Source: Dongia mobilis (GTDB lineage Bacteria > Pseudomonadota > Alphaproteobacteria > Dongiales > Dongiaceae). From it: 39,736 bases of DNA. How positions within the stretch are numbered: the stretch's first letter is position 1; every line of letters begins with the position of its first letter. The position numbers and the translations under genes are program-made. Below the pieces are notes generated by a model. The model saw nothing but the letters and a program-made list of their open reading frames with translations, ran no database searches and was not told the DNA's origin. The stretch covers positions 1 through 39,736 of the forward strand of contig NZ_CAMDRA010000012.1 of the NCBI RefSeq assembly GCF_945906275.1, in the 5' to 3' direction. This document shows positions 1 through 39,736 of this stretch, piece by piece.

Positions 1-6
1 GTAACT

Positions 7-29
7 CCCTCCCCCCTTGAGGGGGAGGG
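7..29. terminator. GC-rich inverted repeat downstream of the acetyltransferase gene
   Basis: A run CCCTCCCCCC (7-16) and a run GGGGGAGGG (21-29) face each other across a TTGA loop. The hairpin lies 25 bases past the stop of the minus-strand acetyltransferase gene, so it could end that transcript, but no T-run follows on the minus strand. Similar C-run/G-run palindromes are common between genes of GC-rich alphaproteobacteria, so it may only be an intergenic repeat. Confidence 0.4.
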
Positions 30-53
30 CCGGGGAGGGGGGCGGCTCGATAT

Positions 54-482
54 CTAGACGCTCTTCACCAGCAATTGCGCACTGGCCGGACACAATGCGC
101 TGAACTGTTGCGAGCTGGTGATGGCAGAAGGCGCCGTGGCACGGTCGGCATTGGTAAAGCCCAGATCGCGGAAGAAATCACCGGCACTCAGGGTGAGCAG
201 CCAGACCTCCGACGCGCCGCCGGCTTTCGCCTCAGCCAGCAGTAGCGCCACCAGCGCACGGCCCACGCCACTGCCGCGATGGGCGCTGTCGATCACGACT
301 GAGCGCAGCAGCATGTCAGGTCCATCCCCTTCCAGCCCGCCATAGCCGATGGTGGTGCCCGCCGGCGTCACCGCCCGCCAGAAACGCCGCCCAGCTTCCC
401 CCAGATCATCGGCCGGCAACCCGTTCGCGCGCAGCAGATCGGCAAAGGGCTGGAGATCGGTGACGGATTGAAGCGACAGCAT
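54..482 (-). CDS. GNAT family N-acetyltransferase, ArsN2-like
   Basis: A 142-residue acetyl-CoA-dependent N-acetyltransferase. The GNAT pyrophosphate-binding motif A is visible as RGSGVGRAL near residue 70, after a beta strand LLRSVVID. The C-terminal FSALCPASAQLL segment and the overall length resemble ArsN2-type proteins, which are linked with arsenic resistance, but there is no ars gene nearby, so the substrate is open. The start has GGGAG seven bases upstream. It sits 19 bases downstream of the secreted-protein gene on the same strand and may be co-transcribed. GNAT membership is sure; the ArsN2 label is only a resemblance. Confidence 0.8.
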   Translation of the reverse strand: MLSLQSVTDLQPFADLLRANGLPADDLGEAGRRFWRAVTPAGTTIGYGGLEGDGPDMLLRSVVIDSAHRGSGVGRALVALLLAEAKAGGASEVWLLTLSAGDFFRDLGFTNADRATAPSAITSSQQFSALCPASAQLLVKSV

Positions 483-501
483 CTGGGACTCCCTGGAACT
501 G

Positions 502-1656
502 CTATTGAATTCGTTTCACGAGAATAGAACCATCTCCCGTCCCGGCATCCGAGTAAACCATCAGAAATAGCTCATTCCCCAATGCAATCAACTCGGCACC
601 CATAAAAGACCCAATAGGCAATTCTCCGCTATCGTACACGACACGCCCACTTTCGGATTTCACTTCAATCAATGCACTGTTCGAGGAATTCTTGCCCGCA
701 GATTTCTGCGATAAGGCAGCGCGTAGTTGAAAGGTTTTGCCATCTTGCAGTGTTGCATACCGAAAGAACAGATCGTTTGCAGATGTCGAACTCTTCATGA
801 GAGTTCGACATTTGCGAGAAGTGACGTCCCATGCGATGGCGGCACGTGGAGTGTGAAAATGTAACGTGTTGCCTATGAAGGGGCCGAACTGATGACCCCA
901 ATCCCAGGAAATGTCTTCCTCGATGGGAATGGACGCGGGAATATCACTGCAGGAGATAGGTTGATTGTCGTTCGAACCGGGAGCTTCGATCACACATAAC
1001 AGTTCTGACCGCGCCGCCGAGAATTGCAGGATGTCGACGGCTGCCTTAACTGACAGAGGCAAGTTGCGCTTGGCATCGAAAACCGAGAATTCGCCACGCG
1101 GCACAATATCCAGCTGTTCATCGAATGCAAACAGGTAGCCCTGCTTGCTCATGAAATAGAGACGCTGTCCTCCGCCCGCGAACTGGACCGCAGGCAGCAT
1201 TCTGGACCATTTCCTGCTCTCGAGATCAAAGGCGACACTGATGCTGTTTGTGTAATCCGTGTAACCTTCGACATCCTTCCCGCTGTAGATCGTGATGCCG
1301 ATTTGACTTGAGTTTGGCCCTGTTACGCATACCAGACCAGCTGATATGGGCTGGAAGATGTTGGCGAGCATCGGCGCAAGATCAATCGTCTGCAGGACCC
1401 TGCCGGATTTGTGGCGAACAACAATTGCCTGTTGGCTTTCCGACATGAACAGGAATTTGTCCTGTCCGCAACGCGTGGCTCCGTTCAGGTAGAGAAAATT
1501 CGAGAAGTCTCCCTGTTCATCATAGTCCAGCGCCTGTGTCTGTGACCATTCGGGGAACTGACTTGTGCCGTCGTCCGCCAGGCTCTGACAATTGGGGCCG
1601 ATCAGAAAGCCGGCAAGCATGGTGACTGCAATTGCCTTGGCAAGACGCGCCCTCAT
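502..1656 (-). CDS. hypothetical secreted protein, AT-richer than its neighbours
   Basis: A 384-residue protein of unrecognised family. The chosen ATG at 1656 has a clear AGGGAAAG ribosome site and puts a signal peptide (charged MRARLAKA, hydrophobic AVTMLAGFLIG, likely cleavage near SLADDG) at the N-terminus; the in-frame ATG 12 codons upstream has neither. The mature part is rich in short beta-type stretches such as SGRVLQTIDL and RLYFMSKQGYLFAFDEQ, suggesting a beta-propeller-like extracytoplasmic fold, which is inference only. Base composition is visibly lower in G+C than every flanking housekeeping gene, a sign of recent acquisition. No partner gene identifies its role. Confidence 0.75.
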   Translation of the reverse strand: MRARLAKAIAVTMLAGFLIGPNCQSLADDGTSQFPEWSQTQALDYDEQGDFSNFLYLNGATRCGQDKFLFMSESQQAIVVRHKSGRVLQTIDLAPMLANIFQPISAGLVCVTGPNSSQIGITIYSGKDVEGYTDYTNSISVAFDLESRKWSRMLPAVQFAGGGQRLYFMSKQGYLFAFDEQLDIVPRGEFSVFDAKRNLPLSVKAAVDILQFSAARSELLCVIEAPGSNDNQPISCSDIPASIPIEEDISWDWGHQFGPFIGNTLHFHTPRAAIAWDVTSRKCRTLMKSSTSANDLFFRYATLQDGKTFQLRAALSQKSAGKNSSNSALIEVKSESGRVVYDSGELPIGSFMGAELIALGNELFLMVYSDAGTGDGSILVKRIQ

Positions 1657-1796
1657 CTCTTTCCCTTTGCTTTCCCAAGACCTTCTTCGCATCCGAGATG
1701 GTCGTGCTGGGCGACAACATATATCGCTCTACAATACAATCGGCCTTCATCATGATCTTTTTGAGGCAGACGCGGACATCACGGAAGCTCGCCGCC

Positions 1797-2288
1797 CTAC
1801 ATTTTTCGTCTTCTGGCGCCAGACCCCGCAGCGACCTTCACGCCACCACCACGCTCCAGAAGATACCTCGCCCCCTCGGCGAGGAAGGCGGATCGGTTCG
1901 ATGTCACGGCATCGATCCGGTCTAAGAGATCGCTTGCCATCGAGATATTGACGCGCACTGACTTGTTCGGTGTCGGTGCATCGATCATGGCGATGGCCGC
2001 GAGCCGGATCGACGGGTCGGCCAGGATCGTCTCCGGCCTGCTGCTCTGGGGCATTGGCAATCCCTCTTCCTGCATGACCTCCAGGTGCAGCGCCAAGGCC
2101 GCGCTGGCATTCCGCATCGCTTCCTCGATCGTGTCGCCGGCAGCATAGCAACCGGGAAGGTCGGGGAACGTCACGCCATAGCCGCCGAGCATCTCACCAG
2201 TCTTGTTTCCGGCCTTGTTCCGGGCCCTGGTGATGCCGCCCTCGACGACCGGATTGATATCGATCACCGCCGGGTAGCACGCGTTCAT
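1797..2288 (-). CDS. hicB: HicB-family antitoxin with C-terminal ribbon-helix-helix domain
   Basis: A 163-residue antitoxin of a type II HicAB module. Residues 1-85 hold the HicB partial RNase-H-like fold with the hallmark run GVTFPDLPGCYAAGDTIEEA; residues about 108-150 (KSVRVNISMASDLLDRIDAV) look like a ribbon-helix-helix DNA-binding domain, which in this family represses the operon. An insertion around residues 18-33 (RARNKAGNKTGEMLGG) widens the first hairpin. Ribosome site GGAG lies eight bases before the ATG. It follows hicA by 51 bases on the same strand. By family knowledge HicB neutralises HicA by direct binding. Confidence 0.9.
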   Translation of the reverse strand: MNACYPAVIDINPVVEGGITRARNKAGNKTGEMLGGYGVTFPDLPGCYAAGDTIEEAMRNASAALALHLEVMQEEGLPMPQSSRPETILADPSIRLAAIAMIDAPTPNKSVRVNISMASDLLDRIDAVTSNRSAFLAEGARYLLERGGGVKVAAGSGARRRKM

Positions 2289-2339
2289 TCTTCGTCTCCT
2301 GCATTACAGCGGCGGCGCATCCAGCGATCTGCCGCCCGA

Positions 2340-2537
2340 TCAGAACCTGATGCCGGCCTTTCGTTCGATATCCCGCACCATGCCGGGCGACAAACATTTC
2401 ACCGGATGGGGCAGGGTGATCAGCATCGGGTTCGCCGGGTTCTTGAAGGTGAAATGATCGCCGCGGCTTCGCGCCAGCACCCAGCCGCGCAGTTCGATTT
2501 CCCTGATCGCCTCCCGACTGCTGACCTGTTTGCCCAT
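2340..2537 (-). CDS. hicA: HicA-family mRNA interferase toxin
   Basis: A 65-residue toxin with the double-stranded-RNA-binding-like HicA fold. The catalytic histidine is in RGDHFTFKNP, preceded by the typical helix SREAIREIELRGWVLARS and followed by LPHPVKCLSPGMVRDIERKAG. The family cleaves mRNA and halts growth when unopposed. The start was placed at 2537 because an in-frame ATG at 2564 directly abuts a 19-bp palindrome, the likely operator, and has no ribosome site; 2564 cannot be excluded. The gene precedes hicB, the classic toxin-first order of HicAB. Confidence 0.88.
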   Translation of the reverse strand: MGKQVSSREAIREIELRGWVLARSRGDHFTFKNPANPMLITLPHPVKCLSPGMVRDIERKAGIRF

Positions 2538-2564
2538 CACTGGCTCATTTGCCGTGTGTATCAT

Positions 2565-2583
2565 TTGTGTATTGAATACACAA
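2565..2583. promoter_or_regulatory. 19-bp perfect palindrome, candidate HicB operator
   Basis: TTGTGTATT and AATACACAA face each other around a single G at 2574, a perfect 9-1-9 palindrome in an otherwise GC-rich region. It lies 28 bases before the chosen hicA start. HicB proteins with a ribbon-helix-helix domain bind palindromes in their own promoter, so operator function is the natural inference. Confidence 0.6.
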
Positions 2584-2587
2584 TGCT

Positions 2588-2606
2588 CGTGCCGAAATCC
2601 GGCACG
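2588..2606. repeat. 7-bp inverted repeat between hicA and the structured region
   Basis: CGTGCCG (2588-2594) and CGGCACG (2600-2606) are exact inverted copies around AAATC. It sits between the putative hicAB operator and the rightward promoter at 2644. It could be a second regulator site or a hairpin in the hicAB leader; nothing distinguishes these. Confidence 0.4.
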
Positions 2607-2643
2607 CGAAGTCGCGTCGCTCTATATTGTTCCTATTTTGTTC

Positions 2644-2673
2644 TTGACAGTCAATCTAGGAATGTGATATTAA
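2644..2673 (+). promoter_or_regulatory. strong sigma-70-type promoter reading into the hairpin region
   Basis: A perfect -35 box TTGACA (2644-2649) and a -10 box TATTAA (2668-2673) are 18 bp apart, preceded by the AT-rich stretch TCTATATTGTTCCTATTTTG that would suit an UP element. Transcription would begin near 2680, about 35 bases before the long helix arm at 2715. No translatable gene with a ribosome site follows, so the product would be an untranslated RNA. Confidence 0.55.
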
Positions 2674-2714
2674 TAGCGCTCACCACCCAACAGCCGATGC
2701 GCGGCGGGACGCTA

Positions 2715-3156
2715 CCGTGCATCTGCAATCATTCGGTTGTCTCCGGCGCAGGATCGCGGGGTTTCTCGATGGCTTCGGCCGGCTGAGAGGGCCTGCGCCG
2801 AAGGCCGGTTGCAGTATCTCCGCCTCGGAAGGGGCGGGGGCAGAAAAGGCAGGGCCGGCGCCTCGAAGACCGGCCCCCATGGATCCGCAGGGATAGCGGG
2901 TCTCCCCGGAATCGCTGGGATAACGATTCCCGCCGGATGCGCGCGACAGCGTGTCCCGCCGGATCCTGCGCGACAGCGGATCCCGACGAACCCAGCGCGA
3001 CAGCGGGTTCCCACGGACCGCACGGATAACGGTTCCCCCCGGACCCTCGGGAGAATGGGTCCCCTGGATCGGCAGGCATCCCGAGCAAGACGCGGCGGCG
3101 GCACGGCCGAAAGGCCCTGCAGCCGTGACGCTGCCCGAATGATTGCAGATGCGCGG
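2715..3156 (+). ncRNA. candidate large structured RNA closed by a 22-bp helix
   Basis: The 22 bases at 2715-2736 are the reverse complement of 3135-3156 except for one pair that becomes a G-U wobble in RNA (T2718/G3153); the core is GCATCTGCAATCATTCGG. Inside lie successive hairpins: a stem 2739-2752/2792-2805 enclosing a GGC-TTCG-GCC tetraloop hairpin (2771-2780), 2818-2824/2833-2839, GGGCCGG/CCGGCCC (2852-2876), the eight-unit tandem array (2881-3081), GGCC-GAAA-GGCC (3105-3116) and GCAGC/GCTGC (3119-3134), which abuts the closing arm. Both tetraloops (UUCG, GAAA) are of stable RNA type only when read on the + strand, the strand served by the promoter at 2644. No Rfam family known to me matches. 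A transposon-like element with terminal inverted repeats is the main alternative, but no target duplication flanks it. Confidence 0.55.
2881..3081 (+). repeat. tandem array of eight covarying hairpins, 25-27 bp period
   Basis: Units begin at 2881, 2908, 2935, 2961, 2988, 3015, 3041 and 3066 (27, 27, 26, 27, 27, 26, 25 bp, last one partial). Each is an arm, a loop, the complementary arm and a 3-4 base linker. Arms differ but stay paired: GGAATCG/CGATTCC, GGATGCGC/GCGTGTCC (two G-U), GGATCC/GGATCC, GAACCC/GGGTTC, GGACCC/GGGTCC. Units 1-6 share the loop consensus GAYARC on the 3' side, in a GGATAAC form and a GCGACAGC form. Unequal unit lengths break any reading frame, so the repetition is not kept for a protein. 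Confidence 0.8.
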
Positions 3157-3170
3157 ATCAATCACCTGAA

Positions 3171-3192
3171 CCGGCCAGGATGACCTGCCCGG
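3171..3192. repeat. hairpin just past the structured region
   Basis: CCGGCCAGG (3171-3179) and CCTGCCCGG (3184-3192) pair with one mismatch around ATGA. Its place 15 bases after the closing arm would suit a transcript end, but no T-run follows, so it is not a standard intrinsic terminator. Confidence 0.35.
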
Positions 3193-3196
3193 CAGC

Positions 3197-3228
3197 ACAG
3201 CCGTGTCAGAACAGCCGTGTCAGAACAG
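3197..3228. repeat. 14-bp direct repeat, 2.3 copies
   Basis: ACAGCCGTGTCAGA is present twice head to tail (3197-3210, 3211-3224) followed by ACAG. It is followed by a CAGGCC/GGCCTG hairpin (3226-3247). The repeat lies between the structured region and the stop of the CorC-type gene; its role is unknown. Confidence 0.7.
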
Positions 3229-3260
3229 GCCCGGCAACAGCGGCCTGCGAGCTCCGTTGC

Positions 3261-4601
3261 CTATGACGCCTTGTCGATGGCGACCTTCTTCTCGTCGCCC
3301 ACCCTATCCACCAGCACCTTGTCGATGCGGCGGCCGTCGAGATCGACCACTTCCAGGCGGAACCCGTTATAGGTGACGCTCTCGCCCACCCGGGGCACGC
3401 GGCCCAGCCGGTGCAGCACCAGGCCGGCCAAGGTGCTGTAATCCGAATGCACGAATCCGCTAGCGCCGATCTTGCGCTCGACATCGATGAGGCGCGTGCG
3501 CCCGTCGATCAGCCACGAGCCCGCGCCGCGCGCGGCGATGGCGTCGACGGCATCCTCTTCCTCCGACATCTCGCCGGCGATCACCGTGAAGATATCGGCC
3601 TGGGTCACGATGCCTTCGACGCTGCCATATTCATCGAGCACGATGGCAACCCTGGTCGGGGCATGGCGGAAGAGTTCCAGGAGCCGCAGGATCGTGGTCG
3701 TCTCATGGAGGGTGAGGGGAATCTTCACGCACAGCTGCGGGTCCATCTTCTGGCCCGTCGCCAGCTGCTGCAGCAGATCCTTGGCATCCACCACGCCCAG
3801 CACTTCGTCGACATTGCCCTGGCACAGCAGCAGCCGCGAATGGCCGCTGGCGATGACATGCTGCAGCGACACCTCGGCCGGGTCGTTGACGTCGATCCAG
3901 TCGATATCCGGGCGCGGCGTCATGATGCTGCGGATCGAATAATCGGCCAGGTGCAGCACCCGGTCGATCATATAGCGCTCTTCCTCGTCGAAGACACCGC
4001 TCTCGGCGCCCTCTGCCACCATGGTCTTTACTTCTTCTTCGGTCACCTGCGTGTCCCGGTCGCCGCTCAGTCCGATGAGGGTGAGGATCGCGTTGGTCGA
4101 AAGCCGCAGGATCATCACCAGCGGCGCGCCGATCTTGGCGATGAGCGCCATCGGCAGGCTGACGCGCATCGCGATCGCCTCGGCATGGTTCATGGCGATG
4201 CGCTTGGGCACCAGTTCGCCGATGATGAGCGACAGATAAGTGATGCTGGCCACCACCAGGGTCACCGCGACCTGATAGGCGTAATCGGCGATGAGCGGCC
4301 AGTCGCCGAGTGCCCGCGCCAGCGGCGCCGACAAGGTGGCCCCCGAATAGGCGCCGGCCACGACACCCACCAGCGTGATGCCGATCTGCACCGTGGAAAG
4401 GAACATGGTCGGATCTTCGGCCAGTTCCAGCGCCTTCCTGGCCCCACGATGGCCGGCATCGGCGATGGGCTTCAGCCGCGCGCGCCGCGCCGAGACGATG
4501 GCCAGCTCCGACATGGCGAAAAAGCCATTGAGCAGCACCAGCAGGAGAACAATGAAAATCTCAAACCACAAAGACGTGTCTTCGACGGGAATCTCGGTCA
4601 T
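3261..4601 (-). CDS. CorC/HlyC family membrane protein (DUF21-CBS-CorC_HlyC)
   Basis: A 446-residue inner-membrane protein of the hemolysin-family/CNNM type, members of which are tied to magnesium or cobalt efflux and resistance. Residues about 10-185 form the DUF21 domain with hydrophobic segments near 13-31, 68-88, 108-128 and 148-175 and the conserved GELVPKRIA; residues about 225-345 hold the CBS pair (MTPRPDIDWI, VLDEYGSVEGIVT); residues about 358-438 the C-terminal CorC_HlyC domain. Length and order are full. It starts six bases after the stop of the Crp/Fnr gene upstream, so the two are an operon. The ion carried is not readable. Confidence 0.9.
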   Translation of the reverse strand: MTEIPVEDTSLWFEIFIVLLLVLLNGFFAMSELAIVSARRARLKPIADAGHRGARKALELAEDPTMFLSTVQIGITLVGVVAGAYSGATLSAPLARALGDWPLIADYAYQVAVTLVVASITYLSLIIGELVPKRIAMNHAEAIAMRVSLPMALIAKIGAPLVMILRLSTNAILTLIGLSGDRDTQVTEEEVKTMVAEGAESGVFDEEERYMIDRVLHLADYSIRSIMTPRPDIDWIDVNDPAEVSLQHVIASGHSRLLLCQGNVDEVLGVVDAKDLLQQLATGQKMDPQLCVKIPLTLHETTTILRLLELFRHAPTRVAIVLDEYGSVEGIVTQADIFTVIAGEMSEEEDAVDAIAARGAGSWLIDGRTRLIDVERKIGASGFVHSDYSTLAGLVLHRLGRVPRVGESVTYNGFRLEVVDLDGRRIDKVLVDRVGDEKKVAIDKAS

Positions 4602-4607
4602 CGCAAC

Positions 4608-5375
4608 TTAGGCGCTCTCTTCCTTTACCTTGCCGCGCGCGGACAGCGCGCCGGCATCGCGCACCAGGATGCGGCTGCCCTTGGTGGCAATGAGTCCGTC
4701 CTGGGTGAATTGCTTGAGCTGCTTGTTGACGGCTTCGCGCGTGACACCCAGCAATTGCGCCAGCTCGCTCTGATTGAGCTTGGCGGTGATGAGGATGCCG
4801 TCAGGACCTTCTTCGCCATGGCCGGCCGCCAACGCTTCCAGGGTCTTCGCGAGACGCGCGCCGAGATCGAGGAAGGCCGCGTCGCGGATGCGGTCGGTAT
4901 TGTGGCGCAGCCGCTCGCACAGCAGTTCGATGATGTGGAGGGCGAGCTTGGGCTCCTGCTTCATCAATTCCAGGAACGCCGCCCGCGGCACGCTCAGCAT
5001 CTCGGTATCGGCGAGCGCACTGGCACTTGCCGTCCGCGGCAGGCCGTCGAGAAGGGCGATCTCGCCAAAGAAGTCGCCCGTCTCCATGAGGTTGAGGGTG
5101 AGCTCGCGCCCGTCCGGCCCATGCACCCAGATGCGGATGAGGCCCCGGGCCACGCCATAAAGCGCATCCGCCGGCTCGTCTTCCCAGAACAGGGTCTCGC
5201 CGACGCCGAGCTTCCGGGGCAGGCACAGGCGCGCGACGCGCTCCAGCAAGGCGGGCTCGAGGCCGCGAAACAGGAAGCTCTTCGCCAGCAATTGGGCGCG
5301 CATCGGCAGCGCGGCGAGGCCGGTATTGGCCGCGGCGCTGTTGGCGGAACTGGTGGGCTTGTCGGCGGTGGGGAT
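4608..5375 (-). CDS. Crp/Fnr family transcriptional regulator
   Basis: A cyclic-nucleotide-type sensor domain (GETLFWEDEPADALYGVARG, GDFFGEIALLDG) is followed by a dimer helix and a winged helix (LNQSELAQLLGVTREAVNKQL). The recognition helix keeps the R-E pair CRP uses to read TGTGA; CRP's second arginine is lysine here. There is no FNR-type cysteine set. The start is uncertain: the only good ribosome site, AAGGAGG (5381-5387), is followed after five bases by ATC at 5375; an in-frame GTG at 5420 has no ribosome site, and the first ATG is 24 codons in (5303). A CRP-type palindrome overlaps the ribosome site, suggesting self-repression. It is co-transcribed with the CorC-type gene. Confidence 0.88.
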   Translation of the reverse strand: MPTADKPTSSANSAAANTGLAALPMRAQLLAKSFLFRGLEPALLERVARLCLPRKLGVGETLFWEDEPADALYGVARGLIRIWVHGPDGRELTLNLMETGDFFGEIALLDGLPRTASASALADTEMLSVPRAAFLELMKQEPKLALHIIELLCERLRHNTDRIRDAAFLDLGARLAKTLEALAAGHGEEGPDGILITAKLNQSELAQLLGVTREAVNKQLKQFTQDGLIATKGSRILVRDAGALSARGKVKEESA

Positions 5376-5385
5376 GCTGACCTCC

Positions 5386-5403
5386 TTGTGAAGCGGTTCA
5401 CAA
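5386..5403. promoter_or_regulatory. CRP-type operator overlapping the regulator's own ribosome site
   Basis: TTGTGAA (5386-5392) and TTCACAA (5397-5403) are perfect inverted copies around GCGG, giving TGTGA-N6-TCACA, the half-sites read by CRP. The site overlaps the last bases of AAGGAGG ahead of the Crp/Fnr gene, a position that fits negative autoregulation. Confidence 0.65.
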
Positions 5404-5506
5404 CCTAGCGGAAACGACACCCCAGGTTAAGGGCAGAGCCAAGCGATGTGTGTGCTTCGCCAATACCGGCAAAAGCCCTCCACCGCACCCTGAACGGAGC
5501 TGTGTC

Positions 5507-5671
5507 ATGTCGATTTTTCGTAATTATGTGAAGACGTTAACGATCCTGGCCCTGCTTGGCGGCGGCCTCAGCGGCTGCGCTGCCACCCGCGCCTACGACC
5601 TTGGTGCCTACGGCCAGGTGAACAAATTGAGCCAGGTCGGCTGCGTCGACCGCATCGGCGGCAAGGACTAA
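5507..5671 (+). CDS. small lipoprotein of unknown function
   Basis: A 54-residue protein. Residues 1-24 are a lipoprotein signal (MSIFRNYVKTLTILALLGGG, then LSGC lipobox with the lipidated cysteine at residue 24), leaving a mature chain of about 31 residues. The ATG at 5507 has GGAG eight bases upstream; the longer open frame from 5450 would bury the signal. It lies between divergent and convergent neighbours and its stop overlaps the stop of the lyase gene by three bases. No family is recognised beyond short alphaproteobacterial lipoproteins. Confidence 0.75.
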   Translation: MSIFRNYVKTLTILALLGGGLSGCAATRAYDLGAYGQVNKLSQVGCVDRIGGKD

Positions 5672-6567
5672 GCCGCCGCCGATGGCGAGTTTGCGCCGCT
5701 TTCGGTCTGTGCCTCGATGGCCTCATGGAGCTGGAGCAGGCGCTCCGCATCCTCGACATGGAGCTTCTCGATGAGCTTGCCACCCAGCACACAGATGCCC
5801 TTGCCCTGGGCCCTGGCCTCGGCCCAGGCGGCGACGATCGCCCTGGCCTGCTCGATCTCCGTGGGGTTGGGGGCAAAGGCGGCGTTGGCCGCGGCGATCT
5901 GCTTGGGGTGGATCAGGGTCTTGCCGTCAAAACCGAGATCGCGGCCCTGTTCGCAGGCCGCCTGATAGCCTTCCTCGTCATTCATATCGAGATGCACGCC
6001 ATCGAGCGCATCCAGCCCATAAGCGCGCGCGGCGATGACGATGATGGAGAGGGCGGAAATGACGCCGATCCGGCCGGGTGCCGGCCGCGCCCGGAGATCG
6101 CGGCTGAGATCCGAGGTGCCGGCGACGATGCAGGCCAGGCGCGGGCTGGCATTGGCGATCGAATCCATGCTCATGATGCAGCGCGGCGTCTCTGCCATGA
6201 TCCAGATCGGCAATGTCGCGGGCGCGCCGGCCTGGTCAAGGGCCGCCACCGCCGCGTGCACGTCATCGGGTGACTGGATCTTGGGGAACAGGACCGCGTC
6301 GGGCCCGAGCTTGGCCACCGCCGCCACATCGTCATGGCCCCAGGGCGTGTCCAATCCATTCACCCGGACCACCACCTCGCGCTTGCCGAAGCCGCCGGCG
6401 GCGAGCGCCTCGACCAGCTGGGCGCGTGCTGCCTCCTTGGCTTCCGGGGCCACCGCATCTTCGAGATCCAGGATCACCGCATCGACCGGCAGGGTACGCG
6501 CCTTTTCAAGCGCGCGCGCATTGCTGGCAGGAAGATAAAGGACGGAGCGGCGCGGTCTGATGGTCAT
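5668..6567 (-). CDS. HpcH/HpaI aldolase family CoA-ester lyase (CitE-like)
   Basis: A 299-residue TIM-barrel lyase of the CitE/malyl-CoA lyase group, which cleaves or forms CoA esters such as malyl-CoA or citramalyl-CoA with Mg2+. Visible marks are RRSVLYLPASNARALEKA at the start, the metal-site run VDAVILDLEDAVAPEAK, VRVNGLDTPW, and the C-terminal GFDGKTLIHPKQI that binds the CoA part. The ATG at 6567 begins the family's usual N-terminus; 26 more codons are open upstream but look like leader. The exact substrate cannot be told from sequence. No pathway partner is adjacent. Confidence 0.88.
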   Translation of the reverse strand: MTIRPRRSVLYLPASNARALEKARTLPVDAVILDLEDAVAPEAKEAARAQLVEALAAGGFGKREVVVRVNGLDTPWGHDDVAAVAKLGPDAVLFPKIQSPDDVHAAVAALDQAGAPATLPIWIMAETPRCIMSMDSIANASPRLACIVAGTSDLSRDLRARPAPGRIGVISALSIIVIAARAYGLDALDGVHLDMNDEEGYQAACEQGRDLGFDGKTLIHPKQIAAANAAFAPNPTEIEQARAIVAAWAEARAQGKGICVLGGKLIEKLHVEDAERLLQLHEAIEAQTESGANSPSAAA

Positions 6568-6907
6568 GGTCGGTCTTGCATTCCTTTGTCGCCTTTGGGC
6601 GATATCAGCCCCGGGGCGACCATTTATAGGTCGCTGGCGGCGCAAATCACACCGCTGATGTTGCGGATGCTAACAATCTTCGAAATTTTCGATCAAGTGG
6701 TAAAAGCGCAGGACGGGGCAGACCTTAGTCCATGGCCCGGCCCGCAAGGCACCGCCCGCGGCGCGTTAACAATTTGTAAACTCTGTTAACAAAAGGGGTC
6801 CTTCAGGGGTCCTGGCGCGCGAAAAGAAACGAAATTTTAACAGGGCTGGGTTAGGATACACTCCAAGCGAAATAACGGGCTGCAGCTCAGCAGTCAGGGA
6901 GGTAGCC
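6568..6907. other. 340-bp divergent intergenic region with palindromes
   Basis: No gene is seen. The right half is AT-rich for this genome. It holds TCGAAATTTTCGA (6680-6692, palindrome around one base), two GTTAACAA copies at 6765 and 6785 spaced exactly 20 bp, and a near-repeat GGGGTCCT at 6796 and 6807. These are plausible sites for control of the two small motility-type genes to the right; no convincing promoter boxes could be fixed. Confidence 0.4.
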
Positions 6908-7126
6908 ATGGAAATCACCTCGAACAGCACGATCAGCACGGCGATCGAAGGCCTGAAAAAGGCCTCGGCGCAGATCGAGGAATCGGCCCAGAATGTCGCC
7001 GAAGGCTCCCTTGATCCTGCGGATATCGTGTCGTTGAGCCTGGCTGCCACCAGCTTCAAGGCCAATGCCGCCGTCATCCGTACCGAAAATGAAACGACCC
7101 AGGCGCTGCTCGACATCACCGCCTGA
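6908..7126 (+). CDS. small protein resembling the C-terminal motif of flagellar rod/hook proteins
   Basis: A 72-residue protein. Its second half, DPADIVSLSLAATSFKANAAV followed by IRTENETTQALLDI, resembles the C-terminal segment of flagellar rod, hook and FlgK-type proteins, where a helix with an xANAxVI-type core packs in the export bundle. The first half, STISTAIEGLKKASAQIEES, is also amphipathic helix. It lacks the beta domains of a true rod protein, so it may be a stand-alone motility accessory. The ribosome site GGGAGG is nearly perfect, eight bases ahead. It is followed 38 bases later by another small motility-type gene, probably as an operon. The assignment rests on motif resemblance. 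Confidence 0.65.
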   Translation: MEITSNSTISTAIEGLKKASAQIEESAQNVAEGSLDPADIVSLSLAATSFKANAAVIRTENETTQALLDITA

Positions 7127-7164
7127 TGATCCCGCCAAGACTCTGATCCACCGCAGGAATTGAC

Positions 7165-7407
7165 ATGGACGTCGCTGCCGCCGGTTTCGCCGCTTCCCAG
7201 ATCGCCAGTGCTCAACGTGGGCAGCAGGCCGCCTTGTCCGGCATTCGCGGACAGCAGAAGCAGGACCAGAACGTCGCCAACCTGCTGACCGAAGCTGTCG
7301 GCGCCGCCAAGGAAGTGTCCGGCGCGCCGCAATCCGCCCCCTCCCTCGACAGCAACCGGGGCGGCCTCCCCGCCGGCCGCGGCTCGCTGGTCAACATCCT
7401 CGCCTGA
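7165..7407 (+). CDS. YjfB-like putative motility protein
   Basis: An 80-residue protein with an N-terminal MDVAAAGFAASQIASAQRGQQ that resembles the YjfB family (short predicted motility proteins beginning MDIAALS-like, followed by a glutamine-rich helix and a second short helix NVANLLTEAV). The last 30 residues are low-complexity Gly/Ser/Pro. AGGA lies seven bases before the ATG. It follows the rod-motif protein closely and precedes the TPR-methyltransferase gene by 171 bases. Function in the family is not established. Confidence 0.65.
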   Translation: MDVAAAGFAASQIASAQRGQQAALSGIRGQQKQDQNVANLLTEAVGAAKEVSGAPQSAPSLDSNRGGLPAGRGSLVNILA

Positions 7408-7578
7408 GTCCAGCCGGCTCGGGCTTTTCGCCTCGAATGGCCCTTAACTAGCATTGTCCCCGATTTGCCCGATAAACTGCGCAAACGGCTGGCACCTATC
7501 CGCGTGTGTGCCGAGTCGCGTTGCGGGCCTGCTGCTTGAGCGGCGAACCCGGTTTTGGAATAAGCATCTGGGGGCGAT

Positions 7579-9243
7579 GTGACGGACGACAATTCAGAAA
7601 CGGCCATACCCGAACATCTGAAATCCATCGAACCGGCCATGGTCGCCATCGGTGAAGGCCGGCTGGAAGATGCCAGCCGGATTTGCGCCGAGATCGTGGC
7701 CGCCGACCCTCTGGATGCGGACGCGGTCCATCTCCTCGGTGTCATCGGCTTTCAGGGGGGTGCAGCACCCGAGCAGGCGCTCGATCTCATCGACCGCGCC
7801 ATTGCGCTGGATCCTGCTCGTGCCCAGTTCCAGAACAGCCGCGGCGCCCTGCTTTATGCTCTGGGGCGCAATGCCGAGGCCGAGGTCAATTTCCGTAGCG
7901 CCACGATCCTCAAACCCGATGACGGCATGGCCTGGAACAATCTCGGCAATGCCCTGCTGCGCCTCGACCGGGTCGAGGAGGCCGAGGGTTGCTTCCGCCA
8001 GGCCCTGGTGATGCCGCCGATCCTGGTCGCCGCCATCAACAATCTCGGCATCGCCGTCAAGCGGCGCGGCCAGTTCGACAAAGCGATGATCTGCTTCCGC
8101 GAAGCTGTCCTCCATGATCCGACCTTCGTCGATGCGCATTTCAACCTCGGCGAGATCCTCTATCAGCTGGATCAGATGCCCGAAGCCGAGGCCTGCTTCC
8201 GCGAAGCGGTGCGGCTCGACCCGAAATGCGCCCCGGCCTATGCGTCGCTCGCACAGGCGCTGCACGACCAGTCACGGCCCGATGATGCGATGGAGGTCAT
8301 TCGCGCGGGCCTCGCCGAACTGCCGGAAGACGAAGACTTGGCCTTTGCGCTCCGCCTGCAATTGTCGAGCATGGTGCCGGCCTGGCACATCCCGATGATC
8401 AACGATGACGAGCGCAACATCGCCTACAGCGAGGCGCTGGCACGCGCCATCCGGCCCGGCGACACGGTGTTCGAGATCGGCACCGGCTCGGGCATCATCG
8501 CCATGATGGCGGCGCGGGCAGGCGCCGGGCGCGTTGTCACCTGCGAAGTCCTGCCGGTCATGGCCGATGCGGCGCGCGAGATCGTCGTGCGGAACGGCTA
8601 CGGCGACCGCATCACCGTCATCAACAAGAAATCGACCCAGTTGCGCCTTGGCGAGGACCTGCCGGAGCGGGCCGATATTTTCGTCTCCGAACTGATCAAT
8701 GTCGGCATGCTGGCTCCCAACATGCTCTCCATCATCCGCCATGCCCGCGAGAATCTGGTGAAGCCGGAAGGCCGCATCATTCCGGAAGCGGCCACCATCT
8801 ATGGCGCGCTGCTGCAATGCGACCATCTGGCTCGGATCAACCCGGTGGGCTCGATCGCCGGCTTCGACATGTCGGGCATGGATCAGTTCCGCTCGCCGGG
8901 CTATGCGCAGATCGACCTCGCGGCCGATCCGCATCAGAAGCTGTCGGACCGCTTCGTGGCGCTTTCCTTCGACTTCCGCACCGACATGAAGGAAGTGGAC
9001 AGCCACCGCCTGACCGTGACCGTGACCGTGACCGAAGCGGGCTTGTGCCACGGCGTCGCCTTCTGGTTCGACCTCCATTTGTTCGACGGGATCGTCTTTC
9101 ATTCCGACAGCCCGGCGCGCACCAATCACTGGAAGCAGGCAATGCATTTCTTCGCCACGCCGATCCCCGTGCAGCCGGGCGACGAATTGACCCTGGTCGC
9201 TGGCTACGACAACACCCGCATCTTCTTCAACCTGATCGGCTGA
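7579..9243 (+). CDS. TPR-repeat protein fused to a PRMT-like methyltransferase
   Basis: A 554-residue fusion. Residues about 15-260 are six or more TPR units (for example AWNNLGNALLRLDRVEEAEG and AHFNLGEILYQLDQMPEAEA). Residues about 268-554 are a class I SAM-dependent methyltransferase of the arginine-methyltransferase type: the lead WHIPMINDDERNIAYSEAL matches the PRMT7/PRMT9 entry helix, motif I is FEIGTGSG (299-306), the acidic SAM contact is E323, and SELINVGML (370-378) stands where the PRMT double-E loop lies. Only the first glutamate of that loop is present; the second is replaced by Ala-Pro. The C-terminal beta-barrel follows. The start is GTG with GGGGGCG upstream. TPR plus PRMT is the layout of animal PRMT9. 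The target is unknown; the upstream small motility-type genes hint at a flagellar substrate. Confidence 0.85.
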   Translation: MTDDNSETAIPEHLKSIEPAMVAIGEGRLEDASRICAEIVAADPLDADAVHLLGVIGFQGGAAPEQALDLIDRAIALDPARAQFQNSRGALLYALGRNAEAEVNFRSATILKPDDGMAWNNLGNALLRLDRVEEAEGCFRQALVMPPILVAAINNLGIAVKRRGQFDKAMICFREAVLHDPTFVDAHFNLGEILYQLDQMPEAEACFREAVRLDPKCAPAYASLAQALHDQSRPDDAMEVIRAGLAELPEDEDLAFALRLQLSSMVPAWHIPMINDDERNIAYSEALARAIRPGDTVFEIGTGSGIIAMMAARAGAGRVVTCEVLPVMADAAREIVVRNGYGDRITVINKKSTQLRLGEDLPERADIFVSELINVGMLAPNMLSIIRHARENLVKPEGRIIPEAATIYGALLQCDHLARINPVGSIAGFDMSGMDQFRSPGYAQIDLAADPHQKLSDRFVALSFDFRTDMKEVDSHRLTVTVTVTEAGLCHGVAFWFDLHLFDGIVFHSDSPARTNHWKQAMHFFATPIPVQPGDELTLVAGYDNTRIFFNLIG

Positions 9244-9382
9244 ACCCCGCCCCAGCCATCCCATCCACTTTGTATCGGGACATTGAAGGCCGTAGCGCGC
9301 ATGCCCGTCATGCGGCCGACGGCAATTGCGCGGCGGATGGGCCGGGCCTAGCTTCGCTCCTTTCAGAATGAAGGGTGAGATC

Positions 9383-10300
9383 ATGCCCGTCTGGGCGCTT
9401 TATCTGCTCGTGGTCGCGATCTGGGGTTCCTCCTGGTACGGGATCGAACAGCAATTGGGCGTAGTGGCGCCCCAGGTGTCGCTGGCCTATCGCTTCCTGC
9501 TGTCGGCGGCAATCCTCATCGCCTTCTGCATCCTGACGCGGCGCTCCCTGCGCTTTCCGGCGCGTGCCTACGGCATCATGGCGGTGCAGGGATTCTGCCT
9601 GTTCTGCGCCAATTACATCCTGTTTTATTTCGCCGGCATGCATCTGGTGAGCGGCCTGCTCGCGGTCTGCTTCTCGACCATGTCGGTCATGAACATCATC
9701 AACCTCGCTTTGTTCTTCCGCCAGCGCATCGATCGGCGCGCGTTGCTCGCGGCCATGATCGGCCTCGTTGGCCTGTGCCTGGTCTTTTATCCGGAACTCC
9801 GCCAGAGCGGCCTCGGCACCGATCCGGCCTGGGGGCTCGGCCTCTCTTTGCTTGCAACCTATCTCGCCTCGCTCGGCAACATGGTCTCGGTCCGGCTGAA
9901 GGCGCTTTCCATCCCGGTGGTTGAATCCAACACCATCGGCATGAGCTTCGGCGCACTCTTCTGCATCGCCTTTGCCCTCCTGGCCGGGGCCAGCTTCACC
10001 TACGACCCGCGGACCGCCTATACCGTGTCATTGATCGGCCTCGCCCTCTTTGCGACCGTCATCGGCTTCGGCTGCTATCTCACCCTGGTGCAGCGCATCG
10101 GCGCGGCGCGGGCGGCCTATTCCAGCGTCGTCTTCCCGGTCGTGGCCCTGTCGCTTTCGACCCTGCTCGAAGGCTATGCCTGGTCGCCTCTAGCCGGGCT
10201 GGGATTTGCTTTGGTACTGTCCGGCAACCTGCTGGTGCTGATGCGCCCGCGCGATGCGGCACCAGCGGGCCTGTCATCCACCCAGCCGCGTCCCTCCTGA
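9383..10300 (+). CDS. DMT family (EamA) transporter
   Basis: A 305-residue inner-membrane exporter with ten hydrophobic segments in two EamA halves, beginning MPVWALYLLVVAIWGSSWYG, the typical first helix with the WGSS motif. Members export amino acids or other metabolites. The ATG at 9383 has AAGGGTGAG ahead; two ATGs upstream in frame (9368, 9326) lie before the ribosome site. The aminotransferase starts 12 bases after its stop, so the two are likely co-transcribed and may share a substrate. Confidence 0.85.
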   Translation: MPVWALYLLVVAIWGSSWYGIEQQLGVVAPQVSLAYRFLLSAAILIAFCILTRRSLRFPARAYGIMAVQGFCLFCANYILFYFAGMHLVSGLLAVCFSTMSVMNIINLALFFRQRIDRRALLAAMIGLVGLCLVFYPELRQSGLGTDPAWGLGLSLLATYLASLGNMVSVRLKALSIPVVESNTIGMSFGALFCIAFALLAGASFTYDPRTAYTVSLIGLALFATVIGFGCYLTLVQRIGAARAAYSSVVFPVVALSLSTLLEGYAWSPLAGLGFALVLSGNLLVLMRPRDAAPAGLSSTQPRPS

Positions 10301-10312
10301 GAGTTTCTCCCC

Positions 10313-11494
10313 ATGAATGCCAGTTCCTACCAAACCCGCCCCGCCATCGAGAATCTTCAGGATTCGCAGATCGTCGATGTCTGGAAAATGGGCTTCACCG
10401 TTCCCGACGTGGTCGGTCTCTGGGTCGGCGAGGGCGACCTGCCGACCACCAAATTCATCTGCGATGCGGCGGCCGAGGCGCTGGCGGAAGGCAAGACCTT
10501 CTACACCTACAAGCGCGGGATCCCGGAATTGCGCCAGGCGCTCATCGACTATCACCGCAGTCTCTACAATGTGGAACTGACCGAGGACCGCATCGCCGTC
10601 ACCTCCAGCGGCATGAACGCGATGATGCTGATCGTGCAGTCGCTGATCGGTGCCGGCGACAATATGGTCTGCGTGACGCCGGTCTGGCCCAACATCTTCC
10701 GCGCCGTGGAGATCATGGGCGGCGAGCCGCGCCAGGTCGCCATGACCGGCGATGGCGATGGCTGGCATCTCGACCTCGACAAGCTGTTCGCGGCCTGCGA
10801 CGGACGCACCCGCGCCATCTATGTGGCGACACCGGGCAATCCCACCGGATGGGTGATGCCCGAGGAACAGCGCCGGGCACTCCTGGATTTCTGCCGCAAG
10901 CGTCGCATCGCCCTCATCGCCGACGAGGTCTACAACCGCCTCATCTACAACAAGCCGGTCGCCCCCTCCTTCCTCGAACTGGCCACGCCGGACGATCCCG
11001 TTTTCGTCGTCAACAGCTTCTCCAAGACCTGGGCCATGACCGGCTGGCGGATGGGCTGGATGGTGATGCCAAGATCGGCCCTGACACAGATCGAGCGGCT
11101 GATCGAGTTCAACACCTCGGGCGGCCAGCCCTTCCTGCAGGCGGCCTGCGTCAAGGCCATCACCGACGGTGAGGAGTGGGTCAAATGGATGGTCGCCCGC
11201 TGCAAGAGCGGCCGCGACCTGGTGCTGGAGCGGCTCTCCGTCATGAACCGGGTCCGCGTCATCCCGGCCGACGCCTCCTTCTACCTGATGCTGCAGGTCG
11301 AGGAACTGGGCAAGGACGAGGGCGCCGCCCTCGATTTCTGCAAGCGGCTGGTGGTCGAGGGCAAGGTCGGCCTCGCCCCCGGGACCGCCTTCGGCGCCGG
11401 CGGGGAGGGCTATCTGCGCCTCTGCTACGCCCAGTCCAATGACCGCCTGTCGGTGGCGATGGACCGTTTCGAGGGCTTCCTGCGCAAATCGTGA
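10313..11494 (+). CDS. PLP-dependent aminotransferase class I/II
   Basis: A 393-residue fold-type I aminotransferase. Visible residues are the GNPTGW motif (175-180), D204 and Y207 in ADEVYNRL for the cofactor ring and phosphate, and the Schiff-base lysine K238 in NSFSKTWAMTGWR. The N-terminal WVGEGDLPTTKFI fits aspartate/aromatic-type aminotransferases. It is 12 bases from the DMT exporter gene and precedes an amino-acid ABC system, so amino-acid turnover is likely, but the amino donor cannot be assigned. The ribosome site is poor (GAGAG 12 bases upstream). Confidence 0.88.
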   Translation: MNASSYQTRPAIENLQDSQIVDVWKMGFTVPDVVGLWVGEGDLPTTKFICDAAAEALAEGKTFYTYKRGIPELRQALIDYHRSLYNVELTEDRIAVTSSGMNAMMLIVQSLIGAGDNMVCVTPVWPNIFRAVEIMGGEPRQVAMTGDGDGWHLDLDKLFAACDGRTRAIYVATPGNPTGWVMPEEQRRALLDFCRKRRIALIADEVYNRLIYNKPVAPSFLELATPDDPVFVVNSFSKTWAMTGWRMGWMVMPRSALTQIERLIEFNTSGGQPFLQAACVKAITDGEEWVKWMVARCKSGRDLVLERLSVMNRVRVIPADASFYLMLQVEELGKDEGAALDFCKRLVVEGKVGLAPGTAFGAGGEGYLRLCYAQSNDRLSVAMDRFEGFLRKS

Positions 11495-11524
11495 AATCCG
11501 GCGATTCGCTGGGTTTAGGGTCAA

Positions 11525-11556
11525 ATCGGGACAATTCTCACGCTGAATTGTCCGAT
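11525..11556. repeat. perfect 9-bp inverted repeat upstream of the binding-protein gene
   Basis: GGACAATTC (11529-11537) and GAATTGTCC (11545-11553) flank TCACGCT; allowing one bulged G the stem extends to ATCGG/CCGAT. No T-run follows, so it is either a weak end signal for the aminotransferase transcript or a regulator site ahead of the promoter at 11605. Confidence 0.5.
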
Positions 11557-11604
11557 CCGGGGCCTTAACGGCGCTACCCAAGCCAGAATTCCCTATGCTA
11601 GTCT

Positions 11605-11634
11605 TTGGCCGTAGCCGATCCACCCCCGTATAAC
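11605..11634 (+). promoter_or_regulatory. predicted promoter of the ABC binding-protein gene
   Basis: TTGGCC (11605-11610) and TATAAC (11629-11634) are separated by 18 bp, placing transcription start near 11641 and leaving a leader of about 70 bases before the ATG at 11712. Confidence 0.45.
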
Positions 11635-11711
11635 GGTCGACGCAAGAACGACCCGCGGGGAAGGCAGGGATGCCGGTAATCGGAGTCATCAACTTTGACC
11701 AGGGAACTATC

Positions 11712-12512
11712 ATGAAAAAGAGCTTGTTTGGGAGCCTCGTCGCCGGTGCAGTCTTGGCGGTCATGGCCGTCAGCGCCCAGGCGCAGGACAAGGTTTACAA
11801 GGTCGGTATGGATCAGACCGACTACCCGCCCTTCGCCACCAAGGACACCAGCGGCAAATGGACCGGCTGGGAAGTCGACCTCGCCATGGCGGTGTGCGAA
11901 TCCCAGGGCATGAAGTGCGAACTGACCCCCACGGCCTGGGACGGCATCATCCCGGCGCTGCAGGAAGGCAAGATCGACTTCATCTTCGCCTCGATGACGA
12001 TCAACGAAGATCGCAAGCAGCAGGTCGATTTCACGCACTTCTACTATGACTCGACCACCATCATCATCGGCCCGAAGGCGGATGCGACCAAGATCGATTT
12101 CGACAATCCGGAATCGATGAAGGGCAAGGTGATGGGTGCGCAGAATGCGACCATCCACTCCAAGTTCCTGCAGGCGCGCTTCGGTTCCGCCGCGGAGATC
12201 AAGACCTATGACGGTCTCGACACCGCGCTGGCCGATCTCGGTGCCGGCCGCCTCGACTACGTCCAGGAAGGCCGTTCGACCATGGCCCCGTTCCTGGCCT
12301 CGGAAGCCGGCCAGGCTTATGAGGAAAAAGCCGTCGTCCCGGCCGATCCGATCATGGGTGAGGGTGTGGGTGCCGCCGTCCGCAAGGGCGACACGGAAAC
12401 CCTCGACAAGCTCAACGCCGGCATCAAGGCCGTCGTCACCAGCGGCAAGTATGACGAGATCACCAAGAAGTATCCGGAACTCACCGGCATGCTGGTTGTG
12501 CCGACCTTCTGA
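11712..12512 (+). CDS. polar amino-acid ABC transporter substrate-binding protein
   Basis: A 266-residue periplasmic protein of the SBP_bac_3 family (lysine/arginine/histidine/glutamine-type). Residues 1-24 are a Sec signal (MKKSLFGSLVAGAVLAVMAV, cut near AQA-QD). The mature start YKVGMDQTDYPPFATKDTSGK and GWEVDLAMAVCE, and the mid motif FIFASMTINEDRKQQVDFTHFY, are standard for the family. AGGGAAC precedes the ATG. A strong terminator follows, so it is expressed above the downstream permease genes, the common arrangement for such systems. The ligand is not readable. Confidence 0.92.
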   Translation: MKKSLFGSLVAGAVLAVMAVSAQAQDKVYKVGMDQTDYPPFATKDTSGKWTGWEVDLAMAVCESQGMKCELTPTAWDGIIPALQEGKIDFIFASMTINEDRKQQVDFTHFYYDSTTIIIGPKADATKIDFDNPESMKGKVMGAQNATIHSKFLQARFGSAAEIKTYDGLDTALADLGAGRLDYVQEGRSTMAPFLASEAGQAYEEKAVVPADPIMGEGVGAAVRKGDTETLDKLNAGIKAVVTSGKYDEITKKYPELTGMLVVPTF

Positions 12513-12534
12513 TTTGTGGAAGTCTGCGTGACGA

Positions 12535-12570
12535 AACCGCCCGGCTGCAGAGCCGGGCGGTTTTTTCTTT
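12535..12570 (+). terminator. strong intrinsic terminator after the binding-protein gene
   Basis: CCGCCCGGCT (12537-12546) and AGCCGGGCGG (12551-12560) pair perfectly around GCAG and are followed by TTTTTTCTTT, with AA upstream of the stem. It lies 24 bases past the stop and would limit read-through to the permease genes. Confidence 0.93.
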
Positions 12571-12629
12571 ACCCACCCCGACCGGCGGCCACCATTGCAG
12601 TGTTGCCGCCCCCGGTGGTGGAGGGTACC

Positions 12630-12675
12630 ATCCACCCTTGAAAGAGCCGGGCAAACCCGGCCGGCAGGGGTGGAT
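12630..12675. repeat. nested hairpin in the permease leader
   Basis: An outer pair ATCCACCCTT (12630-12639)/AGGGGTGGAT (12666-12675, one mismatch) encloses a perfect inner hairpin GCCGGG-CAAA-CCCGGC (12646-12661). It stands between the terminator and the TTG start at 12702 and could protect or regulate the permease transcript. Confidence 0.45.
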
Positions 12676-12701
12676 CCAGGGGCTTTTCGAGGGGACTGGC
12701 A

Positions 12702-13427
12702 TTGGCTGAACCGCAATCCTTATGGATGAGCCTCGCCTGGGGAGATTCAGGCTATGGCGACGAGTTTTTCTGGGGCGTGTGCAACACCCTGTTGATATCT
12801 GTCTGCGGCTATGCGATTGCCCTGGTGATCGGCATGCTGGGTGCCTGGGCAAAGCTTTGCCATATCAAAGCATTGAACCGCGCGGGTGACGTCTATACGA
12901 CCGTCGTGCGCTCCGTCCCTGAACTGCTTCTGATCCTGCTCATTTTCTATGCCGGCATGAGCGCGCTGACGCGGCTCCTGATCGGCCTCGGTCTTGCCGA
13001 AGAGGGGCTGCAACTGAACCCGATGGCCGGCGTCATCACCGCGCTCTCGCTGGTCTACGGTGCCTATCTCACCGACGTGCTGCGCGGCGGGATTCAGGCG
13101 GTGGCGAAGGGGCAGATCGAGGCCGCCAAGGCCTATGGCATGCATGCGACCATGCGTTTTGTACGAATCCTCTTTCCGCAGATGATCCGCTTCGCCCTTC
13201 CTGGCATGAGCAATCAGTGGCTCAACATCACCAAGGACAGCGCCCTGGTCAGTGTCGTCGGCGTCATTGAACTGGTTCAGGTCGGGCGCAGCGCCGCAAA
13301 TTCGACCAAGCATTTCGTCTTTTATTATGGTGTCACGGGACTCATCTATCTCGCACTGACCATCTGTTCACTCATCCTCCTCGGTCGGCTCGAAAAGCGC
13401 GCCAACCGCGGCGTCCGGCGCGCGTAA
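12702..13427 (+). CDS. polar amino-acid ABC transporter permease (HisQ/GlnP type)
   Basis: A 241-residue inner-membrane subunit of the His/Glu/Gln/Arg permease family. About five hydrophobic segments are visible, and the ATPase-docking EAA loop is at QIEAAKAYGMHATMRFVRIL before FPQ. RSVPELLLILLIFY is the usual family run. The start is TTG with GAGGGGA eight bases upstream; an internal ATG lies at 12726. The second permease follows 15 bases after the stop. It works with the binding protein upstream; the needed ATPase subunit is not encoded in the window. Confidence 0.9.
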   Translation: MAEPQSLWMSLAWGDSGYGDEFFWGVCNTLLISVCGYAIALVIGMLGAWAKLCHIKALNRAGDVYTTVVRSVPELLLILLIFYAGMSALTRLLIGLGLAEEGLQLNPMAGVITALSLVYGAYLTDVLRGGIQAVAKGQIEAAKAYGMHATMRFVRILFPQMIRFALPGMSNQWLNITKDSALVSVVGVIELVQVGRSAANSTKHFVFYYGVTGLIYLALTICSLILLGRLEKRANRGVRRA

Positions 13428-13442
13428 GGGGAGGACAGGACC

Positions 13443-14168
13443 ATGAAGTTCGACGTCGTCTATATGATCACCGTGGTGATGCCGCAGCTGATCTGGGCCA
13501 TCCCCTTAACCCTGTTTCTCACCATAACTTCTGGCGTCATCGGCAATCTGCTGGCGGTTCCAGTGGCGCTCGCGCGCCTTTCATTGAACCCGATTCTCTG
13601 GGCACCGGCGCGGCTGTTCATTCTGACCATGCGCGGCACACCACTGCTGGTGCAGCTCTACTTCATCTATTACGGTCTCGGCCAATTGATCCCAGGCTGG
13701 ATGATGCGGGAATTTACCTTCCTGCGCGACGGCATCTGGTATGCGATCTTCGCCTTCAGCATCAACACGGCCGGCTATACGGGCGAGATCCTGCGCGGCG
13801 CCATTCTCGCTGTCCCGCATGGCGAGATCGAGGCAGCGCGCGCCTTCGGCATGAGCCGGTCGCAGGTCTTCTGGCGGGTGACCCTGCCGCGCGCCATCCG
13901 CATCTGCCTGCCGACCATGAGCTCGGAAACGATCCTCCTCCTGAAGGCAACCTCGCTCGCCTCGCTGGTCACCGTCTACGAACTCATGGGTACGGCGACC
14001 ACGATCCGCGTCGACACTTACCGCGTCTATGACACGTTGATTGGCGCAGGCATCGTCTACTTCACGATCGTCTATGGCCTGACGCGAGTCCTCGATTGGC
14101 TGGAGCGCCGGCTCAACAAGGACCGCCTTGCCATGCCCAGCGGGACCAAGGCGGTCGCCCGGGCGTGA
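13443..14168 (+). CDS. polar amino-acid ABC transporter permease (HisM type)
   Basis: A 241-residue membrane partner of the preceding permease. The family marks are MRGTPLLVQLYFIYYGLGQL, the EAA loop EIEAARAFGMSRSQVFWRV and the GYTGEILRGAI run just before it. GGGGAGGACAGG precedes the ATG. Its stop overlaps the next gene by four bases (GTGA), so the DUF2125 gene is in the same transcript. With the binding protein it gives a two-permease importer lacking only its ATP-binding subunit. Confidence 0.9.
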   Translation: MKFDVVYMITVVMPQLIWAIPLTLFLTITSGVIGNLLAVPVALARLSLNPILWAPARLFILTMRGTPLLVQLYFIYYGLGQLIPGWMMREFTFLRDGIWYAIFAFSINTAGYTGEILRGAILAVPHGEIEAARAFGMSRSQVFWRVTLPRAIRICLPTMSSETILLLKATSLASLVTVYELMGTATTIRVDTYRVYDTLIGAGIVYFTIVYGLTRVLDWLERRLNKDRLAMPSGTKAVARA

Positions 14169-15190
14169 AGCGGTCTCTGCTTGCCGGCGGGATCGTCGCG
14201 GCGCTTGTCGGCGCTGCCGGATACGGCGCCTACTGGCATCACGTGGCCGGGCAGCTTGAGGCCGGTATCGCCGATTGGGCGACCCAGCAACGCGCTTTGG
14301 GTCACGAGATCACTTTCGAGAGCGATCCGATCGCTGGCTTTCCCCTGGCCTTTCGCACCGAATTTCGCACCGTCTCGTTGACGGCGCATTCGGCGGACGG
14401 CGCCCTCTCGGTCGCAGGCGACCGGCTGCTGGCCCAGATGCGCCCCTGGAACCTGCGCTGGATCCATGTCGCCAGCGACCAGACTGTCACCGCAACCCTC
14501 ATGGATGGCGGCGTCCAGCGGCAAATGCGGCTGGGGAAGGGCACGCTTGATATCGCCCTCCATGGTGGCGGGCAGCTCAAGACCGTCACCCTGGCGGCTG
14601 TGGGTGTGGATCTCGACGTGCCGGAAGGCGTCATCGCGGCCGAGACCCTGTCGGCGACGATTGAGCTGCCGGCCGACATGCCGGCCGACTACCACCAGCC
14701 ACTGCTCAATTTTGACGTGGCGCTCAGCGCCTTGCGCCTGCCGCCCGGGCAGCGCGTGGTCACCGAGGGCGTGATCGAGCAGGCAGCGGCCACGGGCGCC
14801 GTCATGGGGCCGGTGCCGTTTGCCACCAGCCCGCGCGATGCCCTCTCCGGCTGGGCGCGCGCAGGTGGGATCGTGGAACTGAAAAGCTTCGCCTTCGCCC
14901 AGGCGCCGCTGACCCTGGCCGGTGCCGGCACGCTGTCGCTGGACGAGGCGCTGCAGCCCTTGGGGGCGCTCACCATCCGCGCCCAGGGTCTTGCCGACAC
15001 CGTCGCCCTTCTCGATCGCGACGGGATGATCGACGCCCAGACCGCGAAGACCGCTGGCATGATGGCCAAGGGCCTCGCCAAGCCGGACGAGGCGGGACAT
15101 GATGTGGTGAGTGTCAGCCTCAGCCTGCAGGAAGGCTATCTGTGGCTGGGTCCGGTCAAGCTCGCGACCCTTCCGACGCTGGGCTGGTAG
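14165..15190 (+). CDS. DUF2125 domain-containing envelope protein
   Basis: A 341-residue protein starting with GTG inside the GTGA overlap. Residues 1-25 are a signal or anchor (MKRSLLAGGIVAALVGAAGY when read with Met). The rest, with GFPLAFRTEFRTVSL and long beta-type stretches such as VELKSFAFAQAPLTLAGAGT, fits the DUF2125 family of alphaproteobacteria, which is AsmA/lipid-carrier-like in its beta-rich makeup; function is not established. Coupling to an amino-acid permease gene may be only positional. The transcript ends at the hairpin right after the stop. Confidence 0.82.
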   Translation: MKRSLLAGGIVAALVGAAGYGAYWHHVAGQLEAGIADWATQQRALGHEITFESDPIAGFPLAFRTEFRTVSLTAHSADGALSVAGDRLLAQMRPWNLRWIHVASDQTVTATLMDGGVQRQMRLGKGTLDIALHGGGQLKTVTLAAVGVDLDVPEGVIAAETLSATIELPADMPADYHQPLLNFDVALSALRLPPGQRVVTEGVIEQAAATGAVMGPVPFATSPRDALSGWARAGGIVELKSFAFAQAPLTLAGAGTLSLDEALQPLGALTIRAQGLADTVALLDRDGMIDAQTAKTAGMMAKGLAKPDEAGHDVVSVSLSLQEGYLWLGPVKLATLPTLGW

Positions 15191-15225
15191 AAAAAAGCCC
15201 CGCTCGATTGAGCGGGGCTTTCTGC
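15191..15225. terminator. bidirectional intrinsic terminator
   Basis: AAAGCCCCGCTC (15194-15205) and GAGCGGGGCTTT (15210-15221) form a perfect 12-bp stem around GATT, with an A-run on the left that gives a T-run to the minus strand. It separates the convergent DUF2125 and homospermidine synthase genes and can serve both. Confidence 0.92.
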
Positions 15226-15242
15226 ATCAGCATCAGGCGCTG

Positions 15243-16664
15243 TCAGCGCCGGACGCGGAAGTTCTCGAACTGCCAGGGATCGGTCTGATCGAGGTTCTTT
15301 TCCTTGAACAGCACGTTGCGGTCCTTGAGCGGCGTCCAGTCGGTGAAGCAGCCGACCACGGGGCCAAGATAGGGTCGGCAGATATCGATGATGTAGTCAT
15401 GATCGATCTGTTCCGGCTCCACGACACCCTCATTGGGATGCTCGATGAGCCAGATCGCGCCGGCCAGCACCGGCGAGGCGATCTGCGGCGAGGTGGCGTT
15501 GTATTCCGGCCCCATGACGCGGCGCGCTTCCTCGACCGAGAGCTGAGAGCCATACCAATAGGCGCCGAAATCGCCCATCAGCAGCACGCCCAGTTCGTCG
15601 ATGCCGGTCACGATCTCCTCGCCCAGCAGGCGTGTGTCGTTCTGCATGGTGAAGTTCTTTTCCTGGAACTCACGCACCGAGAGCACGGCATCGTCGCACG
15701 GGTGATAGGCATAATGCACGGTCGGCCGATAGGCGGCCTTGCCCTTTTCCATCACGGTGAAATAGTCGGCAGTGGTGATCGATTCACCATGGGTGATGAG
15801 ATAGGCGATCATCGGCCCGCCATGGGGCGTCCAGGAACGCACCTCGGTGGTGCAGCCCGGCTGCTGCAGGTAGATGGCGGCCTTGCAGCCGACCTTGTGC
15901 TCGACGGCATTCTCCGGCAGGCGCTTCTCATGGGTGCCCCAGCCAAGCTCGGCCGGCTGGCAACCTTCACCGACGAAGCCGGGAATCGACCATGTGTTGC
16001 AGAACTCGCCCGGCATCTTGGGCACATCGGTGACCTGCTGGTCATGCTCGGCGACATGGATCGTCTTGACGCCGCAATCGCGCATGAGCTTGGCCCAGCC
16101 GTCGCGTGACTTCGGGGCCGTGGTGTTCAACCCGCGCATGCGCGCGATGTCGAGCAGGGCCCGCTTGATGAAATGGGTGACAAGGCCCGGATTGGCGCCA
16201 TGCGTGAGCAGGGCCGAGGGGCCGTTCTTGGGGAATTTCTTGGCGGCTTCCAGGGCGCGGTGACGCAGGAAATAATTGGTCCGCTGATCTTCCGGAATGG
16301 CCGTGTTGTCGTAGTAGTTGGCCCAGGGCTCGATGCAGGTGTCTTCATAGAGCACGCCCTGCTTCTGGCACCAGGTGACAAGCGCCAGCGAATCGACCTC
16401 AACCGACAGATTGATCAGGAGATCGCCCTTCGAGAGATGCTTGGCCAGCACCTTGGTGTAATTGCCTTCATGCAAAGGCTCGACGATGTAGGTGACACCC
16501 TTCTCGATGAAGCGCGCGGCGTCTTCGCTATGATCATGACCATCGATCACCGTGACGCGGCTCAAAGGCATGTCAAAATGACGCTCGATCAGCGGCATCG
16601 TGCACCGGCCGACCGAGCCATAACCAATCATTACAATACGGCCCTTATAGGGAAACTTTGCCAT
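15243..16664 (-). CDS. hss: homospermidine synthase
   Basis: A 473-residue enzyme that makes homospermidine from putrescine (or spermidine plus putrescine) in an NAD-dependent aminobutyl transfer; homospermidine is the main triamine of many alphaproteobacteria. The Rossmann motif is RIVMIGYGSVGRCTMPLIE at the N-terminus; NLSVEVDSLALVTWCQKQGV, EDTCIEPWANYY and LLTHGANPGLVTHF are highly typical. Length is full. Of two adjacent ATGs (16667, 16664) the second is better spaced from GAGGT. It is downstream of the aromatic amino-acid cluster on the same strand after a gap of about 200 bases. Confidence 0.95.
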   Translation of the reverse strand: MAKFPYKGRIVMIGYGSVGRCTMPLIERHFDMPLSRVTVIDGHDHSEDAARFIEKGVTYIVEPLHEGNYTKVLAKHLSKGDLLINLSVEVDSLALVTWCQKQGVLYEDTCIEPWANYYDNTAIPEDQRTNYFLRHRALEAAKKFPKNGPSALLTHGANPGLVTHFIKRALLDIARMRGLNTTAPKSRDGWAKLMRDCGVKTIHVAEHDQQVTDVPKMPGEFCNTWSIPGFVGEGCQPAELGWGTHEKRLPENAVEHKVGCKAAIYLQQPGCTTEVRSWTPHGGPMIAYLITHGESITTADYFTVMEKGKAAYRPTVHYAYHPCDDAVLSVREFQEKNFTMQNDTRLLGEEIVTGIDELGVLLMGDFGAYWYGSQLSVEEARRVMGPEYNATSPQIASPVLAGAIWLIEHPNEGVVEPEQIDHDYIIDICRPYLGPVVGCFTDWTPLKDRNVLFKEKNLDQTDPWQFENFRVRR

Positions 16665-16865
16665 CATCTACCTCATGTCCAGAAAAGCGGTCAGTATGCT
16701 GCAGGATCTGCGCAGCCAGCTTTGCTCTGACGAGCGCCGCAAACGCGGGATTGTCGACCGAAAAGCCCAGAACCTCGGCGCTTAAGGGAAATCCCTCCGA
16801 CTCGCAAGTGAATTTTGTCCGGCGGCCGGAATCGACGGAAATTCGACTGGAATCGGGCGTTAATT

Positions 16866-17165
16866 CTACGATTTATGCAGGCGGTCGAACTCGCCCAGTT
16901 CATAGGCGATCGAGCGCTCGACAAGGTCACGGTAGATGGGCTCGATGAAGGCCGGATCCATGCCGCCAGCAACGGCGGTGGCGCGCACCTTGGCGATCAC
17001 ATCCTCGATGCGGGGCTCGTCGCGCACGGCCTCTCTGCTCGCCTTGATGCGCGCCGCCTCGCCGATGAAATGCAGCCGGTCGGCGAGCAGCGTCACGATC
17101 TCGCGGTCGAGCGCGTCGATCGCCTGGCGCACCTCAATCATGTCCTGGCAGGTCTTGCGGCGCAT
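16866..17165 (-). CDS. aroQ: chorismate mutase, AroQ type
   Basis: A 99-residue stand-alone AroQ-type chorismate mutase, converting chorismate to prephenate. The family helix pattern is seen: MIEVRQAIDALDREIVTLLA with the first arginine, ADRLHFIGEAARIKAS with the RxxxxxxVAxxK-like motif, RIEDVIAKVRATA, and FIEPIYRDLVERSIAYE. Start is ATG 17165 or GTG 17171, the latter overlapping the tyrA stop as GTGA. Position after tyrA places it in tyrosine synthesis. A second chorismate mutase domain is encoded at the head of the same cluster. Confidence 0.88.
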   Translation of the reverse strand: MRRKTCQDMIEVRQAIDALDREIVTLLADRLHFIGEAARIKASREAVRDEPRIEDVIAKVRATAVAGGMDPAFIEPIYRDLVERSIAYELGEFDRLHKS

Positions 17166-17167
17166 CT

Positions 17168-18052
17168 TCACGCCTGCTTGGCGTCGATGATGGCGCGGCG
17201 GACGGCGCGGGTGCGGCTGAAGGTCTCGAACAGCTTGTCGCCCTCGCCCCAGCGGATCGCGCGCTGCATGGCGGTGAGATCCTCGGTGAAGCGGCCGAGG
17301 ATTTCCAGCACCGCCTCGCGGTTGTTGAGGAAAATATCGCGCCACATGGTGGGATCCGACGCAGCAATACGCGTGAAGTCGCGGAAGCCCGTGGCGGAGA
17401 ACTTGATGACTTCCGACTGGGTCGAGGTTTCGAGCTGCGTTGCCGTGTCGACGATCGTGTAGGCGATGAGGTGCGGCAAATGCGAGGTGATGGCCAGGAC
17501 CTGATCGTGATGGCTGGGCTCCATCACCTCGACCATCGAGCCCACGGCGGACCAGAGTGCCTTGAGCCTTTCGGTCGCTGCCGGATCGGTGCCGGGAACA
17601 GGTGTCACGATCGCCCAGCGGCCCTTGAAGAGCTCGGCAAAGCCGGCGCGGGGGCCGGAATGCTCGGTACCGGCGAGCGGGTGGCCGGGGACGAAATGGA
17701 CGCCCTCCGGCACATGGGGCCCGAGATCGCGGATGACCGCCTGCTTGACCGAACCGACATCGGTGAGGATGGCGCCCTTCTTCAAATGTGGCGCCAAGGC
17801 TGGTCCGAGATCCGCATAGGCGCCGATCGGCGTCGCGATGATGACGAGGTCGGCGTTGGTGACGGCGCCGGCCAGCGTCTCGGAGACCTGGCCGAGTTTC
17901 AGTTCCGCGGCAGCGGCACGCGCTTCGACGCTGGCGTCGAAAATCACGATGTCGCCGGCGAGGCCGTGTTGGGCGATGGCGCGCGCCAGCGACGAGCCGA
18001 TGAGGCCGATGCCGATGAGGGCGACGCGGCCAAAAAGAGGTTCACTGGTCAT
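17168..18052 (-). CDS. tyrC: prephenate/arogenate dehydrogenase
   Basis: A 294-residue NAD(P)-dependent dehydrogenase of tyrosine synthesis (TyrA superfamily; oxidative decarboxylation of prephenate or arogenate). The dinucleotide motif is VALIGIGLIGSSLARAI; catalytic and binding marks are TDVGSVKQAV, HFVPGHPLAGTEHSGP with its histidine pair, and SHLPHLIAYTIVDTA. It starts inside the hisC stop (ATGA overlap), so translation is coupled. Symbol tyrC is used for the arogenate-preferring form; tyrA would serve equally, because specificity is not readable. Confidence 0.92.
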   Translation of the reverse strand: MTSEPLFGRVALIGIGLIGSSLARAIAQHGLAGDIVIFDASVEARAAAAELKLGQVSETLAGAVTNADLVIIATPIGAYADLGPALAPHLKKGAILTDVGSVKQAVIRDLGPHVPEGVHFVPGHPLAGTEHSGPRAGFAELFKGRWAIVTPVPGTDPAATERLKALWSAVGSMVEVMEPSHHDQVLAITSHLPHLIAYTIVDTATQLETSTQSEVIKFSATGFRDFTRIAASDPTMWRDIFLNNREAVLEILGRFTEDLTAMQRAIRWGEGDKLFETFSRTRAVRRAIIDAKQA

Positions 18053-19149
18053 TGTGTGGCCGCACCCTGGACAAAGTCGTTGAGCGCCGTGGCACAGGCC
18101 TTCACGGCCGCTTCCTCGGCGATGGTGATGCGCAGGCAATCGGGCAGGCCATAGGCGCCCATCTTGCGCACCAGGATCCGGCGCGACTTCAAGAACTTCT
18201 CGGCCGCATCGGCATTGAGCTTGGGATCGGTCGGAAAGCGCACCAGCAGGAAATTGCCGACGGATGGATAGGGATGGAGCCCGATGCGCTTCACCTCGCT
18301 CACGAACCAGGGCAGCCAGTAATCATTATGCGCCTTGGAGCGCTTGACATGGTCGCTGTCGGCCAATCCCGCGATGCCGGCGATCTGGGCGGGGGCCGCC
18401 ACGTTGAACACGCCGCGGATGCGGTTGAGCACGTCCATGACACTATTGGGTCCATAGGCCCAGCCAAGGCGCAGCGCCGCCAGCCCATAGATCTTGGAGA
18501 AGGTGCGCGACATGATGACATTGTCATGTTGCTTCACCAGTTCGGCGCCGTCCGTGTAATCAGGCTTGTCGACATATTCGGCATAGGCCGCGTCGATGAC
18601 GAGGAGCACGTTGTCCGGCAAGCCGTCGCGCAGGCGCTTCATCTCCGAAGCCGGGATATAGCTTCCCGTGGGATTGTTCGGGTTGGCGACGAAGCAGATC
18701 TTCGTCTTCGGCGTCACCGCAGCGAGCAGCGCATCGACATCGGTGGTGAGGTCCTTCTCCGGCGCCGTTACGGGTGTGGCACCGACCGACTGCGCGGCTA
18801 TGGGATAGATGAGGAAGCCGTGGCGCGAATAGAGCACCTCGTCGCCGGGACCGGCATAGGCGCGGGTGATCAGCACCAGAATATCGTCGGAGCCGGTGCC
18901 GCAGATGATCTCCTCCGCCTTGCCGCCCACTTCCTGCGCGAGCGCGCTGCGCAGCGCATGGCAGCCGCCATCGGGATAGCGATGGAGCTCAGCAGCACCC
19001 TTGGCATAGGCATCCATGGCAAGGCGGCTGGCGCCCAAGGCACTTTCATTGGACGACATCTTGTAGATCGGACCCGAACCCGGCAGGTCATGCTCCCCCG
19101 GCACATAGGCGGCGATGTCGAGGATTCCGGGACGAACGGTAAGTGTCAT
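18049..19149 (-). CDS. hisC: histidinol-phosphate/aromatic aminotransferase HisC
   Basis: A 366-residue fold-type I aminotransferase. NPNNPTG (156-162), DAAYAEYV and the PLP lysine K219 in SRTFSKIYGLAALRLGW mark it as HisC-like. Standing between a chorismate mutase gene and tyrC, it more likely serves transamination of prephenate or aromatic keto acids, as known for hisC paralogues in such clusters; a histidine role remains possible. GGGAGC precedes the ATG by five bases. Confidence 0.92.
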   Translation of the reverse strand: MTLTVRPGILDIAAYVPGEHDLPGSGPIYKMSSNESALGASRLAMDAYAKGAAELHRYPDGGCHALRSALAQEVGGKAEEIICGTGSDDILVLITRAYAGPGDEVLYSRHGFLIYPIAAQSVGATPVTAPEKDLTTDVDALLAAVTPKTKICFVANPNNPTGSYIPASEMKRLRDGLPDNVLLVIDAAYAEYVDKPDYTDGAELVKQHDNVIMSRTFSKIYGLAALRLGWAYGPNSVMDVLNRIRGVFNVAAPAQIAGIAGLADSDHVKRSKAHNDYWLPWFVSEVKRIGLHPYPSVGNFLLVRFPTDPKLNADAAEKFLKSRRILVRKMGAYGLPDCLRITIAEEAAVKACATALNDFVQGAATQ

Positions 19150-19205
19150 TTTTTGCTCCCAGGCGACCGGCGCCTGTTTTCAGTGGCCAGATTAATGGCC
19201 GGGAT

Positions 19206-20120
19206 CTAGTGGCCGGTGGGCTCGTCGGTGAGCTCGGCCTTGGTCAGGGGCTCGGCATAGGAGCCGATCGTGTGCAGCCGCGCATCCTTGCCAAGACCAC
19301 TGGCGACCAGGGTCAGGCGCGGATCGTTCTCGGCCACATAGCCCGCAACCTCGATGAGGTTGAGGTCCGGGCCCAACTGGTCGCGGCCGCCATGGATGAA
19401 GCTGGTCTCAAGCCCGACGCCGGCCAGGGCCTGGCGCAGGGTCGAGCGGCTGACCGGTTCCGGCGCATCGAGCACGATCAGAGAATGGTCGCGGTCCGTG
19501 GGTTCAGTCGGCGTGCGGCCGACCACCAGGGCCTGGAGGTCCGGGTTGCGCTGGTTGCCGGGATCGCCGAAGGGCAGGCGGCCGATGACGTTGGGCAATT
19601 GTGCCGAGCCCATCAGACGGCGCCACCAGGGATCGACATCGTCCTCGCGCGGGAAGGGCAGGACCGCGACCGTGGCCGAGCCGTCCATCACGGCGGAAAG
19701 GGCGCGGTCGACGCGGCTGAAGGTCAGGATCTTGACCCGGCTGCCATAGTGGTCGCGGGCGAGGTCCCAGTAACCGGGATGCGCCTGGGGGGCATAGACA
19801 GCAACGGCAAAGGGTCCTTCGACCTGGAGGAGGGCGGAGATCATCTCGCGCCACATGCGCACGATCACGGCCTTGGGCAGCTTGCCCCTATGGCGCGCGA
19901 TGAGGCGGCGCAGGATCTTGGCCTCGCGGGCCGGGCGGATGAATTTTGACCCTTCGGCGGGTGAATCGCCGCTGACAGGCTGGCGGGCGGCCTTGGCAGC
20001 CCCCACCGCCACGGCCAGTTCCGTGCGTTGCATGAGCAGATCGTGCAGCTGGTCGTCGATCGCATCGATCTTGTGCCGCAGCTGGACTAGCTCATCCCCG
20101 ATGCCATCCGACCCCTGCAT
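19206..20120 (-). CDS. chorismate mutase fused to a degenerate prephenate-dehydratase-like region
   Basis: A 304-residue protein. Residues about 1-90 are an AroQ chorismate mutase (DELVQLRHKIDAIDDQLHDL, LLMQRTELAVAVGAAK, RPAREAKILRRLIARHRG, VIVRMWREMISALLQVEG). Residues about 100-295 resemble a prephenate dehydratase plus ACT layout (ALVVGRT, then DHSLIVLDAPEPVSRSTLRQ), but the dehydratase Thr-Arg-Phe motif is not there, so dehydratase activity is doubtful. The ATG at 20120 has AGGGGA ahead; the frame is open 14 codons further. It leads the hisC-tyrC-aroQ cluster, 56 bases before hisC. Confidence 0.8.
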   Translation of the reverse strand: MQGSDGIGDELVQLRHKIDAIDDQLHDLLMQRTELAVAVGAAKAARQPVSGDSPAEGSKFIRPAREAKILRRLIARHRGKLPKAVIVRMWREMISALLQVEGPFAVAVYAPQAHPGYWDLARDHYGSRVKILTFSRVDRALSAVMDGSATVAVLPFPREDDVDPWWRRLMGSAQLPNVIGRLPFGDPGNQRNPDLQALVVGRTPTEPTDRDHSLIVLDAPEPVSRSTLRQALAGVGLETSFIHGGRDQLGPDLNLIEVAGYVAENDPRLTLVASGLGKDARLHTIGSYAEPLTKAELTDEPTGH

Positions 20121-20165
20121 GTCCCCTAAACCACTTCCAAGAGCTGAAAACGGCCTTGCCAACGG

Positions 20166-20318
20166 TCATCCTGACAGGGCCCGGCCGCGGCCAAGTGATA
20201 GCCGCCAAGCGCCCGAAAAGCAAAGAAAACCTTGGAAGAAGCCATCGACAGGGCGACCTGTGCCTGGTTTCCAGGCCCTGAGCCTGGTGGTCCGGACAGG
20301 GTTCGATTTGCCGACCAT
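20166..20318 (-). CDS. possible phenylalanine-rich leader peptide
   Basis: A 50-codon frame between metA and the chorismate mutase gene, with GGGA eight bases before its ATG. Residues 26-36 read GFFQGFLCFSG, four phenylalanines in eight positions, the kind of codon cluster used by attenuation leaders of aromatic genes. It ends 45 bases before the next start. No convincing alternative terminator/antiterminator pair was found by eye, so this is a weak call. Confidence 0.2.
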   Translation of the reverse strand: MVGKSNPVRTTRLRAWKPGTGRPVDGFFQGFLCFSGAWRLSLGRGRALSG

Positions 20319-20377
20319 GGTTCATTCCCAGGCTTGCCCCGCGACCGACCGGGGGGGTGCCGCCGCACCTGTGGACC

Positions 20378-21295
20378 CTATTGGCCGACCTTCTCGATCT
20401 CGAATGGTGTCGTCTGATAGATCTCGTTGATCCAGTTCGAGAAGAAGATATGCGCGTGCGGGCGCCAGCGGTTCAGCGGCGCCCGTGCTGGATCGTCGTT
20501 CGGGAAATAGTCGTGCGGTAGCTTGATGGGGACATTGGCCGCGACATCGCGCGCATACTCGTCGCCCAGCGACGTCGCGTCATATTCCATGTGATCGAGC
20601 ACATGGAGACGGCGCGTGCCGCGGCTCTGGGCGATGCAGACACCTTTCTCGTCGGAATAGGCCAGCATTTCGACATCCGGGCACGCCGCCACATCGGCGG
20701 TTCTGATTTCGGCCCAGCGCGAGATTGGTATCACGAAATCATCCGAGAAGCCGATCAGGTAGGGCGACGACGGCTTCATGATTTTCTGGCGGTAGACGCC
20801 GAACGCCTTTTCCGGCAGCTGATGCTTCGGCACGCCATGAAAATGGTAAAGTGCCGCCATGGCGCCCCAGCAGACATTGATCGTCGAATGCGCGTTGGTC
20901 GTGGTCCAGTTGAAGATATGCTGCATCTCCGGCCAATAGGTCACGTCTTCGTAGGGGATCGTCTCCACCGGCGTGCCGGTGATGATGAAGCCGTCGAATT
21001 TGCGATGCCGCGCATTCTCCCAGGTCTGATAGAACGTGCGCAGATGGTCCTCCGCCGTGTTCTTGGCGGCATGGTTGCCAATGCGGATCAGGGAGAGATC
21101 GATCTGCAGGGGAGTGGCGCCGAGCAGGCGCGCGATCTGCAACTCGGTCTTGATCTTGTTCGGCATGAGATTGAGCAGGCCGATCTGCAGCGGGCGGATG
21201 TCCTGGCGGATCGCCGCTGTCTCGGTCATCACGCGCACGCCCTCGTTCTGGAGGGCCTGGAAGGCGGGGAGCTTGTCGGCAATCTTGATCGGCAT
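20378..21295 (-). CDS. metA: homoserine O-acyltransferase MetA, probably acetyl-CoA dependent
   Basis: A 305-residue enzyme of methionine synthesis that acylates homoserine. The catalytic cysteine is C142 in NVCWGAMAA, with H235 and E237 in HMEYD. Position 111, known to set the acyl donor in this family, is glutamate ([12 protein letters not shown]), the form tied to acetyl-CoA; glycine there goes with succinyl-CoA. So homoserine O-acetyltransferase (MetAA) is the better call than succinyltransferase. A SAM-II riboswitch lies about 80 bases upstream, consistent with repression by S-adenosylmethionine. GGGTGA precedes the ATG. Confidence 0.94.
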
Positions 21296-21374
21296 ATACG
21301 GTCACCCAAAAGTCGGCAAATGGCTCGCTCTGGGGTCCGCAGCCTTGAGATTCCACTCTTGAGAATCCCTGGCG

Positions 21375-21429
21375 GCCCTTTAGCGAGTTCTTTTACGTGG
21401 CTGCAAGCCGGCCGGCCAAATCACCACGG
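21375..21429 (-). promoter_or_regulatory. SAM-II riboswitch (metA motif)
   Basis: Read on the minus strand from 21429, the stem arm CGTGG, TGATTTGGCC, CTTGCAG, the closing arm CCACG, TAAAAGAACTC and GCTAAAGGG come in the order of the SAM-II aptamer, whose conserved TGATTT, TTGCA, CACG-TAAA and GCTAAA blocks are all present. SAM-II is typical of alphaproteobacterial metA and metX leaders; bound S-adenosylmethionine forms a pseudoknot that lowers expression. A GATTC/GAATC hairpin lies between it and the metA start. Confidence 0.93.
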
Positions 21430-21654
21430 AATGCTTCTATTTAACCGAACGGGCACCCAAGCTACAATACCATTCATCATGCGTTGATGGCCGCCCAGGG
21501 CGGCGGTTCAAGCACGTCGTAGGGCATTTTGCCGCATAATGCGGGCGAATTTGCCCCTCCGCGTCATGGTCCGCCGTCGGCGAATGCCGACAATTGTCGG
21601 CTGTGGCGAAGGATGATGGCTAGGGCTTTACCGTAGCGTGGAAGGGACCCCCTC

Positions 21655-22284
21655 ATGACCGAAACCTATGCCGTTCTGGCGATCATGCTGGCGATCCTGA
21701 TCGGGGCCATCAGTCCAGGTCCCAGTTTCCTGCTGGTGGCGCGCATCTCGCTCTCGCAATCGCGTGCGCATGGCCTCGCATCGGCGCTGGGCATGGGGGT
21801 GGGAGGCATGATCCTCGCGACACTCGCCGTCATTGGCCTCCAGGCGCTGTTCATGCAGGTCGACTGGCTCTACATGGCCTTCAAGATCGGCGGCGGCGCC
21901 TATCTCGTCTATTTGGGCTTTTTGCTGTGGCGCGGCGCCAAACAACCCTTGCAGGCCACGGCGGCAGACCCATCGCGCAGCGGCGTGTTCCGCACCTTCC
22001 TGCTGGCGCTCGCGACACAGCTCAGCAACCCCAAGACCGTGATCTTCTACAGCAGTGTCTTTGCGGCCCTCCTGCCGGCAGCACCCTCGACCGGTACGAT
22101 GATCCTGCTGCCCGCGCTGCTGTTTCTGGTGGAAGGCGGCTGGTACGCTGCGGTAGCGCTCGCCTTCTCGACGTCGAAACCGCGCGCGGCCTATATCAGC
22201 GCCAAAGGCTGGATCGACCGTATCGCCGGCGCCGTGATGGCGGGTCTGGGCCTGCGGCTCATTTTCGCGTCGGGAAAGGTTTGA
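21655..22284 (+). CDS. LysE/RhtB family amino-acid exporter
   Basis: A 209-residue membrane protein with six hydrophobic segments, the LysE-type start LAILIGAISPGPSFLLVAR, the G-rich second helix and the conserved ATQLSNPKTVIFYSSVF. The family exports amino acids such as lysine, threonine or homoserine lactone derivatives; substrate unknown. It is divergent from metA and convergent with the glutamate dehydrogenase gene. AAGGGA lies nine bases before the ATG. Confidence 0.9.
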   Translation: MTETYAVLAIMLAILIGAISPGPSFLLVARISLSQSRAHGLASALGMGVGGMILATLAVIGLQALFMQVDWLYMAFKIGGGAYLVYLGFLLWRGAKQPLQATAADPSRSGVFRTFLLALATQLSNPKTVIFYSSVFAALLPAAPSTGTMILLPALLFLVEGGWYAAVALAFSTSKPRAAYISAKGWIDRIAGAVMAGLGLRLIFASGKV

Positions 22285-22292
22285 ACTCAATC

Positions 22293-22380
22293 GTCATGCC
22301 CGCACTTGGTGCGGGTATCCACGAGTTCCTTTTAGTACCCAAACACACTCGTGGATCCCCGGGCCAAGCCCGGGGATGTC
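22293..22380. repeat. compound palindromic intergenic element (REP-like)
   Basis: Three nested or adjoining stems are present: CCCGCAC/GTGCGGG (22299-22315), ATCCACGAG (22317-22325) with CTCGTGGAT (22348-22356), and CCCCGGGC/GCCCGGGG (22357-22375). The outer ends are GTCATG-like. Such mosaics are scattered between genes in alphaproteobacteria. It lies between the convergent exporter and glutamate dehydrogenase genes and may end both transcripts. Confidence 0.8.
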
Positions 22381-22402
22381 GGATCAAACGAGTTGAGCGT
22401 CC

Positions 22403-25400
22403 CTAATCCAGCAAGCTGCTCAGGGCCCGGTTGGCGACGGCCAGCATGGCAAGCTCGAGCTTGCCGACCTGACGCAGGTCGCTGAACAGAGCTTCCGCGC
22501 GGGGCAGGGCGGCAGAACGTCCACCTTTCCAGCCGGCGATCGCATCCTGTCCGGTCAAGGCGAGGTCGTTGGCCAGCACCGCGGTGGTGAGGTCGCGCTG
22601 GTGCGTGTTGAGATCGTCGACGATCGCAAACACGGCCAGGCGCTGCCAATGGCTGTCGCCGATCAACCCCTTGGCCCCGGCCCGCAGCCAGTCGATGTTG
22701 AACTGGTCGCCGATGGCAAAATAGGTGGCTGCCACGTCCTCGACCTTGATCTTGTTCTGCGCCGCGATCCGCACGACATCGAGGGTCGTGCCGATGCTGG
22801 CCAGTTGCGAGATTCGCCGCGCCAAGGGTTCCGGCACACCCGCCGACATGAGGGCGCCGGCGCGCTTGGTGTTGGCGGCCTGGTCGGCCGGCGACAGGAT
22901 CTTCGACAAGGCGGCTTCGATGGCGATGATGCCCGGTTCCGTGGCGGCGATATTGCCGGCGATGTCGAGCGGATGCTCGCCATTGCGGAGGAACCAGAGC
23001 GTCGCCTGTTCGGCCAGGCGGTTGATCTCGATCAGCATCGAGGTCTGGACGCTGGCCGAGACCTTGTTGTCGAGGGCTTGGATGGCCGTCCACAGATCCC
23101 GGAGCTTGAAGGCGCCGCGGGTGATGGCATAGGCGCGGGCGATCGCTGAGGCGCTCTGCCCGGTCTTCTCCTTGGTCACGTGGAGGAACGTCGCTCCCAT
23201 CCGGTTGACCAGGGAGTTGGTGACGACGCTGACGATGATCTCTCGCCGCAGGCGATGGTTCTGGATGAGTGGCTTGTAGCCGTCGCGCAGCTGCTTGGGG
23301 AAATAGGAGATGAGATCGTCGGCCAATTGCGGATCGTCAGGCAGATCCGACGGCAGCAATTCGTCATAGAGCGCGTTCTTGGAATAAGCGAGCAGCACGG
23401 CGCTTTCCGAGCGGGTGAGGCCGATCCGCTGCGTCAGGCGCTGGCGCATGACCTCGTCATCGGGCAGGAACTCGATTGCGCGGTCAAGCTGGCCGTTGCG
23501 CTCCAGGGCGCGCATGAAGCGGCCCTGCTGGTCGAGTAGGGTATAGCTCTGCGCCTCCGCCACGGAAAGCGCCTGCGATTGCTGGTAATTGTCCTTCAAG
23601 ACCAGGGTTCCCACCTCATCGGTCATTTCGGCGAGCAGCTTGTCACGTTGCTTCATGGTGAGATCGCCGCCGGCGACCGCCTCGTTGATCAGGATCTTGA
23701 TGTTGACTTCGTGATCCGAGGTGTCGACACCGGCCGAATTGTCGACCGCATCGGTGTTGAGGCGTCGGCCAGCCAAGGCCGCCTCGACGCGGCCACGCTG
23801 GGTGCAGCCCAGATTGGCGCCTTCGCCGATGACCCGGCAGCGCAGTTCCTCGGCATTGACGCGGGTTGCGTCATTGGCGCGGTCGCCGACATCGGCATGG
23901 GTCTCGTCCGATGCCTTGACATAGGTGCCGATACCGCCGAACCAGAGCAGATCGACCTCCGCCTTCAGCAGGATGTGGATGAGCTCGTTCGGCGTCACCT
24001 GGTCCTTCTCAAGACCGAAGCGCTGTTTGATTTCCGCCGACAGCTTGATCGATTTGGCCTTGCGCTCGAACACCCCGCCGCCGGCCGAGATCAGCTTTGA
24101 GTCGTAATCGTTCCAGCCGGAACGCGGCAGATTGAACAGGCGCTGCCGCTCGGCAAAACTCGCTTTGAGATCCGGGTTGGGATCGAGGAAGATGTGCATG
24201 TGGTTGAAGGCCGCCACCAGCTTGGTGTGCGGGGACAGCAGCATGCCGTTGCCGAACACGTCGCCGGACATGTCGCCCACACCGACACAGGTGAAGTCGA
24301 CGCTCTGGATGTCATGGTCAAGCTCGCGGAAATGCCGCTTCACGCACTCCCAGGCGCCGCGCGCGGTGATGCCCATCTTCTTGTGGTCATAGCCGGCCGA
24401 GCCGCCGGATGCGAAAGCGTCGTCGAGCCAGAAGCCATAGTCGCGCGAGACGGAATTGGCGATGTCGGAGAAGGTGGCCGTGCCCTTGTCGGCCGCCACC
24501 ACCAGATAGGGATCATCCTCGTCATGGCGCACGACCAGATCCGGCGCCTTCACTTTGCCGCCCACCAGATTGTCGGTGATGTCGAGGAGGCCGCGCATCA
24601 GTGTCTTGTAGCAATGCACCACTTCGGCCATCACGGCGTCGCGGTCGCCCTGCACGGGCCGCTTCACGACAAAGCCGCCCTTGGAGCCCACCGGCACGAT
24701 GACGGCGTTCTTCACCATCTGCGCCTTCATCAGGCCCAGCACCTCGGTGCGGAAATCCTCGCGCCGGTCGGACCAGCGGATGCCGCCGCGGGCCACTTTG
24801 CCACCGCGCAGATGGATGGCTTCGGCGCGTGGGGAATAGACGAACACCTCGACCAGGGGTCGCGGGAGCGGCAGTTCCTCGATCTTCGCGGAATCCAGCT
24901 TGAACGAGATGTATTCCTTGGGGCCGCCATCGGCCGCCGGCTGGTAGAAATTGGTGCGCAGGGTGCACAGCACGGCGTTGAGATAGCGCCGCAGGATGCG
25001 GTCCTCGTCCAGATTGACCACCCGGTCGAGCTTGCCGTTGATCTTCTCGATGATCGCTGCCGCCTTGGCATCGCGATCGCCCGTGAAGGCCGGGTCGGTG
25101 CGGACATGGAACAGCCGCACGATGTTGCGGGTGATGGTCGGGTTGGCGTTGAGGGTCGCTTCCATGTAATCCTGGCTGAAAGCGATTGCCGCCTGGCGCA
25201 GATATTTGCAATAAGCGCGCACCAGCATGATGTCGCGCCAGCCGAGGCCCGCCGTGATGACCAGCCGGTTGAAGCCGTCATCTTCCATCTGGCCGCCCCA
25301 GATCTTGGCATAGGCCTCGTGGAACTTGTCGCGGATCGCCGTGATATCGACCTCGCCGCCATCGGCGGTGACCATGATGAAGGCATGGATCCAGATCGGC

Positions 25401-27214
25401 TGCTCCTGGCCGACCGGCCGGATGTCGAACGGATTTTCGCTGATCACCTTCAAGCCGAAATTCTCGAGCGAGGGCAGCACGGTCGAAAGCGCGATCTTCT
25501 CGCCGGATTTGTAGAGCTTGAGATGGAGCTCGTTGCCGGCGGCTTCGATCGGGCGGTAGAGGTTGATCGCGGTCTTGTTCTCGGCCAGCGCCTCTTCGAT
25601 GCGGTCGATGTCGCTCACCGCCGCATGGGCGTTGAAATAATCCTCGAAGCCGATCGGGAAGGCGTCGCCATAGCGGCGCAGCAGGGTGAGGCCCTCGGCC
25701 TCGCCTTTGGCCTCGATCAGCGCTTCCTTCAGATGGTCGCTCCACGAGCGACAGGCATCCGCCACCAGCAGTTCCAGCTCCTTGACGTCGTAGCTGGGGA
25801 TCTCGCCGGGCATGGTGGCACTGATGATGTGCACGCGCGCGAGCGGGCTTTCCGTGAGGTGGACGTAGAAATTCGACAGGCGGCCGTTGAACGCCTTGCA
25901 CAGGATACCCTGGATGCGATGGCGCAGTTCCGTACTCAGCCAGTCGCGCGGCAGATAGACGAAACAGGACAGGAACCGCTCGTAAGGGTCACGCCGGATG
26001 AAGAGGGCGACGCGCTGGCGGTCCTGCAGGTTGAGAATACCGAGCGCCGTATCCAGCAGTTCATCGGCATTGATCTGGAACAGCTCGTCGCGCGGATAGG
26101 TTTCGAGGATATGCGCCAGCGCCTTGCCGTCATGGCTTTGCGGGCTGAAGCCGGCGCGCTTGGCGACAGTTTCGACCTTTTCACGCAGCAGCGGGATTTC
26201 CCAGGGCGAGCGGTTATAGGCGACCGAGGTGAACAGGCCGGCGAACAGATGCTCGCCGACGACCTCGCCCTTGTCGTTGAAGATCTTGAGGCCGAACGTG
26301 TCGAGATGGACGTTCCGATGCACGGTCGAGCGCAGATTGGCCTTGGTGACCAGGACCAGCTTCGGCTGGGTGAGGAAGCTGCGGACATCCGGGGGCAGGG
26401 CGTCGAGGTTGCGCATGCCTTCGAAAACGCGAACGTCGGCATCGCGCAGCACGCCCAGCCCGGAATCCTTGCTGATGTGATAGGTGACGCTGTCATTGGC
26501 GCCGGCAAAGGTATATTCGCTGTAACCGAGGAACGTGAAGTGATCGTCGTTGATCCAGCGCAGGAAATCGACCACTTCGGTCACTTCTTCGGCCGGCAGC
26601 GGCAGCTTGCGCTTGGCCGTCTCCTCGATATCGGCGGCAAGGCGGGCGCGCATTTTCTGCCAATCCTCGACCGCAAGGCGCACGTCGCGCAGCACGATGT
26701 CGATGCGGTCCTTGATGGCGTCCAGCTGCTCCTGGGTCGCCACCTGGTTGACGCGCAGCTGCATGATGGATTCAGGTCTTCCGTCAGGGGTGCCGATCGC
26801 GGTCAACTGGCCCTTGGCATCGCGCGTCGTGCGGACGATGGGGTGAATGACCAGGTGAACGCCCAGTTCCTGCCGGTTCATTTCGGCGGTCAGCGAATCG
26901 ACCAGGAAGGGCATGTCGTCATTGACGATTTCAATGACCGTATGCGGCGAGCGCCAGCCATGTTCGTCGATATGCGGATTGAACACGCGCACCTTGGCCT
27001 GGGTCGGCAGGCGTGTCTGCGCGAAATTGGCCAGCGAGACGGCGGCGCTGAACAGGTCCTCGGGGCTTTCGCCGGCAATGTCGGCCTGCGGTACATTGGC
27101 GTAGAACGCCCGGATGAAGGCGTCGACCTGCGGCGCCCGCTTGCGCTCGATCCTTTCGCCGACAAACCGCACGACTTCGTCAATAAGCTGGGTCTTCAGC
27201 TTTTCCGCTCGCAT
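22403..27214 (-). CDS. gdhB: NAD-dependent glutamate dehydrogenase, large (180-kDa class)
   Basis: A 1603-residue enzyme of the GDH-180 class that oxidatively deaminates glutamate to 2-oxoglutarate with NAD. The N-terminal 700 residues carry the class-specific regulatory region (ACT-like parts such as VRVFNPHIDEHGWRSPHTVI). The catalytic part lies about 730-1240 with GGIRWSDRREDFRTEV and GSKGGFVVKRP, the Rossmann region near FTCVGVGDMSGDVFGNGMLL, and a long C-terminal helical tail to 1603. Length is full and no frameshift is seen. A promoter lies 55 bases upstream. Symbol follows Pseudomonas/Streptomyces usage for this class. Confidence 0.96.
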   Translation of the reverse strand: MRAEKLKTQLIDEVVRFVGERIERKRAPQVDAFIRAFYANVPQADIAGESPEDLFSAAVSLANFAQTRLPTQAKVRVFNPHIDEHGWRSPHTVIEIVNDDMPFLVDSLTAEMNRQELGVHLVIHPIVRTTRDAKGQLTAIGTPDGRPESIMQLRVNQVATQEQLDAIKDRIDIVLRDVRLAVEDWQKMRARLAADIEETAKRKLPLPAEEVTEVVDFLRWINDDHFTFLGYSEYTFAGANDSVTYHISKDSGLGVLRDADVRVFEGMRNLDALPPDVRSFLTQPKLVLVTKANLRSTVHRNVHLDTFGLKIFNDKGEVVGEHLFAGLFTSVAYNRSPWEIPLLREKVETVAKRAGFSPQSHDGKALAHILETYPRDELFQINADELLDTALGILNLQDRQRVALFIRRDPYERFLSCFVYLPRDWLSTELRHRIQGILCKAFNGRLSNFYVHLTESPLARVHIISATMPGEIPSYDVKELELLVADACRSWSDHLKEALIEAKGEAEGLTLLRRYGDAFPIGFEDYFNAHAAVSDIDRIEEALAENKTAINLYRPIEAAGNELHLKLYKSGEKIALSTVLPSLENFGLKVISENPFDIRPVGQEQPIWIHAFIMVTADGGEVDITAIRDKFHEAYAKIWGGQMEDDGFNRLVITAGLGWRDIMLVRAYCKYLRQAAIAFSQDYMEATLNANPTITRNIVRLFHVRTDPAFTGDRDAKAAAIIEKINGKLDRVVNLDEDRILRRYLNAVLCTLRTNFYQPAADGGPKEYISFKLDSAKIEELPLPRPLVEVFVYSPRAEAIHLRGGKVARGGIRWSDRREDFRTEVLGLMKAQMVKNAVIVPVGSKGGFVVKRPVQGDRDAVMAEVVHCYKTLMRGLLDITDNLVGGKVKAPDLVVRHDEDDPYLVVAADKGTATFSDIANSVSRDYGFWLDDAFASGGSAGYDHKKMGITARGAWECVKRHFRELDHDIQSVDFTCVGVGDMSGDVFGNGMLLSPHTKLVAAFNHMHIFLDPNPDLKASFAERQRLFNLPRSGWNDYDSKLISAGGGVFERKAKSIKLSAEIKQRFGLEKDQVTPNELIHILLKAEVDLLWFGGIGTYVKASDETHADVGDRANDATRVNAEELRCRVIGEGANLGCTQRGRVEAALAGRRLNTDAVDNSAGVDTSDHEVNIKILINEAVAGGDLTMKQRDKLLAEMTDEVGTLVLKDNYQQSQALSVAEAQSYTLLDQQGRFMRALERNGQLDRAIEFLPDDEVMRQRLTQRIGLTRSESAVLLAYSKNALYDELLPSDLPDDPQLADDLISYFPKQLRDGYKPLIQNHRLRREIIVSVVTNSLVNRMGATFLHVTKEKTGQSASAIARAYAITRGAFKLRDLWTAIQALDNKVSASVQTSMLIEINRLAEQATLWFLRNGEHPLDIAGNIAATEPGIIAIEAALSKILSPADQAANTKRAGALMSAGVPEPLARRISQLASIGTTLDVVRIAAQNKIKVEDVAATYFAIGDQFNIDWLRAGAKGLIGDSHWQRLAVFAIVDDLNTHQRDLTTAVLANDLALTGQDAIAGWKGGRSAALPRAEALFSDLRQVGKLELAMLAVANRALSSLLD

Positions 27215-27268
27215 GATACTCGATCCCCAATGACAGTTAATGGAGGTTACTTATTGTTATTTTTGACG

Positions 27269-27298
27269 ATTCTAGCCCAAGCCACGTGAAAGCGCCAA
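27269..27298 (-). promoter_or_regulatory. predicted promoter of the glutamate dehydrogenase gene
   Basis: On the minus strand TTGGCG (27293-27298) and TAGAAT (27269-27274) are 18 bp apart; TAGAAT differs from the consensus -10 box at one base. The leader would be about 50 bases. Confidence 0.5.
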
Positions 27299-27484
27299 TC
27301 TGGTACTTGCCCCGCCAAAGCCGTCGAAGCGGCGTGTAGACGGCGCAAATTGCAGGTTTTTATCGCTCATTGGCCTAATGAAACACGTTTTGGTAAAGAA
27401 AATTTAAACTATACGCCGTCATTCTCGGGGAATCGGGGGTGCGGGGTTGCTTGGGGCCGATATGCGCACCGAAAGGAGCATGAC

Positions 27485-27838
27485 ATGCTGATGGACGAGG
27501 TCCGCGGCGAAGCGTTTTTGCGCAAACTGCCGCAAGATGTGCGTGACAGCCTGACACCGGCGCAGTCGGAAGCGATCAGCCGCGTCGCGCAAGGCACCAT
27601 TCAACGGCGCCATCCGATCGATCTGCGCGCCTCGATCCCCTTGCTGTTTGGCGAGCGCGCCTATCTGGTGTTCCTGATCGGCAAGGAAAAGCGCTCGACC
27701 GCGCGTCGCAAGCTGGAGCAGCAATTGCGACCGACCGACCGGTTGAGCCAAATTGTCGTGTTCGGACTGGGCCTTGCCGCCTTTACCCTGGCTGCCTTCA
27801 TCGCGCTGTTGTTTCACAATGCGGTCCTGGCGCCCTGA
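27485..27838 (+). CDS. hypothetical small membrane protein
   Basis: A 117-residue protein with a soluble N-terminal part (VRGEAFLRKLPQDVRDSLTP), a basic middle (GKEKRSTARRKLEQQLRP) and one C-terminal membrane segment near residues 90-112 (IVVFGLGLAAFTLAAFIALL). AAAGGAG seven bases before the ATG fixes the start; the frame is open further up without a site. It may act with the protease that starts 17 bases after its stop. No family is recognised. Confidence 0.78.
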   Translation: MLMDEVRGEAFLRKLPQDVRDSLTPAQSEAISRVAQGTIQRRHPIDLRASIPLLFGERAYLVFLIGKEKRSTARRKLEQQLRPTDRLSQIVVFGLGLAAFTLAAFIALLFHNAVLAP

Positions 27839-27855
27839 AGGATTGCGCGATCAAC

Positions 27856-28632
27856 TTGACCTTCACCACCGCGCGGATCGTCCTGCTGGCGCTGCCCATA
27901 TTGCTGGCGGCCTCGTTCGCCGCAGCCGACACCAAGAAGCTGCCGCCACTGCCGAAGATCGGCATCGAAGGCAAAGACGACAGGACGCGGGTGGATTCCA
28001 CGACCTGGCCATGGATCGCCGTCGGTCGCATCAATCTTGAAGGGCGCGGTCATTGCACCGGGACGCTGATTGCGCCGGACCAAGTTCTGACCGCCGCCCA
28101 CTGCATCTACAATGCCACCGATGGTCGCTGGGGCATTCCGATGGAAACGCATTTCGTCGCCGGCTATGACCGTGGCAACTTTGCCGGCCATTCACGCGGC
28201 AAGCGCTTCATTTTTGACCCCGCCTACGACCCGAAGCAACGCCTGACCGTGCGCGGGATGGCGCATGATTGGGTCGTGGTGGAACTTGAAACCCCGCTCA
28301 ACATCAAGCCGATCCTGCTGGCGCAGATCGATTGGCCCGGCTTGCAGAAAATCGGTGCCGCCGGCGAGATGAGCAATGCCGGCTACAGCAGCGACTGGCC
28401 CGAGATCATCATGCGGCATGCTGGCTGCCAGGCGGAGAAGATCGTCATCGAGACCGATCTGGTCCTGCACAATTGCGACCAGACCTTTGGCGCTTCCGGC
28501 GGGCCGCTTCTGCGGACCCACAACGGCGCGGTCGAGATCGTCGGGTTGCAGAGCGGCGGTCTCACCGCGAACGGCCAGACCTATGGGACGGCCGTGCCGG
28601 TCTGGACGTTCAGGCCGTCCGTTCTGCCCTAG
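27856..28632 (+). CDS. secreted trypsin-like serine protease
   Basis: A 258-residue S1-family protease with signal peptide at residues 1-24 (hydrophobic ARIVLLALPILLAASFA, cut near AAA-DT). The catalytic triad is complete: H82 in LTAAHC, D138 in AHDWVVVEL, S214 in FGASGGPLL. Cysteines C68/C83 and C191/C207 could form two disulfides, so it probably works in the periplasm or outside. The start is TTG with GAAGGA about 14 bases upstream, which is distant. Its 3' end overlaps the convergent nhaA gene by 23 bases. Confidence 0.88.
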   Translation: MTFTTARIVLLALPILLAASFAAADTKKLPPLPKIGIEGKDDRTRVDSTTWPWIAVGRINLEGRGHCTGTLIAPDQVLTAAHCIYNATDGRWGIPMETHFVAGYDRGNFAGHSRGKRFIFDPAYDPKQRLTVRGMAHDWVVVELETPLNIKPILLAQIDWPGLQKIGAAGEMSNAGYSSDWPEIIMRHAGCQAEKIVIETDLVLHNCDQTFGASGGPLLRTHNGAVEIVGLQSGGLTANGQTYGTAVPVWTFRPSVLP

Positions 28633-29779
28633 CGACAAAGCGCATCACCAGATAGCCCGCGATGGCCGAGGCGAATGAGCCCGCGAGCACGCCGAGGCGC
28701 ACCTCGGCTGCCAAAGCGGGGTCGGGAAAGGCGAGGCCGCCGATGAACAGCGACATGGTGAAGCCAATGCCGGTGAGAAGCGCCACGCCGTAGAGCTCCG
28801 ACCAGCTGGCGCCGCTGGGCCTGCGGCACAACCCCAGGGCAACGCCGAGGCCGACCGCCAGCAGGACACCCACCTGCTTGCCGAGGAAGAGGCCGAGTGC
28901 GATGCCGAGCGTCAGGCTGTGGGTCAGCGATTGCAGCGACAACTCCGACAGATTCACCCCGGCATTGGCAAAGGCGAAGATCGGCATCACGCCGAAACTG
29001 ACCCAGGGGTGGAGCCCGTGCTCGGCCCGGCGCAAGGGCGAGTGTTCCGGATCGCCCGCCCCGCGATAGGGAATGAAGAGCGCCACGGCGACGCCGGCGA
29101 GGGTCGCATGCACCCCCGATTTCAGCACGCAGACCCAGATGAAGATGCCGATGAGGACATAGGGCGTGATGTTGCGCACGCCGCTGCGGTTGAGGATCAG
29201 CAGGCCGACGCCGCCCAGGCAAGCAAGGCCCAGCGAGAGCAGCGACAGATCGGCGGTATAGAAGATGGCGATGATGATGATGGCGCCGAGATCGTCGATG
29301 ATGGCGAGCGCCAGCAGGAAGATCTTCAGGCTGGGTGGCACGCGGCTGCCGAGCAGGGTCAGGACCGCGAGCGCAAAGGCGATGTCGGTCGCGGCCGGAA
29401 TGGCCCAGCCGCCGAGATATTCCGGGCTCTCGCGGTTGATCAGGAAATAGACCAGCGCCGGGATGGCCATGCCGCCCAAAGCGGCGATGCCGGGCAGGGC
29501 CGCCTGGGACGGCGTCGAGAGTTCGCCGCCCATGATCTCGCGCTTGATCTCCAGCCCCACCAGGAAGAAGAACACCGCCATCAGCCCGTCATTGATCCAC
29601 AGCAGCAATGGCTTCACCAGGCCCAAGGGCCCCAGCGTGACACCGAGCGGCATCTCCAGGATGCCGCGATAGAGTGGCGCCAGGAAGGTGTTGTCGCACA
29701 GCATGGCGAACATGGCGGCGGCCAGCAGGATGATGCCGCCGGTGGATTCAAGTTGCAGGAACTGGCGCAGGGGATTCAT
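28610..29779 (-). CDS. nhaA: Na+/H+ antiporter NhaA
   Basis: A 389-residue electrogenic antiporter that uses proton influx to expel sodium and keep pH balance. The paired aspartates that bind the ion are in ALAIIDDLGAIIIIAIFY, and VGLEIKREIMGGEL is the typical loop of helix II-III; twelve hydrophobic segments are seen. It starts 18 bases after the nhaD stop, so the two antiporters are an operon. AAGGA lies 11 bases before the ATG. Confidence 0.95.
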   Translation of the reverse strand: MNPLRQFLQLESTGGIILLAAAMFAMLCDNTFLAPLYRGILEMPLGVTLGPLGLVKPLLLWINDGLMAVFFFLVGLEIKREIMGGELSTPSQAALPGIAALGGMAIPALVYFLINRESPEYLGGWAIPAATDIAFALAVLTLLGSRVPPSLKIFLLALAIIDDLGAIIIIAIFYTADLSLLSLGLACLGGVGLLILNRSGVRNITPYVLIGIFIWVCVLKSGVHATLAGVAVALFIPYRGAGDPEHSPLRRAEHGLHPWVSFGVMPIFAFANAGVNLSELSLQSLTHSLTLGIALGLFLGKQVGVLLAVGLGVALGLCRRPSGASWSELYGVALLTGIGFTMSLFIGGLAFPDPALAAEVRLGVLAGSFASAIAGYLVMRFVARAERTA

Positions 29780-29797
29780 GCGGTCGGGTGTCCTTGC

Positions 29798-31096
29798 CTA
29801 GAACAAAGGGGCGTTGATGATGCGGTGGGCGACGATGCTGGCGCCGTAGCCGGCAGCGATAGCCCAGCTCCATTTCAGATGGCTGGAGAAGGTGTAAATG
29901 CCCTTGGCCTGGCCCATGAGGGCAACACCCGCCGCCGAGCCGATCGAGAGGATCGATCCGCCGACGCCGCAGGTGAGGGTGATCAGCAGCCATTGGCCGT
30001 CGGTCATCTGCGGGTCCATCTTGAGCACGGCGAACATCAGCGGAATGTTGTCGACGATGGCCGACAAGGCGCCGATGATTATGTTGGCCGTGGTCGGCCC
30101 GAAGCCCGCATAGAGAAATTCCGAGGAGACGGCGAGGTAGCCCATGGCGCCCAGCCCGCCCACGGCGAAGATGATGCCGAAGAAGAACAGCAGGGTGTCG
30201 AACTCGATGCGCTGAATCTCCTTGAAGGAATCGAGCAGCATGTCGGCATCGTCGCGCTTCTTGGCTGTGCGGGTGAGGTAGAAGGACCAGATCTGCAGAT
30301 AGCCAAGACCCAGCATCATGCCCAGCGCCGGCGGCAGATGCAGGAAATTCTTGAATGAGACCGCCGTCACGATGGTGGCGGCGAACAGGAGGATGACACC
30401 GAGCGCACCCGGCTTGGCGCGCACGCGTTCCTGCTTGCCGCTGGGCTTTGTTTGGGGGATGGCGAAATGCATCGCCGCGGCCGGTATCAGCCAATTGATG
30501 AGGGACGGCACGAACAGCACGAAGAATTCCCAGAAGGACAGTTTGCCGTTCTGCCACACCATCAGCGTGGTGATGTCGCCGAAGGGTGAGAAGGCGCCGC
30601 CGGCATTGGCCGCGACCACGATGTTGATGCAGCCCAGGGCGATGAAGAGGCGTGACCCCGTACCCACGGCCAGGACCACGGCACCCATGACAAGCGCGGT
30701 GGTAAGGTTGTCGAGTACGGCGGAAAGCGGAAACGCGATCCCGCCCGTGAGCCAGAAGAGGGCACGGTAGCTGAGGCCGAGGCTGACCAGCTTTGCCCGC
30801 AGGACGTCGAACACGCGCCGTTCCTCAAGCGTGTTCACATAGGTGATGGCGACCAGCAGGAAGAGCAGCAGCTCGCCATATTCGAGGATGATGTGCTTGG
30901 CCTGTTCATTGGCGGCTTCGGCCTGGCCAGCCATGCCGTAACCGATGGCGACCAGGGCCCAGATCAGCCCGGCCGCGAGCAGGACGGGCTTCGACTTCCG
31001 CATCTCGATCGCTTCCTCGAAAATCACGAGGGCGTAGGCCATGAGGAAGATGGCCAGGGCCAGCAGGCCGGACCAATGCGTCGTCAGATCAATCAC
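29798..31096 (-). CDS. nhaD: Na+/H+ antiporter NhaD
   Basis: A 432-residue antiporter of the ion-transporter (ArsB/NhaD) superfamily with about twelve membrane segments. DNLTTALVMGAVVLA, NAGGAFSPFGDITTLMVWQ and AIVDNIPLMFAVLKM are hallmark runs. It starts with GTG preceded by GGGAG nine bases away. Unlike NhaA it is found mainly in marine and alkaliphilic bacteria and some proteobacteria; the pair suggests adaptation to sodium. No regulator adjoins it. Confidence 0.93.
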   Translation of the reverse strand: MIDLTTHWSGLLALAIFLMAYALVIFEEAIEMRKSKPVLLAAGLIWALVAIGYGMAGQAEAANEQAKHIILEYGELLLFLLVAITYVNTLEERRVFDVLRAKLVSLGLSYRALFWLTGGIAFPLSAVLDNLTTALVMGAVVLAVGTGSRLFIALGCINIVVAANAGGAFSPFGDITTLMVWQNGKLSFWEFFVLFVPSLINWLIPAAAMHFAIPQTKPSGKQERVRAKPGALGVILLFAATIVTAVSFKNFLHLPPALGMMLGLGYLQIWSFYLTRTAKKRDDADMLLDSFKEIQRIEFDTLLFFFGIIFAVGGLGAMGYLAVSSEFLYAGFGPTTANIIIGALSAIVDNIPLMFAVLKMDPQMTDGQWLLITLTCGVGGSILSIGSAAGVALMGQAKGIYTFSSHLKWSWAIAAGYGASIVAHRIINAPLF

Positions 31097-31239
31097 CCGC
31101 CAAGCTCCCCAGCAGCATCGCCTCCGGTCCTGTTACCGAAGCGCCGGCGGAGCATAGCGGAGCTAACCGGGCCAAGCCCAGCGTTTGTGGCTTCGAGATT
31201 TCAATCTATTGATAATGTTGCGCTTTTTCGGAGAAATCT

Positions 31240-31262
31240 GCCCGGCGCGGCCGGCGCCGGGC
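31240..31262. terminator. 9-bp GC hairpin after the 28-residue peptide gene
   Basis: GCCCGGCGC (31240-31248) and GCGCCGGGC (31254-31262) pair perfectly around GGCCG. On the minus strand it begins five bases after the peptide stop and is followed by AGATTTCTCC, a weak T-tract, so it probably ends that short transcript. Confidence 0.55.
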
Positions 31263-31267
31263 GCTTT

Positions 31268-31354
31268 TCAGGCGAGGCTGGGCAGGGCCAGAATCAGCAT
31301 CATCAGAGCGGAAAAGGCGATGGCTTCGACGGCATTCTTGAGGCGGATGGCCAT
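31268..31354 (-). CDS. 28-residue hydrophobic peptide gene
   Basis: A small frame that begins MAIRLKNAVEAIAFSALMML and ends ILALPSLA. Residues 11-28 would span the membrane once. Support comes from its surroundings: GGGAGC six bases before the ATG, a promoter TTGACT-17-CATAAA 33 bases upstream, and a hairpin directly after the stop. The region is otherwise empty between nhaD and hspQ. Family unknown; it may be a small regulatory membrane protein, or a leader for nhaD, which starts 171 bases beyond the hairpin. Confidence 0.55.
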   Translation of the reverse strand: MAIRLKNAVEAIAFSALMMLILALPSLA

Positions 31355-31386
31355 GATCTTGCTCCCTGTGTATCGTCTATGTCCCC

Positions 31387-31415
31387 TTTATGTTCCATCA
31401 ATGTTCCAAAGTCAA
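31387..31415 (-). promoter_or_regulatory. promoter of the 28-residue peptide gene
   Basis: On the minus strand TTGACT (31410-31415) and CATAAA (31387-31392) are 17 bp apart. The spacer carries GGAACAT twice (GGAACATTGATGGAACAT), a possible direct-repeat regulator site. Confidence 0.55.
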
Positions 31416-31475
31416 GGGGGCGGAAAAAGAGGCAGGGAGAGATGGATCTTGTTCGCACGGCTTGGTTTGGGCGGC

Positions 31476-31826
31476 CTAGTTTGGGCGCCCCGCCTTCAGC
31501 CGATAAGTCCCGGCTTCCGGCTTGTCGAACATGTCGCGCAGAAGCGGGTGGCGGCAGGGACGCCCACTGTCATCGGGCAGCAGGTTCTGCTCGGAAACAT
31601 AGGCGACATAGGTCGTCTCGGCGTTCTCGGCCAACAGATGATAGAAGGGCTGCTCCCGATGCGGCCGCAGTTCGGCCGGAATCGATTGCAGCCATTCATC
31701 AGTATTGGCGAAAACCGGATCGACATCGAACACCACGCCCCGAAACGGGTAAACGCGGTGTTTGACGATGTCGCCGATGTTGAAGCGGGCGGTGGCGCTT
31801 CGACCTGGAATGGAGTTTTCTTTCAT
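31476..31826 (-). CDS. hspQ: heat-shock protein HspQ (YccV-like, hemimethylated DNA-binding type)
   Basis: A 116-residue protein of the HspQ/YccV family. ARFNIGDIVKHRVYPFRGVV, the DPVF-NTDEWLQSI run, QPFYHLLAEN and YVAYVSEQNLLPDDSG are diagnostic. In enterobacteria HspQ is heat-induced and enhances Lon protease; whether that holds in alphaproteobacteria is not shown. The ribosome site is weak. It stands alone, with about 210 empty bases between it and the MoxR gene. Confidence 0.92.
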   Translation of the reverse strand: MKENSIPGRSATARFNIGDIVKHRVYPFRGVVFDVDPVFANTDEWLQSIPAELRPHREQPFYHLLAENAETTYVAYVSEQNLLPDDSGRPCRHPLLRDMFDKPEAGTYRLKAGRPN

Positions 31827-32038
31827 GTCTCAAAGATTGGGCCGGCCACGGCATCCGTCAAGTCCCGGCTCGGGATCCCGAAGGAACGGGAAACTGATCG
31901 AGCCCTTGCTGCCCGGAAACGGGCCGATCAGGGTGCGGTGTCCGTGCTCAGCGCGGATTTCTTGATCCATGGCTCGAAGCCGGAGATCATGGTCTCTGCG
32001 CCCTGACTGAATCGCTTGCCAAGTAGGAATCCTGTTCA

Positions 32039-32893
32039 ATGACCAAGCCCGCCAAATTCGCCGGCACCGAGAGCTATATCACCACGCGCGATCTGGAGAT
32101 CGCGGTCAATGCGGCCATGACCCTGGAACGGCCGCTGCTGGTGAAGGGCGAGCCCGGGACTGGCAAGACCGTGCTGGCGCGCGAAGTGGCGACGGCCCTC
32201 AAGATGCCGCTCATCGAATGGCATGTGAAATCGACCACCAAGGCAGCGCAGGGTCTCTACGAATATGACGCGGTGGCGCGACTGCGCGACGGGCAGTTGG
32301 GCGAGGCCAAGGTCCATGACATTTCGAACTACATCGTGCGCGGCAAACTGTGGGATGCCTTCACGGCCGACCGGCAGGTCGTGCTGCTGATCGACGAGAT
32401 CGACAAGGCGGATATCGAATTTCCCAACGACCTGCTGCAGGAACTCGACCGCATGGAGTTCTTTGTCTACGAGACCAAGGAAACGGTGAAGGCGCGGCAT
32501 CGACCGCTGGTGATCATCACGTCCAACAATGAGAAGGAGTTGCCGGATGCCTTCCTGCGCCGCTGCTTCTTCCATTTCATCCGTTTCCCCGACCGTGTCA
32601 CGATGGAGCGGATCGTCGCCTCGCACTATCCCGACATCAAGCACGATCTGGTGCGCGAGGCCCTGAACCTCTTCTTCGACATCCGCGAGGTGCCGGGGCT
32701 GAAGAAGAAGCCGGCCACCTCGGAACTGCTCGACTGGCTGAAATTGCTGATGGTCGACGACATCCCGGCGGAGATCCTGAAATCCAACGACCCGAAGCTG
32801 GTGGTGCCGCCGCTCTACGGCGCCCTCCTCAAGAACGAGCAGGATGTGCATCTCTTCGAGCGGGTGGCGTTCCTCGCCCGGCGCGGGCAATAG
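32039..32893 (+). CDS. MoxR-family AAA+ ATPase
   Basis: A 284-residue ATPase of the MoxR/CoxD type. Walker A is GEPGTGKT (37-44), Walker B LLIDEID (116-122), sensor 1 ITSNNEKELPD (160-170), with the arginine finger region FLRRCFFHF. MoxR proteins act as chaperones that mature metal enzymes or complexes together with a VWA protein; that partner is the next gene, seven bases on. No oxidase or dehydrogenase gene is nearby to show the client. Confidence 0.92.
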   Translation: MTKPAKFAGTESYITTRDLEIAVNAAMTLERPLLVKGEPGTGKTVLAREVATALKMPLIEWHVKSTTKAAQGLYEYDAVARLRDGQLGEAKVHDISNYIVRGKLWDAFTADRQVVLLIDEIDKADIEFPNDLLQELDRMEFFVYETKETVKARHRPLVIITSNNEKELPDAFLRRCFFHFIRFPDRVTMERIVASHYPDIKHDLVREALNLFFDIREVPGLKKKPATSELLDWLKLLMVDDIPAEILKSNDPKLVVPPLYGALLKNEQDVHLFERVAFLARRGQ

Positions 32894-32899
32894 GCTCGC

Positions 32900-34096
32900 A
32901 TGTTCGCCGGCTTCATCACTAGCTTGCGCAACGAAGGTGTGCTGGTCTCGCTCACCGAATATCTCACATTGCTCAAAGCGATGAAGCATCAGGTGGCAGT
33001 TCTCGATGTCGAGGATTTCTATTATCTGGCGCGTGCGACCCTGGTGAAGGATGAGCGGCTGGTCGATCGTTTCGACCGGGTCTTCGCGCTCTATTTCCAG
33101 GGGCTCAGTGGCATCTCGGAAGATCTGCTGGCCGAGATCCCGGACGAATGGCTGAAGAAGCTCGCCGAGAAATATCTCTCACCCGAGGAGATGGCAGCCA
33201 TTCAGGGGCTTGGCGGATTCGAGAAGCTGATGGAAACCCTGCGAGAAAGACTGCAAGAGCAGAAGGGGCGCCATCAGGGCGGCTCAAAATGGATCGGCAC
33301 CGCCGGCACCTCGCCCTTCGGCGCCTATGGCTACAATCCGGAAGGTGTCCGCATCGGGCAGGCGGAATCGCGCCATCGCCGCGCAGTCAAGGTGTGGGAC
33401 AAGCGCGAGTTCAAGGATCTCGACGGCGAAGTCGAATTGGGCACCCGCGGCATCAAGCTCGCCCTCCGGCGCCTGCGCCGCTGGGGCCGCGAGGGCGAGG
33501 CCAATGAGCTGGATCTGGGCGGCACCATTCGCGCCACCGCGGCCAATGGCGGCGTGCTCGATTTGCATCTGCGGCCAGAGCGGCGCAACAAGGTAAAGGT
33601 GCTGCTGCTGCTCGATATCGGCGGGTCGATGGACGATCATATCGAGGAATCGGCGCAGCTCTTCTCAGCCGCGAAATCCGAATTCAAGCATCTCGAGACT
33701 TTCTACTTCCACAACTGCCCCTATGAGAAGCTGTGGCGCCCAAGAAACGAATCAGGCCGGCGCCGCCATGACGATTTCACCTCGACCACCCAGGTCATGA
33801 ACACCTATGGCCCCGACTGGTGCCTGATCATCGTCGGCGATGCCACGATGAGCCCCTATGAGATTACCCATGCCGGCGGCTCGGTCGAGCATTGGAACGA
33901 GGAAGCCGGGGCGGTGTGGATCGAAAGGCTGCTGAAGCACTATCCGAAATCAGCCTGGATCAACCCGCGCGATACCCAGCATTGGGGCTATACCGCGTCG
34001 CTGAAACTGCTGAAGCAGATGATGGGGGACAGGATGTTCCCGCTGACCCTCGATGGTCTGGACGGCGCCTTGAAGGAACTCAGGCGCCCGCATTAG
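32900..34096 (+). CDS. CoxE-like VWA domain protein
   Basis: A 398-residue partner of the MoxR ATPase. The N-terminal 200 residues are helical; the von Willebrand A domain follows from about 230, with metal site LLLLDIGGSMDD (D239, S243), that is D-x-G-x-S where most VWA domains have D-x-S-x-S, as is usual in this bacterial subfamily. The second motif region is EEAGAVWIERLLKHYPKSAW. The pair resembles coxD/coxE-type assembly modules, but no cox structural gene is present. Start ATG lacks a strong site, suggesting coupling to the upstream gene. Confidence 0.9.
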   Translation: MFAGFITSLRNEGVLVSLTEYLTLLKAMKHQVAVLDVEDFYYLARATLVKDERLVDRFDRVFALYFQGLSGISEDLLAEIPDEWLKKLAEKYLSPEEMAAIQGLGGFEKLMETLRERLQEQKGRHQGGSKWIGTAGTSPFGAYGYNPEGVRIGQAESRHRRAVKVWDKREFKDLDGEVELGTRGIKLALRRLRRWGREGEANELDLGGTIRATAANGGVLDLHLRPERRNKVKVLLLLDIGGSMDDHIEESAQLFSAAKSEFKHLETFYFHNCPYEKLWRPRNESGRRRHDDFTSTTQVMNTYGPDWCLIIVGDATMSPYEITHAGGSVEHWNEEAGAVWIERLLKHYPKSAWINPRDTQHWGYTASLKLLKQMMGDRMFPLTLDGLDGALKELRRPH

Positions 34097-34137
34097 AGTG
34101 GTTCCATATCCAGTCGTTTTCAACTTACTCGATGTTT

Positions 34138-34241
34138 TTGTCATGGCCCGCGAAAGCGGGCCATCCATAGACCCGCGCGCGAGATGGATGGATCCCCGCT
34201 TTCGCGGGGATGACAAAGCACCTGCTTTCGCGGGGATGACA
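34138..34241. repeat. compound palindromic intergenic element (REP-like)
   Basis: GGCCCGC-GAAA-GCGGGCC (34145-34162), CCATCCAT facing ATGGATGG across a GC-rich centre, then CCCCGC-TTTC-GCGGGG (34194-34209). The right arm CTTTCGCGGGGATGACA is present twice (34199 and 34226), so one end is duplicated. It separates the convergent VWA and J-domain genes. Confidence 0.8.
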
Positions 34242-34258
34242 GCGCAAGGGACGTTTCG

Positions 34259-34705
34259 CTAATCCTCGCGCCCGCGCAGTTTCTTGATCTTGGCATAGGC
34301 CTCATTGGCCTGCGCTGCCATGCGGTTGGCGAGCTGGACGAAATCCGGCGGCAGGTTCAGCGCCTGGATATTGTCGGGATGCACGGGCGTGATTGCCTTG
34401 TGATAGGTAGCCTTGATTTCGGCATCGGATGCCGTCTCGCTGACACCCAGAATGTCGTAAGGGCCGCGGCCGGGCCGCGTCGAGCTTTCCATCGGCACGA
34501 TGCGGCGGATCGCTTCCTTGCGGATGATCTCGGTCGTGCCGTCGGCAGCTTCGAACGGCAGGAACATGCGGTTGTCGTTGAGCGTGTCGCTGACGCGCGT
34601 GTTGGGCGCCACGAACAGCGCCATCAGCCGTTCGATCCCGTCATCTAACTCGACCCGCATCAGGATTTTGACACGGGTCTTCTTCGTTTGCGAACTGTCG
34701 AACAT
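34259..34705 (-). CDS. J-domain protein with C-terminal DnaJ domain
   Basis: A 148-residue protein. The J domain is at the C-terminus (GPYDILGVSETASDAEIKAT, the HPD tripeptide in PVHPDN, then EAYAKIKKL), so it can stimulate DnaK ATPase. The N-terminal 80 residues (VKILMRVELDDGIERLMALF, LNDNRMFLPFEAADG) have no recognised domain and may bind a client. Most DnaJ-like proteins carry the J domain first. Start ATG at 34705 is chosen over an in-frame TTG four codons up; neither has a strong ribosome site. Confidence 0.87.
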   Translation of the reverse strand: MFDSSQTKKTRVKILMRVELDDGIERLMALFVAPNTRVSDTLNDNRMFLPFEAADGTTEIIRKEAIRRIVPMESSTRPGRGPYDILGVSETASDAEIKATYHKAITPVHPDNIQALNLPPDFVQLANRMAAQANEAYAKIKKLRGRED

Positions 34706-34785
34706 GCGGCTCTGCAACCATTGATAACAAGGTCTTCAGAGTGCGGCGAAATGGTTAATAAATGGTAGCGATTCGCCAGGGCTGA

Positions 34786-35418
34786 TTACACCGGCCGGCG
34801 CGCGAAGGCCAGCGCCACGCCCAGGCTGCACATCAGGGCGCCGGACGCGCGCTGGGCGCGCTTCATCCATTGCGGCCGCGACAGCAGGCTGCGCCGGATT
34901 TTTCCCGCGAACACGGCGATGACGATGTCGGGCGTGGTGTTGAGGGTCACCGAGATGGCACCGAGGATGATGAACTGCACCGCCACATTGCCCCGCGCTG
35001 GATCTACGAATTGCGTGACGAAAGCCAGGAAGAAGGCCGCGGTCTTCGGGTTGAACATTTCGACGAAGATGCCTTCGACAAAGGCGCGCCGGCAGCCCGC
35101 CGCCTTCACCTCGATGTTGGAGAGATCGAACCCCGCCTGGCGCCAGGTGCGGATGCCCAGCCAGACGAGATAGATCGCGCCTACCAATTTGAGCGCCGTG
35201 AAGATGTTGGCGCTGGCCATCAGGATGGCGGTGACGCCGATGGCGCCACCGATGACATGCACAAAGCCACCCAGCGCCGTGCCGAAGCTGGAGGCAAGCC
35301 CCTCGGCGCGACCGCCGGAGATGGATCGCGCCGCGACATAGAGCATGCCGGGCCCCGGTGACACGGCCAGCGCCGTTGCCGTCACCAGGAAGATCATCAG
35401 CTGCATCGGATCGAACAT
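34786..35418 (-). CDS. LysE/RhtB family exporter
   Basis: A 210-residue membrane protein with the family start FLVTATALAVSPGPGMLYVAAR and the conserved FVEGIFVEMFNPKTAAFFLAF. Six hydrophobic segments fit a LysE fold. ATG 35418 has AAGGAG eight bases upstream; a GTG three codons earlier overlaps that site and is unlikely. It lies 12 bases after the glutamate-cysteine ligase stop, so the two are co-transcribed. The substrate is unknown. Confidence 0.9.
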   Translation of the reverse strand: MFDPMQLMIFLVTATALAVSPGPGMLYVAARSISGGRAEGLASSFGTALGGFVHVIGGAIGVTAILMASANIFTALKLVGAIYLVWLGIRTWRQAGFDLSNIEVKAAGCRRAFVEGIFVEMFNPKTAAFFLAFVTQFVDPARGNVAVQFIILGAISVTLNTTPDIVIAVFAGKIRRSLLSRPQWMKRAQRASGALMCSLGVALAFARRPV

Positions 35419-35430
35419 CGGTGACACTCC

Positions 35431-36795
35431 TTAGTACGCGAACTCTGAATAGACCGGGTCGACGCTGCCGCCCCATTTGCCGTGAAAGAGGTCGAGCTTC
35501 AGCTCGGCCGGGGTCTTGCCGCTGTCGGCGATGATCTGCAGCGGGTTGAGGAAACCGGATTCGTCCATGCCGCCGAGATCGGTGGCGCCGCGCTGCTGGA
35601 GGCCGGCCCGGGCGATGGCCAGCACCTCGAGCGCGATGTCGCGGACCGTGCGGCCGCGGAACGGCGTCTTCAGGGCAAGCCTAGGCACGTCGGCGCGCAG
35701 CTGTTCATGCTCTGCGATGGTCCAATCCTTGACCAAATCCCAGGCGGCATCGAGGGCCGTCTGATCATAGAGGAGACCGACCCACAAAGCGGGGAGCGCA
35801 CAGAGACGTTCCCACGGCCCGCCATCGGCGCCGCGCATTTCCAGGAACTTCTTCAGCCGCACTTCCGGGAAAGCGGTGGTCATGTGATCGGCCCAATCGC
35901 CGGTCGTGGGAATCTCCCCCGGTGCCGCCGGCAATTTGCCGTTCAGGAAATCGCGGAACGACTGGCCCGAGGCGTCGATATACTTGCCGTCGCGATAGAC
36001 GAAATACATCGGCACATCGAGCATGTAGTCGACATAGCGCTCGAAGCCCATGCCCTCTTCGAACACTAAGGGCAGGATGCCGCAGCGATCGGGATCGGTA
36101 TCGGTCCAGATATGGCTGCGATAGGAGAGGAACCCGTTGGGCTTGCCTTCGGTGAAGGGCGAATCGGCGAAGAGGGCGGTCGCGATCGGCTGCAGGGCCA
36201 GCGACGTGCGGAACTTCTTCACCATGTCGGCTTCGGAAGAATAGTCGAGATTGACCTGCACGGTACAGGTGCGCAGCATCATGTCGAGGCCGAGCTTGCC
36301 GCGCTTGGGCATGTAGTCGCCCATGATCTTGTAGCGGCCCTTGGGCATCCAGGGTGTGTCGGCGCGCGACCATTTGGGATCGAAGCCCATGCCCAGCACA
36401 CCGATGCCGAGTTCCTCCGAGATGGTCTTCACCTGCTTCAGGTGCTGGCCAACCTCCCGACAGGTTTCGTGAATTGTGCGCAAGGGGGCGCCGGACAATT
36501 CGAACTGACCGCCCGGTTCCAGCGTGATGCTTTCGCCATTCTGCGACATGGCGATGATCTTGCCGTTCTCCTCAATGGGCTCCCAGCCATAGCGGATGAG
36601 CCCCTGGAGCAGCGCGCCGATGCCGTTGGGGGCGTCATAGCTGACGCGGCGCAGCGATTTCAGGTCATAGACGAACTTCTCGTGCTCGGTGCCGATGCGC
36701 CAATCCGCCTTGGGCTTGTTGCCTTCGGCGATGTAGTCGACGAGCTGGCGCTTTGCCGTCACTGGCTCGCCGCGCGATTTGGGCGGTGCTGACAC
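35431..36795 (-). CDS. gshA: glutamate-cysteine ligase, plant/alphaproteobacterial type
   Basis: A 454-residue enzyme that joins glutamate and cysteine with ATP, the first step of glutathione synthesis. The class seen in plants and alphaproteobacteria is shown by WRIGTEHEKFVYD, MSQNGESITLEPGGQFELSG, MRGADGGPWERLCALPALW and the cysteine-bearing MLRTCTVQVNLDYSSE. Length is full. The start is GTG with GAGGGGA eight bases ahead. It follows rsmE by 26 bases and precedes the LysE exporter gene, forming a three-gene transcript. Confidence 0.95.
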   Translation of the reverse strand: MSAPPKSRGEPVTAKRQLVDYIAEGNKPKADWRIGTEHEKFVYDLKSLRRVSYDAPNGIGALLQGLIRYGWEPIEENGKIIAMSQNGESITLEPGGQFELSGAPLRTIHETCREVGQHLKQVKTISEELGIGVLGMGFDPKWSRADTPWMPKGRYKIMGDYMPKRGKLGLDMMLRTCTVQVNLDYSSEADMVKKFRTSLALQPIATALFADSPFTEGKPNGFLSYRSHIWTDTDPDRCGILPLVFEEGMGFERYVDYMLDVPMYFVYRDGKYIDASGQSFRDFLNGKLPAAPGEIPTTGDWADHMTTAFPEVRLKKFLEMRGADGGPWERLCALPALWVGLLYDQTALDAAWDLVKDWTIAEHEQLRADVPRLALKTPFRGRTVRDIALEVLAIARAGLQQRGATDLGGMDESGFLNPLQIIADSGKTPAELKLDLFHGKWGGSVDPVYSEFAY

Positions 36796-36821
36796 GATAT
36801 ATCCCCTCAGTACGACGTTCC

Positions 36822-37604
36822 TCAGGCCGGCAATTGGCCGATCGGCACAAGGGGTGCCGGTGGCCGCAGGGCGCCGTCGCCCAGGATGCTTTGAAAGACC
36901 GCCAGCGCCGTAAGCGCCGCGGTGTCGGCACGCAGGATTCTGGGTCCCAGGCCAACCGGGGTAACAAATGGCAGATTTGAGAGGAGGTCAAGCTCGGAAC
37001 GCGCAAACCCCCCTTCTGGCCCGCAAACTATTGCCCATGCGTTAGAAATACTCACGGATGGCTGTAGCTCTGATAACGCTGTCGCAATTGGCGCGGCCGG
37101 ACCGGCCTCGGCGCACAGGATGATCCGCCGGCGCGGATCCCAGGCCGCGATCATATCGCGAAGCGATAGAGGCTGCCTGATCTCCGGCAGGGTCAGGCGT
37201 TCGGTCTGTTCGGCAGCCTCGATCGCATTGGCAGCGAGGCGCTCCAGATTGAGCCGGGTCGCGCTGGTATGCTGGGTAATGACCGGCTGGAAGGCCGCCA
37301 CCCCCAACTCCGTCGCCTTCTCGACCAGGAAATCGACGGCGTCCTTCTTCAACGGCGCAAAGCACAGCCACACATCCGGGACGCCCATCTGCGCGCGCCG
37401 TTGCGGGCCTACCCGCATTTCCACCACCCGCTTGGAAGCCTCGGTGATCTCGGCGGCGAATTCTCCGTCGCGGCCGTTGAACAGGATGATCGGATCGCCG
37501 ACGTTCCGCCGCATCACGTTGCGCAGGTAATGCGCCGCGCGCTCGGCAGCAGGGAAGACGAGGCCGGGTTTCAGTTCGACGGGCACGTAAAGGCGTGGGA
37601 TCAT
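36822..37604 (-). CDS. rsmE: 16S rRNA (uracil-1498-N3)-methyltransferase
   Basis: A 260-residue SPOUT-class enzyme that methylates U1498 of 16S rRNA. The knot motif CGPEGGFARSELDLL and the C-terminal LGPRILRADTAALTAL are signature runs, and the N-terminal MIPRLYVP plus RAAHYLRNVMRRNVGD is the PUA-like domain. ATG 37604 starts the usual N-terminus; the frame is open 32 codons further without homology. The ribosome site is weak. The gene is divergent from ubiA with 76 bases between, and upstream of gshA. Confidence 0.94.
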   Translation of the reverse strand: MIPRLYVPVELKPGLVFPAAERAAHYLRNVMRRNVGDPIILFNGRDGEFAAEITEASKRVVEMRVGPQRRAQMGVPDVWLCFAPLKKDAVDFLVEKATELGVAAFQPVITQHTSATRLNLERLAANAIEAAEQTERLTLPEIRQPLSLRDMIAAWDPRRRIILCAEAGPAAPIATALSELQPSVSISNAWAIVCGPEGGFARSELDLLSNLPFVTPVGLGPRILRADTAALTALAVFQSILGDGALRPPAPLVPIGQLPA

Positions 37605-37680
37605 GTTCTTGAGAGATTCTTGCGTGGTGACTATGGTCGCGGGCGAGAGCGTAACCCTAAATGACGGACATAACGACGTT

Positions 37681-38592
37681 ATGAGCGAGGCCAGCGACAT
37701 TCAAGCCGGCGATTGGATCGACCGCCAGATGCCGGTCTGGCTGCGCCCCTATCTGCGCCTGGCGCGGCTCGACCGGCCGATCGGCACCTGGCTGCTGCTT
37801 TTCCCCTGCTGGTGGTCCCTGGCGCTGGCGGCGCCCCAGGGGAATCTCCCCGACGGCCAGATGCTGGTGCTGTTTGCCCTGGGCGCCGTGGTGATGCGCG
37901 CCGCCGGCTGCACGGTCAACGATATCGTCGATCGCGATTTTGACGCCAAGGTGGCGCGCACGGCCAACCGGCCGCTGGCCTCGGGCGCATTGTCATTGCT
38001 GCAGGCGCTGATGTTCCTCGCACTGCTGCTGCTGGTGGGCCTGCTCATCCTGGTGCAGTTCCCGCTCTTTGCCATTCTGCTGGGGGCCGCCTCCCTCATC
38101 CTGGTCGCGGCCTACCCCTTCATGAAGCGCATCACCTGGTGGCCGCAGGCTTTCCTCGGCCTCACCTTCAATTGGGGCGCGCTGCTGGGCTGGGCCGCCG
38201 ACCAGGGCAATCTCGACCAGGCGCCGGTCTGGCTTTATCTCGGCGGCATCAGCTGGACATTGTTCTACGACACGATCTATGCCCATCAGGACAAGATCGA
38301 CGATGCCCTCATCGGCATCAAATCGACTGCCTTGAAACTGGGTACCAAGACCAAGCCCTGGTTGCTGGTCTTCGCGATGGTCGCGATCGGCTGTTTTGCG
38401 GCGTCCCTGCTCGTGGCGGGCTCAGGGTTCATCGCCTTCATCGCCCTGGTGGCGATCCTGCTCCATATGCTTTGGCAGACCTATGATGTCGATCTCGACG
38501 ACGCCAAGGATTGCCTCGCCAAGTTCCGCAGCAATCGCTTCATCGGCTGTATCATGTTCGCAGGCATCGTCCTCGATCGGCTCATGGGGTGA
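37681..38592 (+). CDS. ubiA: 4-hydroxybenzoate polyprenyltransferase UbiA
   Basis: A 303-residue membrane prenyltransferase that attaches the isoprenoid chain to 4-hydroxybenzoate in ubiquinone synthesis. Both Asp-rich motifs are seen: NDIVDRDFDAKVART and DTIYAHQDKIDD. About eight or nine membrane segments follow the entry LRLARLDRPIGTWLLLFPCW. The start at 37681 was chosen because the frame open above it overlaps the rsmE leader; no strong ribosome site is visible. The next gene overlaps it by four bases (GTGA). Confidence 0.95.
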   Translation: MSEASDIQAGDWIDRQMPVWLRPYLRLARLDRPIGTWLLLFPCWWSLALAAPQGNLPDGQMLVLFALGAVVMRAAGCTVNDIVDRDFDAKVARTANRPLASGALSLLQALMFLALLLLVGLLILVQFPLFAILLGAASLILVAAYPFMKRITWWPQAFLGLTFNWGALLGWAADQGNLDQAPVWLYLGGISWTLFYDTIYAHQDKIDDALIGIKSTALKLGTKTKPWLLVFAMVAIGCFAASLLVAGSGFIAFIALVAILLHMLWQTYDVDLDDAKDCLAKFRSNRFIGCIMFAGIVLDRLMG

Positions 38593-39248
38593 GCGATCCA
38601 CAGGCCTTCGTTCGCGCCCAGACCAGGATCGCCCGGCCCAGCCTGGTGCCGGAACTCAAACTCCATCTTGCGACCGAGATCAGCCAGATCTGGCGCGCGA
38701 CGCAGACCGAGCTCGACAATTACGGCATGCCGCCGCCTTATTGGGCCTTCTGCTGGCCGGGTGGCCAGGCGCTGACCCGGTTCCTGATCGATCATCCTCA
38801 TTGGGTGAAGGGCAAGCGGGTTCTTGATTTTGCCTCGGGGAGCGGTATTTCCGGCATCGCCGCCGCGCGCATGAAGGCCGCTCATGTGACCGCCGCCGAA
38901 ATCGATGAATTCGCCGTGGCGGCCATTGCGCTCAACGCCAGGCTGAACAAGGCCAAGGTCGAGATCGTGACCGAGGATCTGGTCGGGCGGCGCGATCTTG
39001 GTTTCGATATCGTGCTGGCCGGTGACGTATGCTACGAACGGCCGATGGCGGAACGGGTCTTCGCCTGGTTCCAGGCGCTGGCCGATGCGGGTGTCACCAT
39101 CCTCATGGGTGATCCGGGGCGGGCCTACCTGCCGCGCCATCATCTGGTCGAAATGGCGCGCTACATGGTGCCCACCTCGGTCGAGCTCGAGGACAAGGAC
39201 ATGCGGTTGACATTGGTGTGGCGCATTTCAAGCGGAGCGGAATCTTGA
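38589..39248 (+). CDS. class I methyltransferase related to ETFB-lysine methyltransferase
   Basis: A 219-residue SAM-dependent methyltransferase of the COG3897/METTL20 type. Motif I is VLDFASGSGISGIAAA, the acidic contact is in AAEIDEFA, and the post-I run DIVLAGDVCYERPMAE is typical; the N-terminal PPPYWAFCWPGGQALTRFL is the family's substrate-side motif. Members methylate lysines of the electron-transfer-flavoprotein beta subunit. The start is GTG inside the ubiA stop (GTGA), so translation is coupled. Respiratory context fits, but the target is inferred. Confidence 0.85.
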   Translation: MSDPQAFVRAQTRIARPSLVPELKLHLATEISQIWRATQTELDNYGMPPPYWAFCWPGGQALTRFLIDHPHWVKGKRVLDFASGSGISGIAAARMKAAHVTAAEIDEFAVAAIALNARLNKAKVEIVTEDLVGRRDLGFDIVLAGDVCYERPMAERVFAWFQALADAGVTILMGDPGRAYLPRHHLVEMARYMVPTSVELEDKDMRLTLVWRISSGAES

Positions 39249-39736
39249 CGAATTCGGCAAAGGTCGCGGGCCTTTATCGCTATCCGGTGCAGAGCGTGCA
39301 GGGCGAGGAATTGCCAGCGCTCACCTTCGGACCCAAGGGCATCCAAGGCGACCGCGCCTTTGCCATCGCCGATTTGGAATTGGGCGTCGTTGCCCATGTC
39401 AGCCGCGCCAAGAAACAGTATCGCGACATGTTCAGCTGGCGCGCGCGCTATCTGGCCGAGCCGCAGGCGGGGATCGATCTGCCGCTGGTCGAACTGGATT
39501 TCGGCGACGGCACGATCCTCAACAACGACGATACGGCCCTCGACAAGGCGATCAGCGACCGGCTCGGCATGGATGCGGCTTTCGTGCGCAATGACGGCAA
39601 GCGCGTGCCCTTGCTGTTCGAGCACAGTCCCTGCCACCTGCTGACCAGCGCCACCTTGAAGCGCCTCAAGCAGCATCATGCAGCCGGTGAATTTGTGCCT
39701 GCCCGGTTTCGCCCGAACATCTTCCTCGATTGTGGC
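39245..39736 (+). CDS. MOSC-domain protein, 3' end beyond the window
   Basis: The frame runs 164 codons from TTG 39245, which overlaps the preceding stop (TTGA), to the window edge. The N-terminal beta-barrel of MOSC proteins is recognisable: LYRYPVQSVQGEELPALTFG, then GIQGDRAFAIADLE. The end of the available part, FVPARFRPNIFLDC, is the start of the MOSC domain, which in relatives of mARC/YcbX/YiiM handles sulfur or molybdenum-cofactor-linked reductions. The catalytic cysteine region is not included. Third gene of the coupled ubiA run. Confidence 0.85.
   Translation, partial: MTNSAKVAGLYRYPVQSVQGEELPALTFGPKGIQGDRAFAIADLELGVVAHVSRAKKQYRDMFSWRARYLAEPQAGIDLPLVELDFGDGTILNNDDTALDKAISDRLGMDAAFVRNDGKRVPLLFEHSPCHLLTSATLKRLKQHHAAGEFVPARFRPNIFLDCG

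Follow-up and report, generated by a model that had tools for sequence, protein, structure and literature searches.

The stretch from 2715 to 3156 of a Dongia mobilis contig (NZ_CAMDRA010000012.1) raises the question of whether two distant complementary arms and the hairpins between them make up an RNA, and what such an RNA would do. The window, i.e. the whole stretch of DNA analysed, comprises 39,736 nucleotides, and all parts of the element lie on its + strand. An earlier note had proposed a new large structured RNA at this place. The proposal is supported, with no Rfam family at its gathering score over the element and with compensatory changes in the homologues, although the note did not recognise the pseudoknots, the LexA-type operator or the presence of many copies. 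Judged from the comparison of copies, the region is almost certainly a conserved gene for a non-coding structured RNA. The preferred reading, with a probability of about 0.6, is that the RNA would be repressed by LexA, induced by DNA damage and active in trans as a multivalent rod of pseudoknots, most likely as a protein platform or decoy.

The 5′ arm (2715-2736) and the 3′ arm (3135-3156) pair at all 22 positions with a single G-U, and the 22-bp closing helix described in the earlier note is real. The arms are the longest uninterrupted inverted pair at a spacing of up to 700 nt in the whole window. Folding of the + strand between 2700 and 3175 gave -250.3 kcal/mol, compared with -224.7 ± 6.7 kcal/mol for 100 shuffles (z -3.81, none of the 100 as low). 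Inside the closing helix, the first-hairpin domain (2743-2808) is followed by a hairpin without linker-loop pairing (2817-2840) and by the hairpin GGGCCGG/CCGGCCC (2852-2876), both taken from the hairpin listing. A hairpin CACGGC...GCCGTG (3102-3127), seen by eye and in the fold, lies before the 3′ arm and carries the GAAA tetraloop (3109-3112), which the note had pointed out together with a UUCG tetraloop (2774-2777); both are present in the sequence. The row of units that occupies the interior is absent from the minimum-energy fold of 2700-3175, a method that cannot draw pseudoknots.

Comparison of six copy pairs showed that reading frames across the element are not conserved: 72 of 91 gaps have lengths that are not multiples of three, and the substitutions per codon phase sum to 108, 103 and 86 (with the element start as the origin; individual pairs are uneven). 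These gap lengths and substitution phases rule out a coding gene. A 5′ leader of a neighbouring gene is unlikely, because the next gene in the window, a CNNM/CorC gene at 3261-4601, runs on the opposite strand. Upstream of the RNA promoter, a HicB-like antitoxin gene (1797-2288, - strand) also runs opposite to the RNA; a small gene recognised by eye at about 2340-2537 is probably its partner. A known Rfam RNA is ruled out for the element: in the whole window, only a SAM_alpha riboswitch (21360-21437, - strand, 76.7 bits) reached a gathering score, and the permissive scans of 2600-3200 and 16 related loci returned only rows far below gathering scores, mostly of miRNA families.

A sigma-70-type promoter on the + strand (2644-2671), aligned with those of the other copies, consists of TTGACA at 2644-2649 and a second hexamer that ends at 2671, with a match of 10 out of 12. 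It confirms the strong promoter that had been proposed, and the predicted start near 2680 agrees with the distance of about 35 bases from the arm that the note gave. A search for an intrinsic terminator of the window RNA gave none. The operator GTTCCTATTTTGTTC (2629-2643), an exact GTTC-N7-GTTC, lies over the -35 of this promoter. The LexA site of Caulobacter is given as GTTCN7GTTC (PMC4211646, PMC9578287), and an exact GTTC-N7-GTTC at the promoter, as in the window copy, is the mark of the LexA regulon in Alphaproteobacteria. The pattern stands upstream of lexA in all six Dongia genomes with a lexA match over the cut-off, in exact form, about 150-170 bases from the lexA match and on the opposite strand. 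For recA, an exact box was found upstream in only one of seven loci (L110 in G004), one of the other six being a gene cut short.

All five copies found without the box pattern have the box, with one mismatch in C162; besides the window copy these are C162, the G003 copy, L013 and L014, which were found through BLAST or the neighbouring gene. Among 33 distinct promoters, both GTTC half-sites are exact in 24 and one letter is off in nine, with a varying spacer, a count that is biased because most of these promoters were collected with the box pattern itself. L014 has an intact box and a decayed -35. It is thus highly probable, judging from the operator, that LexA represses the RNA and that DNA damage induces it: because the operator overlaps the -35, LexA would keep the strong promoter off until damage releases it.

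A second exact GTTC-N7-GTTC lies at 31392-31406 (+ strand) of the window; a pair of matches is in line with chance, at 23 of 100 shuffles. The same operator-promoter also precedes a set of Dongia proteins with a common N-terminal pattern (L061, L067, L071, L077, L084, L087, L090, L091 and L094). No Pfam match was obtained for L067 and no NCBIfam match for L061 and L067, and proteins of this type are possibly further members of the damage regulon. Box-preceded proteins were also observed in other genera of the bacterial family (L092, L096 and L099), of which L092 matched a lytic transglycosylase domain of Pfam below the threshold and L096 an NCBIfam entry far below it.

The family comprises about 37 copies in five of seven Dongia genomes, with no copy in G002 and G004. 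BLASTN over 96 genomes showed one congeneric relative (G003) and, within the own genome, one further copy (C162). The G003 copy adjoins the same CNNM/CorC gene as in the window, with a CorC protein 93% identical, and tracing of CorC through the bacterial family showed the RNA in a third genome (L013 in G001) and a decayed copy in a fourth (L014 in G006). The promoters of the first copies have GTTC-N7-GTTCTTGAC or a near-variant in common. A search of 17 genomes with GTTC-N7-GTTCTTGAC and one mismatch allowed, for which the reversed-pattern control gave 0-5 hits per strand, showed many further RNA copies and also protein genes with the same box.

The distribution was assessed with two covariance models. 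Model R1 covers the first-hairpin region, about 80-135 nt downstream of the box start and with the box excluded, and was trained on 11 copies. In 17 genomes of the bacterial family it showed 29 matches of at least 27 bits, all in Dongia (17 in G001, nine in G006, two in the own genome and one in G003). All 29 are among the box-pattern hits and no strong copy lacks the box, an agreement that is only partly independent because the training copies were all found through the box. The window copy has a low score, 27.4 bits (E 0.0025), owing to a first hairpin that differs from the family consensus. The remaining 15 rows have 21-24 bits; one is a copy with a box that is cut by a contig end, and the other 14 are taken as chance. 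Model R3 covers two consecutive units, with training stretches from the own genome, G001 and G006, and with C162 and five G005 matches outside the training. All of its 27 matches in the 17 genomes lie in Dongia; 24 are known copies and three are new truncated ones, two of them at G005 contig ends and one in G001, 5′-truncated and without a box. As to the alignments, A2 holds 11 of 24 distinct core sequences, picked because they could be aligned; the window, C162, G003, L013 and L014 are among the copies outside it (the core set itself excludes L063, L069, L086, L088 and L089), and A3 holds 13 two-unit stretches hand-picked from 22.

Over a sample of 385 genomes of the class, R3 showed 20 matches, all in Dongia. 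R1 matched eight non-Dongia genomes of this sample at 23.9-30.5 bits (E up to 0.01, about four expected). Inspection by eye attributed these eight, together with six weak matches in or near the bacterial family, to chance, and none of the 14 loci has an exact box. Spread beyond Dongia is rejected on these grounds, and on present sequence comparison the family has no credible match outside the genus in the 385 genomes sampled. No match was obtained for the window element in plasmids, for the L062 element in phages or for two exact element patterns in viral contigs, and a phage or plasmid origin is set aside on this basis.

At four places, different species have retained a copy next to the same gene: the corC place, with a copy in four genomes, one of them decayed, and three places shared by G001 and G006 (L064/L075, L073/L083 and L065/L076). 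Besides these conserved places, the sequences indicate recent duplication or gene conversion, since several G001 copies are nearly identical and a contig end is no more than about 0.6 kb away for 13 of the about 37 copies. The RNA is hardly essential, because two of the seven Dongia genomes have no copy and decayed copies occur (L014, L060 and L184). The earlier note had named mobile copies with no conserved fold as a case against a structured RNA; the copies turned out to be dispersed with the fold kept.

The same observations bear on a selfish or domesticated dispersed element, in which the fold would serve spread and the LexA-type promoter would couple activity to DNA damage. The 17 strong copies in one genome, the near-identity of several, the position of copies near contig ends, as is usual for repeats, and the truncated copies L184 and L060 are in line with such an element. 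However, the four places shared across species speak against pure mobility, fold and operator are kept in divergent copies, and phages, plasmids and the two viral-contig patterns gave no match, so that this explanation is unlikely.

Several side observations concern individual copies. In the G005 copy L086, a 27-nt unit with CCCGGCGGCATTTGCCGCCAT forms four head-to-tail repeats near the 5′ end (starts at 418, 445, 472 and 499), which is a recent unit expansion; one such unit is present in L089. Large inverted repeats of the CCCTCTCCCTAACCCTCCCCC type, seen by eye, lie near several RNA copies (L006 at about 3178-3300, and downstream in L062, L064, L075 and L080). In L184, the 5′-truncated RNA copy stands directly behind a lipoyl transferase-like sequence, again by eye.

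Covariation, which the earlier note had suggested as a check, was found in the closing stem, the first hairpin and the interior. For the closing stem, 11 distinct arm pairs from 14 copies (L055 placed through its known 3′ arm, L057 left out) showed 90.9% of cells paired compared with 78.4% for shuffled 3′ arms, a value reached in none of 2000 shuffles. Both sides are changed in 22 cells, compared with 6.6 expected (none of 2000), whereas the number of further pair types, 18 compared with 15.2, is not exceptional (133 of 2000). The first hairpin has four outer and five inner pairs around a conserved 4x4 internal loop (RCAR/GCAG), with 98% of cells paired compared with 89.4% and a covariation of 0.408 compared with 0.217 (none of 500 shuffles).

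The separate hairpins into which the earlier note had resolved the interior are only partly borne out: the stems are present, but most of them are not plain hairpins and are better read as pseudoknots. In the hairpin listing the interior stems mostly have 6-8 bp, the loops often contain GG-W-N-A, and C-rich linkers lie between the stems. The linker 5′ of a stem is complementary to the loop of that same stem, often as CCC with GGG. Variants of the linker/loop pair are CGC/GCG in the window, CCGC/GCGG in L062 and L068, CCUG/CAGG in G003 and L073, UCCG/CGGA in L057, and CCUC/GAGG and CCAU/AUGG in L085. A covarying pairing of a loop with a strand outside its stem, as observed here, is the mark of an H-type pseudoknot. 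Pairing of the loop with the linker after its own stem is ruled out, because no bases would remain to span the stem.

The pairing was examined in 95 distinct units from 17 of 34 copies, with the seven bases before each stem, which may overlap the end of the preceding stem, taken as the linker. The summed linker-loop complementarity is 867.6, compared with 762.5 ± 19.4 when loops are re-dealt (none of 2000) and with 785.7 ± 16.9 when they are shuffled within molecules (none of 2000), and a three-pair helix score is reached in 80 of the 95 units compared with 54.8 expected. The excess persists in the 66 units other than CCC/GGG (569.8 compared with 498.3 ± 15.9, none of 5000). With true linkers only (45 units between neighbours, 15 copies), the sum is 394.4 compared with 334.7 ± 12.7, and a three-pair helix occurs in 38 of the 45 compared with 24.5 expected, each reached in none of 5000 shuffles. 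As a control, 398 like hairpins from elsewhere in the window, in five batches, showed no excess (z -0.83 to 1.33). The units are not independent, because the copies are related; tests reduced for kinship gave z 3.38 for ten copies (67 units, 5 of 5000) and z 3.63 for six divergent copies (44 units, 1 of 5000). Single molecules are mostly too small for significance (127 of 1000 for the window, 553 for C162, 844 for L065 and 747 for L089). With stretches aligned by sequence only, pairing reaches 94.9% in the second P1 helix, where each of the three pairs has changes in both strands, and 66.7% in the first.

Pseudoknot units are backed by this covariation across copies and are clear in four of the eight window units. 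Units 2 (2904-2930, CCC with GGG), 3 (2931-2956, CGC with GCG, compensatory to CCC/GGG), 4 (2957-2983, CGC with GCG) and 7 (3036-3062, CCC with GGG) have a clear three-pair P1 with true linkers in the linker-loop test. Units 1 (2877-2903), 5 (2984-3010, a hairpin) and 6 (3011-3035) have only two linker-loop pairs; a third would form in unit 1 (CCC/GGG) if the preceding hairpin lends its last base, and in unit 6 (UCC/GGA) if the preceding stem lends a base. Unit 8 (3063-3086, CCUG with CAGG), placed by eye, has one stem mismatch and a G003 counterpart, CCTG/CAGG. Over the 80 scored units, P1 has 3-4 bp in 74 and S2 has 6-8 bp in 72, lengths that largely suit an H-type fold. The bases left to cross the stem number 1-4 in 66 of the 80 units and none in 14, the latter being awkward for an H-type fold. 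Overall, the comparisons support the RNA family and its predicted structure well, and the copies compared show a conserved, non-coding structure of the single strand behind a conserved operator-promoter.

The linkers also bear on an RNA-only assembly, that is, a homo-oligomer or cage formed by loop-linker pairing between molecules, as OLE, GOLLD and ROOL form RNA-only complexes (PMC12286853). The RNA is large, closed and branched, and the CCC linker of one unit could pair with the GGG loop of another. However, linkers fit their own downstream loop better than the other loops in the molecule, which favours local pseudoknots; among the 45 linkers between neighbours the downstream loop fits better in 30 and the upstream loop in seven, with eight ties. 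As the OLE, GOLLD and ROOL covariance models also gave no match in the window, in 2600-3200 or in the 16 loci, an assembly of this kind is distinctly improbable. A trans-acting antisense RNA, whose C-rich linkers and loops would pair with mRNA ribosome-binding sites after DNA damage, is a still poorer prospect: C-rich linkers are complementary to G-rich ribosome sites, and the trans-acting DNA-damage sRNA ChvR is known in Caulobacter (PMC6237742), but pairing with an mRNA would not call for the observed covariation of linkers and loops. An element that works purely at the DNA level, as a series of imperfect palindromes, would explain the repeated copies, and its hairpins could be extruded. It is scarcely credible, as the untruncated copies read have a conserved promoter directed into the element, linker-loop pairing makes sense only in a single strand, and unit-like hairpins number 60 on the promoter-sense strand compared with 30 on the other in nine copies (a biased count, since the finder requires a G-rich loop).

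In the preferred reading, the RNA would be the product of a stand-alone gene that belongs to a dispersed Dongia family. It would close through the long helix, within which the first hairpin with its conserved internal loop would be followed by the row of H-type pseudoknots, each unit consisting of a stem S2 of mostly 6-8 bp and a helix P1 of mostly 3-4 bp that the preceding linker forms with the unit's own loop. The units probably stack into a compact rod, because they are closely spaced and the linkers are used for P1. The row may act through shape and valency rather than through one antisense sequence, since stem sequences drift while the geometry is kept and the number of units varies. Action in trans is suggested by the position of the neighbouring window gene on the other strand. 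The retention of geometry and valency despite drifting stem sequences makes a multivalent platform or decoy, titrating a putative RNA-binding protein in the damage response, the most likely role, although this assignment is tentative and falls somewhat short of an even chance.

On the sequence evidence, the Dongia RNA does not belong to any RNA family tested. There is a slightly better than even chance that it represents a new bacterial RNA class, one that is LexA-controlled and present in many copies, holds as many as eight pseudoknots in tandem within a long closing helix, and acts through shape and valency in the damage response, e.g. as a protein decoy or scaffold. An array of up to eight units in variable number, with many genomic copies and a damage-type operator, has no counterpart in Rfam or in the open-licence literature searched, where titles and abstract starts gave no description of such an RNA. 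The copies also form a naturally occurring collection of tandem pseudoknots that already contains compensatory changes, which makes it useful for structural studies.

Sponge RNAs of the CsrB/RsmZ type consist of a row of hairpins with a recurrent loop motif. The Dongia RNA resembles them in this respect and, in the best reading, in a sponge-like action. However, its units are pseudoknots and its loop motif is variable; many loops lack the GGA of these sponges, e.g. GCGACA, AGGTGA and GCGGTGAC. Consecutive pseudoknots stack in the upstream domain of tobacco mosaic virus. This upstream pseudoknot domain (PMC4683447) shares the consecutive arrangement with the Dongia RNA. It is an element of a viral 3′ UTR, whereas the Dongia RNA is a free-standing bacterial RNA.

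To our knowledge, few bacterial RNAs carry several consecutive pseudoknots, and tmRNA is the standard case. The likeness to tmRNA lies in a bacterial RNA with several pseudoknots; the tmRNA model gave no match in the Rfam scans of the window, of 2600-3200 and of the 16 loci. tmRNA has four pseudoknots in E. coli, and two small tandem ones replace pk4 in some Cyanobacteria (PMC1168896), whereas the Dongia RNA has up to eight units with freely varying stems and a multi-copy gene. LexA-regulated sRNAs are not new as such, as IstR2 of E. coli is repressed by LexA and a list of 113 predicted sRNA loci with putative LexA boxes appeared in 2008 (PMC2527527). In contrast to the Dongia RNA, neither these nor the damage-induced ChvR of Caulobacter (PMC6237742) are described as a pseudoknot array in the available excerpts of the reports. 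The mitomycin-induced sRNA genes of Caulobacter are reported to have no SOS box nearby (PMC6237742), and the Dongia family suggests that the SOS response has an RNA arm in the group for which such sRNAs without SOS boxes were reported. The likeness to OLE, GOLLD and ROOL drawn in the earlier note holds in general terms, all being large, elaborate, bacterial and non-coding, but does not extend to family membership, for which the covariance models gave no match. Compared with these RNAs, the Dongia RNA has a row of small pseudoknots in one closing stem, a LexA-type promoter and many copies in one genus.
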